A stretch of DNA of 43,188 nucleotides, taken from NCBI GenBank assembly GCA_945871445.1, contig CAMBWI010000016.1, positions 1 to 43,188 of the forward strand. The letters are read 5' to 3'. The position numbers were made by a program, and so were the translations under genes. The notes beneath the pieces were generated by a model. The model saw only the letters and a list, made by a program, of their open reading frames with translations, was not told the DNA's origin and did no database searches. The DNA comes from Singulisphaera sp. GP187 (GTDB lineage: Bacteria; Planctomycetota; Phycisphaerae; Phycisphaerales; SM1A02). Shown one piece after another: positions 1 to 43,188 of this stretch (positions are counted from its first letter, which is position 1; the number at the start of each line of letters is the position of its first letter).

Positions 1-15
1 CGCGGGGAACGAAGA

Positions 16-1593
16 ATGACAGTGCCAAGGGTATTGATGCTGGGCTGGGAATTCCCTCCCTTTATCACAGGTGGCTTAGGAACCGCATGCCATGGATTGA
101 CTCGTGGACTGACTGCAGCTGGATGCGATATCACCTTCGCGCTTCCACGATCGATTTCGCGATCACATTCTTCACATGTTCGATTGCTTTCGCCTGCAAG
201 CGAAGTTGAAGAGGTTTCGGCGTGGGTTGCTCCTCCCGAAGGAACGATTACAGAATCCACCGATTTGACGGAGATTTTGGAATCCGCCCGACTCTCAACC
301 ATCGAAAAAGTTCGAACTGAATCTCTTCAACGTGGGACGCCCGAGCGGATCAAGATTCTCGATCTGCCAATGATGGCGCAGAGTTCTTATGCTTCGGGTT
401 CTGCACGCGGCCGATTGGTCACGACTGCGCGTGAGACGCTCAAAGAAATGGGCGGCTTGGACGGCTTGGGCGAAGAGATTGAAACTCTGACCGATGAACA
501 ATTTCAACACATTGTCCAGTTAGTGACTCAACGAAAAATGGATGGAGCATCGATCGCCGATCTTGTGATTGAGCGCGCCCTTCCAGAAGCAGGACGAGAC
601 GGATCGAACAATCACGGACAAACACTAGATTCGATTGGTGGATACGACGGCGATCTGATTCTTGCAGCCGAGCGATATGCGCACTTCTGCGTTCGTGCGG
701 CACAACATTTGCCATTCGACATTATTCATGCGCATGACTGGCTGACATACCCCGCTGGTATCGCTCTGGCACGATTGACTGGACGACCACTTGTTGTGCA
801 TGTTCATGCGACCGAATTTGATCGTTCGGGCGAACATGTCAACCAATCCGTCTACAACATTGAGCGTCGAGGAATGCATGCCGCAATCCGCGTCATTGCC
901 GTCAGCATGCTGACGCGAAATCTGCTGGTGAACCGTTATGGAGTCTCCCCAGAGAAGATCGATGTTGTTTATAACGGAGTCGATACCGAACCTTCAACAT
1001 ATGGCATCAAGCGCATCGAACGTTCAGAGCGAATTGTGCTCTATTTCGGGCGAATCACGATGCAGAAGGGACCAGAATATTTTGTGCGCGCCGCGAAACG
1101 AGTTCTCGAAGTCGAGAAAAACGTGCGCTTTGTTGTTGCAGGATCGGGCGATCAAGCGACAGCAATGATTGAGATGGCTGCGGAAATGGGCATCGGAAAT
1201 CGAATGACCTTCACTGGGTTCTTGCGCGGAAAAGATATTCAACGAGTTTTCTCGCTTGCAGACCTGTATGTCATGCCAAGCGTTTCCGAACCGTTTGGTA
1301 TTGCACCTCTCGAAGCAATGGGCCATCGAGTTCCTGTGATCATCAGCAAGAACTCTGGCGTGTCGGAAGTCTTGACGCACGCATTAAAAGTGAACTTCTG
1401 GGATGTCGACGATATGGCGAACAAAATCGTCGCAGTGTTGCGGCATCCCCCGCTTCGTGCTGAGCTGCGCGATCGCGGGCTCTTTGAAGTTCGCGGAATT
1501 ACTTGGGATGGTGCGGCGAAGCGTTGTATAGAGAGCTATCAAAAAGCGATCGCAGTTGTCGGTCGAACTCCTGTGGGTTCGCACAAAAAATAA
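16..1593 (+). CDS. Glycosyltransferase, GT4/GT5 (glycogen-synthase-like) fold
   Basis: Retaining GT-B glycosyltransferase, 525 aa, probably cytoplasmic. The N-terminus (residues 5-40) has the starch/glycogen synthase-type 'GWEFPPFITGGLGTACHGL' signature. The linker side has 'HAHDWLTYPAG', and the C-terminal nucleotide-sugar domain (about 335-510) has 'YFGRITMQKGPEYF' and the acid pair E425 and E433 in 'EPFGIAPLE', the E-x7-E motif of these families. Between the two regions, residues about 60-215 form a long charged segment not expected in a minimal GT4 enzyme. The ATG follows a GGGGA about 9 nt upstream. It lies 57 nt before the putA start used here and may be cotranscribed with it. The substrate cannot be read from the sequence: glucan synthesis or envelope/exopolysaccharide mannosylation are both possible. 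Family confident, specificity unknown. Confidence 0.85.
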   Translation: MTVPRVLMLGWEFPPFITGGLGTACHGLTRGLTAAGCDITFALPRSISRSHSSHVRLLSPASEVEEVSAWVAPPEGTITESTDLTEILESARLSTIEKVRTESLQRGTPERIKILDLPMMAQSSYASGSARGRLVTTARETLKEMGGLDGLGEEIETLTDEQFQHIVQLVTQRKMDGASIADLVIERALPEAGRDGSNNHGQTLDSIGGYDGDLILAAERYAHFCVRAAQHLPFDIIHAHDWLTYPAGIALARLTGRPLVVHVHATEFDRSGEHVNQSVYNIERRGMHAAIRVIAVSMLTRNLLVNRYGVSPEKIDVVYNGVDTEPSTYGIKRIERSERIVLYFGRITMQKGPEYFVRAAKRVLEVEKNVRFVVAGSGDQATAMIEMAAEMGIGNRMTFTGFLRGKDIQRVFSLADLYVMPSVSEPFGIAPLEAMGHRVPVIISKNSGVSEVLTHALKVNFWDVDDMANKIVAVLRHPPLRAELRDRGLFEVRGITWDGAAKRCIESYQKAIAVVGRTPVGSHKK

Positions 1594-1650
1594 AGCTATC
1601 AATCACTGCAAAGTACGCAGTTTCGGGCAGTGAAATCTCCTCGCTACGAG

Positions 1651-4600
1651 ATGGTGCGCTCATTCCTATACTCAATGACCTCTATGGGTTTGTTTACTCG
1701 ATCGAAGTCTGCCGCCGCTCAAAAAAAAGCGACCTCACCCGCTCCTGCTCTTGCGACTGCTTCTTCAAGCAGTGCTGTGGTGGCCAGTGACACACCGCAC
1801 ACCCCCCTCGATGGTGATGTGAAACTGGAACACGAAGCGCAGTCGCACGCACTTTCCATCTTGAACGCTGCACGAGATGATCGCGCAGGGATGATGAGCG
1901 CAGCATTCTGGTCGGACAAATTGATGGCGTGGTCGATGAAAGATCCAGACTTCAAAGTCCAACTCTTTCATTTTGTTGATTGCTTTCCAGCACTTCGATC
2001 ATCCGATGCGATTTACGAACACTTAGTCGATTTTATGTCCAAGCCTGGATTGAATCTGCCTCCTGGACTCGATTTTGGACTTCGCGCAGGTGGACTTGCG
2101 AAAGGTTTAGTGGCCAAAACAATGGCTGGTCAAATCGAATCAATGGCGAGCAAATTTATCGCAGGGCGCGATGCCAAGAGTGCACTTCCAACATTGAAAA
2201 AACTTTGGAATGACAACATGGCTTTCAGCGTCGACCTTCTCGGCGAAGCATGCCTGAGTGATTCCGAAGCGCAGATGTACCGCGATAAATATCTCGACCT
2301 CATCGCAAATCTTCCTGGCGAAGTTGCGACATGGACACCGAATGCGCGACTGGAGAGCGATCATCTTGGACCGATTCCACGCACAAATGTCTCGATCAAG
2401 ATTTCCTCTCTCTTTGCTCGAACAGATCCAATTGATTTCGCAGGTTCACTGAACGGGTTGGTTGAAGCGCTCACGCCGATTCTTGTCTCTGCACAAAAGA
2501 ATGGTGTCTTTGTGAATTTCGATATGGAGCAGTATTCACTGAAAGACCTGACGCTTGAACTCTTTATGCTTTGTTGCGAAAAAGTGCCATTTTCCGCAGG
2601 ATTGGCGATGCAGTCGTATCTTCGAAGTGGCGAAGATGATGCGCAGCGAATCATCGATTGGTCCAAACGAACTGGGCGTGTTGTTACCGTTCGATTGGTC
2701 AAAGGCGCATACTGGGATTCACAAACAATTCAATCCGAACAACTCGGATGGCCATCTCCGGTTTGGGCAGTCAAGCGAGATACAGACGCGTGCTTCGAAC
2801 GAATGGCGAGTCGATTTATTCGGTCAACTCCGCAGAGCACCGGCATTGGCGGAGTCAAACTTGCGCTTGGATCACACAATGCACGATCGATTGGGGCTGC
2901 TCTTGCGATGATCGAGAAGGCTGGACTACCTATGAATGCGATCGAATTGCAAATGCTGCACGGCATGGGCGACGCGCTCAAGTCAGCATCGATTGCGCGT
3001 GGACTTCGGCTGCGTGAATATCTACCAGTTGGCGAGATGATTCCTGGTATGGCATATCTCGTGCGCAGACTTCTGGAAAACACCAGCAATGAAAGTTGGT
3101 TGCGATCTGGATTTGCAGATGGGGCAGATTCTGCAATTCTGGTTGCATCACCACACCGAGCATCTGGTTCTGGATCTGGAACGGACAATGGGCGCAAGAG
3201 ACTCGACCAAGCTGCTGAACGGCACGCACTTGGGCGAAGCCATCCAAATATTGCTGATGGACGCCCCTTCTTTACGGAAAGCCTTCGCGATTTTTCAGAT
3301 GGCGCACAGCGAGAAGCCTTTGCAAATGCGATCTCTCGATCAACGGTTGCCAAGATTGCAAACGATGGGACAACGCAAATGGCGACTGCGACAGTCGATC
3401 GACTGCACCGCGCTTTCCCAGCGTGGCGCGACACTCCATTTCTCGACCGAGCTGCTGTTCTTGTTCGTGCCGCAGCGGCGATGCGATCTCGGCGTGATGA
3501 ACTCTGCGGGATCATCATTCGAGAAGCTGGAAAAACGTGGCGTGAGGCCGATGGCGACATCTGCGAAGCAATCGATTTTTGCGAGTATTACGCTCGCGAA
3601 TCAGCGCAATTGTTCGACCCTCGCCGTCTCGGTTCTTTCACTGGCGAATTGAATGAAGAATGGTTTCAACCGCGAGGCGTCGCTGCAGTCATCAGCCCGT
3701 GGAATTTTCCACTTGCGATTTGTTGCGGTATGACCGTCGCTGCGCTTGTCACTGGAAACACTGTCATTGTAAAACCAGCTGAGCAGACCCCCGCCATCGC
3801 AAAAGTCATGTGTGACATCTTGTGGGCAGCTGGTGCGCCAAAGGATGCGCTCGCATTCTTGCCAGGCCCTGGCGAGAGTGTCGGTGCGGCCCTTGTTCGC
3901 GATCCTCGCATTGCACTCATCGCATTCACAGGATCGAAAGGCGTTGGACTTGACATCGTCGAAGCGTCTGGTCGGACTCTTGCAGATCAAGAATGCGTCA
4001 AGAAAGTCGTCTGTGAAATGGGCGGTAAGAATGCAATTATTATCGATGAAAGCGCAGATTTGGACGAGGCCGTTCTTGGTGTGCGCCAATCTGCTTTTGG
4101 ATTCTCTGGGCAGAAATGTTCTGCTTGCAGTCGAGTTATCGTCGTAGGTAATGCACACGATGCATTTCTGCACCGACTTGTCGAAGCCACACGAACTCTC
4201 ACTGTGGGCGACCCCATGCTTCCTGGAACTGATGTCGGTCCAGTCATCGACACCGATGCGGCAAAAAAGATTCGTGAGTACATCGAAATCGGGTCAAAGG
4301 AAGGACGCTTGGAGATTCAATTGAAAATTCCAGATGGACTCGAGAGCAAAGTGGGCAAGCCATTTGTTGGACCGACAATTATCTCTGGAATTCGTCCAGA
4401 GCATCGACTCGCCAATGAAGAAATTTTCGGACCGGTCCTTGCGGTGATTCATGTCAAAGATTTCGATGAGGCGCTACGAGTCGCCAATGCGACTCAGTAC
4501 AAATTGACTGGCGGAGTTTTCAGCCGTCGTCCATCACACTTGGAAAAAGCCCGCCGTGAATTCCGCGTCGGCAATCTCTATCTCAATCGCTCGATCACTG

Positions 4601-4752
4601 GTGCGCTTGTCGGTCGACAACCCTTCGGCGGTTTTGGAATGAGTGGCGTGGGCAGCAAGGCCGGCGGAGCTCAATATTTGCTCCAATTCGTAGAGCCTCG
4701 CACGGTCTGCGAGAACACAATGCGCCGAGGATTCGCTCCTGGGCTGGATTAA
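1651..4752 (+). CDS. putA: Bifunctional proline dehydrogenase / L-glutamate-gamma-semialdehyde dehydrogenase
   Basis: Oxidises proline to glutamate in two steps: FAD-dependent PRODH, then NAD-dependent P5C dehydrogenase. About 1033 aa. A helical N-terminal arm precedes the PRODH barrel (about 180-490), marked by 'VRLVKGAYWDSQ', 'LGSHNARS', 'MLHGMGD' and the substrate-binding helix 'YLVRRLLENTSNESWLR'. The ALDH domain (about 555-1025) has 'ISPWNFPLAI', 'FTGSKGVG', Glu in 'CEMGGKNA' and catalytic Cys823 in 'GQKCSACSR'. There is no ribbon-helix-helix domain, so unlike E. coli PutA it should not repress its own operon. The start is uncertain: in-frame GTG 1630 and ATG 1651, 1675 and 1684 all lack a good SD; a TATACT at 1667-1672 would favour 1684. 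The first ~45 residues are Ala/Ser-rich and low-complexity. Function is very secure. Confidence 0.95.
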   Translation: MVRSFLYSMTSMGLFTRSKSAAAQKKATSPAPALATASSSSAVVASDTPHTPLDGDVKLEHEAQSHALSILNAARDDRAGMMSAAFWSDKLMAWSMKDPDFKVQLFHFVDCFPALRSSDAIYEHLVDFMSKPGLNLPPGLDFGLRAGGLAKGLVAKTMAGQIESMASKFIAGRDAKSALPTLKKLWNDNMAFSVDLLGEACLSDSEAQMYRDKYLDLIANLPGEVATWTPNARLESDHLGPIPRTNVSIKISSLFARTDPIDFAGSLNGLVEALTPILVSAQKNGVFVNFDMEQYSLKDLTLELFMLCCEKVPFSAGLAMQSYLRSGEDDAQRIIDWSKRTGRVVTVRLVKGAYWDSQTIQSEQLGWPSPVWAVKRDTDACFERMASRFIRSTPQSTGIGGVKLALGSHNARSIGAALAMIEKAGLPMNAIELQMLHGMGDALKSASIARGLRLREYLPVGEMIPGMAYLVRRLLENTSNESWLRSGFADGADSAILVASPHRASGSGSGTDNGRKRLDQAAERHALGRSHPNIADGRPFFTESLRDFSDGAQREAFANAISRSTVAKIANDGTTQMATATVDRLHRAFPAWRDTPFLDRAAVLVRAAAAMRSRRDELCGIIIREAGKTWREADGDICEAIDFCEYYARESAQLFDPRRLGSFTGELNEEWFQPRGVAAVISPWNFPLAICCGMTVAALVTGNTVIVKPAEQTPAIAKVMCDILWAAGAPKDALAFLPGPGESVGAALVRDPRIALIAFTGSKGVGLDIVEASGRTLADQECVKKVVCEMGGKNAIIIDESADLDEAVLGVRQSAFGFSGQKCSACSRVIVVGNAHDAFLHRLVEATRTLTVGDPMLPGTDVGPVIDTDAAKKIREYIEIGSKEGRLEIQLKIPDGLESKVGKPFVGPTIISGIRPEHRLANEEIFGPVLAVIHVKDFDEALRVANATQYKLTGGVFSRRPSHLEKARREFRVGNLYLNRSITGALVGRQPFGGFGMSGVGSKAGGAQYLLQFVEPRTVCENTMRRGFAPGLD

Positions 4753-4843
4753 ACTGCAAAGACGCTAGGTCGTGCGGCAGAATTCGAACATTCCAAGAAT
4801 TTCGTTGTCCCGACACTGGGTTGTTGACACAAAATTGTTTGCA

Positions 4844-5923
4844 ATGAACCAGAATCTTCTTACCGCAATAATCATCTGCTTCCTAGGACTCTCCCACACC
4901 GCTTCGGCACAGTGGCAGCAATCAACAGGCACAGCGGGACTGAATATGCAGTCACTGATCTCGCGCGGCGAAACTGCCTTTGCTGGTGGCGCAACAGGCA
5001 CCTATCGCTCCGAAAACAACTCGGCGAGTTTCACAATTTCAAATTCAGGAAATGATTCAGTAGGACCAACGAGAGGCTTTGCATCGGACGAGACCTACAT
5101 CTATACCTGCACCAGCCAAGGTGTCTTTCGCAGTGCGAATAATGGTGCAACCTGGATCTCCAAGAGCTCAGGGATGACAAACTTGCTCACAAGTGGCATC
5201 ATTCAAGTTCAATCGCACCTCTTTGTTGTTGGACCATCCGGAGTGTTTCGTTCAGACAATAATGGCGACAGTTGGATCGCTGCTGGGATGGCTGGAATTG
5301 ATGTTCGATGTGTAACAGCAGTGGATGCGACCGTTTTCGTTGGAACGAACGGCTCTGGTGTCTACAAGAGCACAAATTGGGGATCGACTTGGGTCACTGT
5401 GAATACCGGGCTCGCATCGACAAACATCCGAGCAATCGAGGCAAAAGGCACAACTCTCTTCGCAGGCGGACAGATTGGAACAGGTGTCTATCGGTCAACA
5501 AATCTGGGTGCAAGTTGGTCGTTGCTTGCGGGCGGCTTGCTTTCAGGTAGTTACCGAGGCTTTGCTCACGATGATCGACTCATTGTTGCCGGATCATTCG
5601 GTGGAGGCGTTTTTTACTCCGTCGACAATGGAGAGTACTGGACAAGAATCAATACAGGATTAACTGATCTGACAATCTTTGATCTTGAGATTCATAAGGG
5701 ATTTATCGTTGCTGCAACAAACACGCAAGGTGTTTTTCGATTCGCAATCTCGAATACATACAACTTGTCTGGCGATGCCTGTATTGATGGATCGGATCTT
5801 GGCGCCTTTTTGAGCTCATGGGGTTCCTGCACAGATTGTGCAGCAGATTTCAACGGCGACAATTTGGTTGACGGGAACGATTTTACTTTACTTCTCTCTC
5901 ACTGGGGAATTTGCGGATCTTGA
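4844..5923 (+). CDS. Secreted Asp-box (BNR/YCF48-like) beta-propeller protein with dockerin-like tail
   Basis: Exported protein of 359 aa. The chosen ATG starts a classic signal peptide (MNQNLLTAIIICFLGLSHTASA, cleavage after ASA); a longer in-frame GTG at 4772 would bury it. The body contains at least five Asp-box motifs (SANNGATW, SDNNGDSW, STNWGSTW, STNLGASW, SVDNGEYW) at about 40-residue spacing, typical of sialidase/sortilin/YCF48-type propeller blades. The last ~50 residues carry two dockerin-like EF-hand loops, 'DACIDGSDLGAFLSSWG' and 'DFNGDNLVDGNDFTLLLSHWG', with a Cys pair between. Such tails are widespread on Phycisphaerae secreted proteins, where they are probably surface attachment or sorting signals and not cellulosome parts (inference). 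No catalytic residues are identified; the ligand is unknown. A TTGACA sits at 4824-4829 but no matching -10 was found before the start. Confidence 0.85.
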   Translation: MNQNLLTAIIICFLGLSHTASAQWQQSTGTAGLNMQSLISRGETAFAGGATGTYRSENNSASFTISNSGNDSVGPTRGFASDETYIYTCTSQGVFRSANNGATWISKSSGMTNLLTSGIIQVQSHLFVVGPSGVFRSDNNGDSWIAAGMAGIDVRCVTAVDATVFVGTNGSGVYKSTNWGSTWVTVNTGLASTNIRAIEAKGTTLFAGGQIGTGVYRSTNLGASWSLLAGGLLSGSYRGFAHDDRLIVAGSFGGGVFYSVDNGEYWTRINTGLTDLTIFDLEIHKGFIVAATNTQGVFRFAISNTYNLSGDACIDGSDLGAFLSSWGSCTDCAADFNGDNLVDGNDFTLLLSHWGICGS

Positions 5924-5967
5924 TGTGACTGTTTTTTGTTCGTCAAGAATTCTTCTGCACTGATGCA

Positions 5968-6468
5968 TCAATCCCAACGAATTCCCTTGCCGGGACAACC
6001 ACAGGAAGTTTTTACCATCGTAGAACTTTGTGGCTTCTTTTTAGACCCACCCAACGGAATTGGACTTTTTTCATTTGCTTGAATTGAAGCGAGAGCATCC
6101 CATATAGGCGCTGGAGATGGCGGAGCATCCTGCTTGTAATCGTGAAGAATTGGTCGCGAACCCGTGGCATGAAATGCGTCTGTCGGTAGAGAAAGAATAC
6201 GATCTGTATTCACAAACCCTGCAAAGACATCTTCTTGGACAGATTCAATCGACACATCACTCTCAACGGCACTATGAGCAATTTCAAGTACGTGCGAACT
6301 TGCAAAGGTCCTGGCTCTCGCTGGAGCAGGCATAGGAGGCGCAGCGTTACTTTGAGCACCATCGAGAAGATTGAAAATGCCAGACGAAAAATAGATCCCA
6401 ACGGCCAAGAGTAGATAAAAACAAAGAACTCCCCCAGCGATCCGTTTCTTGGTTATCAATTTGGTCAT
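5968..6468 (-). CDS. Single-pass membrane-anchored hypothetical protein
   Basis: Unrecognised protein of 166 aa. The ATG at 6468 is chosen because GGAGG lies about 8 nt upstream; the frame is open further upstream but has no SD there. Basic N-terminus (MTKLITKKR), one hydrophobic helix (about residues 10-31, 'AGGVLCFYLLLAVGIYFSSG'), then a Pro/Ala-rich, apparently disordered periplasmic part. The tail is short and basic and ends 'SCGCPGKGIRWD'; its two cysteines could form a disulfide or bind metal. The topology is type II, cytoplasmic N-terminus outside-facing C-terminus. It converges on the Asp-box/dockerin gene, 44 nt away. Real gene likely from SD and topology; function unknown. Confidence 0.65.
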   Translation of the reverse strand: MTKLITKKRIAGGVLCFYLLLAVGIYFSSGIFNLLDGAQSNAAPPMPAPARARTFASSHVLEIAHSAVESDVSIESVQEDVFAGFVNTDRILSLPTDAFHATGSRPILHDYKQDAPPSPAPIWDALASIQANEKSPIPLGGSKKKPQSSTMVKTSCGCPGKGIRWD

Positions 6469-6585
6469 CGAAGCAATCCTCCAGATAAGAATTATTCTAT
6501 ATGCGAACGTTCTATATGCAAGCACGGCAATTACAAAAGAGCACTCCAAATGCAATCACGAGCGAAAACGCTTGATCGCCGAATC

Positions 6586-7092
6586 TCATTTCGACTTGGA
6601 AAGTCGCTCTCGAGCCCACAAAATCCAGCTGGAATCTGGCAGTGCATGCCCCATACTGCGAAGCATGAATGAAATCTGCGCGTTGTGATACAGCGCATGG
6701 GTTGGCACTTGCATAATCGAATCGATGACTCTTTGACGATATTCAATTCCATCCCGAACGCGAAGCACGACCCGCTCGCACTCGACTGGCGTGAGTCGTT
6801 GGAGATAGCCATCCCAGCGAGTTCGAACCTTCACAAACTCTGCGCGAATCGAAGCAATATCCGTCAACTCGCTCGTCAGAGGCATTGTGACTATGGCGTC
6901 GCCCTCAAGAACTCCAATCCAAATTCGTTCAGCACCAACCAGATGCACCATGGTCGAATGCACCGACCCAACGCCAATGGGAAACTCGCGTCGAAAATCA
7001 CTGTCTGGAATTGTCGCAATAAAGTCAAGTGTGCGCTCAGTCATCCAACGCAGCCAAACGTGCGCATCAGAGGCAATCGTAATTGAATTCAT
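6586..7092 (-). CDS. DinB-family four-helix-bundle protein
   Basis: 168-aa cytoplasmic protein of the DinB/YfiT metal-dependent superfamily. Diagnostic features are 'VHSTMVHLVGAERIW' in helix 2 and 'THALYHNAQISFMLRSMG' near the C-terminus. They supply the usual three-His metal site, here H50, H132 and H136. Family members include thiol transferases (bacillithiol or mycothiol-type) and many uncharacterised damage-induced proteins; the substrate cannot be assigned. It starts 11 nt after the stop of the lipoprotein gene upstream on the same strand, so the two are probably cotranscribed. No clear SD precedes the ATG. Confidence 0.85.
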   Translation of the reverse strand: MNSITIASDAHVWLRWMTERTLDFIATIPDSDFRREFPIGVGSVHSTMVHLVGAERIWIGVLEGDAIVTMPLTSELTDIASIRAEFVKVRTRWDGYLQRLTPVECERVVLRVRDGIEYRQRVIDSIMQVPTHALYHNAQISFMLRSMGHALPDSSWILWARERLSKSK

Positions 7093-7103
7093 AGCGCAAG
7101 ATA

Positions 7104-7457
7104 TTACTGTTTAATTTCTGTCACTGAGCTGGCAACAATTAGGCCCTGTGTATCTCGTGCGACTGTCTCTACAAGAACTGCGCCATTGATCCGCTTTGAT
7201 TGAACTGCGAAGTCCATACTCTTTGCACCATCTTCGAACTTGATGGTCGCCAACTGCCCAACGACTGCCACGATCTTTGGCGCATAGAGATGCGATCCAT
7301 CCGCACCGTACAAATCAATATTGACGGTAATCGAATCCTGACCTTGGCCTAAGGAAGAAAGCGTTGCATTCACAACCATAGAGTTTTGCGCTGGATGAGC
7401 GCATGCAGACAGCGCGAGGAGGAGAAAACTTCCGGTGATTTTGAAAACAAAATTCAT
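7104..7457 (-). CDS. Small predicted lipoprotein
   Basis: 117-aa precursor. The ATG at 7457 has AAAGGA 8 nt upstream and opens a lipoprotein signal peptide: basic start, hydrophobic helix, lipobox 'ALSAC' (Cys about residue 21). The mature part (~97 aa) alternates polar and hydrophobic residues like a small beta-sandwich, with a run such as 'SITVNIDLYGADG'. No family recognised. It is first in a probable two-gene unit with the DinB-like gene and is divergent from astB. It should be membrane-anchored in the periplasm, at the outer or inner membrane. Confidence 0.75.
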   Translation of the reverse strand: MNFVFKITGSFLLLALSACAHPAQNSMVVNATLSSLGQGQDSITVNIDLYGADGSHLYAPKIVAVVGQLATIKFEDGAKSMDFAVQSKRINGAVLVETVARDTQGLIVASSVTEIKQ

Positions 7458-7573
7458 CGTATTGATTCCTTTGATTATGAAATACACATTTCGAGCGAGT
7501 AATTGCGAAGCGTAACAAATCATTGCTGTGATCGCTTACCTTGTGCGGCGTGACCGCTGCGAATTTCAATCAA

Positions 7574-8950
7574 ATGTCAGCCGACGCAGAAGCCAACTTT
7601 GATGGACTCGTTGGTATGACCCACAATTATGCAGGACTTGCTGCAGGAAATATGGCGAGTCAGAATAATGCAGGACGCATTTCAAACCCAAAGGCTGCGG
7701 CTCTGCAAGGCATTGCGAAAATGGAGGCTGTTGCAGCACTCGGCGTGACGCAATGTTTTCTTCCACCACAAGAGCGTCCCGCTTTATGGATGTTGCGACA
7801 ACATGGTTTCACTGGCACAGATGAACGGGTACTTGCAGATGCACACGCCAGCAAGCCCCATCTGCTGGCGCAATGTTGCAGTTCTAGTTTTATGTGGAGC
7901 GCAAACGCTTGCACTGTTGCTCCAGCCCAAGATGCGCGTGATAAACGAACGCATTTGGTCGTTGCAAATTTGAAATCCATGCCACACCGCTCGATCGAGC
8001 CATCATCTACGCACACAATTCTGAGTGCTGTCTTTCCTGACCGCGAACGATTTGTGGTTCACCAAGCTCTTTCGAATACCGTTGATATGGGCGACGAAGG
8101 CGCAGCGAATCACACACGATTGTTTAATGCGAAGGACCCTCAACAACCCGCAACACATTTTTTTGTGTACGGAATTGACAGCGCAAATCCCCAGCAAACA
8201 CCCAAGATCCATCCTGCTCGACAAACGCTGCAAGCCAGCCAAAGCGTTGCAAATTTGTTGCAACTTGATCTTGAACGCTGCGTCTTTACACAGCAACATC
8301 CCCTCGCGATTGACCAAGGTGTCTTTCACAACGATGTTGTTGCGGTTGGTAATGCTTCTACCCTGCTCTACCACCAAGACGCTTGGCTGAATCATGATCA
8401 AGTGATCGACGCACTTGCTGCGCGCGTTGGCAATTCGTTTTGTCCCATCGCCGTCAGCCACGATGAACTGACGATCGCCGAAGCTGTCTCGACATATTTG
8501 TTCAATTCGCAACTTGTCACAACGCCAAATGGAAGTATGACATTGGTCTGTCCAAGCGAAGTCGAGCATCACGATCGTGCGCGCGCAGTGGCTCAGCGCA
8601 TTCAAAATGATCAGTGTAACTCGATCTCACGCATCCTCTATTTGGATGTGCGCGAAAGTATGCGCAATGGTGGCGGACCAGCATGCCTGAGGTTGCGTGT
8701 GCCTCTTGCGTTGCATTCTGGTTTGGCTTCTCGCACGAATCCGTTGCAGGGCATTCATCCTGGGTGCGTTTTCAATACACAGCGCGCAGCTCAATTGCGC
8801 GCATGGATTGAAAGGTGGTATCCAGACAAACTGACTCCCGAAGATCTTGCTGATCCGCAACTTCTCAAGCGAAACCGTGATGCGCTTGATGCACTCACTC
8901 AACAACTCGGTCTTCCTGCGATCTATCCATTCCAAGGCTTGGTCCCTTAA
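7574..8950 (+). CDS. astB: N-succinylarginine dihydrolase
   Basis: Second enzyme of the arginine succinyltransferase (AST) pathway: N2-succinylarginine to N2-succinylornithine, CO2 and two NH3. About 458 aa, close to the E. coli length. Near-identical landmark segments include 'ANFDGLVGMTHNYAGL', 'GDEGAANHTRL', 'DQGVFHNDV' (H252) and 'NGGGPACLRLRVPL' with the nucleophile Cys371, and 'LTPEDLADPQLL' near the end. Start ATG 7574 puts the N-terminus at the same place as known AstB; GTG 7550 is an alternative and neither has an SD. No astA, astC, astD or astE is adjacent, which is unusual because they normally form one operon. The nearby putA also ends at glutamate. Assignment very strong. Confidence 0.95.
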   Translation: MSADAEANFDGLVGMTHNYAGLAAGNMASQNNAGRISNPKAAALQGIAKMEAVAALGVTQCFLPPQERPALWMLRQHGFTGTDERVLADAHASKPHLLAQCCSSSFMWSANACTVAPAQDARDKRTHLVVANLKSMPHRSIEPSSTHTILSAVFPDRERFVVHQALSNTVDMGDEGAANHTRLFNAKDPQQPATHFFVYGIDSANPQQTPKIHPARQTLQASQSVANLLQLDLERCVFTQQHPLAIDQGVFHNDVVAVGNASTLLYHQDAWLNHDQVIDALAARVGNSFCPIAVSHDELTIAEAVSTYLFNSQLVTTPNGSMTLVCPSEVEHHDRARAVAQRIQNDQCNSISRILYLDVRESMRNGGGPACLRLRVPLALHSGLASRTNPLQGIHPGCVFNTQRAAQLRAWIERWYPDKLTPEDLADPQLLKRNRDALDALTQQLGLPAIYPFQGLVP

Positions 8951-8968
8951 ACATCGCAACTCTAAAAT

Positions 8969-10558
8969 TTACTGACCGCCAAGTGTGCGATATTGCAGTG
9001 CTTCTGCCAAGAACACTGCATTCACATCAACTTCACCTGCAAGATCGGCGATTGTGCGCGCAACTCTGCGAATCTTGTCATATGCCCGCGCGCTAAGCGC
9101 GAGTTCATCCAAACCTCGTGTCAACAAATCTGATGCCGCTCCATCGAGACGACAATGCCGATCGAGAACATCAACGGCCAATCGCGCATTTGGAATGTTT
9201 CCCTGCCGAATCGCTGCGCGACGACGTGCTTCGATGACTTGTTCGCGCAGTGTTGCGCTGTCAACACCAGGCTTGACCCGCGCAAGATCGCGAGCGCTGA
9301 CTCTGCGCACCTCGACATGCAAATCAATGCGATCAAGCACTGGCCCTGAAACGCGACCGAGATATTCAGCCATCATTCGCGCGCCTCCTGCCCCCGCGAC
9401 GCGATCTCCGCGTGCAGTTGGGTTCATCGCAGCAACCAACATTGTTATTGCAGGCCACCGCACCGAACCACTCGCGCGAGCAATCGCCACTTCACCCCCT
9501 TCGAGAGGTTCTCGCAAAGCTTCAAGCACATCTCTTCGAAACTCTGGCAATTCATCGAGAAATAAAACACCTTGGTGAGCGAGCGTAATCTCGCCGGGTC
9601 TTCCCATCGGACCACCACCCACAATCGCGACTGCGCTCGCTCCGTGATGCGGCGCACGAACAGGGCGCGCGATGTCGAGCGTCCCACGCGGAGTCTTGCG
9701 AAATTCACACATCCCAACGCACGAGCCGATGCGTAAAACTTCTAACGCTTCCTCTGCCAAAAGTGGCGGCAGAATCCCTGCAAGGGCTCGCGCCAACATT
9801 GTCTTGCCACACCCAGCAGGACCAAGCAACAGTGCATTATGCCCACCTGCAGCAGCGATTAACATCGCACGCTTCGCAAGCACTTGCCCCTTGATATCTC
9901 GAAAGTTCACAGGGGCAAGACCAGGTACTGGACGTTCGTACTCGCTTGGCGGACTCTGATCGAGCGATTCTTGTGGATTTTTCGGCGCAGCGCTTGGATT
10001 TCCCTCGCCGCGAAAGAATGCAACCACTTCACAGAGTGTCGCTGCGCCGATGACTTTCACTCCCGGCACAAGTGATGCTTCAATTGCATTTTCAATCGGC
10101 ACGATGACCCCACGATTGTGCTCGCGCGCCATCAACGCAGCACTGACAGATCCACGAATTGGACGCAACCGACCATCAAGTGCGAGTTCTCCAGCGATCA
10201 ACCAATCCGAGGGTGATGGCGCATCTGCTCGCTTTGGCTCTGCAGTTCCTGAAGCAAACAGCAATCCCATTGCAATAGGCAGGTCATAGACCGGACCCTC
10301 CTTGCGCGTTCCTGCAGGTGCAAGATTGACCAACACATGATGACGAGGAACCTCAAATCCCGAGACTTCGATCGCACGCCGTACACGCTCGACCGATTCG
10401 CGAATCGCCGCATCTGGAAGTCCAACAACACAAATCTGCGGCAGTCCGTGCGGAGAAAGATGGACTTCCACTTCACACGGAAGCGCATCAATTCCTCGCA
10501 GCATAAAAGCATGAACAAGTGCGTGCACAGCGAAAACATATCGCATCGCGAAACACAT
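8969..10558 (-). CDS. comM: YifB/ComM-family Mg-chelatase-like AAA+ ATPase
   Basis: 529-aa protein with the three-part ComM architecture. An N-terminal ChlI/Lon-like fold (about 20-195) has 'GLPDAAIRESVERVRRAI' and 'VNLAPAG'. The central AAA+ module has Walker A G246-T253 (GPAGCGKT), Walker B 'GVLFLDELPEF' and sensor 'AAMNP'. The C-terminal Mg_chelatase_C domain carries 'ARAYDKIRRVARTIADL'. In naturally competent bacteria ComM is a hexameric helicase promoting branch migration during transformation; elsewhere its role is less clear. Possible starts are ATG 10558 and 10546; the N-terminus is unusually long and Val/Ala-rich before 'RGIDA'. It is divergent from the TauE-like gene with only 49 nt between. 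It is convergent with astB. Confidence 0.92.
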   Translation of the reverse strand: MCFAMRYVFAVHALVHAFMLRGIDALPCEVEVHLSPHGLPQICVVGLPDAAIRESVERVRRAIEVSGFEVPRHHVLVNLAPAGTRKEGPVYDLPIAMGLLFASGTAEPKRADAPSPSDWLIAGELALDGRLRPIRGSVSAALMAREHNRGVIVPIENAIEASLVPGVKVIGAATLCEVVAFFRGEGNPSAAPKNPQESLDQSPPSEYERPVPGLAPVNFRDIKGQVLAKRAMLIAAAGGHNALLLGPAGCGKTMLARALAGILPPLLAEEALEVLRIGSCVGMCEFRKTPRGTLDIARPVRAPHHGASAVAIVGGGPMGRPGEITLAHQGVLFLDELPEFRRDVLEALREPLEGGEVAIARASGSVRWPAITMLVAAMNPTARGDRVAGAGGARMMAEYLGRVSGPVLDRIDLHVEVRRVSARDLARVKPGVDSATLREQVIEARRRAAIRQGNIPNARLAVDVLDRHCRLDGAASDLLTRGLDELALSARAYDKIRRVARTIADLAGEVDVNAVFLAEALQYRTLGGQ

Positions 10559-10607
10559 TCTGCAAATCTGCCCCTTTTTCTCTATCTTTCAACTACTCGA
10601 GCGCCAC

Positions 10608-11426
10608 TTGGATTTTTCAACTCTCATTCTTTCTATTTTGATCGGAGCCGTTGGCGGTTTCCTTGGGGGGATCTTTGGAATTGGCGGCGGCGTTGTGATT
10701 ATTCCTCTGCTCACTTTTGTGCAAGGAAGCAATCCGCATCTCTATCAAGCGGCAAGTTTGGTTGCAGCGCTTCTTGTCAGCGCAGGCAGCATTCCGCGAC
10801 ATATTCGCGCACATGCGATTCGCTGGACATTTGCACTGCGCACAATTCCATTTTCAATTGCAACCGTCGGACTTGGCATCATCATCGGTATTTATCTTCC
10901 AAGCACACAATGGCTCGAATGGATTTTTTCTTTGTTCTTGATCTATGTCGCAGTTTCTGAAGTGACACGCCGACTGCAAGAGAAATTTGCTCATTCAAAC
11001 ACCCCAGCGCTTACTGAACGCATTGGTTGGGGGCCAGCATCCATCGTCGGCTCTGCGATGGGAACGCTTTCTGGGTTGCTCGGTATCGGTGGCGGCATCA
11101 TTGCGGTGCCAATGATGCGCACTGTCAATCGTTTCGACATTCGCACCACAATCGCAACAAGCGCATTCTTGATTTTGCCAACGGTGATCTTTGCAGTGAT
11201 TTTAAAATTTTCGACGCTTTCATCTGTCAAGACTCCAACTGGCGATCCGATCACGCTCAGCGCAGCTCTTTGGCTTGCCGCAGCGCTCGCGCCTGGGGCA
11301 TTCGTTGGTGCATACATCGGCGCGTCGCTTGTGCACAAACTTCCGATGCGAAAACTCTCCTTCGCATTCGCTGTGTTGTGCGTCATTCTTGCAATTCGTA
11401 TGTCTGGGTTTGTCGTATTCAAGTGA
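10608..11426 (+). CDS. TauE/SafE-family (DUF81) anion exporter-like membrane protein
   Basis: 272-aa inner-membrane protein, about eight helices, built from the family's two inverted halves. Each half opens with the Gly-rich signature: 'GGFLGGIFGIGGGVVIIPLL' near residue 16 and 'GTLSGLLGIGGGIIAVPMM' near residue 150. Family members export sulfite, sulfoacetate or related anions; the substrate here is unknown. Start is a TTG at 10608, because the first Gly-rich helix begins right after and no ATG fits. It is followed after 16 nt by the VTT-domain gene, so the two likely form an operon. Its promoter must lie in or near the 49-nt gap to comM. Confidence 0.88.
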   Translation: MDFSTLILSILIGAVGGFLGGIFGIGGGVVIIPLLTFVQGSNPHLYQAASLVAALLVSAGSIPRHIRAHAIRWTFALRTIPFSIATVGLGIIIGIYLPSTQWLEWIFSLFLIYVAVSEVTRRLQEKFAHSNTPALTERIGWGPASIVGSAMGTLSGLLGIGGGIIAVPMMRTVNRFDIRTTIATSAFLILPTVIFAVILKFSTLSSVKTPTGDPITLSAALWLAAALAPGAFVGAYIGASLVHKLPMRKLSFAFAVLCVILAIRMSGFVVFK

Positions 11427-11442
11427 TAACCTCGGTCGAAAA

Positions 11443-12195
11443 ATGAACTCAGATATTCAACACCATTCACACTCCAAATTCCGGCGCAATCTTGTGATAG
11501 CTCTTGGAGTGCTTTGGCTTACTCTTCCGCCATTGATGGGCTTCTGGTTACTTGGCGAATTAGGAACGGTTGGAGATTGGCTGCGGTCTCGTTCCGACTA
11601 TGGGCTTTTTATCTTCGTGGGAGTCTTTGCTTTGGCTTCCGGATTTGGGCTCCTTCCGACTTATGCACAAGCCATTCTTGGAGGTTGGGTCTTCGGCGTT
11701 TCAATTGGAACAGCCGCAGCGATGTGTGGATTAATTGGCGGTACTGCGATCGGCTTTTTCTTTGCGCGCATCGTCAGCGGCGCTTCGATCAAATCACTCA
11801 TCGACAGTAACCCACGTGGGCGAGTGATTCGCGATGCCCTCGTTGAATCGAGCCAGCGAAGAACATTTCTGCTCATCTTGCTATTGCGCCTTCCACCCAA
11901 TTCTCCATTTGCTATTGCAAATTTAGCAATGGGTGCATCTGGAGTGCGCCCCCTGCCCTTGCTGGGCGCAACGGCTCTTGGAATGTTTCCACGGACGCTT
12001 ATTACTTGTGGCGCCGCCGCAACTGCTGCCTCCACTGGCGCCCGTGATATTCAGCAATTGTTTGCTCAACAAAGCTGGGGATGGATTGTCATTGGAATCT
12101 TCAGCCTTGTCATCGCTCTGTTCATCATTCGAAAAGTTTCGATGCACGCGCTCAAGAGTGCGGGATTACTAGAGAAATCACCACCAGTAGCGTGA
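11443..12195 (+). CDS. VTT-domain (TVP38/TMEM64, DedA-like) membrane protein
   Basis: 250-aa polytopic membrane protein. N-terminal helix (about 15-37), then the VTT core (about 70-200) with 'GLLPTYAQAILGGWVFG', 'GGTAIGFFFAR' and 'LLRLPPNSPFAIANLAMGA', the reentrant-loop motif of the SNARE-associated/TVP38 family, and a last helix at about 212-232. Relatives act as undecaprenyl-phosphate or phospholipid translocases or scramblases, and that is the best guess here. Start ATG 11443 is 16 nt after the TauE-like stop; the frame is open upstream but overlaps that gene. It is convergent with the lipoprotein gene at 12219. Confidence 0.85.
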   Translation: MNSDIQHHSHSKFRRNLVIALGVLWLTLPPLMGFWLLGELGTVGDWLRSRSDYGLFIFVGVFALASGFGLLPTYAQAILGGWVFGVSIGTAAAMCGLIGGTAIGFFFARIVSGASIKSLIDSNPRGRVIRDALVESSQRRTFLLILLLRLPPNSPFAIANLAMGASGVRPLPLLGATALGMFPRTLITCGAAATAASTGARDIQQLFAQQSWGWIVIGIFSLVIALFIIRKVSMHALKSAGLLEKSPPVA

Positions 12196-12218
12196 AAAAA
12201 GAACCGAGGGAAGTTCTA

Positions 12219-12803
12219 TCACGGACTGGTCAACGGCGGTTGCACTCCAGAAGGATTCGCAACCGTTGGTGCAGGATCAACCATTGTCTGAGACGCAGTA
12301 TCAAGTGCATTTGGAGACTCCAACCCATTTGGATCAGCGACTTGCAAGGTGGTTTTCGATGGATTGCTCATGTCACTGGGCATCTGCGCCAAACGTGAAT
12401 CAATCTCACCAAAAAAGTGGTCCGCTTCGATCAAGAAATTTGGAGGGCGAATGGAAGCCCGACTATTTAAGACAACCTTCGGCACTCGATGATCTGCTTC
12501 GACCTGAACAGAGAAAGTCCATGTCTCGCTCTCGCGCCGAAGCGCTTCACCCGCAGATGCATAGTCGCGTTTCAATTCGCGGAAAATTTCAATGCGATTC
12601 TCCTCCGCATCTACAAATACACCGTTTTCCGTAACGAACCAATCTGAATACTTTGGATTGCGCGCAGCTCCAAGTGCGGCTTGCCAAAGTGCATCGTGAC
12701 TGACTCCGGGATAATCACGCGAAACTGTATTGCATCCGACTGCCATCACGATCGCCGCGCACGCCAAAACAACACTACGAATTTCACACTTGAACTTCAC
12801 CAT
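12219..12803 (-). CDS. Predicted lipoprotein, last gene of the nusA cluster
   Basis: 194-aa precursor. The ATG at 12803 opens a lipoprotein signal ending in 'VMAVGC' (lipidated Cys about residue 24). Residues about 30-130 form a compact alpha/beta-looking region, with 'YPGVSHDALWQAALGAARNPKYSDWFVTENGVFVD' split over the start of the domain; the last ~60 residues are Pro/Ser/Thr-rich and disordered. No family recognised. It starts 4 nt after the yebC stop, so it should be cotranscribed with it. It is periplasmic and membrane-anchored, an odd passenger in a translation/transcription cluster. Confidence 0.75.
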   Translation of the reverse strand: MVKFKCEIRSVVLACAAIVMAVGCNTVSRDYPGVSHDALWQAALGAARNPKYSDWFVTENGVFVDAEENRIEIFRELKRDYASAGEALRRESETWTFSVQVEADHRVPKVVLNSRASIRPPNFLIEADHFFGEIDSRLAQMPSDMSNPSKTTLQVADPNGLESPNALDTASQTMVDPAPTVANPSGVQPPLTSP

Positions 12804-12807
12804 ATTT

Positions 12808-13533
12808 TCAATCGACAAAAATCGCATTTGAGAAAACTTTCTGCACATCGTCGTGCTCTTCAAGTGCGTCGATCAGACAAACAATTTGCGCCGCACCTTC
12901 GCCACTCACTTCGACTGTCGTAGAGGGTATCCACATTATCTGCGCCTCTGCAGGTGACATTCCTGCACTTTCGAGTGTGTCCCGAACAGCGGCAAGCGCG
13001 CTTGGCGGACAGATGATCTGCCACATTTCATCTTCAGCAGAAACATCCTCTGCGCCAGCATCGAGGACAATTTCCATCAATCGATCTTCTTCGATGCGTG
13101 CGCGCTCGATGACCAACACTCCAGCATGATGCAAGTTGTATGAGACCGAACCCAAAACCCCAAGATTCCCACCGTTTTTGTCGAAGATCGTACGGATATC
13201 AGGCGCGGTCCGATTGACATTCGATGTCAAACATTCGACGATGATCGCAACGCCTCCTGCACCATACCCCTCGTATCGAATTGCTTGAAAGTTCTCACCA
13301 TCGATTTCGCCCGATCCCTTCTTGACTGCTTTTTCGATTGTCTCGCGCGGCATATTGACACTTTTTGCGTCATCAATTGCCATTCGTAGCGAAGAATTAA
13401 ATCGTACATCTCCACCGCCAAGTCGCGCAGCGACAATAATCGCACGAGATGCCTTAGACCACATCTTCCCACGCTTCTTGTCCACCGCAGCTTTGCGGTG
13501 TTTCATATTTTTCCATGCGCTATGACCAGCCAT
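12808..13533 (-). CDS. yebC: YebC/PmpR-family (TACO1-like) protein
   Basis: 241-aa protein with the full YebC signature: 'MAGHSAWKNMKHRKAAVDKKRGK' split over the N-terminus, 'LRMAIDDAKSVNMPRETIEKAVKKG', 'YEGYGAGGVAIIVECLTSN' and 'NGGNLGVLGSVSYNL'. YebC proteins were first described as DNA-binding regulators; recent work on YebC and TACO1 supports a role in translating difficult (proline-rich) stretches, which fits its place beside infB and rbfA. The start is fixed by MAGHS at 13533; longer readings into the gene upstream are spurious. It begins 31 nt after the HhH-like gene and runs into the lipoprotein gene. Confidence 0.93.
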   Translation of the reverse strand: MAGHSAWKNMKHRKAAVDKKRGKMWSKASRAIIVAARLGGGDVRFNSSLRMAIDDAKSVNMPRETIEKAVKKGSGEIDGENFQAIRYEGYGAGGVAIIVECLTSNVNRTAPDIRTIFDKNGGNLGVLGSVSYNLHHAGVLVIERARIEEDRLMEIVLDAGAEDVSAEDEMWQIICPPSALAAVRDTLESAGMSPAEAQIMWIPSTTVEVSGEGAAQIVCLIDALEEHDDVQKVFSNAIFVD

Positions 13534-13564
13534 ATTCGTTCTGCCTGTGAATACGAAAAGAGGC

Positions 13565-14320
13565 TTATCGACTTCGAGCGGTGGCTTTCGCCTTCGACTT
13601 TGTCTTGGTCTTTCGAATGGACTTTGCATTCTCCGCAGATTTTGCTGCTGCGCCGCGTGGTTTCTTAGTCGATTCGCGCTTGATACGAGCCTCTTCAGCA
13701 CGACCTGAGTTATGAAACGCATCGGTTGCCGCGACGAGTGCAAAGTGCATTTGGCGTGCGCGCTCACTCTTGAATTTCTTTGCAAAAAGTTCTGTAAGCA
13801 GATTTGGCTTCATATCTTCAGGAAGCACTTCGTAATGCACCAACAGATCGATTGTTGTCTGATCAATCGGCACCAACGCCACATCGAAACCAAGCAAGAG
13901 CATGCGAGAAACCACATACGTTGGAATACGCTCAAGATGCTCCAAATAGATTCGGACGTCACGCTTTGGCTTACCAACAAGCTGTTCCAAAGTGACTCGG
14001 TGATGGCGACGGAAGAGATCGAACAATGTCATCCGTAATCTACGCATACGCTCAAATCCATCAGGATATTTCAGCCCAATCGTTGTCACCATTTCTTCGA
14101 CCAAGTTGACTCGGAATTCGTTGAAGTCAACATTGCGACTTCGAACGCGCTGCATCGCCGTATCCGCCATCTCGGTCGTTACGTCATACAAGAGCGATGA
14201 GTGAATCAAGAGTGCGGTCAAATCTGCAACATTCGGTTCTTCGGTACGCGCCCGTGCGCTGTACTTCTTGACCAGTGAGTTCAGACGATTGATGTTGAAT
14301 GCCGGTTTCTTTTCAGTCAT
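13565..14320 (-). CDS. Degenerate HhH-GPD (endonuclease III-like) protein with basic tail
   Basis: 251-aa protein between rbfA and yebC; its ATG overlaps the rbfA stop by 4 nt (ATGA). It is mostly helical. Residues 128-165 resemble the helix-hairpin-helix and catalytic region of endonuclease III glycosylases: 'LERIPTYVVSRMLLLGF' in place of LPGVGRKTA, then 'VALVPIDQTTIDLL' in place of the AVDTH segment. The catalytic-type Asp is kept (D153), but the hairpin glycines and catalytic Lys are absent, and there is no Fe-S cysteine cluster. Residues 205-251 are a Lys/Ala/Arg-rich histone-H1-like tail, probably for nucleic-acid binding. Function unknown: a non-catalytic DNA/RNA binder is more likely than an active glycosylase. 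The fold assignment is moderate, made by eye only. Confidence 0.6.
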   Translation of the reverse strand: MTEKKPAFNINRLNSLVKKYSARARTEEPNVADLTALLIHSSLLYDVTTEMADTAMQRVRSRNVDFNEFRVNLVEEMVTTIGLKYPDGFERMRRLRMTLFDLFRRHHRVTLEQLVGKPKRDVRIYLEHLERIPTYVVSRMLLLGFDVALVPIDQTTIDLLVHYEVLPEDMKPNLLTELFAKKFKSERARQMHFALVAATDAFHNSGRAEEARIKRESTKKPRGAAAKSAENAKSIRKTKTKSKAKATARSR

Positions 14321-14706
14321 GGGAGCGCCTCTTCAGATGGTGGAATCAATTCGAAAATCAATTGCGGCACGCGCCGCAGACTGGTGGTTTCGCGCAGTGA
14401 GGATCGAAAAAAACCAATCGCACTTCGCAGAGCCGCGAGCGAAAGCGGCCCTCGATCTGCCGGAAGGACCGAGACCTTGATCCGCGCTGCCAATAAATCT
14501 GGACTGAGTCGAACTTCCTGTATGGAAACCATCCCCTGCAAGCGTGGGTCGGAGAGTCCTCGTACGATTCGATCTTGGAGTGCGCGCTGCAAAACGCTTG
14601 CGACCTGAGCTGGACGCGAACTCGGCGCTTCATGCCTTGCGGTTCCATCAGAACGAAAAGAAACTCCCGATGGAAGTTTCGGTCCTTTCCCTCGACGCTC
14701 ACGCAT
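14317..14706 (-). CDS. rbfA: Ribosome-binding factor A
   Basis: 129-aa KH-like assembly factor for the 30S subunit (16S 5'-end maturation, cold adaptation). The core 'QVASVLQRALQDRIVRGLSDPRL' (split over helix 1), 'VRLSPDLLAARIKVSV' and 'RRVPQLIFELIP' match RbfA. The N-terminus has a ~35-residue basic extension ([13 protein letters not shown]...) longer than in E. coli. ATG 14706 is chosen because AGGTGG precedes it; GTG 14715 is an alternative. It overlaps the infB stop by 8 nt and the next gene by 4 nt, so all three are translationally coupled. Confidence 0.9.
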   Translation of the reverse strand: MRERRGKGPKLPSGVSFRSDGTARHEAPSSRPAQVASVLQRALQDRIVRGLSDPRLQGMVSIQEVRLSPDLLAARIKVSVLPADRGPLSLAALRSAIGFFRSSLRETTSLRRVPQLIFELIPPSEEALP

Positions 14707-17479
14707 TTCCGCCACCTAGCGGCCGAACCGTGATCGTGCGATAGCACTCCAGCACGTCGCCCTCGCGGATGTCGTCGTATCCATTGATCTTCATACCGCA
14801 TTCGTTTCCAGAGCGAACTTCCTTAGCATCTTCTTTGAATCGCTTCAGTTGCTCGAGTCGGCGATCTTTTTCGATCACGATTCCATCTCTCGTCACGCGG
14901 ATTTGTGCATTTCGTTCGATGACTCCGTCTGTGACATAACAACCTGCAATTGCACCGACCTTCGTGATCTTGAAGACCGCACGAACATCTGCGTGTCCAA
15001 GGACCTGAAGCTTGATCTCTGGTTCCAAGAGTCCGCGAACGGCCTTGTCCATGTCATCGGTCAATTGATAAATCACTTCGTAGAGTCGAATATCAATCTT
15101 GCGAACTTCGGCCAACTGCCGAGACTTTGCGTTACTCGTGACATTAAAGCCCACGATGACTGCGCCCGTCGTTGCTGCAAGTTCGACATCGCTTTCGTTG
15201 ATTCCGCCAACGCCCGCGTGCTTGATCGAGATGCTGACATCTTCTGCTTTAATGCGCCCAAGAACAACTTTGAGCGTCTCGACGGAACCTTGCACATCGC
15301 CTTTGACGATCAATGGCAATTCCTTCTTCTTCGATTTCGCCATGGTCTCGAAAATGTTGTCGAGCGTCACCTTTGGTGCGGAAAGTTCGCGATCTCGTTC
15401 GAATGCACGGCGTTCAATCGCAGCTTGTTCGGCTGCTGCGAGACTGTCGACGACATAGAACTTGTCGCCAGCATCTGGAAGCAAATCAATACCAGAAATT
15501 GCGACAGTTGTTGTTGGATCTGCGCTTGTGATGCGCTCGTTGCGATCGCTCACGATGTCGCGGACACGACCGAATGATCGCCCGACCACCACGAAATCGC
15601 CTCGTTTAAGACATCCTTCTTGCACCAACAATTGTGCGACAGGTCCACGACCTTCTTCCATGCGTGCTTCAAGCACGCTTCCTTGAGCGTGACCTCCCCA
15701 ATCAGCCTTCAAGTCCAAGATATCTGCTTGCAGCGCGATGGTTTCCAAAAGTTCTGGCAGACCAGTTCCTTTGAGTCCGCTGACAAGCGCGACTTCGACT
15801 GAACCTCCCCATGGAACGGGATTCAAATCATTCTTGGCAAGTTCGCCATAAATGCGTTGCAAATTCTTCTCGTCGAACTCTGGACGATCAATCTTGTTGA
15901 GAGCGACAATCACGGAAACCTTCGCAGCTTTAATGTGATTGATGCTTTCAATGGTCTGTGGCATAAGCCCGTCAACTGCATCGATGACCAAGATGACGAT
16001 GTCGGTCACCTTTGCACCGCGCGCACGCATCGCCGTGAATGCTTCGTGACCAGGCGTATCGATAAAAGTGATCATTCGTTGCTGATCGCCAGCCTTGATT
16101 TCAACCTGAAATGCTCGAGTGGATTGCGTGATTCCGCCCGCTTCACCTGCAGCAACATTCGTGCTACGGATTCGGTCCAAGAGTGTTGTCTTCCCGTGAT
16201 CAACATGTCCAAGAATCGTGACAACTGCTGGACGAGAACGTTCGTCAGTTCGGGTTCGCGCTGCAAATCGTTCTTCGATTTCATCCGATACAGTCTTCGC
16301 TTCGTCGATTTCGATTTCAATATTGAATGCCATCATCAATTCAATTGATTGATCCGCATCGAGCGCTGTATTGATTGTGATTGGATTTCCTGCAAGCAGA
16401 GATTTCTTCATAATCTCCGAGACCTTCACTCCGGTCAACTCAGAAAGTTCCTTCACCGAAACTGGATTGGGAACATGCACAGGTCCTTGCGGCTTGGCGG
16501 CAACCGATCGACCTTTAGGAGCGGCCGAAGGTCTTGTGGAAGTTCGGTGCTTGCGAAAGAAACCATCAGCTTGCCCAATTCGACTTGCGCGTTCTTCTAT
16601 ATCTTTGTTCGAACGAGACCCATCACGCGATGGATCGGCTCGACCAGTTCGCCCTGAATCGGATGGACGACGCTTCGATGGCGGCAGAGCGCCTCGACGA
16701 TTTGTTGGATCACCCGCACCCGCACCCGCACCCGCACCAGCACCAGTACCGACACTTGGTCCGCCCGTACGACCCATCGGAGGACGATTCGCGCCAAATT
16801 GACCGCCCGTTCGAGGCCGCGGCGCAGCAATATTGTCAGCAGCTTCGACTCGAATAACTTTCGGCCCCGAAAGGCTTGTTTTTGTCGGTTGATCAAGCAC
16901 TTGAGATGTTGGACGAGCTCGAATAGGTCGAGTTGGAACATTCATCGGCGCTGGAACAAATGGTTTTGGTGGCGGAACAACAACGACAGGCTTGGGAGGA
17001 AGAACAGGAGCCAATGGCTTTGGTGGTGCAACTGGAGGATCGATTGCAACAGAAACATCTTTTAATTGAACTTTCGCCTTCACTGGCGAAGTCGTTTGAG
17101 TTGTAGTTTCTATCGCAGGAATTTGTGGTTGAAGTGTCGCTGCGCTTGCAGAAGCTGTGACTTCAGATTTTGTTTCTGATTGCGATTGACCAGTTGATGA
17201 TTCTCCCGCAGCTTTCTTGCGCTTCGGTGCAGCCTTCTGAACACGCTCTCGAATTTGAACAACATCAACACTCGCGGCAGTCTCTGTTCCCGTCCTGGAT
17301 CCTGAATTTCCAAACCATTGTTTGATTGTCTCTGCCAATCCGAGTGAGATCGATGCTTGCGGCGTCGTCACATCTTCAATGCCTTCGCTCAAGCACTTCG
17401 CGATGATGTCTTTTGTATGGATACCGAGTTCTTTCGCAACCAGCGTTAATCGGATTTTCTTGACTGTCTTAGTTGCCAC
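14699..17479 (-). CDS. infB: Translation initiation factor IF-2
   Basis: 926-aa GTPase that brings initiator tRNA to the 30S subunit and promotes subunit joining. An IF2_N module sits at 8-57. A long Ala/Pro/Lys/Arg-rich linker (about 60-320) follows, including a short Gly-Ala run. A second IF2_N is at about 335-395. The G domain has G1 GHVDHGKT (about 423-430), 'DTPGHEAF' and 'NKID', followed by domains II-IV. Start is GTG 17479 with TTGGAG 7 nt upstream. It is between nusA (81 nt upstream) and rbfA (overlap), the usual bacterial order but without ylxR, ylxQ or rimP. The linker DNA contains a hexanucleotide tract at 16711-16746. Confidence 0.97.
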
Positions 17480-17528
17480 GAGTTACTCCAAGGAAATATG
17501 AATAGAGAAACAAACATAAAACGATTCG

Positions 17529-17550
17529 CACCAAAAGTTCGCCTTTGGTG
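17529..17550 (-). promoter_or_regulatory. Hairpin between nusA and infB
   Basis: In the 81-nt gap, the leftward transcript can form a perfect 7-bp stem CACCAAA/TTTGGTG with an 8-nt loop. A run of four T follows only about 7 nt later, so it is not a canonical terminator. It may be an RNA-processing or partial attenuation site, or just protect the infB 5' end. Confidence 0.45.
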
Positions 17551-17560
17551 TGGGGAGACA

Positions 17561-18895
17561 TCACGATTTCGTACTCTCCGATGATCCAAATCCAAGAATG
17601 TTGTCTGCCGCCGCTTCGCTGCGCTGATCAGTTGCAAGCGGAACATCTGGTCCGCCGCCAAGCAATGCATCGACCACAGCTCCGTCTTCAGCCCGCAGCC
17701 GTTCTGCTGCAGTTCGCTCGAGTTGCATTTCTTCAGCGACGACTTTGGCACGAGCTGCGCAAGCATCAACCACCTTGGTCGCTAATTCCTCAGTCATCCC
17801 ACAATCGGAGACCAAACTTGTTTCGCCGATTTCTTCAACATCGAAGACGCTGATCATGCCAAGAGCGCCCATGCGATCAAGCATTTCATCCGTTGCGCCT
17901 TCAACTGATTTCACAGCGGCCTGCAAAGTCTGCAATCCCTTTTCCAATTCTGGCGGAGTCAAGATGTCGACATCCCACCCAGTCAATCGCGCAGCAAGTC
18001 GCACGTTCTGTCCGCGACGACCGATTGCAAGCGACAACTGATCATCGCGAACGATGATCGTCGCTCGACCAAGTTCGAAGCACAGGCTGACTTCTTCAAC
18101 TTCAGCAGGCTTGAGCGCATTGGAGATCAGCACTTGACTCGACTCATTCCAACGAACAATGTCGATTTTCTCGCCACCAAGTTCGTCGACGATATTTCGA
18201 ATGCGCGAACCTCGAACGCCGACACAAGCGCCAACAGCATCCACTTTCGTATCGACTGAAGAAACCGCCAATTTCGTGCGGAATCCGGGTTCGCGAGACA
18301 TCGCTTTAATTTCAATCGTTCGCTCTGCAACTTCTGGAACTTCAGACTCAAAGAGTCGACGAATAAAATCCGGATGCGCACGACTCATCACGATTTTTAC
18401 CTGACTGCCCGCATCGCGGACATCAAGAAGTATGCAACGAACTCGATCGCCCGCTTGAAATTGCTCGCCCGGAATCTGCTCACTTTTGGGCATAAAACCT
18501 TCGGTGCGATCCAACTGCACGATCAATGCATTGCCTTCGTAACGCTGCGCAACGCCTGTAACAAGTTCGCCCTGACGCTTGGAATATTCTTCAAGAAGCG
18601 AAACGCGTTCGTTTTCTCGGAATCGCTGAATCATCACCTGCTTGAAAGTTTGCGCTGGAATGCGCCCCAAACTTTCCAGCGGAATAACTTCGCGGGTCTG
18701 ATCTTCATTATTGCGCCAAAGAGAAATGTTGCCCGCAAGGCGGTCGATCTCACAGCCGAATTCATCTGGATCCTCGGAATTAAAGTGTTTTCGCGCAGCA
18801 CTGACCATAGCCAGTTCGAGATCTTGAACCAAAAGTTCACGGTCGATATTTCGATCACGGGCAACGGAGTCGAGCAGTCGGATGATGTCATTCAT
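17561..18895 (-). CDS. nusA: Transcription termination/antitermination factor NusA
   Basis: 444-aa RNA-polymerase-associated factor. N-terminal RNAP-binding domain (1-~125), S1 domain (about 128-198, 'GVAQRYEGNALIVQLDRTEGFMP' split over strand 1-3), KH1 (about 228-285, 'CVGVRGSRIRNIVDELGGEKIDIV' region) and KH2 (about 295-350, 'LSLAIGRRGQNVRLAARLTGW' region). A helical HhH-like C-terminal segment (about 365-415) replaces the E. coli AR repeats. ATG 18895 has GAAAGGA about 8 nt upstream. The gene lies behind a ~300-nt leader with its own promoter and an intrinsic terminator 32 nt upstream of the start; because NusA enhances pausing and termination, autoregulation through that terminator is plausible (inference). 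Confidence 0.96.
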   Translation of the reverse strand: MNDIIRLLDSVARDRNIDRELLVQDLELAMVSAARKHFNSEDPDEFGCEIDRLAGNISLWRNNEDQTREVIPLESLGRIPAQTFKQVMIQRFRENERVSLLEEYSKRQGELVTGVAQRYEGNALIVQLDRTEGFMPKSEQIPGEQFQAGDRVRCILLDVRDAGSQVKIVMSRAHPDFIRRLFESEVPEVAERTIEIKAMSREPGFRTKLAVSSVDTKVDAVGACVGVRGSRIRNIVDELGGEKIDIVRWNESSQVLISNALKPAEVEEVSLCFELGRATIIVRDDQLSLAIGRRGQNVRLAARLTGWDVDILTPPELEKGLQTLQAAVKSVEGATDEMLDRMGALGMISVFDVEEIGETSLVSDCGMTEELATKVVDACAARAKVVAEEMQLERTAAERLRAEDGAVVDALLGGGPDVPLATDQRSEAAADNILGFGSSESTKS

Positions 18896-18927
18896 TTGAG
18901 ATGTCCTTTCGAATTGTCACCGCGAAT

Positions 18928-18964
18928 AAAAAAGGTCATGATCGCCGCGGTAGCGTTCATGACC
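18928..18964 (-). terminator. Intrinsic terminator in the nusA leader
   Basis: On the leftward strand GGTCATGA pairs perfectly with TCATGACC (8 bp; the 15-nt loop can form three more G-C pairs, CGC/GCG), followed directly by six T. The opposite strand has no T-tract, so it acts only toward nusA. It ends 32 nt before the nusA ATG and just upstream of its SD. That position suggests attenuation of the nusA-infB cluster or the 3' end of a separate short leader transcript. Confidence 0.8.
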
Positions 18965-19194
18965 CGTCCGACTGCGCTCGGTTGGTCAATCAACCCATAA
19001 GGGTCTCCGACCAAGCGATCGCCTTTGCCGAAACAAAACGCAGATGGACGCCAAAATGCGTCATAAGCGGTTTCGGACTGCCGATTCGATACGATTCCAA
19101 AAAATACGATGAAACAATTTCGTAGACATGGTCGTTCTCATAGCGCAGCTGAACAAAGGACGGACGGGCACCCGTGGAGGCCATCCCCACAGGA
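18965..19194 (-). ncRNA. Structured nusA leader RNA (candidate cis-regulatory element)
   Basis: The region between the promoter (19201-19229) and the terminator holds nested hairpins. TTGGTC (19014-19009) pairs with GACCAA (18987-18982) around an inner ACCC-TTAT-GGGT hairpin (19004-18993). Next is CCGA/TCGG (18981-18968). A long-range 8-bp pairing, CCCGTCCG (19168-19161) with CGGACGGG (18970-18963), would close the whole leader; it overlaps the first two bases of the terminator stem and so could compete with it. No known riboswitch class is recognised. The boundaries are estimated from the predicted start site. Confidence 0.5.
18990..19184 (-). CDS. Possible 64-aa leader ORF upstream of nusA
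   Basis: An open frame begins at ATG 19184, about 10 nt after the predicted transcription start, and stops at 18990 inside the leader hairpin. The product (MASTGARPSFVQLRYENDHV...) has no recognised family, signal or membrane segment. There is no well-spaced SD, though GGGG abuts the ATG, so translation would be nearly leaderless. It may be a small protein with its own terminator, a regulatory leader peptide, or a chance frame in structured RNA. A GTG at 19238 in the same frame lies upstream of the promoter and is rejected. Low confidence. Confidence 0.3.
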   Translation of the reverse strand: MASTGARPSFVQLRYENDHVYEIVSSYFLESYRIGSPKPLMTHFGVHLRFVSAKAIAWSETLMG

Positions 19195-19200
19195 AGGTCG

Positions 19201-19229
19201 ATTATAGCGTGACAGATGCTTTTTTTCAA
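19201..19229 (-). promoter_or_regulatory. Sigma-70-type promoter for the nusA cluster
   Basis: On the leftward strand: -35 TTGAAA (19224-19229), exact 17-bp spacer, -10 TATAAT (19201-19206, consensus). Predicted start about 19194. It is the best housekeeping promoter seen in the window. The -35 is only 13 bp from the dsbD start on the other strand, so divergent transcription may be mutually constrained. Confidence 0.8.
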
Positions 19230-19242
19230 GTCAAACACCTAT

Positions 19243-21216
19243 ATGAAGCGACGATTCGCTCATAGGATGCTGAAAATGCGCATGGCAGTTTTCATTTTCT
19301 TCGTAGCGATTTGCATTGGAACATCGGCCATGACGCAGAGCGGGGTTCGAGATTCCGCCGATGTAGTCAAAATTCAGGTGATTCCTGCAATGCAAGATGT
19401 TGCGCCTGGATCGGATCTCCCCGTTGCAATCGTGCTTGAAATCAGCCCTGGCTGGCACATTTGGACCAACGATCGCCTTGGGAAGGATGATGCGGCAAAT
19501 GGGATTGCGCAGTTTGATGGCGCTGTCTTCACTTCGATTCAAGCATCAAATGCGTGGGATGTTGTGCGCGCTGCGAGCGCAGTTCAAGCGGAGTGGCTGA
19601 CGACGAAACCGAATGATCCATTCATCCACGTTCGCGCGCAGTGGCCTGAATTCCACCCAGTGAAAGCCGATGTTGGCGATGGCATTCAAACCTATCCAGT
19701 CTTTGAAGGAGAGGCGGTCATCTTCGTTCCCTTTTCAATCGCACCAAATGCGCCACTCGGTCCACAAACGGTTGTTTTCAAAATCGAATTTCAGGCATGC
19801 ACTGCGACAACTTGCGTTGCTCCTTCGACTGTCGAAGTATCAATGCAAGTTCAAGTCAAAGCCGGTACGGCCAGCAGTGCCCCCCCCGCTGTTTTTTCGC
19901 GTTTCGATGCTGAAATTTTTTCGCAGATCCACTCGGGAAATGCTCCTTCGGCGATCATCCAGTTTGATTTCTTCGGCTACAGTTTTTCTGTCGATCCAAA
20001 TGGAGGCGGATTCTTCCTTGTCTTGTTTATCGCAGCCCTTGGTGGATTGCTGCTCAACTTCACTCCGTGCGTTTTACCTGTGATTCCCCTGAAAATCATG
20101 GGACTTTCGCGCATCGCTGGAAATCGAAAACGATGCTTGATCTTGGGCGCTGCACTCTCGATCGGAGTGATCGTCTTCTGGATCTGCTTGGGACTTGCGG
20201 TCGCTCTGATCAGTGGTTTCTCGACCGCCAGCCAACTCTTTCAATATCCACTCTTCACGGTCACCGTTGGATTGATCATCGCATTGATGGCTGTGGGAAT
20301 GTGTGGGTTCTTTTCGATTCAACTTCCACAATCAATCGCAGGCATTGATTTTCGACACGACACGATCGTTGGTTCGATTGGATTCGGAGTCATGACTGCA
20401 GTGCTGTCGACTCCTTGCACTGCGCCATTGATGGGTGCCGCCGCAGCATGGGCGGCGACTCAAAATCCATTCGTTGTCTTCTTTGTTTTCGGATCCATCG
20501 GATTTGGAATGGCGTTGCCGTATTTCATACTCAGCGCATTTCCCAAACTTGTCAGCCACGTTCCAAAGAGTGGTCCTGCGAGCGATGTCGTGAAACAGAC
20601 CATGGGACTTCTGCTCTTGGCCGCAGCTGCATATTTCGTCGGTGCCGGCATGGCTGGATTTCTGGTTTCGCCGCCAAATCCTCCCACCAATGACTATTGG
20701 TGGATTGTGTCAGCGCTGGGAACAATCGCAGGTCTTTGGTTATGTTGGCGCACGCTGAAACTGACTAAAAGTGCGAAATTCCGTTGCATTTTTGGATCTT
20801 TAGGAGTTGCCATTGCACTCTTCAGTGCCACAATCGGATTTCAATTTACCGATGACGGCAAGATCAACTGGGTGTTCTATACACCTGCGCGTCTAGAAAA
20901 TGTGCTCAAGAGCGGCGATGCAGTCATGATCGATTTCACTGCTGAATGGTGTTTGAATTGTAAAACTCTCGAGAAGACAGTTCTCGAAAGTTCAGCCGTT
21001 CTTGCACGACTCAATGCAGGCGGCATTCAATCGGTCAAGGTTGATCTGACAGGAAACAATGTTGAAGGGCGAGCATTGTTGAAGAAGTACGATCGAGTGA
21101 CGATTCCCCTTCTTGTCATTCTGACTGCTGACGGGCAAGAGATTTTCAAAAGCGACGCATACACCCCTTCCGAAGTTGTGAACGCGATCAACAATGCAAC
21201 CAGTCAAAAACCATAA
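19243..21216 (+). CDS. dsbD: DsbD-family thiol:disulfide interchange protein
   Basis: Moves reducing power from cytoplasmic thioredoxin across the inner membrane to periplasmic thiol pathways (DsbC/cytochrome c maturation). About 657 aa in the classic three domains. After a signal sequence there is an N-terminal DsbD-alpha-like domain (about 45-215) with a Cys pair in 'ACTATTCVAP'. The CcdA-type membrane domain (about 250-520) has redox cysteines in 'FTPCVLPVIPLK' and 'STPCTAPLMG'. The C-terminal thioredoxin domain has C570 and C573 in 'AEWCLNCKTLE'. Starts ATG 19243, 19267 and 19276 are possible; 19276 has AGGA 8 nt upstream. It is divergent from the nusA promoter and followed after 21 nt by the DUF4286 gene. 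Confidence 0.92.
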   Translation: MKRRFAHRMLKMRMAVFIFFVAICIGTSAMTQSGVRDSADVVKIQVIPAMQDVAPGSDLPVAIVLEISPGWHIWTNDRLGKDDAANGIAQFDGAVFTSIQASNAWDVVRAASAVQAEWLTTKPNDPFIHVRAQWPEFHPVKADVGDGIQTYPVFEGEAVIFVPFSIAPNAPLGPQTVVFKIEFQACTATTCVAPSTVEVSMQVQVKAGTASSAPPAVFSRFDAEIFSQIHSGNAPSAIIQFDFFGYSFSVDPNGGGFFLVLFIAALGGLLLNFTPCVLPVIPLKIMGLSRIAGNRKRCLILGAALSIGVIVFWICLGLAVALISGFSTASQLFQYPLFTVTVGLIIALMAVGMCGFFSIQLPQSIAGIDFRHDTIVGSIGFGVMTAVLSTPCTAPLMGAAAAWAATQNPFVVFFVFGSIGFGMALPYFILSAFPKLVSHVPKSGPASDVVKQTMGLLLLAAAAYFVGAGMAGFLVSPPNPPTNDYWWIVSALGTIAGLWLCWRTLKLTKSAKFRCIFGSLGVAIALFSATIGFQFTDDGKINWVFYTPARLENVLKSGDAVMIDFTAEWCLNCKTLEKTVLESSAVLARLNAGGIQSVKVDLTGNNVEGRALLKKYDRVTIPLLVILTADGQEIFKSDAYTPSEVVNAINNATSQKP

Positions 21217-21237
21217 TCCGCTTTCGAAAACCAATTC

Positions 21238-21546
21238 ATGTCTTTTCGATACACCGTCACTCTGACTTTTACAGACCCTTCGATTGCCGTTGAGTGGTTG
21301 GCTTGGATGCGCGATGAGCATGTTGCGCACGTCCTGCAGGCGGGAGCGCAGAGTGCAGAAATCATCAAAATGGACGGGGTTTTCGTTCGTTGCGAGGCAA
21401 GATATTCATTTGCTTCCCGTGCAGAATTTGATCGCTATGTTCGCGATCACGCCCCTCGATTGCGTGAAGAAGGGCTTCGTCATTTTCCAACGACACGCGG
21501 AATTCAATACGAGCGAAGTTGTGGCGAAGTCATTGTTCGTGCTTGA
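21238..21546 (+). CDS. DUF4286-family protein
   Basis: 102-aa cytoplasmic protein resembling DUF4286: 'YTVTLTFTDPSIAVEWLAWMRDEHVAHVL' over the first strand and helix and 'FDRYVRDHAPRLREEGLRHFP' in the C-terminal helix. The fold is probably ferredoxin-like dimeric alpha/beta barrel. No function is known for the family. It is 21 nt downstream of dsbD and probably cotranscribed. It is separated by a single base from the end of the convergent O-antigen-ligase gene; no terminator is visible there. Confidence 0.8.
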   Translation: MSFRYTVTLTFTDPSIAVEWLAWMRDEHVAHVLQAGAQSAEIIKMDGVFVRCEARYSFASRAEFDRYVRDHAPRLREEGLRHFPTTRGIQYERSCGEVIVRA

Positions 21547-21547
21547 G

Positions 21548-23788
21548 TCATTTCAGTTCCAGCATTTCTTTTTCGATCCACGCCCGTCGATCCACAGAAA
21601 ACTGTCGCAGTGGATCGAACAGATATGTTTCGTTGGATTCGAGCGCAGTTTGGAGTGCAGCGAGTGCGCCAGGACGATCGCCCAACTGCTTCAGTACCTC
21701 CGCCAAGCGCAACCAACTTTCAGAGTGTCGTCCATTGATTGCGAGCAGTTTTCGCAGCGCATCCCGAGCTGCTCCCCAAGAGCCACTCGAGATTTCTGCT
21801 TCGCGAATCGCAATCGTCGAGATCAATAAGCGTGCGTCGAATTGACTTGACCCGAACTCTTCCACGCTCTGAGCAGATTCGCGCCCATCGCGAAGCCATT
21901 TCGCAGCTTCCATTGGAAGCGGATCACACGAAGCGGCTGCTTGCCATTGCTGCGCTGCTCGGATTGCATACGCAGTTCTTCGAGGCCATATTTCAGCTGC
22001 TTGCGCAAGAAACTCTCCTGCACTCGCTCGAGATGCAGCGAGTTTCTCGCTCGAATTTTTCTGCGCTCCTTCGTTCAATCGAATTGCTCCTTGCAAAGCG
22101 AGTTGGTCTTGCCGAACGACTGCCGGAGAAACTATAAAAACTATTCCAAGTGCAACTGCGAGGAAAATGAATGCAAAACTCGCAAGAACAATGCGAGTTG
22201 ATCGTATTTCTTTCATGGTGCCGACAGAATCTATTGGCGTTGTGTCGCTCTCGAATGCTGAACGATTCCACCACGCCGATACGCCCAAGACCATCCACGC
22301 CCAAAGTGCGCTTCCAGGAAGCCAGAAAACCATGTCGATTTGTCCATGCGTCATGACAACTCCAGCAAGTCCGCACAGTCCAATTGCGACGGCACGATCT
22401 GCAGAGGCTTTCCCATTTTCCATGATCTTGACGACAGCCCATGCCGTGACCGATCCTGCGGCAATACCTGCAAATCTCCAAGCAAATCCAATGGAATCTA
22501 ATGTGGGCGATTCGAAGACAATCGAGATAATCGATGAAAAAACAACCGTCGCAATGGAAAGTTCGATCAATCCATCGACTGGAACCGATCGGAAATCATC
22601 ATCTTTCATTGCGGAATGATTTGGTACTCGTGGGGCAGAACACCACGCGAGAAAGAGTTGCAATACAACAATTCCAATTCCAGCAAGACCAAATGCGATC
22701 ATCCAATCTGCGAATGCGCCATGCGCGCTTTCAACTTCTTCAACACAATACACTGGTCGAAATTGCACAAACGAAGATTGGAATCCGGCTGGGCCCACAC
22801 CAATCCACGGCGCTGACAGAATGGTTTTTACACCACCAACAAGGTAATACCAGCGGAACAGCAGACTTTGTTCGCCCCACTCGAGCCCAATCATTCCGCG
22901 CAAAATGATTCCACCAATTGCGATGAGAGGCAATGCGACAAGAAGTGGACGAGTCAAGTGTGTCCAGCGACGGGCCACGACACTCATGACCAATCCCAAA
23001 GCCAATGCACCCACTCCGCCTTTGGAACCACTCGCGATAACAAGACCTGCGCAAAGAAATGCGCAGAACCACATCCATGAACGAGCGGCGGCAACTCCGC
23101 GCCCAATCGCAACATTTGCCATCAATACTGCGGTCCCAGCTGCAACTGTCGCAAAGACATTTGTAAATCCAAACCAACCCGTTGCTTCATTCTGAAAAAG
23201 TCGACGTTCATACGACAATGCTTGCGGCGAATTTGGCAGCCATCCTTGCGACTTCAAAAAAGAATCTTGGTTCTGCATGTAAAACTCAACTGTCGAAATG
23301 TGCTCGGTAGTCAACTGCGCAACGCCTCGCACGCACATAACCACCGCAATTCCTGCCAGTGATGCGACGATCATTCGCCGCAAGAAAATTGCGGAGTGTC
23401 CATCATTCTGTGCGAGCAATGCCAGAGCGATTGCAATTCCTGCAACCCATGTCGATCCTCGCCACAATTGTTCCGCATCTCTTGCCCCATGAAAAAATGC
23501 AATTGCGATTGCAGGCAAGCATGCGATTGCGATCAAGATCCAATTCCAACCGATCGCTCTTTGTGAAAGCATCCGCCGAAGAAGCAGCCACGACGCGCAC
23601 CCAAATGCCAAAGCATCCAGCCGGAGACTTTCGGCTGGAGTTGCGCCGATAAATTGCGAAGCATCGATTGCGGGATCCATATCGAAGATCGGCAGGGATG
23701 AGAAGGCGATCATGACTCTTGTGACAGCGGCGACCACGATTGCGCCAAAGGCAAGTCGATCAACCAGAGGTACTGCATTGCGATTCAT
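21548..23788 (-). CDS. O-antigen ligase/polymerase-like (Wzy_C) membrane protein with TPR tail
   Basis: 746-aa integral membrane protein, about 12 or more helices. The Wzy_C landmark is present: cytoplasmic/periplasmic loop 'ASGSKGGVGALALGL', then 'GVGPAGFQSSFVQFRP' and 'SAHGAFADWMIAFGLAGIG', with the His and Arg expected near the large periplasmic loop of WaaL/Wzy enzymes. The C-terminal ~120 residues contain TPR-like helices ('SWLRLAEVLKQLGDRPGALAALQTAL' region). It probably transfers or polymerises undecaprenyl-linked glycans on the periplasmic face. Its ATG is 23 nt from that of the divergent LOG gene, and its stop is 2 nt from that of the convergent DUF4286 gene. Confidence 0.82.
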   Translation of the reverse strand: MNRNAVPLVDRLAFGAIVVAAVTRVMIAFSSLPIFDMDPAIDASQFIGATPAESLRLDALAFGCASWLLLRRMLSQRAIGWNWILIAIACLPAIAIAFFHGARDAEQLWRGSTWVAGIAIALALLAQNDGHSAIFLRRMIVASLAGIAVVMCVRGVAQLTTEHISTVEFYMQNQDSFLKSQGWLPNSPQALSYERRLFQNEATGWFGFTNVFATVAAGTAVLMANVAIGRGVAAARSWMWFCAFLCAGLVIASGSKGGVGALALGLVMSVVARRWTHLTRPLLVALPLIAIGGIILRGMIGLEWGEQSLLFRWYYLVGGVKTILSAPWIGVGPAGFQSSFVQFRPVYCVEEVESAHGAFADWMIAFGLAGIGIVVLQLFLAWCSAPRVPNHSAMKDDDFRSVPVDGLIELSIATVVFSSIISIVFESPTLDSIGFAWRFAGIAAGSVTAWAVVKIMENGKASADRAVAIGLCGLAGVVMTHGQIDMVFWLPGSALWAWMVLGVSAWWNRSAFESDTTPIDSVGTMKEIRSTRIVLASFAFIFLAVALGIVFIVSPAVVRQDQLALQGAIRLNEGAQKNSSEKLAASRASAGEFLAQAAEIWPRRTAYAIRAAQQWQAAASCDPLPMEAAKWLRDGRESAQSVEEFGSSQFDARLLISTIAIREAEISSGSWGAARDALRKLLAINGRHSESWLRLAEVLKQLGDRPGALAALQTALESNETYLFDPLRQFSVDRRAWIEKEMLELK

Positions 23789-23806
23789 CGTCCACTATCG
23801 TATAAG
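23778..23806 (+). promoter_or_regulatory. Promoter for LOG, predicting a leaderless mRNA
   Basis: -35 TTGCGA (23778-23783), 17-bp spacer, -10 TATAAG (23801-23806). The ATG of the LOG gene is at 23812, where transcription should begin, so the mRNA would start at or next to its start codon. No SD exists. The -35 lies inside the start of the divergent O-antigen-ligase gene. Confidence 0.6.
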
Positions 23807-23811
23807 AACAT

Positions 23812-24435
23812 ATGAATTCGCCTGTCCTTCGCCCGCCCATCACCGTGTACTGCGCCAGCGCACGCGGAATCAACCCAGAGTTTCTCGCTGCTGCACGAAT
23901 GTTTGGCGAAGCGCTTGGCGAATCGGGGATGAATTTGGTGTATGGCGGCGGCGGAATTGGATTGATGGGTGAAGTGGCTCGAAGCGCGCAAAAATCTGGA
24001 GCGCATGTCACTGGCATTATCACAGATCAATTTCTTCACCTCGAACAAGGTTGGACTGGCTGCGACGAAATGATTGTGGTCGATTCGATGCGAGAAAGAA
24101 AGCGTCAACTTGAGGAGCGCGGCGCAGGATTCGCAATTTTGGCCGGAGGTCTTGGAACATGGGAAGAGTTTTTCGAAACATTCGTAGGCCGCGTCATCGG
24201 GCGACATTCCAAACCAATTGGACTACTCAACACAAATGGATTTGCAGATCCACTTTGGGAACTTGTCAGTCATGGAGTCGATCATGGATTCGTTCGCAGC
24301 GCCGCTCGAGAATTGATGTGGATGGAATCGGATCCTCACACACTTGCCAAGCGATTGCATGTCGCGATGACAACTCTCGCTGCAGAAGTTCACGACCCGA
24401 AGATTTTTCTTCCAATGCACGGACCGGAAGTATGA
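23812..24435 (+). CDS. LOG-family (TIGR00730) nucleoside-5'-monophosphate phosphoribohydrolase-like protein
   Basis: 207-aa Rossmann-fold protein of the LOG/lysine-decarboxylase-like family. 'CASARGINPEF', 'NLVYGGGGIGLMGEVARSA', 'RKRQLEERGAGFAILAGGLGTWEEFFE' (two halves of the active site) and 'KPIGLLNTNGF' match. The canonical PGGxGTxxE has Ala for Pro here (AGGLGTWEE). Members release ribose-5-phosphate from AMP or cytokinin ribotides; many bacterial ones are of unknown purpose. ATG 23812 is at the predicted transcription start. The stop overlaps an ATG (ATGA) that begins the mini-ORF relay leading into lpxI. Confidence 0.88.
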   Translation: MNSPVLRPPITVYCASARGINPEFLAAARMFGEALGESGMNLVYGGGGIGLMGEVARSAQKSGAHVTGIITDQFLHLEQGWTGCDEMIVVDSMRERKRQLEERGAGFAILAGGLGTWEEFFETFVGRVIGRHSKPIGLLNTNGFADPLWELVSHGVDHGFVRSAARELMWMESDPHTLAKRLHVAMTTLAAEVHDPKIFLPMHGPEV

Positions 24436-24478
24436 ACGGAAAACAAGTATGAACGGAAAACAAGAATGAAGAGCGAAC
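24428..24478 (+). repeat. 17-bp tandem duplication forming an ATGA relay between LOG and lpxI
   Basis: AAGTATGAACGGAAAAC occurs twice head to tail (24428-24444, 24445-24461); 24462-24478 is a degenerate third copy that contains the lpxI start. Because 17 is not a multiple of 3, each copy makes a new stop/start overlap. The LOG stop overlaps ATG 24432. That opens a 6-codon ORF (MNGKQV) whose stop overlaps ATG 24449, which opens another (MNGKQE) whose stop overlaps the lpxI ATG 24466. Each copy also has GGA 8 nt before the next ATG as a weak SD. Confidence 0.85.
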
Positions 24479-25311
24479 ATTCACTTCCAATGCAAGTTGG
24501 CATGATCGCAGGCAGTGGGTTGCTTCCGATCTTGGTTGCAGACGGAATTCGCGCCACGGGTCGAAAAGTGGTTTGTATAGGTCTTCGAGACCAATTTGAC
24601 CCTGCCCTTCCAGGTCACTGCGACGTCTTTTCTACTGCTGGCGTGCTGCAAATCGGTAAATGGATCCGAGTTCTCCGGCGGGCAAAAATTGAAGAAACGG
24701 TCATGGTGGGTCGTGTCGGCAAGGCGAGGATGTACGAGCCTTTTCGACTTCTTCGCCAATTGCCCGATCTTCGGGCGGCTCTGCTTTACTATCGTCGGCT
24801 GAGGTTCGATCGACGAAGTCACGTGCTGCTCAGCGCGGTCGCCGATGAACTTGCAACAAGCGGAGTACGACTCATCGATTCGACCACATACATACCCGAA
24901 CATCTGGCAACGATTGGCTTGATGGGAAAAGTGAAATTGTCTGCCGTGCAACAACGCGATGTCGAATTTGCATGGCCGATGTTGCGTTCGATTGCAAATC
25001 TTGGAGTTGGTCAAGCGATCACTGTGCGTGAATGCGATGTCATCGCCGTTGAAGCAATGGAAGGAACGGATGCAATGATCGATCGATCTGCGCAACTTTG
25101 CAGAACTGGCGGATGGGCTTTATTGAAAACTGCACATGATTCCCACGACATGCGAGCGGATGTTCCAACCGTTGGTGTTCCAACTCTCGAAAGGCTTGCG
25201 AATGCTGGAGGTCGAATGCTTGTGCTTGGTGCGGGGAGAGTCATCATGCTTGAAAAACCTCGAATGATCGAAGTTGCCGACCGACTGGGCATCGCCCTTC
25301 TTGGGGTGTGA
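24466..25311 (+). CDS. lpxI: UDP-2,3-diacylglucosamine diphosphatase LpxI
   Basis: Lipid A biosynthesis: hydrolyses UDP-2,3-diacylglucosamine to lipid X and UMP at the membrane face. It is the DUF1009 alternative to LpxH. 281 aa, the usual length. The N-terminal half starts 'GMIAGSGLLPILVADGIRATG'; the catalytic C-terminal half has 'GVGQAITVRECDVIAVEAMEGTDAMIDR' around the conserved acidic site, 'LLKTAHDSHDMRADVPTVGVPT' and 'VLGAGRVIMLEK'. ATG 24466 fits the stop/start overlap with the preceding mini-ORF. The TlyA-like gene follows after 16 nt. Very secure; it implies the cell makes lipid A. Confidence 0.94.
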   Translation: MKSEHSLPMQVGMIAGSGLLPILVADGIRATGRKVVCIGLRDQFDPALPGHCDVFSTAGVLQIGKWIRVLRRAKIEETVMVGRVGKARMYEPFRLLRQLPDLRAALLYYRRLRFDRRSHVLLSAVADELATSGVRLIDSTTYIPEHLATIGLMGKVKLSAVQQRDVEFAWPMLRSIANLGVGQAITVRECDVIAVEAMEGTDAMIDRSAQLCRTGGWALLKTAHDSHDMRADVPTVGVPTLERLANAGGRMLVLGAGRVIMLEKPRMIEVADRLGIALLGV

Positions 25312-25327
25312 ATCTGAGAGAGAATTC

Positions 25328-25906
25328 TTGGAATATGTCTCCCGAGCTGGAATGAAAATGGCCCATGCGCTTGCTGCGTTTCGGCTTGACGTGACTGGGC
25401 TGGAATGTGCTGATTTTGGCTGCAATGCTGGCGGTTTTACGGATTGCTTGTTGAAACACGGCGCCAAAAAAGTGATTGCCGTTGACACAGGCTATGGCAT
25501 GCTCGATTGGAAACTTCGCAATGATCCTCGCGTAGATGTTCGCGAGAGAACGAATGTGCTTTATTCTGCCGTTCCTCCAGATGGGGTCGATGTTGTCGTG
25601 CTCGATATGGCGTGGACTCGACAACGACATTCCATTCCAATCGCAGTTCGTTGGTTGCGCCCGACTGGCTACATCGTGGCGCTGATCAAACCCCACTATG
25701 AGTCGCAAGGAGATGAACGCAAAGCGCTTGTCAAAGGCTGTCTTCCCGCACACATCGCAACGGATGTGGTTCGGCGAGTGCTGGCAGAAATGTCTGAATT
25801 TGGCGTGCAAGTGATCGACGATTGCCCAAGTCCACTCGAAGGGAGCGGTGGAAACAGCGAGCATTTGGCGCTTCTTCGGCTGTCAAACAAGAGTGCGAAT
25901 GAGTGA
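25328..25906 (+). CDS. TlyA/FtsJ-like SAM-dependent rRNA methyltransferase lacking the S4 domain
   Basis: 192-aa Rossmann methyltransferase. Similarity to TlyA runs from 'EYVSRAGMKMAHALAAF' through 'ADFGCNAGGFTDCLLKHGA' (SAM loop), 'VIAVDTGYGMLDWKLRNDPRV' over motif II and 'RERTNVLY'. The RrmJ-type K-D-K-E tetrad can be placed: Lys in GMKM, Asp in VVLDMAW, Lys in ALIKPHYE, Glu in NSEHLAL. TlyA proteins 2'-O-methylate 16S/23S rRNA with an N-terminal S4 RNA-binding domain; here that domain is absent. TTG 25328 has GAGAG about 7 nt upstream and starts right at the conserved block; the TTG at 25274 would overlap lpxI by 38 nt. It could be an active enzyme with another RNA-binding mode. Confidence 0.82.
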   Translation: MEYVSRAGMKMAHALAAFRLDVTGLECADFGCNAGGFTDCLLKHGAKKVIAVDTGYGMLDWKLRNDPRVDVRERTNVLYSAVPPDGVDVVVLDMAWTRQRHSIPIAVRWLRPTGYIVALIKPHYESQGDERKALVKGCLPAHIATDVVRRVLAEMSEFGVQVIDDCPSPLEGSGGNSEHLALLRLSNKSANE

Positions 25907-25980
25907 TCGAAAACATTTGAAAATTCTCTGGATTTGGACTGGAAAATGAGACGTCAAAGCGAGCGAACTTCGCCAAAAAA

Positions 25981-25989
25981 TGATATGAT
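25981..25989 (+). promoter_or_regulatory. Extended -10 promoter close to gyrA
   Basis: TGATATGAT matches TGn-TATGAT (extended -10). The gyrA GTG is 12 nt after it, so the predicted leader is about 6 nt and there is no SD. No convincing -35 lies 17 bp upstream, as expected for extended -10 sites. Confidence 0.5.
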
Positions 25990-26001
25990 TTCCACTTCGC
26001 C

Positions 26002-28611
26002 GTGACCGCTGTTCCTCCCGCCAATCCAGATCCAAATTCGACGCTCGGTCAAGTGATCGACAAGACGATCGACCGTGAATTGCACGAGTCATATCTCGTC
26101 TACGCAATGAGCACGATTATGGATCGTGCGCTTCCAGATGTTCGAGATGGACTCAAGCCATCGCAGCGACGCATTCTTGTTGCGATGCACGATTTGAATC
26201 TTTCGCCTGGTCGAAAACAAATCAAATGCGCCAAGATTTGCGGCGACACAAGCGGAAATTATCACCCGCACGGCGAGTCAGTCATTTATCCAACGCTCGT
26301 GAATCTCGGTCAGTCGTGGAAGACGCGCGCACTGCTCATCGACAAGCAAGGGAACTTCGGATCTATTGATGGCGATCCACCCGCAGCGATGCGATACACC
26401 GAAGCCCGAATGACTGGCGTCGCAGTTGCGATGCTGGAAGATCTCGACAAAGAAACAGTTGATTTCAAGCCGAATTATGACGACCGATTGATGGAACCGA
26501 TGGTTCTTCCAGGCAAGTTTCCAAATCTGCTTGTGAACGGTTCATCGGGAATTGCTGTTGGTATGGCGAGTGCAATGCCTCCGCACAATCTTCGCGAAAT
26601 TGCACGCGCGATTGTTGCCACGATCGACAATCCAGAGATTGGTTTGGAGGGTCTGCTTGCTCTTGTGCCTGGTCCAGATTTTCCAACAGGAGGCTCGATC
26701 ATTGGCCGCCGCGGAATCGCCGAGGCATACGCCACTGGACGCGGAAGGTTGACTGTGCGTGGTCGTGTTCGTCATGAGACGAAAGATGGACGCAACATGA
26801 TCATCATCGAAGAGATTCCATATCAGGTGGTGCAGAGCATTCTCATCGAACGAATTGTCGATGCCAAGAAAGATGATCGAATCCCAGACATCGTCGATGT
26901 GCGAAATCACTCGGGACGCGATGCGCAAACGAGAATTTTGGTTGTGCTTCGCAAAGGCGCAGATCCTGCTGTTGTCGAACGCCAACTGTTCGAATTCACG
27001 CCACTGCAAACGACATACAGCATCATGAATATTGCGCTGGTGAATGGCCAGCCTCGAACGCTCCCCTTGCGCAATCTGATTTCGTGTTACATCGACCATC
27101 GCTGCAATGTCATTCGTCGCCGCACGGAATTTCAACTTCGCCAAGCGCGACAGCAAGCGCATCGTCTCGAAGGACTTGTGTATGCCGTGTGCGACATCGA
27201 TGCAGTGATTGCGATCATCCGAGCATCACGAACGCGTGAAGAAGCGATCCAGACCCTGATGGAACGCGCGTTTCGCATCGCAGAAAATCATCCCAGCGCA
27301 CACTTGGTTCCAGAACGCATTGCACGTGCAAGCCGAGTCGGCGCAGGCATCAAATTGACCCGCGTTCAAGCAGATGCAATCGGCGCGCTGCGACTGATTC
27401 AGTTGGTTGGATTGGAAGTCGAAAAACTCGCGAGCGAATTCGCTGCACTTTTAATCGAAATCGACGGATATGAAAAACTTCTTGGAGATCAAGCGCTCGT
27501 CTTGAAAATCGTTCGCCAAGATGTGATCGATATCTCCGAAAAATTTAGCGATGAGCGCCGAACAACCATCGAGGCAGATGAGGCGGGCGATTTCGACCTA
27601 GCCGAACTCATCCAAGAGCATGATGTTGCTGTCACAGTCAGCCACGAAGGATTTGTGAAGCGTCTTGCAGTCGACACATTCCGTACGCAAGGTCGCGGAG
27701 GAGTTGGCGTTCGCGGATCCGACGCAAAAGATGGCGATTACATCGAACGAGTCTTTATCGCCAGCACGCACGACGATCTTCTCTGCTTCACCAATACTGG
27801 TCGTGTGTATCAAATCAAAGTCTGGCAGATTCCAGAAATGTCCCGAACTGCCAAGGGACGTGCGATCAATAGCGTGGTCGAATTGAAAGACGGCGAAAGA
27901 ATGGTCGCCTATCTCCCGATCAAGGACTTCGAACAAAGCGAAGATTATCTTTTCTTCGCTTCAGCAAACGGCCGCGTGAAGCGATCATCTCTAAAGGATT
28001 TCCGCAATGTGAATCGCAGCGGAATTGTTTCCGTGAAACTGAATGAAGGAGATCGACTGGTGAATGTCGTGCTGACACGCGGCAACGATCATGTTCTCTT
28101 GGCGACCGCCGAGGGAATGTCGATTCGCTTCGATGAAAATGATGCGCGCGTGATGGGTCGTGCTGCCGCAGGAGTTGCCGGAATCGATCTCGCTGAAAAA
28201 GATTTCGTTGTAGGACTTGTTCGCTGCGACGATAAGGCAGCACTCTTCACCTGCACAGAAAATGGCTTTGGCAAACGAACTTCGATGACCGAATATCTCG
28301 TCCAGCAGGATGATGGGCAAACGCGCGCGCAATCACGTGCCGGCAAAGGCAGAATCGACATCAAGACCGACGAGCGAAATGGCCGCGTTGTCGCTGTCCA
28401 TTCAACCCTCGAAGATGACGATTTGATGTTTATTTCACGCGGCGGAATGATTGTTCGTATTCGCGCAAGTGAAGTTCGCTTGGTGGGGCGCAATACGCTT
28501 GGCGTCCGAGTCGTCAAGTTGCAAGAAGATGACGCTCTTGTTGGCGCAGCCTGTTTCGAATCTGGCGAGGTTGCAGATACAGAAGCAACCATTCCCCCAC
28601 CGACCGAGTGA
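26002..28611 (+). CDS. gyrA: DNA gyrase subunit A
   Basis: Type IIA topoisomerase subunit, 869 aa, that cuts and rejoins DNA with GyrB. The winged-helix/tower core spans about 30-520 with the active-site Tyr132 in 'AMRYTEAR', preceded by 'KQGNFGSIDGD'. The C-terminal beta-pinwheel (about 540-850) has repeated blades. Its GyrA-box position reads QGRGGVG (563-569) instead of QRRGGKG. At the quinolone site (YHPHGESVIYPTLV) Ser93 is kept, but E. coli Asp87 is replaced by Pro97. GTG start, no SD, short predicted leader. Full-length CTD favours gyrase over ParC. STAS follows after 12 nt, probably in one operon. No gyrB in view. Confidence 0.95.
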   Translation: MTAVPPANPDPNSTLGQVIDKTIDRELHESYLVYAMSTIMDRALPDVRDGLKPSQRRILVAMHDLNLSPGRKQIKCAKICGDTSGNYHPHGESVIYPTLVNLGQSWKTRALLIDKQGNFGSIDGDPPAAMRYTEARMTGVAVAMLEDLDKETVDFKPNYDDRLMEPMVLPGKFPNLLVNGSSGIAVGMASAMPPHNLREIARAIVATIDNPEIGLEGLLALVPGPDFPTGGSIIGRRGIAEAYATGRGRLTVRGRVRHETKDGRNMIIIEEIPYQVVQSILIERIVDAKKDDRIPDIVDVRNHSGRDAQTRILVVLRKGADPAVVERQLFEFTPLQTTYSIMNIALVNGQPRTLPLRNLISCYIDHRCNVIRRRTEFQLRQARQQAHRLEGLVYAVCDIDAVIAIIRASRTREEAIQTLMERAFRIAENHPSAHLVPERIARASRVGAGIKLTRVQADAIGALRLIQLVGLEVEKLASEFAALLIEIDGYEKLLGDQALVLKIVRQDVIDISEKFSDERRTTIEADEAGDFDLAELIQEHDVAVTVSHEGFVKRLAVDTFRTQGRGGVGVRGSDAKDGDYIERVFIASTHDDLLCFTNTGRVYQIKVWQIPEMSRTAKGRAINSVVELKDGERMVAYLPIKDFEQSEDYLFFASANGRVKRSSLKDFRNVNRSGIVSVKLNEGDRLVNVVLTRGNDHVLLATAEGMSIRFDENDARVMGRAAAGVAGIDLAEKDFVVGLVRCDDKAALFTCTENGFGKRTSMTEYLVQQDDGQTRAQSRAGKGRIDIKTDERNGRVVAVHSTLEDDDLMFISRGGMIVRIRASEVRLVGRNTLGVRVVKLQEDDALVGAACFESGEVADTEATIPPPTE

Positions 28612-28623
28612 TAGGATCACATC

Positions 28624-28962
28624 ATGCCACTAAGTGATTGGTCTGAAAATATTGTCATCGGCGAAATGACCGACGAACCCACTCTCAGCGATGATCTCAA
28701 GATGTTGATCGACCGAGCGGAGAAGAAACAACCTGATTTACATATCGTGCTCGATATGCGAGGCGTGACATATCTCAATTCATCCAACATTGCGCAACTC
28801 CTTCAACTCCGCAAGACTGTCGTTTCTGCGAAAGGAACCCTCCATCTCTGCGGCGTGAAAGACGCTGTCTGGAGCATCTTGCTGATGACTGGTTTGGATC
28901 GACTTTTCAAGTTCACTGACGATGTGCCAACAGCGTTGGCGGCCGCGCAGTTGGGGCTCTAG
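28624..28962 (+). CDS. STAS-domain anti-anti-sigma-like protein
   Basis: 112-aa single STAS domain of the SpoIIAA/RsbV type. 'LHIVLDMRGVTYLNSSNIAQLLQLR' gives the central strand and the helix with the phospho-acceptor position (Ser54 in LNSSN). Such proteins bind anti-sigma kinases when unphosphorylated or act as scaffolds in partner-switching. No kinase or PP2C phosphatase gene is near. AGGA lies 8 nt upstream of ATG 28624, 12 nt after the gyrA stop. It is 36 nt before exbD and might belong with the ExbD/TonB pair or the gyrA operon. Confidence 0.85.
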   Translation: MPLSDWSENIVIGEMTDEPTLSDDLKMLIDRAEKKQPDLHIVLDMRGVTYLNSSNIAQLLQLRKTVVSAKGTLHLCGVKDAVWSILLMTGLDRLFKFTDDVPTALAAAQLGL

Positions 28963-28998
28963 CGGATTTGCGGACATTAGAGGACTGGCTGAAAACAA

Positions 28999-29481
28999 AT
29001 GCGTATTCGCCGAACAGTTCACGAACCACGAATCGAATTGATCCCCCTGATCGACGTGATGATGTTCTTGCTTTCGTTTTTTATCTATTCTCAGGCTCTT
29101 GCCGTGCGCATAAGTGTTGTGCCTATGGAATTAAGAAAATTTCAAAGTGCACAAGCTGCAAAGCCAGTGCCCGCTGCGACGATCTCGATCACGCTTGATG
29201 GAAAACTTTATTACAACCGAGTTCCCTGCGAATTGTCAGATATTGCTGGCCGCGTCGCAGAATCGAAGTCAGAAGATACCAAGACGGTGGTGTATATCGC
29301 CGTTGCAGATGGTCAAGGAACAGTTGACCGTGCGCCAATTATGCAAAGTGTGTGGGACAAGTTGCGTGGATGCGGACTTCAAGTCAATTTCGTCGGTCGA
29401 CCAATTGATACTGATGAGAAAAACCCTGCAACTACGCCGACGACACCAACTGCGCCTACTGCGCCAACGACCAAGCCGTGA
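28999..29481 (+). CDS. exbD: ExbD/TolR-family proton-channel subunit
   Basis: 160-aa inner-membrane protein. One N-terminal helix (about 14-36) in 'IELIPLIDVMMFLLSFFIYSQ' carries the conserved proton-conducting Asp (ID-V). The periplasmic domain (about 55-138) follows, then a Thr/Pro/Ala tail (TTPTTPTAPTAPTTKP). It works with an ExbB/TolQ/MotA-like channel to energise TonB-type transducers. The tail is longer and more Pro-rich than typical ExbD. Its stop overlaps the tonB-like GTG by 4 nt. An ExbB partner is not in this window, which is unusual. Confidence 0.88.
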   Translation: MRIRRTVHEPRIELIPLIDVMMFLLSFFIYSQALAVRISVVPMELRKFQSAQAAKPVPAATISITLDGKLYYNRVPCELSDIAGRVAESKSEDTKTVVYIAVADGQGTVDRAPIMQSVWDKLRGCGLQVNFVGRPIDTDEKNPATTPTTPTAPTAPTTKP

Positions 29482-30836
29482 CTGAAGCGCGCCAACAAAA
29501 CGCACCACTCTATTTTGGAGCTGTCATTGCATTGATTCTTCATTTGTTGGTTGCAATTCCCGTCCTCAGCGGCGCGTGGGGAGTCGGTGGGGATAGCCCC
29601 CTTCATTCTTCGCTCGACGGAAAGAGCGAGAGCGAAAAACGACAACGAGAAAGACTTGAAGAAGCGCTCAGAAAAGCAAAGGAAGTTCAACCAGAAGATG
29701 AGAATGAAGTCATTCCAGGATTGGATAATGGCTCCGACCAAGGCATGGTTTGGATTGGATACGACGAATATAAGGAACAACTTGCGCAACACGCGGAAGT
29801 CGAGCAGGCTGCATTTACCGACAAGGAAGTTGCTGGTGGTGGCGCACTTGCTCAGGGTGATTTGAAGCAACTTCCTGCAGACGCTCCTGGGCAACAAGCT
29901 GAGGCGTCGCAACCCACTGTTCCACCACCCACTGCTCAAAATTCGCCACCAACTCCACCAACTCCTGCAACTCCGCAAACAATTGCGACACCACAAACCC
30001 CCGAGACTCCGCAGTCACCCACAACGCCACCAACTCCCGCGGAGTCGAAACCAATTGAAGCTGTGCGAGCAGTGAGTCCAGTTGAAACTCCCCAACCAAG
30101 TGATATGAAAGGTGTCGCTCCGATGCCAGTTGAAACGGTGACTCTTCCGACTGCGCCCATTGGTCCCGATCCAAATCTGCCGCCTGCGATTGAGCGAGCA
30201 GAAATCAAGCCAGATCCATCGAAGGAAGCACCACCAACTGCAGAAGTGCAACCGATGAATACTCCAGAACCGATCCCGCGTCCTGAAGTTCCAAAAGCGG
30301 AACAACCTCCACAAGTTGAGATTCCAACGACTCCAAATTTGAAGCCCCCATCACCGCAAACACCTCCATCGCCACCAACACCGCAGACGCCGCCGAATCC
30401 AAATTCTGGCGCGAATGGTGCGACTTCACCAGTCGTATCGCCAGTCACTGGTCCGCCTGGAGCTCCTGGAAAAGGAACTGCGACTGGCGATAAATCTGAT
30501 CGCGAATCAGATGCGACAAGTATTGTGGATGTCCCTCAATCTTTCTGGCGCACTGGAAAGCCACTTGCACGAAAAGGCCTTGAAATCAAGACTAAAAAGC
30601 CAGAGTTGCCAATTCTGACTCGGCTCACCACTTCTCCTGGAAATCCAGTTTGTGAAGTTCTCTTCGGCAAGAATGGCGTGCCAGTCTCTTGCAAAATTCT
30701 TCAATCGAGTGGCTATGCAGATATCGATGGACCTGTGACGGATGCGCTGTATCGCTGGCGTGCGAAAGGTTCGCAACTGGAAAAACTTGCGCCTGGAAAA
30801 ACATTGACATTTCGAATTCGCTTCATTCTGAACTGA
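29478..30836 (+). CDS. TonB-like energy transducer with very long Pro-rich linker
   Basis: 452-aa protein: cytoplasmic start, one helix (about 12-32), then an unusually long (about 300 aa) Pro/Thr/Glu-rich linker with tandem-like PxTPPxP segments. The C-terminal globular part (about 365-452) resembles TonB: 'CEVLFGKNGVPVSCKILQSSGYADIDGPVTDALYRWR' over its strands. This linker would span the periplasm with ease. GTG start at 29478 overlaps the exbD stop (GTGA), which supports pairing. The DNA following is the palindromic repeat region, with no obvious terminator. TonB family by topology, linker and weak C-terminal match. Confidence 0.75.
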   Translation: MTEARQQNAPLYFGAVIALILHLLVAIPVLSGAWGVGGDSPLHSSLDGKSESEKRQRERLEEALRKAKEVQPEDENEVIPGLDNGSDQGMVWIGYDEYKEQLAQHAEVEQAAFTDKEVAGGGALAQGDLKQLPADAPGQQAEASQPTVPPPTAQNSPPTPPTPATPQTIATPQTPETPQSPTTPPTPAESKPIEAVRAVSPVETPQPSDMKGVAPMPVETVTLPTAPIGPDPNLPPAIERAEIKPDPSKEAPPTAEVQPMNTPEPIPRPEVPKAEQPPQVEIPTTPNLKPPSPQTPPSPPTPQTPPNPNSGANGATSPVVSPVTGPPGAPGKGTATGDKSDRESDATSIVDVPQSFWRTGKPLARKGLEIKTKKPELPILTRLTTSPGNPVCEVLFGKNGVPVSCKILQSSGYADIDGPVTDALYRWRAKGSQLEKLAPGKTLTFRIRFILN

Positions 30837-30950
30837 GACGCTCGCAGCTCTCTTCTGAGTCAGCGAACTGTGCGAACAAATTGAATCGACTCAAATGTGG
30901 ATTGTGCAGATTTTTGGCGAATCAAATTCTCGCTGAACCGTGTTTCAGAT
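30837..30950. other. Spacer between tonB-like and the repeat region
   Basis: I see no gene, terminator or promoter here. It separates the tonB-like stop from the first repeat copy; the whole gene-free stretch to surE is 544 nt and the rest is the duplicated palindrome. Confidence 0.6.
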
Positions 30951-31319
30951 CAGTCGCGCATCGGCTTGCGTGCCCAGCCGCTGGAAAGTTCTCTCAAAGC
31001 AAGTTCCGCAGGCCCTCCGACGGCGCTTGCAATAAAATTTCGCAAACCGGAACGTGTCGGTCGCCGAGGACTGTTTGAGCCCCAAGAGGACTTTCCACGG
31101 CTGCTCACTTATGCGATTCTGCGGCTGTTTCCGTGGCTGTGTCAGTCGCGCATCGGCTTGCGTGCCCAGCCGCTGGAAAGTTCTCTCGGGCGAGTTCCGC
31201 AGGCCCTCCGACGGCACTTGCAAATAAATTTCGCAAATCTGATCGTGTCGGTCGCCGAGGACTGTTTGAGCCCCGAGAGGACTTTCCACGGCTGCTCACT
31301 TATGCGATTCTGCGGCTGT
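30951..31319. repeat. Two tandem ~177-bp copies of a palindromic element
   Basis: Copy 1 (30951-31128) and copy 2 (31143-31319) are about 90% identical with a period of 191-192 bp, separated by a 14-bp spacer. Both begin CAGTCGCGCATCGGCTTGCG and end GCGATTCTGCGGCTGT. Each copy is an imperfect palindrome: in copy 2, AGCCGCTGGAAAGTTCTC... (31168-31190) pairs with the segment 31272-31293, with one bulge and one G-T pair, and the interior also folds (CCTCCGACGGCAC with GTGTCGGTCGCCGAGG, with bulges). A third, short start (TCAGTCGCGC) follows at about 31361 after further GATTCCGCA repeats. No coding potential credible on either strand. Candidate MITE/BIME-like repeat or structured RNA. Confidence 0.85.
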
Positions 31320-31380
31320 ATCCGTTGCTGATTCCGCAGCTGATTCCGCAACTGTCTCAGTCGCGCTTCGATAGCTCACG

Positions 31381-32169
31381 CTATGTGTGCAATCGCTTCT
31401 GCCACGCAGCGAGAGACGCATCATCGGTCAAGTCGTACCAAAGTGGCGTGATCGTGACATTGCGCTCCATGAGCGCCTCAACATCGCTCCCCTGCGCAGT
31501 ATGAAAAAACTCCATGCCATTTCCACACGGCCAGTAATACGCTCTGCCCTCAGGAGATTCGCGTCGCTCATGCCGATCAACTCCAGCAGATGTATTCATT
31601 CGCACCACCCGTAGCGCTGGCATTGCGGCATCTGCCCTTTCTGTGCGCGGAACATTGATCGAAATCACACGGTGGGCATCAAGCGGATGTTCGATGACTT
31701 GATCAATCGCAGTGCGCGCAATTTCTGCCGCACGTTGCCAGTGCGTGTGTGCAGTTTCGCCGATGTGCAGACTGACGGCGATTGCGGGAACTCCAAGAAA
31801 CGCGGCCTCGATCGCGGCTGCGATCGTTCCTGAATAGATGATGTTGATACCCACATTTGCCCCACTATTCATTCCACTGATGACCAAATCAGGCTTGGAA
31901 CCAGCGCCAAATCGTTCCGCCCAGATCGTTCGAAGTCCAAGTTTCACGCAGTCTGCAGGCGTTCCATCGATGGAAGTTCCAAACATGTCATCGTTCACTT
32001 GAAAATTCCGCGTCATCAACGGACGATGAAAAGTGATGCCATGACTCATTGCAGATTGAACACCCGCTGGTGCAATCACCACAACTTCGCCGAGTGAACG
32101 AATCGCCATATACAGAGCGGCGATTCCTGGTGCGGTTATTCCATCATCGTTTGTAAGGAGAATTTTCAT
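31381..32169 (-). CDS. surE: 5'/3'-nucleotidase SurE
   Basis: 262-aa metal-dependent phosphatase of (deoxy)nucleoside monophosphates, involved in stress survival. The N-terminus 'MKILLTNDDGITAPGI' carries the metal-binding Asp pair; 'GTPADCVKLGL' and 'ISGMNSGANVGINIIYSGTIAAAIEAAFLG' (over the next strands) complete the active site. ATG 32169 is preferred over an upstream TTG 32190 because it gives the canonical N-terminus. Both lack an SD. It follows the GT2 gene on the same strand after 45 nt. On the other side is the repeat region; the end of the gene has a small ATAGC/GCTAT hairpin. Confidence 0.94.
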   Translation of the reverse strand: MKILLTNDDGITAPGIAALYMAIRSLGEVVVIAPAGVQSAMSHGITFHRPLMTRNFQVNDDMFGTSIDGTPADCVKLGLRTIWAERFGAGSKPDLVISGMNSGANVGINIIYSGTIAAAIEAAFLGVPAIAVSLHIGETAHTHWQRAAEIARTAIDQVIEHPLDAHRVISINVPRTERADAAMPALRVVRMNTSAGVDRHERRESPEGRAYYWPCGNGMEFFHTAQGSDVEALMERNVTITPLWYDLTDDASLAAWQKRLHT

Positions 32170-32201
32170 AGGTGTGTCAACAGAGTTCAATTGATCAAAG
32201 A

Positions 32202-32229
32202 AAAATATTCAGTTCTATCTTGGTTTCAA
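32202..32229 (-). promoter_or_regulatory. Possible promoter for surE
   Basis: On the leftward strand -35 TTGAAA (32224-32229), 16-bp spacer, -10 TATTTT (32202-32207). It overlaps the end of the GT2 gene and would give a ~25-nt leader to surE. A weak -10 makes this tentative; surE could equally be read from the GT2 promoter. Confidence 0.3.
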
Positions 32230-33441
32230 AACATATTGTCGCCCGCCCCAGCGCACTGGCTTTCCCGCACGCAAATCCCTTGCAGCTCTCCATTGAATGC
32301 GAGTGACCGCGAAGGATCCATAGGCATATGCAAGTGCCGCGATCTGCGGTACGCCAACCAATTCAAAGATGCGTCGAAGCGTGATTTGCTGACAGACAAG
32401 CGCAACAAATCCACAAGTCACGCCAGCAATACCCAGCGGTTGATCACCCAAAGCCAACCCTGCAATCCCAGTGGCGATCGTCGCGAGAGCAATGAACATC
32501 ACCCCTGCTCCGACCACAACGCATTCGAGACCATAGCGAAAAAGTCTCGATGGATTTCGATTGCATGCCTCAATAAAAATCCGTCGCCATCCTTCTCGAA
32601 ATTGTGCATACGACTCGTACATCCGCACATGCAGCAATTCATCTGCGACAAAGATGCCTGCCTTGCGTCCAAGAAACTGCACGATTCGCCGTGCAAACGC
32701 AATGTCTTCCAACAGATCGTCTTTCACTGCCGTATGCCCTCCAGCGGCGTCATACGCCTCGCGAGTGAAGAGCATGAACTGCCCATTGGCGAATGCCCGA
32801 GGCTTCTCTTCATCGTTGACCCTTGAAATCGGATAGATCTTCAACAACTGCATGATCGCAACAGGTTGCACGACCGCTTCGAAATTGCTTCGGACGCTGA
32901 CTTTCGGAAGCGCAGAAAGAAGAGAAAGGTCTCGCTGCAGCAGCAGCGCAACAGAAGCACGCACGAGCGCGGGATCAAATGTTGTATCTGCATCCGTAAA
33001 GAGCAAGAGTTCGCCAGTTGCGATTGCGCTGCCACGATTTGCAGCGTTGCATTTGCCCGCCCAATCATCAGGACAATCTTGATTATCAATCAATCGAACA
33101 AGTGGTTGTCTTGCACCACCGCCAGAAAGTGCGAGTTCTTTCTCCAATGCTGCGCGCGTTCCATCAGTGCAACGATCAAGCACGAAGATGATCTCGATCG
33201 AGCCTCCATAAATCTGCGCAAGCAACGTGCGCAGAAGATCGGGTGCATGAGCTTCTTCGTTATGTGCGGGGATGATGATCGAAACACTTGGCCATGAAGG
33301 CATCGTGACCGTCAATCCTTCACGCAAACTTGGACGATTGCGACCATCGCGTTGTACGCGCCAGCGCACCAGTAACCAATATGCGGCGCCTGTAAGCGAT
33401 AATGCGCTCAAGACCCAAACTGTCACGATCAAAACTGCCAT
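32215..33441 (-). CDS. Membrane-bound GT2-family glycosyltransferase
   Basis: About 408 aa. N-terminal helix (about 3-22), GT-A catalytic domain (about 48-275), and three to four C-terminal helices. 'VSIIIPAHNEEAHAPDLLRTLLAQ' start the Rossmann half; 'FTDADTTFDP' is the DxD metal/nucleotide site; 'DLLEDIAFAR' supplies the ED acid motif; 'EGWRRIF' replaces the QxxRW-like end. The helix arrangement resembles hopanoid/carotenoid-type HpnB or CrtQ-like GT2 enzymes; the acceptor is unknown. ATG 33441 fits the first helix; GTG 33447 is close by. Divergent from nnrE with 63 nt between. No SD seen. Confidence 0.85.
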   Translation of the reverse strand: MAVLIVTVWVLSALSLTGAAYWLLVRWRVQRDGRNRPSLREGLTVTMPSWPSVSIIIPAHNEEAHAPDLLRTLLAQIYGGSIEIIFVLDRCTDGTRAALEKELALSGGGARQPLVRLIDNQDCPDDWAGKCNAANRGSAIATGELLLFTDADTTFDPALVRASVALLLQRDLSLLSALPKVSVRSNFEAVVQPVAIMQLLKIYPISRVNDEEKPRAFANGQFMLFTREAYDAAGGHTAVKDDLLEDIAFARRIVQFLGRKAGIFVADELLHVRMYESYAQFREGWRRIFIEACNRNPSRLFRYGLECVVVGAGVMFIALATIATGIAGLALGDQPLGIAGVTCGFVALVCQQITLRRIFELVGVPQIAALAYAYGSFAVTRIQWRAARDLRAGKPVRWGGRQYVLKPR

Positions 33442-33504
33442 CCGCACAGAGTATCGCTTCGATGCGATGCCATCACAAACAGGCCGCACCGCTACGCTTG
33501 TGAT

Positions 33505-34209
33505 GTGAATCAATCGCTTTCCAAATCTCAAGCAGTGCAGTACGACGAATCCTGCACAAAGGACTTCGGCATCACTGCACTTGTCCTGATAACACACGCA
33601 GCAGTCGAATGTGCGGCGATCATTCGACATGAATTACTTGGCGATTCTGCCAAAAATGCACCAGACGATTCAACCTTCGTCGTGGCACTATGCGGAGGCG
33701 GTAATAATGGAGCAGATGGATATGCAATTATTCGCACTCTGCACAGTCACGGGATCGATGCTGTGGCAATTGAAGTTGCGCCGTGCCTTCGAGGGTCGGA
33801 TGCGAACATCATGAGAGAATCCGCGCAAAGAATGGGATTAGTCCACCCATGGTCGAATCTCTCAACCATCGTCAAAGGGCAGAATCGAGTCGTGATCGTT
33901 GACGCACTCTTTGGTACTGGTCTTTCACGCGCACCAACTGGTCCACTGTTGGATGCGATTCACTGGATCAACGCACGCGCATCCTCAGGAGCTCGGGTCT
34001 ATGCAATCGATCTTCCAAGCGGATTGGATTGCGATTCTGGCAAGACACTCGGCAGTGCGAAAGATGCTGTCTTCGCCACTCGCACCTTGACGATGGTGGC
34101 GAAAAAGAGCTGTTTTTCAGCAGATTCGGCTCAGGCGTACCTCGGAACCATCACCGAAATTCCAATCGGTGGTCCGCCGATCACACGGCGAACTCAAATC
34201 TTGGAATAA
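33505..34209 (+). CDS. nnrE: NAD(P)H-hydrate epimerase
   Basis: Repairs damaged NAD(P)H by epimerising R- and S-hydrates. 234 aa, YjeF N-terminal domain only; the dehydratase (NnrD) domain that is fused to it in many bacteria is absent. Landmarks are 'GGGNNGADGYAIIRTL' (phosphate/metal loop), 'VDALFGTGLSRAPTGPLLDAI' over the next strand and 'AIDLPSGLDCDSG' with the catalytic Asp. GTG 33505 start. It ends 9 nt before the lolC-like TTG, so it probably heads the nnrE-lolC-lolD operon. Confidence 0.9.
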   Translation: MNQSLSKSQAVQYDESCTKDFGITALVLITHAAVECAAIIRHELLGDSAKNAPDDSTFVVALCGGGNNGADGYAIIRTLHSHGIDAVAIEVAPCLRGSDANIMRESAQRMGLVHPWSNLSTIVKGQNRVVIVDALFGTGLSRAPTGPLLDAIHWINARASSGARVYAIDLPSGLDCDSGKTLGSAKDAVFATRTLTMVAKKSCFSADSAQAYLGTITEIPIGGPPITRRTQILE

Positions 34210-34218
34210 TGGAGTGCT

Positions 34219-35859
34219 TTGTACGCCGCCCTCCTCTCCAACCGCTACCTGACTTCGCGACTCATTCCATTCATTGCAATCGCAGCTGTCGCGATGTGCG
34301 TTGCAATGGTTGTGACCGTTGTGTCGGTCATGTCGGGATTCTTGGACATGCTCAAGAATTCTGGGCGGCAAATTGTTGGCGATGTCATTGTTTCTTCTGG
34401 CATTGGGGGAATGCCTTACACAGATGAATTTCTCGTTGATCTTAAAGGACTGACAGATGTGCAAGGTGCGACACCGCTGATCGACACGATCGGGCTTCTG
34501 CGTATGCCATATCCGCTTGGCAATCAGAAAGAAGTCAACCACGTGCAAGTATGGGCTGTCGATCCGATCTCTCTTGCTACGGTCACCGATTATGCAAATG
34601 ATCTGTATTGGAAGCCTGCGCAAAATCCGGCTGCAGCAGATGCGATGACTGAAGATGACCCACGAAAAAATTTGACTGACAGCATTCTTACTGATGGCAA
34701 GACGCTCGTTCAATCGAAAACGGGGAATCCAGGAATCACACTTGGAATCCATGTTTCAATCGGAAATGAAAGGCAACGAGATGGTTCATATCGACCTCGA
34801 TATGGATGGTTTATGCCTGGGAATGACGTGACTTTGACTGTTGTTCCAGTTTCCAGCCAAGGAAAAATCGCCGAGCCTCGCGAACAAATCTTCACCGTCT
34901 TGAATGAAGTCCAAACGGGAATTTATGAAGTCGACAAGAATCGAATCTATATCCCATTGAAAGAGGGTCAACGCTTGCTGCGCCTCGACGAGGCTCCACT
35001 CTACGACCTGAATGCAGAGCCCGATGCGCAAGGTCGATATCCAGTCATTGGAAATACGCCAGCTCGCGTCACGAAAATTCTTGTGCGTGCGAAGCCAAAG
35101 GTCACTGCAAATGAACTGCGTTCTCAAATCGAAACTGCGTATGCATCATTTGCCAACCGAATCAAAGCGGACCCAGCTCGAACTGCGTCAATGCCAAACG
35201 TTGTCAACATTCTGACTTGGGAACAACAACTGCGCGACTTGATCGCACCTGTGGAAAAAGAACGCGAAATGATGCGCGTACTTTTCTCTTTGATCTATCT
35301 CGTTTGCGCCGGATTGATCTTGTCGATCTTCTGGTCAATCGTTGTCGAGAAGACCCGTGACATCGGAATCCTGCGCAGTATCGGTGCATCGAGGTTTGGC
35401 GTGATGTGGATTTTTCTGCGATATGGATTGGTCATTGGCATCCTTGGCAGTCTGCTTGGGGTGTTCTTGGCGTGGCTTGTCGTTACAAATATCAACGCAA
35501 TTCACGAAGCAATCGGCAGCGATGCCCCTCCTGCAATTTGGATCGGATCTTTCGTTCTGACTGCATTCTTCGCAATTGGACTTGCGTACTCCATCTGGCG
35601 CGGCAAACTTTTGCCCATCTTGCTTTGGCTGCTTGCAACTCTCGTGATGGGATTGATCGCATCTTTTTTAGCACTGCACCATGGAACTTTGATTTGGGAT
35701 CCAAGCGTGTATTACTTCACCACTGTTCCAGATCAAGTGGATTGGTGGACCGCATGGACAACTGCCATTGGTGGCGTGGTATTCAGCGTGATCGGCGCTG
35801 CCATTCCTGCATCGAAGGCCGCTGATATCGATCCAGTGGAGGCTCTGCGTTATGGATGA
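34219..35859 (+). CDS. LolC/LolE-like lipoprotein-release ABC permease
   Basis: 546-aa FtsX-type permease that, with LolD, extracts lipoproteins from the inner membrane. N-terminal helix (about 14-38, 'FIAIAAVAMCVAMVVTVVSVMSGF'), large periplasmic MacPCD-like domain (about 40-330), then FtsX core helices: 'LIYLVCAGLILSIFWSIVVEKTRDIGILRSIGAS' and 'ILGSLLGVFLAWLVV', ending in the coupling-type 'ASKAADIDPVEALRYG'. 'WDPSVYYFTTVPDQVDW' is the usual LolC/E strand before the last helix. Two extra helices (about 443-490) lie between, so it is longer than typical LolC (~400 aa). TTG 34219 with GGAG 4 nt upstream. It overlaps lolD by 8 nt. Confidence 0.86.
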   Translation: MYAALLSNRYLTSRLIPFIAIAAVAMCVAMVVTVVSVMSGFLDMLKNSGRQIVGDVIVSSGIGGMPYTDEFLVDLKGLTDVQGATPLIDTIGLLRMPYPLGNQKEVNHVQVWAVDPISLATVTDYANDLYWKPAQNPAAADAMTEDDPRKNLTDSILTDGKTLVQSKTGNPGITLGIHVSIGNERQRDGSYRPRYGWFMPGNDVTLTVVPVSSQGKIAEPREQIFTVLNEVQTGIYEVDKNRIYIPLKEGQRLLRLDEAPLYDLNAEPDAQGRYPVIGNTPARVTKILVRAKPKVTANELRSQIETAYASFANRIKADPARTASMPNVVNILTWEQQLRDLIAPVEKEREMMRVLFSLIYLVCAGLILSIFWSIVVEKTRDIGILRSIGASRFGVMWIFLRYGLVIGILGSLLGVFLAWLVVTNINAIHEAIGSDAPPAIWIGSFVLTAFFAIGLAYSIWRGKLLPILLWLLATLVMGLIASFLALHHGTLIWDPSVYYFTTVPDQVDWWTAWTTAIGGVVFSVIGAAIPASKAADIDPVEALRYG

Positions 35860-36583
35860 GCTCCAAATAAATTCTCACGCGCACTCGGATGCTTTGCACC
35901 CGTTGCTCGAAGCGCGTGGCGTGCGAAAGACTTATTCATTTGGCTCAGTGCCAGTAGAAGTTCTCAACGGTGTGGATCTCGCGGTTCAACCTGGAGAATG
36001 GGTTGCAGTACTTGGATCATCAGGCTCTGGCAAGAGCACGCTTATGCATCTCTTGGGAGGGCTCGATCGCCCAGATAAAAACGGAGGAGAAATTCTCTTC
36101 GATGGCAAGCATATTTCTGTCACGCACGGCAAGCGCTTGGATCGTTACCGAAATCTCGACATCGGATTCGTCTTTCAGTTTTATCATTTGCTGCCAGAAC
36201 TTTCGGTCTTTGAAAACGCGATGCTGCCAGGAATGGTCGGAAGTTGGATGACCAACCGTAGTGAAGCGCGAGAGTCTGCGGGCAAATTGCTCGATTCATT
36301 TGGCCTTTCCCATCGCCTTGTTCATCGACCTGGGCAACTTTCGGGCGGAGAACGTCAACGAGTTGCAATCGCACGAGCGCTGGTGAATTCTCCGCGCGTG
36401 TTGCTCGCTGATGAGCCAACTGGAAATCTTGACACAAAGACTGGCGAAGGGATTCTTGATCTACTTGCGCAGCGACACGCAAACGGATTGACATTGATTA
36501 TGGTCACTCACGATCCTGCTGTGGCAGCACGCGCAACCCGCATCGTCAAACTCGCCAACGGGCGGGTCGTCGAGGATGCCTAA
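35852..36583 (+). CDS. lolD: LolD-like ABC transporter ATPase
   Basis: 243-aa cytoplasmic ATPase of the MacB/LolD group, partner of the overlapping permease. Walker A G55-T63 (GSSGSGKST), Q-loop 'FVFQFYHLLPELSVFENAMLP', signature 'LSGGERQRVAIARAL', Walker B 'RVLLADEPTGNLD' and H-loop 'VTHDP'. ATG 35852 overlaps the permease by 8 nt. An N-terminal extension (about 17 aa, with His) is slightly longer than usual. It is last in its operon; the following 289 nt have no hairpin terminator that I can see. Confidence 0.93.
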   Translation: MDELQINSHAHSDALHPLLEARGVRKTYSFGSVPVEVLNGVDLAVQPGEWVAVLGSSGSGKSTLMHLLGGLDRPDKNGGEILFDGKHISVTHGKRLDRYRNLDIGFVFQFYHLLPELSVFENAMLPGMVGSWMTNRSEARESAGKLLDSFGLSHRLVHRPGQLSGGERQRVAIARALVNSPRVLLADEPTGNLDTKTGEGILDLLAQRHANGLTLIMVTHDPAVAARATRIVKLANGRVVEDA

Positions 36584-36763
36584 AGCGTCTTACATTTGAA
36601 GCCCAACCAGTGACTGGAAATGTTGTAATTATCGGACTATTATTGAAATCCTCATAACATCCCACGTTTCAAATGCCTGCCGAGCCTCTCTTTGCCCATG
36701 TAAAGCGATTTTTCCCCCAGCAAGAATCTATGTCGAATAAAAATTGGTCATTTCATTTGAGTG

Positions 36764-36781
36764 TCGGACATTCGTATCCGA
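36764..36781 (+). promoter_or_regulatory. Small inverted repeat upstream of clpC
   Basis: TCGGA (36764-36768) and TCCGA (36777-36781) flank an 8-nt spacer, 13 nt upstream of the -24 element. It could be an operator, but the arms are short and chance is possible. It is not a CIRCE element. Confidence 0.25.
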
Positions 36782-36793
36782 TTCTTTCAACAG

Positions 36794-36809
36794 TGGCACG
36801 CTGAATGCT
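36794..36809 (+). promoter_or_regulatory. Sigma-54-type (-24/-12) promoter for clpC
   Basis: TGGCACGCTGAATGCT matches the RpoN consensus TGGCACG-N4-TTGCW at every fixed position except the first T of TTGC (A here), with exact GG-to-GC spacing. Predicted start about 36819, giving a ~54-nt leader. No sigma-70 promoter of comparable quality is seen in the 289-nt gap. Confidence 0.5.
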
Positions 36810-36872
36810 CTAGGGTTGTGAACGGCTTCCCCGCCGGCTTCGTACGATTCAGATCCACTTAAGGAGGTTTTC

Positions 36873-39434
36873 ATGTTTGAACGTTTAACCGACCGCGCAC
36901 GAAAAGTCATGGCTCTTGCAAATCAAGAGGCTCAACGATTTAATCACGAGTACATCGGTACCGAGCACATTCTGCTTGGGCTGGTGAAAGAGGCATCTGG
37001 CGTTGGAGCCAATGTCTTGAAAAATCTCGGCATCGACCTGCGCAAGGTTCGCCTTGAAGTGGAAAAGCTCGTCAAGAGCGGACCTGAAATGGTCACGATG
37101 GGAAAGTTGCCACAGACTCCGCGTGCGAAAAAAGTTCTCGAGTACGCAATCGAGGAAGCGCGCAATCTCAATCACAATTATGTTGGAACCGAGCATCTCT
37201 TGCTTGGACTTCTTCGTGAACAGGATGGCGTTGCTGCACAAGTGCTCGTCAATCTTGGTTTAAAATTGGAAGAAGTTCGCGAAGAAGTTCTCAACTTGCT
37301 CGGCGCAGGTGGCGACCCAGAAGAAGAACAACCACAGAATCCTTCAGAAGCTCAAGGCGAACAATCACCTGGCGCTGAGCGTGAAGGTGGACCTCGACGA
37401 ACCGCCAAGAGCAAGACACCTGCTTTGGATTCATTCGGACGCGACTTGACGGAATTGGCACGCAACAACGAACTCGATCCTGTCATTGGTCGTCATGCTG
37501 AAATCGAAAGATTGATTCAGATTCTCTGCCGCCGCACAAAGAACAATCCAGTTCTTTTGGGTGAAGCAGGTGTCGGAAAGACCGCAATTGTCGAAGGTCT
37601 TGCACAAGCGATCGTCAATCAAGATGTTCCTGACTTGCTCTATGACAAGCGACTTGTTGTGCTCGATCTTGCTTCGATGGTTGCAGGGACGAAGTACCGT
37701 GGACAATTTGAAGAACGCATCAAGGCCGTTATGAACGAAGTTCGACGCGCCAAGAATGTCATCCTCTTTATTGATGAACTGCACACGCTCGTCGGCGCTG
37801 GTGGAGCTGAAGGCGCAATCGATGCGTCCAATGTTCTCAAGCCTGCTCTCTCGCGCGGTGAAATCCAGTGCGTGGGCGCGACAACTTTCGATGAATACCG
37901 CAAGTACATCGAGAAGGATGCAGCACTCGAACGACGATTCCAGTCAATCGCAGTCGAACCACCAAATGCTGTGCAGACGATTGAAATTCTCAAGGGACTG
38001 CGAGATCGATATGCGGCGCATCACCGTGTGAAATACACCGACGATGCTCTGCGCAGTGCTGTGGAATTGTCCGCTCGTTACATCACAGGTCGTGTGCAAC
38101 CAGACAAGTCGATCGACGTGATCGACGAAGCTGGCGCACGCTTGCGATTGAAGAGTATGACCAAGCCACCGGACTTAACCGAACTCGAAGAGAAAGTCGA
38201 ACGCCTTGCAATTGAGAAGGACGACGCAGTCAAAGGCGCTGATTATGAGAAGGCGGCTGAACTGCGTGATCAAGCGGAAAAACTGCGCAAAGAAAAGGAA
38301 AAAGTCCAACAGACTTGGCGCGACCGGATGAACGAAACCGAAGCGGTTGTTGACGAAGAAGTCATCCGCGAAGTTGTCGCAAAGATGACGGGCGTTCCAT
38401 TGACTCGTATGGCCAAGGGCGAATCCGAGCGACTACTTCAACTCGAAACTGAACTGCACCGAAAGGTTGTCAGTCAGGACGAAGCAGTCAAGGCCGTCTC
38501 GCGTGCGATCCGCAAGGCTCGTGCAGGACTGAAGGACCCGAAGCGTCCGATGGGCTCATTCTTGTTCGTCGGTCCATCTGGAGTTGGCAAGACTTTGTTG
38601 GCAAAGACAATCGCAGAATTTATGTTCGGCGATCCAGAAGCGATGATCTATCTCGACATGAGCGAGTACATGGAAAAGCACACAGTCTCGCGACTCGTGG
38701 GCGCACCTCCTGGATATGTGGGCTACGAAGAAGGCGGTCAATTGACCGAAAAGATTCGTCGCCGACCATATTCAGTCGTTCTACTCGATGAAGTCGAGAA
38801 GGCGCATCCCGATGTGTTCAACATGCTCTTACAGATCATGGAAGAAGGAAGGTTGACCGATTCATTCGGCCGACAAGTCGACTTCAAGAATGCGATCGTG
38901 ATCATGACATCGAACATTGGCGCAGACTTGATCAAAGGTGGTTCTTCTTTCGGATTCACCAAGCGAGCCGAGGTTCAAGATTATGAACGCATGAAGAAAG
39001 CACTTCTGGCAGAATCTGAAAAGTTCTTCCGACCAGAATTCATCAATCGACTCGACGAAACCATCGTCTTCCGTCCGCTCATCAAGGAAGATTTAGTTCA
39101 GATCATCGATATCGAATTGTCAAAGGTTTGCGAACGATTGACCGAGCGCCAAATGTCTCTCGAACTTGATCAGCCTGCGAAGGACTTCTTGATTGACAAG
39201 GGATACAACCCAGACTTCGGCGCGAGACCTTTGCGCCGAGCGATTGGCTCATATATCGAAGATCCATTGGCGGAAGCTCTTCTCTCGGGAGAGTTCAAAC
39301 CCGGCGATACGATCAAGGGAACACGCACTGAAGGCAAGGATCATCTGACATTTGTAATCACTTCTTCAACGGGAACACCGTCAGCAACTGCAGTACCAAC
39401 TGCAGAACCTGAACTGCCTCCTGCCACTGCCTGA
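36873..39434 (+). CDS. clpC: Clp protease ATP-binding subunit ClpC
   Basis: 853-aa AAA+ unfoldase that feeds ClpP. Two Clp_N repeats (about 1-70 and 75-145, both with '[10 protein letters not shown]'-type helix), AAA-1 with Walker A G230-T237 (GEAGVGKT) and arginine finger region, the UVR coiled middle domain (about 445-500, '[22 protein letters not shown]' region), AAA-2 with Walker A 567-574 (GPSGVGKT), then the C-terminal D2-small domain. The Asp/Glu/Pro-rich linker at 148-180 and a Pro/Thr tail are variable parts. No clpP, ctsR, mcsA or mcsB is adjacent. Strong SD and a possible sigma-54 promoter; ends in a clear terminator, so it is monocistronic. Confidence 0.97.
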
Positions 39435-39462
39435 TCTCATCGAGACCCTGCTTGTTTTTCTC

Positions 39463-39493
39463 ACTCCTGACTGAAAGGTCGGGAGTTTTTTTT
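39463..39493 (+). terminator. Rho-independent terminator after clpC
   Basis: ACTCCTGAC (39463-39471) pairs with GTCGGGAGT (39478-39486), one G-T pair, six-base loop TGAAAG, followed by a run of eight T in 39486-39493. It lies about 30 nt after the clpC stop. Confidence 0.9.
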
Positions 39494-39524
39494 CGTGCGA
39501 TTCACTCTGTAGTATTTAAGTTGT

Positions 39525-40730
39525 ATGACAATGCGAGTCATCATTATGCGGTCGATGCTTTTGCTGCTCTTTGTGGCATGCGCGACCGCAATTCTTTCTA
39601 TCTTTGCCACCTTCCAAAATGACATTGGTTCGCGACTTGTTGGATCAAGCGTGCTCCTTGCAATTGGATGCGGAATTCTTCTACCTATCACCCCAAAAAC
39701 CGATACACAGCGACTGACACCTCTGGGACTTACTTGGATCTGCGTCGTCGCTTTTGAAGTGATTGGAGGATTGGCACTGATCTGGGGGGACCTACTGTTC
39801 TTAGGCAACACTTGGTTTCGCAGTGAGGGTCTTGCTCTCTCAATGTTTATCATCTTTTGGGGCATTTTTGTCACAGCGATTCCACTGCGACAAATTGAAA
39901 ATACAAGAGGACCCCTGCTGAGAATTGCCAAATTTACGGTCGTGCTGATATGGCTGCTTACGATCGTGATCGCGATCGCAGCCGCACTCCTCTCTTCCGG
40001 TCGCTTCCCCGACAAACTCATGGGGTCGTGGCTCACTCTGCTTTGTGGAATCATCGTCGCTCTGTGTTGTATCTGTGGGTTGATTCCTGGAATTGCACTT
40101 TGGAGAAAAGCTCTTGCGCTCATTGGTCTCATCGCAACGAGTGTCGCAATCGCATGCTGGATGTATTTTGTCCTATCGGACTTCGCTAAAAATACATTGC
40201 TTCTTCAGTTCGCCTTTTTAACAAGTGGAATTGCCGCGGGTCTTGGCATTTTGTCGATCGGGCCGGCTTTGCCTTTAGGACGCGTTGAATCTCGTTTGCT
40301 CCCTTGGATCACAATCGTCACAATAATTGCTGGGTGGTGTGCTGCAAGTATGGCTAGTGCTCCCAGTCAATTCTATGGACAGCTTCTTTCAGCAACATTG
40401 GTCTTGGATGGATGTTTAGGATTAACAGTGGTTATTTTTTATGTGATTGGTCGGCGAGCTGGATTCAAAGAATGGATTGTCACAGGTGCAAGTATTGAGT
40501 GCCCGCGCTGCGGGAAGAAATCAAAATTTGCCATCGGCGAGCATCCCTGCTCACGGTGCGGATTTCAAGTTCTCATTGCATTTCGCGATATCAAATGTGC
40601 ACGGTGCCAACAGGATGTGCGGCATATTCCCGCAGGAAACCCTTGCCCAGAATGTGGGCTTGCCGTCGAGAATTCTGCAGCGAATTATTTGCTTGCTGGT
40701 GCGACTGGAACCGAAGCGCCTTCCGCCTGA
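39525..40730 (+). CDS. Polytopic membrane protein with C-terminal double zinc ribbon
   Basis: 401 aa. About nine to ten hydrophobic helices span residues 8-315. The soluble C-terminus (about 325-385) has four Cys pairs in two zinc-ribbon-like units: CPRC...CSRC and CARC...CPEC. No family name recognised; zinc ribbons on membrane proteins often mediate contacts with other proteins. Starts ATG 39525, 39531, 39546 and 39552 are all possible; no SD is clear. It begins 32 nt after the clpC terminator and overlaps the end of the convergent gene at 40685 by 46 nt. Confidence 0.72.
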   Translation: MTMRVIIMRSMLLLLFVACATAILSIFATFQNDIGSRLVGSSVLLAIGCGILLPITPKTDTQRLTPLGLTWICVVAFEVIGGLALIWGDLLFLGNTWFRSEGLALSMFIIFWGIFVTAIPLRQIENTRGPLLRIAKFTVVLIWLLTIVIAIAAALLSSGRFPDKLMGSWLTLLCGIIVALCCICGLIPGIALWRKALALIGLIATSVAIACWMYFVLSDFAKNTLLLQFAFLTSGIAAGLGILSIGPALPLGRVESRLLPWITIVTIIAGWCAASMASAPSQFYGQLLSATLVLDGCLGLTVVIFYVIGRRAGFKEWIVTGASIECPRCGKKSKFAIGEHPCSRCGFQVLIAFRDIKCARCQQDVRHIPAGNPCPECGLAVENSAANYLLAGATGTEAPSA

Positions 40731-41407
40731 CTTTCATCTGGCGCCCAACGAGCGATCAGCGCATTAACGGCAGTAATGAGTTCATCGCGATTTGCAAGAA
40801 CTTTCGGCGCAGAAGCTTCTACTTTGACTGCACTCGCTGCAACAATTCCAGCACGATCTGCTTCTTTTAACTCACTCTGCAAAGTGTTTGCGTCAACACT
40901 CTCTGGAAGTTTTGGAGATCCAAACCAAACGCGTAATCCTTGCGTTGTGCGATCTGCCCCGCTTTGCGGCTGGGCAGTCGATGGGATGAAACAGACTCGA
41001 TAACCAGAAATGAATCCGTGGTTAAACCACTCAACAGACTCGATCCAAACTACACCTTCTGCGCTTATTCCACTTGCAAGCAAGAGTGGTTCTGCAAGAG
41101 CACGCGGAGCAAGAATGCTTGAATCACCTCGAATCACCATCAACCATCCTGATGAAACTTGTGGATGCTCACTTCGAAAGTCAGTCGCATATGAATCTTT
41201 GATCGTGACGGGTTGTAGAGAAATGATTGTCGGCACAGTATTGATCGATGGCGTGACAGGAAGCGCCGGCAGCGCTGGACCAGGATTATTCTGGGCTGGA
41301 TTCTGGACTGGATTGGCTGCCTGTGCGAATGCGATCGTGCTTGTAGCAGCAATGCTGCATGCAATCACATTTGCGATAAAAAAGTTGTTCAATTTGTTTG
41401 ATGCCAT
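40685..41407 (-). CDS. Secreted/periplasmic hypothetical protein
   Basis: 240-aa precursor with a signal peptide (MASNKLNNFFIANVIACSIAATSTIAFAQA, cleavage after AFA) if ATG 41407 is used; ATG 41422 is an alternative. A short Pro/Asn-rich segment follows (NPVQNPAQNNPGPALPALP), then a compact domain of unknown family with 'SGWLMVIRGDSSILAPRALAEPLLLASG' near its middle. Its last 46 nt lie under the end of the convergent zinc-ribbon gene. It is downstream of the hydrolase on the same strand with a 32-nt gap, so both may be one operon. Confidence 0.7.
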   Translation of the reverse strand: MASNKLNNFFIANVIACSIAATSTIAFAQAANPVQNPAQNNPGPALPALPVTPSINTVPTIISLQPVTIKDSYATDFRSEHPQVSSGWLMVIRGDSSILAPRALAEPLLLASGISAEGVVWIESVEWFNHGFISGYRVCFIPSTAQPQSGADRTTQGLRVWFGSPKLPESVDANTLQSELKEADRAGIVAASAVKVEASAPKVLANRDELITAVNALIARWAPDESQAEGASVPVAPASK

Positions 41408-41439
41408 AGTTTGGTTTTTCATTTGGAGAATTCCGATGA

Positions 41440-43188
41440 TCATTCTTTCGTGAATTGGAGGTCGTCTAAGATGAATCGGCCTGTCGCAGATCCTGCAGTC
41501 CCACCAACTTCAATCCGAATTGCGACGATCTGCGCAAGATTGATTCCAGATCCGCCACTTTGAAAATCGCGCAAACGAAGCCGAATTGTGCGCAATTCAT
41601 TCTGCCATCCTGTGCCCGTTCCGTCGCCTGTGCGCTGATAGGGGCGGTTGACCGCCTCGCCTTGTGCCGAAGACGAAACGCGAACTTCGAACCCTGCCGC
41701 ATCGCGCAAGACAATGCTGAATGTTGCACCTCCGTTGAGTGTCACAGTATTGGGGTGACGCGTTCCTTGGCCAACACGAACTTCGATGAAATCCATTGCG
41801 CTCACATCACCCAATGAAACAGGAATCGCCCATTCCATATTCTGCGCAGAGTTCCAATCCCATGCAACCATTCGTTGTGTATCGCTCGCTGTCGTTCGAG
41901 TACTACCGTTATGAGGATTTCCCGTGCTCCAGGTGAATGTTCCATCGGTTTCACGCGCGAGTGCTTCAGAAATATTTGAGACAGTCGAAACGACTGCGCC
42001 TCCACAACTCGAGAGGGTTGTCGAAGTTTGAGTCTGAAAGGTATCAATCGACATCACACTTGCAGAAGGAGCAGGAACCAGTTCTTTGACAAGGGTTGTG
42101 GTTGTCGCAACTCCAGTTGGTCGAAGGGTGGAACTCGGTCGCCACATAAATTCTTTCATCGCAGTTTCGCCTTCGATGTGATATTTGATCCCAGTTAAGA
42201 TGAATGCCTTGGCAACCGCTTGTGCGCCAGCGTTCAAAATCGCAGTTCCAGTCGGCCCCACAAAGTCGTTCGTACCGCAACAATTGAAGTCATTGTGATC
42301 TGCGCCGTGCACATAGACCGTATTGCGAAATCCAACACTTCTCTCGGCAAGATCGAACGACCATGCGATGCTATTCGTCGGTGTTCCACTGACATCGCCG
42401 TCGGCGGCTCCCCAGAGAAGCATAAAATTCGCAGCATGAGGATTGGAAGAATTGACACCCAAGAAATCCGTGGGAGAGATTGGGCATAGAAACTTGATAT
42501 TGCTCAATACATATCCAGTTGGTATGTAAGTCCCATCGAAAATCCGGTCATATCCACGCACGATCCCTTCACCGCCACGACTGTGGCCAATCCAGGAGAT
42601 GCGCGATGGGTCAATCTTTCCATTGATTGCACCACTTGCAACCGTGGCTTGTTGCGCAATAATCGCATTGGTGTGTTGCAATGTCGTCGTCGAAGATGTC
42701 TCGATACCAGGCACCGTATTGTTCTGATGGCTGATGACGATGTATCCCCAACTCGCCAGATGAGCCCCGAGATAGTCATACCACGTGTATTGATGACCAT
42801 TGCCATGTGAAATCACAACCAGCGGACATGGAGCCATCGAAGCGACATTTGTTGGATACCACAGTCGTGCAAGAGTGAATCCCGCAGTCGCGCCGACAGC
42901 GGTGTAACTGCTCAGAGTGGTTACTGCGAGAGGTCCAGTTGCAGTTGGATCGCGCGAGATCCAAAGACCAGCACGATCGTCGCCGCCATCGATCAAATCA
43001 CCAAGCGAAAACCGACCATTTCGATCGATGTCGATGACAAGGTCATATCCACGACCGACTGAAAGCCCGCCATCGCCAGAGAGCGTCTGCCCTCCAGTTA
43101 CTGTAAATCGATTTGTTGAGATTCCCCCACTTGCAAAGGTGATCGGTTGCGCGGCACCCCGAACATCCGTGAGCAAATCATTCGCAGC
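41440..43188 (-). CDS. Secreted alpha/beta hydrolase (PETase/cutinase-like), partial at 5' end
   Basis: At least 582 aa; no stop occurs before the right window edge, so the N-terminus is missing. An N-terminal beta-rich part precedes an alpha/beta hydrolase with 'PCPLVVISHGNGHQYTWYDYLGAHLASWGYIVISHQ', the nucleophile elbow 'IGHSRGGEG' (Ser), 'GAADGDVSG' (Asp) and 'VHGADHNDF' (His). This is the arrangement of cutinase/PET-hydrolase and carboxylesterase families. The last ~170 residues ('SFSIVLRD...' to 'GRFILDDLQF') resemble a carbohydrate-binding beta-sandwich. It is likely an extracellular esterase/lipase or polymer hydrolase; substrate unknown. Confidence 0.8.
   Translation of the reverse strand, partial: AANDLLTDVRGAAQPITFASGGISTNRFTVTGGQTLSGDGGLSVGRGYDLVIDIDRNGRFSLGDLIDGGDDRAGLWISRDPTATGPLAVTTLSSYTAVGATAGFTLARLWYPTNVASMAPCPLVVISHGNGHQYTWYDYLGAHLASWGYIVISHQNNTVPGIETSSTTTLQHTNAIIAQQATVASGAINGKIDPSRISWIGHSRGGEGIVRGYDRIFDGTYIPTGYVLSNIKFLCPISPTDFLGVNSSNPHAANFMLLWGAADGDVSGTPTNSIAWSFDLAERSVGFRNTVYVHGADHNDFNCCGTNDFVGPTGTAILNAGAQAVAKAFILTGIKYHIEGETAMKEFMWRPSSTLRPTGVATTTTLVKELVPAPSASVMSIDTFQTQTSTTLSSCGGAVVSTVSNISEALARETDGTFTWSTGNPHNGSTRTTASDTQRMVAWDWNSAQNMEWAIPVSLGDVSAMDFIEVRVGQGTRHPNTVTLNGGATFSIVLRDAAGFEVRVSSSAQGEAVNRPYQRTGDGTGTGWQNELRTIRLRLRDFQSGGSGINLAQIVAIRIEVGGTAGSATGRFILDDLQFTKE

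Follow-up and report, generated by a model that had tools for sequence, protein, structure and literature searches.

The window, by which we mean the whole 43,188-nt stretch of planctomycete DNA analysed here, contains a gap flanked by a convergent tonB-like ORF and surE, and this gap houses two head-to-tail copies of a repeat unit (30950-31141 and 31142-31330) that are 93% alike. The features of the locus are as follows:

29478-30836, + strand: tonB-like ORF, pointing toward the repeats; no Pfam match; located 3' of an ExbD gene
30916-30949, + strand: left module, GAATCAAATTCTCGCT...TTTCAGA, common to many other copies (flank listing, 70/102 copies)
30950-31141, + strand: copy 1 of the repeat unit, comprising the hairpin core and a pair of 12-bp units (Tandem Repeats Finder, genome search)
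30975-31103, + strand: hairpin core of copy 1, from one P1 arm to the other, core degraded (alignments A1 and A2)
30999-31011, + strand: left motif half of copy 1, GCAAGTTCCGCAG, with one change relative to the consensus
31066-31080, + strand: right motif half of copy 1, GAGGACTGTTTGAGC
31116-31139, + strand: two 12-bp tandem units between the copies
31142-31330, + strand: copy 2 of the repeat unit (Tandem Repeats Finder, genome search)
31167-31294, + strand: hairpin core of copy 2, scoring 142.5 bits against covariance model R1, which includes this copy in its training set
31190-31202, + strand: left motif half of copy 2, GCGAGTTCCGCAG, exact
31257-31271, + strand: right motif half of copy 2, GAGGACTGTTTGAGC, exact
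31307-31354, + strand: four 12-bp tandem units that begin within copy 2 and extend beyond it
31381-32190, - strand: surE, pointing toward the repeats; Pfam PF01975, E 9.1e-57

Tandem Repeats Finder set the register of the pair (30950-31330, period 191, 2.0 copies, 93% matches, score 671), and a repeat search of the window placed the copies in that register too, at spacings of 191 and 192, confirming the first-pass annotation of the locus as tandem copies about 90% identical and 191-192 bp apart. Its description of each copy as foldable with outer arms of 20-odd bp also holds: the arms are ~24 bp long, and relative to shuffled sequences the + strand folds with z of -3.45 for copy 1 and -6.29 for copy 2 (-3.26 and -4.52 on the - strand). 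The arms of copy 2 are those of the family consensus, CTCTCGGGCGAG facing GAGCCCCGAGAG. Copy 1 carries CTCTCAAAGCAAG facing GAGCCCCAAGAG (AAAG vs. CCCAAG) and reads GCAAGTT in its core where the family has GCGAGTT; as it departs from the consensus arm pairing, copy 1 loses pairs, and the arm changes, whose compensatory nature the annotation had left unclear, are disruptive. ORFs running through the repeat, such as the 144-aa frame at 30897-31331, were judged spurious. Each window copy is trailed by 12-bp tandem units resembling ATTCTGCGGCTG. A single sigma-70-like match (9 of 12) occurs in the repeat region, on the - strand at 31116-31145, with 0.1 expected from shuffles; elsewhere in the window, short tandem repeats with periods of 17 bp and 6 bp lie at 24428-24470 and 16711-16744.

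The pair belongs to a genome-wide repeat family, one of the possibilities raised at first pass. When the window's genome (G000, a 2.26-Mb draft that is 82% complete) was searched with copy 1 as query, matches at E up to 10 numbered 107, and 53 of these are near-full (E up to 2e-29); this latter total, which includes copies cut by contig ends, is a lower bound, with at least three more divergent copies present (L320, L322, and L323). The near-full copies are spread over 40 sites, so the unit is not unique to this locus, and the repeat is not the remnant of a coding element. At 13 of the 40 sites there are two copies, in every case in the same orientation and 189-286 bp apart, and in 8 of the 12 tandem pairs that were aligned both members are mutually closest relatives. 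This supports the proposed local amplification of copies; for the window pair the closest relationship holds from one member only, the mutual identity being 0.926 vs. 0.919 and 0.932 for the best other copies, and we consider that this pair probably arose by local duplication.

Many of the short matches in G000 fall on the 12-bp unit; such tandem units (ATCCGYGGCTGT) trail many copies, and longer arrays are found elsewhere in the genome (e.g. G000:C6:16056-16175). The left modules are interchangeable and of at least two kinds, GAATCAAATTCTCGCT...TTTCAG in most listed copies and GACGGCGCACACGCGAAACGATG... in G016. A second, unrelated long palindrome, GAAATGGGCAACC...GTGTCG...CGACAC...GGTTGCCCATTTC, adjoins element copies and recurs at sites of G011 (L073 and L101 on G011:C10, L071 on G011:C5, and L075 on G011:C47).

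The element is a long hairpin that consists of an outer helix (P1, ~20-25 bp), a core forming a two-sided internal loop, an inner helix (P3), and a variable loop. The two parts of the core, GCGAGUUCCGCAG on one side and GAGGACUGUYUGAGC on the other, are nearly invariant: among 102 copies from six genomes, pairwise identity is 0.994 and 0.957 for the core halves, 0.951 and 0.943 for the P1 arms, and 0.70-0.73 for the 5' flank, the apical loop, and the 12-bp units; both motif halves are exact in 89 of the 102 copies (42/51 in G000). The fold that we infer would proceed from P1 through an internal loop with facing GA steps, a short GUUCC/GGAC helix, and a second internal loop to P3 and the variable loop. 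We take the facing GA steps to resemble tandem sheared G-A pairs.

Where conservation is concentrated bears on whether the element is an ordinary MITE derived from an insertion sequence, its hairpin arms being the terminal repeats. The long inverted arms, the lack of an internal gene, and the dispersal of copies are what such an origin would produce; conservation, however, peaks in the centre and not at the ends, and the arms vary freely between lineages whereas the core does not. The ends of the element are undefined, and no clear signal of target-site duplication was obtained from 61 copies, words shared between the 60-nt flanks being only slightly longer than those shared with one random other flank (7.3 vs. 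6.0). Bacterial MITEs such as Correia/NEMIS, ERIC, and RUP are described, in the part of PMC2229807 available to us, as small non-autonomous repeats with stem-loops formed from paired ends, a description that suits the element; it differs from them in that its centre is conserved in place of its ends, and neither defined ends nor a target duplication was found. We consider a MITE origin quite unlikely.

Covariation in the helices emerges only once divergent members are included. The 102 near-identical copies (RNAalifold) have two-sided change in just 1 of 32 pairs, and alignment A2 gave covariation not above shuffles (1 pair, with 439/500 shuffles as high; score, 45/500), because near-identical copies cannot show covariation. 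Among 36 divergent matches (34 distinct rows), two-sided change was seen in 34 of 43 pairs, cells with such change numbered 216 vs. 62.1 in shuffles (0/500 as high), and 89.3% of cells were paired vs. 33-40% with partners slid, in an alignment (A3) that was fitted by model R1 and so leans toward structure, and that includes near-duplicate rows. A model-free check, in which the P1 arms of 37 non-redundant elements from several phyla were compared without R1, agreed: the 5' arm scored on average 34.0 against its own 3' arm and 9.4 against the arms of other elements, the arm-matching total was 1257.5 vs. a permuted maximum of 549.5, and the own score exceeded the 95th percentile of cross scores in 34 of the 37. 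For P3, own and cross scores were 13.8 and 3.1 (21 elements). The structural conservation on which the first-pass reading hinged is thus present among divergent relatives. Eight folded examples gave z from -2.2 to -10.5; the Lachnospiraceae example folds weakly (z -2.19, 7/200 shuffles as good), and the Myxococcales example did not form the expected interior fold.

Of 117 elements, 103 fold better as the core-bearing strand than as the complementary one (24/25 of the main planctomycete type and 79/92 of the others). Counts of G-T vs. A-C in P1 favour the same strand in the main planctomycete type (52 vs. 23) and show no excess in elements outside that group (148 vs. 153), so the single-strand reading rests on the folding difference together with covariation. 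The sense strand is likely to be the functional single strand, whether as RNA or as ssDNA.

Within the genus, presence of the element varies between close relatives. A DNA search recovered it in 9 of 61 genomes including its own, all 9 from the same genus (G014 weakly). Covariance model R1, built from 43 aligned cores over 127 positions, detected the element in 16 of 19 genus genomes (E up to 0.1; 1 to 105 matches per genome when both strands of the near-palindrome are counted); under stricter filters and E up to 0.01, 10 of 121 family genomes were positive, five of which belong to other genera, in a search that misses G010, which was positive at E up to 0.1. The exact core pattern occurs in the window's genome only among 392 sampled Planctomycetota (1/392). 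SurE is present in 18 of the 19 genus genomes, and the tonB-like end was also located in 15. Four of these 15 tonB-surE gaps contain the element and measure 544 (two copies), 400, 912, and 216 bp; the remaining 11 are without it, and in 10 of those 11 relatives the gap is 42 bp or less (eight gaps of 38, 42, 23, 18, 27, 27, 10, and 11 bp, and two genomes with no gap, the genes overlapping by their computed ends). The tonB-surE gap of G003 (L115) holds 648 bp of unrelated sequence and no element. G009 and G012 likewise have copies next to surE, close to a contig end.

The first-pass annotation envisaged a planctomycete family, a scope that proves too narrow: the same core is multicopy in other bacterial groups. 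A core-pattern scan of genome contigs returned at least 114 stretches; among the 80 matches listed with titles, in which MAG labels may be wrong, 37 are from Coriobacteriia (genera, families, or class), 22 from Planctomycetota, 5 from other Actinobacteria, 4 from Lachnospiraceae, 3 from Latescibacterota, 2 each from Myxococcales and Omnitrophota, and 1 each from Eisenbacteria, Dormiibacterota, Chloroflexi, Betaproteobacteria, and one further bacterium (L224), whose arms pair poorly. The Betaproteobacteria match is probably a misbinned contig, judging from its resemblance to planctomycete L143. Exact cores number 29 in the complete genome of Adlercreutzia hattorii (NZ_AP022829.1), 23 in A. caecimuris B7, 28 in a strain of A. 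equolifaciens, 12 in the Latescibacterota chromosome CP070677.1, 9 in the Myxococcales MAG PRO3, and 6 in a Lachnospiraceae MAG; Senegalimassilia anaerobia has a single one, so that six of the seven foreign genomes tested are multicopy, and the reversed-pattern control gave 0 in all seven.

Matching sites with and without the element were found at loci of Coriobacteriia. The sites that vary in presence are, by our assignment, the grpE-dnaJ gap, a gap that is filled by two copies in inverted arrangement, and an ORF of the radical-SAM type in which a copy lies in frame; copies also occupy what we take to be operon gaps, plsY-gpsA and grpE-dnaJ. In-frame insertions were observed in relatives only: one copy lies in frame in a 561-aa ORF (L176), and among TrmD proteins from 13 Coriobacteriia genomes, 8 have one or more exact motif halves, in frame and in the same loop, and 5 have none, one of these being a fragment in which the loop is still visible. 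A different pattern is seen at a site 5' of a hemN-like gene in three Coriobacteriia, where the core is letter-identical and P1 and P3 are replaced by other paired sequences. In A. hattorii, partial copies are repeated in frame (L326 and L327), a ferredoxin-like ORF contains four left halves, the last with its own right half, and trmD contains one full and one half element.

The gene context of the sites raises the possibility of a cis-acting RNA at mRNA 3' ends or in operon gaps, the core of which would bind a conserved RNA-binding protein or nuclease and control mRNA stability or processing, with selection acting at each site. Context was classified with a simple longest-ORF caller. The six-genome count covers sites with a gene on both sides, and ORFs overlapping the hairpin core by >60 nt were removed before it; the earlier per-copy count labels such ORFs as 'over'. 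Of the 65 sites counted in the six genus genomes, 48 are flanked by convergent genes, 14 by tandem genes, and 3 by divergent genes, vs. 8 convergent, 57 tandem, and 16 divergent among 81 control gene pairs at the same loci (Fisher p 6e-16, a value that overstates independence, the sites of these related genomes being partly the same by descent). In G000 alone 22 of 33 sites are convergent, and the window background is 6 convergent among 31 adjacent ORF pairs. The better folding of the sense strand and the hemN-like 5' site, which keeps its core while both helices are replaced, would also suit a cis-acting RNA. Against it stand the copies in operon gaps, in frame within coding sequences, and in the three divergent gaps; the variable presence at matching sites; and the genomes outside the planctomycetes, where a convergent bias is not clear: Adlercreutzia (21 sites: 1 convergent, 8 tandem, 5 divergent, 6 overlapping an ORF, and one with no gene on one side), Latescibacterota (12: 4, 3, 1, and 4 overlapping an ORF), and Myxococcales (9: 2, 2, 0, and 5 overlapping an ORF). 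We consider a cis-acting RNA rather unlikely for the family; the convergent-gap bias in the subgroup and the in-place turnover of helices are the observations that speak for it.

Location between convergent genes would likewise be expected of bidirectional intrinsic terminators. No terminator-like site with a T run was found in 30780-31440 (0.7 expected in shuffles), however, and relatives carry copies within operons and coding regions; a terminator function is extremely improbable.

The comparison with BIMEs made at first pass is not supported. Like the element, REP/BIME repeats mobilized by a RAYT (Y1 tyrosine transposase) would be palindromic, intergenic, high in copy number, and often clustered. 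Yet the Y1 transposase domain (PF01797) was found in 0 of 19 genus genomes, with the control positive in 5 of 14 known genomes, and this absence leads us to reject a REP/BIME identity for the genus. REPs are 20-40 bp long with a tetranucleotide tag, GTAG or CGTC, and the CGTC repeats seem to be without a dedicated transposase, according to the sections of PMC3733652 at hand; the core here is far longer, at ~127 nt, and carries no consistent tag, with GTAG/CTAC near the hairpin base in 7 of 102 copies and CGTC/GACG in 16 of 102. Movement by a RAYT is, in our estimation, very improbable.

Other candidates for a mover fared no better. Reverse-transcriptase domains (PF00078, RVT_1) occur in 6 of 19 genus genomes (G000, at G000:C25:340-981, and G015, G016, G011, G013, and G008); RVT_1 was not found in the copy-rich G012, G007, and G009. 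Among foreign genomes it is present in 8 of 16, and the Latescibacterota chromosome (G160), although rich in copies, gave no match; draft assemblies could hide some. Presence of the enzyme does not track copy number, and retro-mobility through a reverse transcriptase of the host genome is not supported. Phage carriage was rejected on finding 0 matches to the exact core pattern in viral contigs, a pattern that elements with other arms or spacings would escape. A longer, gene-bearing version was likewise rejected: in 20 stretches around extra left halves, no right half lay at a gene-sized distance within 1.5 kb. Among them were full copies that the earlier pattern or thresholds had missed (L320, which has one change, L322, L323, and L338), copies whose right half is mutated or absent, matches to coding sequence, and, in two cases, masked bases; at L326 and L327 the further right or left halves belong to neighbouring copies. 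No transposase or autonomous partner was found in the searches for Y1 in the genus and for reverse transcriptase in the genus and foreign genomes.

The conserved internal loops between covarying helices are reminiscent of structured RNAs, and no family in Rfam 15 matches the element: neither the window nor 15 foreign loci gave a gathering-score match, four divergent loci gave none at E up to 1, and a lax search of 30880-31400 returned only isrG at 14.9 bits (cut-off 100) and RRE at 8.3 bits (cut-off 104). A description of the element was not met in the open-licence papers searched, including passages of PMC8040213 and PMC12306157, which is weak evidence of novelty. One core string also occurs in wheat papers.

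In behaviour, the element is a small dispersed palindromic kind that resembles the Rickettsia palindromic elements (RPE), which in the portions of PMC2229807 and PMC10969869 available to us are palindromes of 105-146 bp, intergenic and also fused in frame within conserved protein genes. The two share dispersed palindromes and in-frame insertion in protein genes (here in relatives, in trmD and the 561-aa ORF); unlike RPE, described from Rickettsia and compared here by description only, the element has a cross-phylum internal core and covarying arms. It is not a RAYT-type REP/BIME, it is not confined to planctomycetes, and its unusual feature is an internal core that is kept across phyla while both helices change in step.

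We favour, as a fairly probable reading, that the family consists of non-autonomous mobile palindromic elements whose folded strand is recognized by a putative factor; it is preferred because of the patchy distribution, the bursts, the presence and absence at matching sites, and the in-frame insertions. On this reading a putative trans-acting factor would recognize the core of the folded single strand, be it RNA or the ssDNA of that strand, and spread the element; bursts in separate lineages would give rise to lineage-specific arms; and copies would persist where they do little harm, which in the window's subgroup may be mainly at 3'-3' gene junctions. In the window, a copy would have entered the tonB-surE gap in an ancestor of the subgroup and would then have duplicated locally, probably by exchange or slippage between 12-bp units, and copy 1 would now be decaying. 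Sites common to several species at which the core is intact and the arms are altered weigh against mobility, and a selected cis-acting element fits them equally. The failure to find a mover or a target-site duplication, the convergent-gap bias that is not clear in three foreign genomes, and the exact core in just 1 of 392 sampled Planctomycetota also count against the favoured reading. A broader proposal, that the mobile elements form one class propagated as a folded single strand (RNA or ssDNA) and recognized through a single, nearly invariant bipartite core, and that this class has reached at least five phyla by a route needing no RAYT in this genus and no resident reverse transcriptase in several carriers, the arms being free to drift as long as they remain paired, is possible but more doubtful than not.

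As a rule, small palindromic repeats are confined to one lineage, and it is their ends that define them. In this family, planctomycetes and gut Coriobacteriia have a 28-nt internal core in common, around which both helices are rewritten in matched fashion, and this matched rewriting around a kept core points to one recognition event common to distant bacteria. The in-frame trmD copies suggest that the element is tolerated by an essential enzyme, and the core provides a sharp sequence handle for finding the factor that recognizes it.
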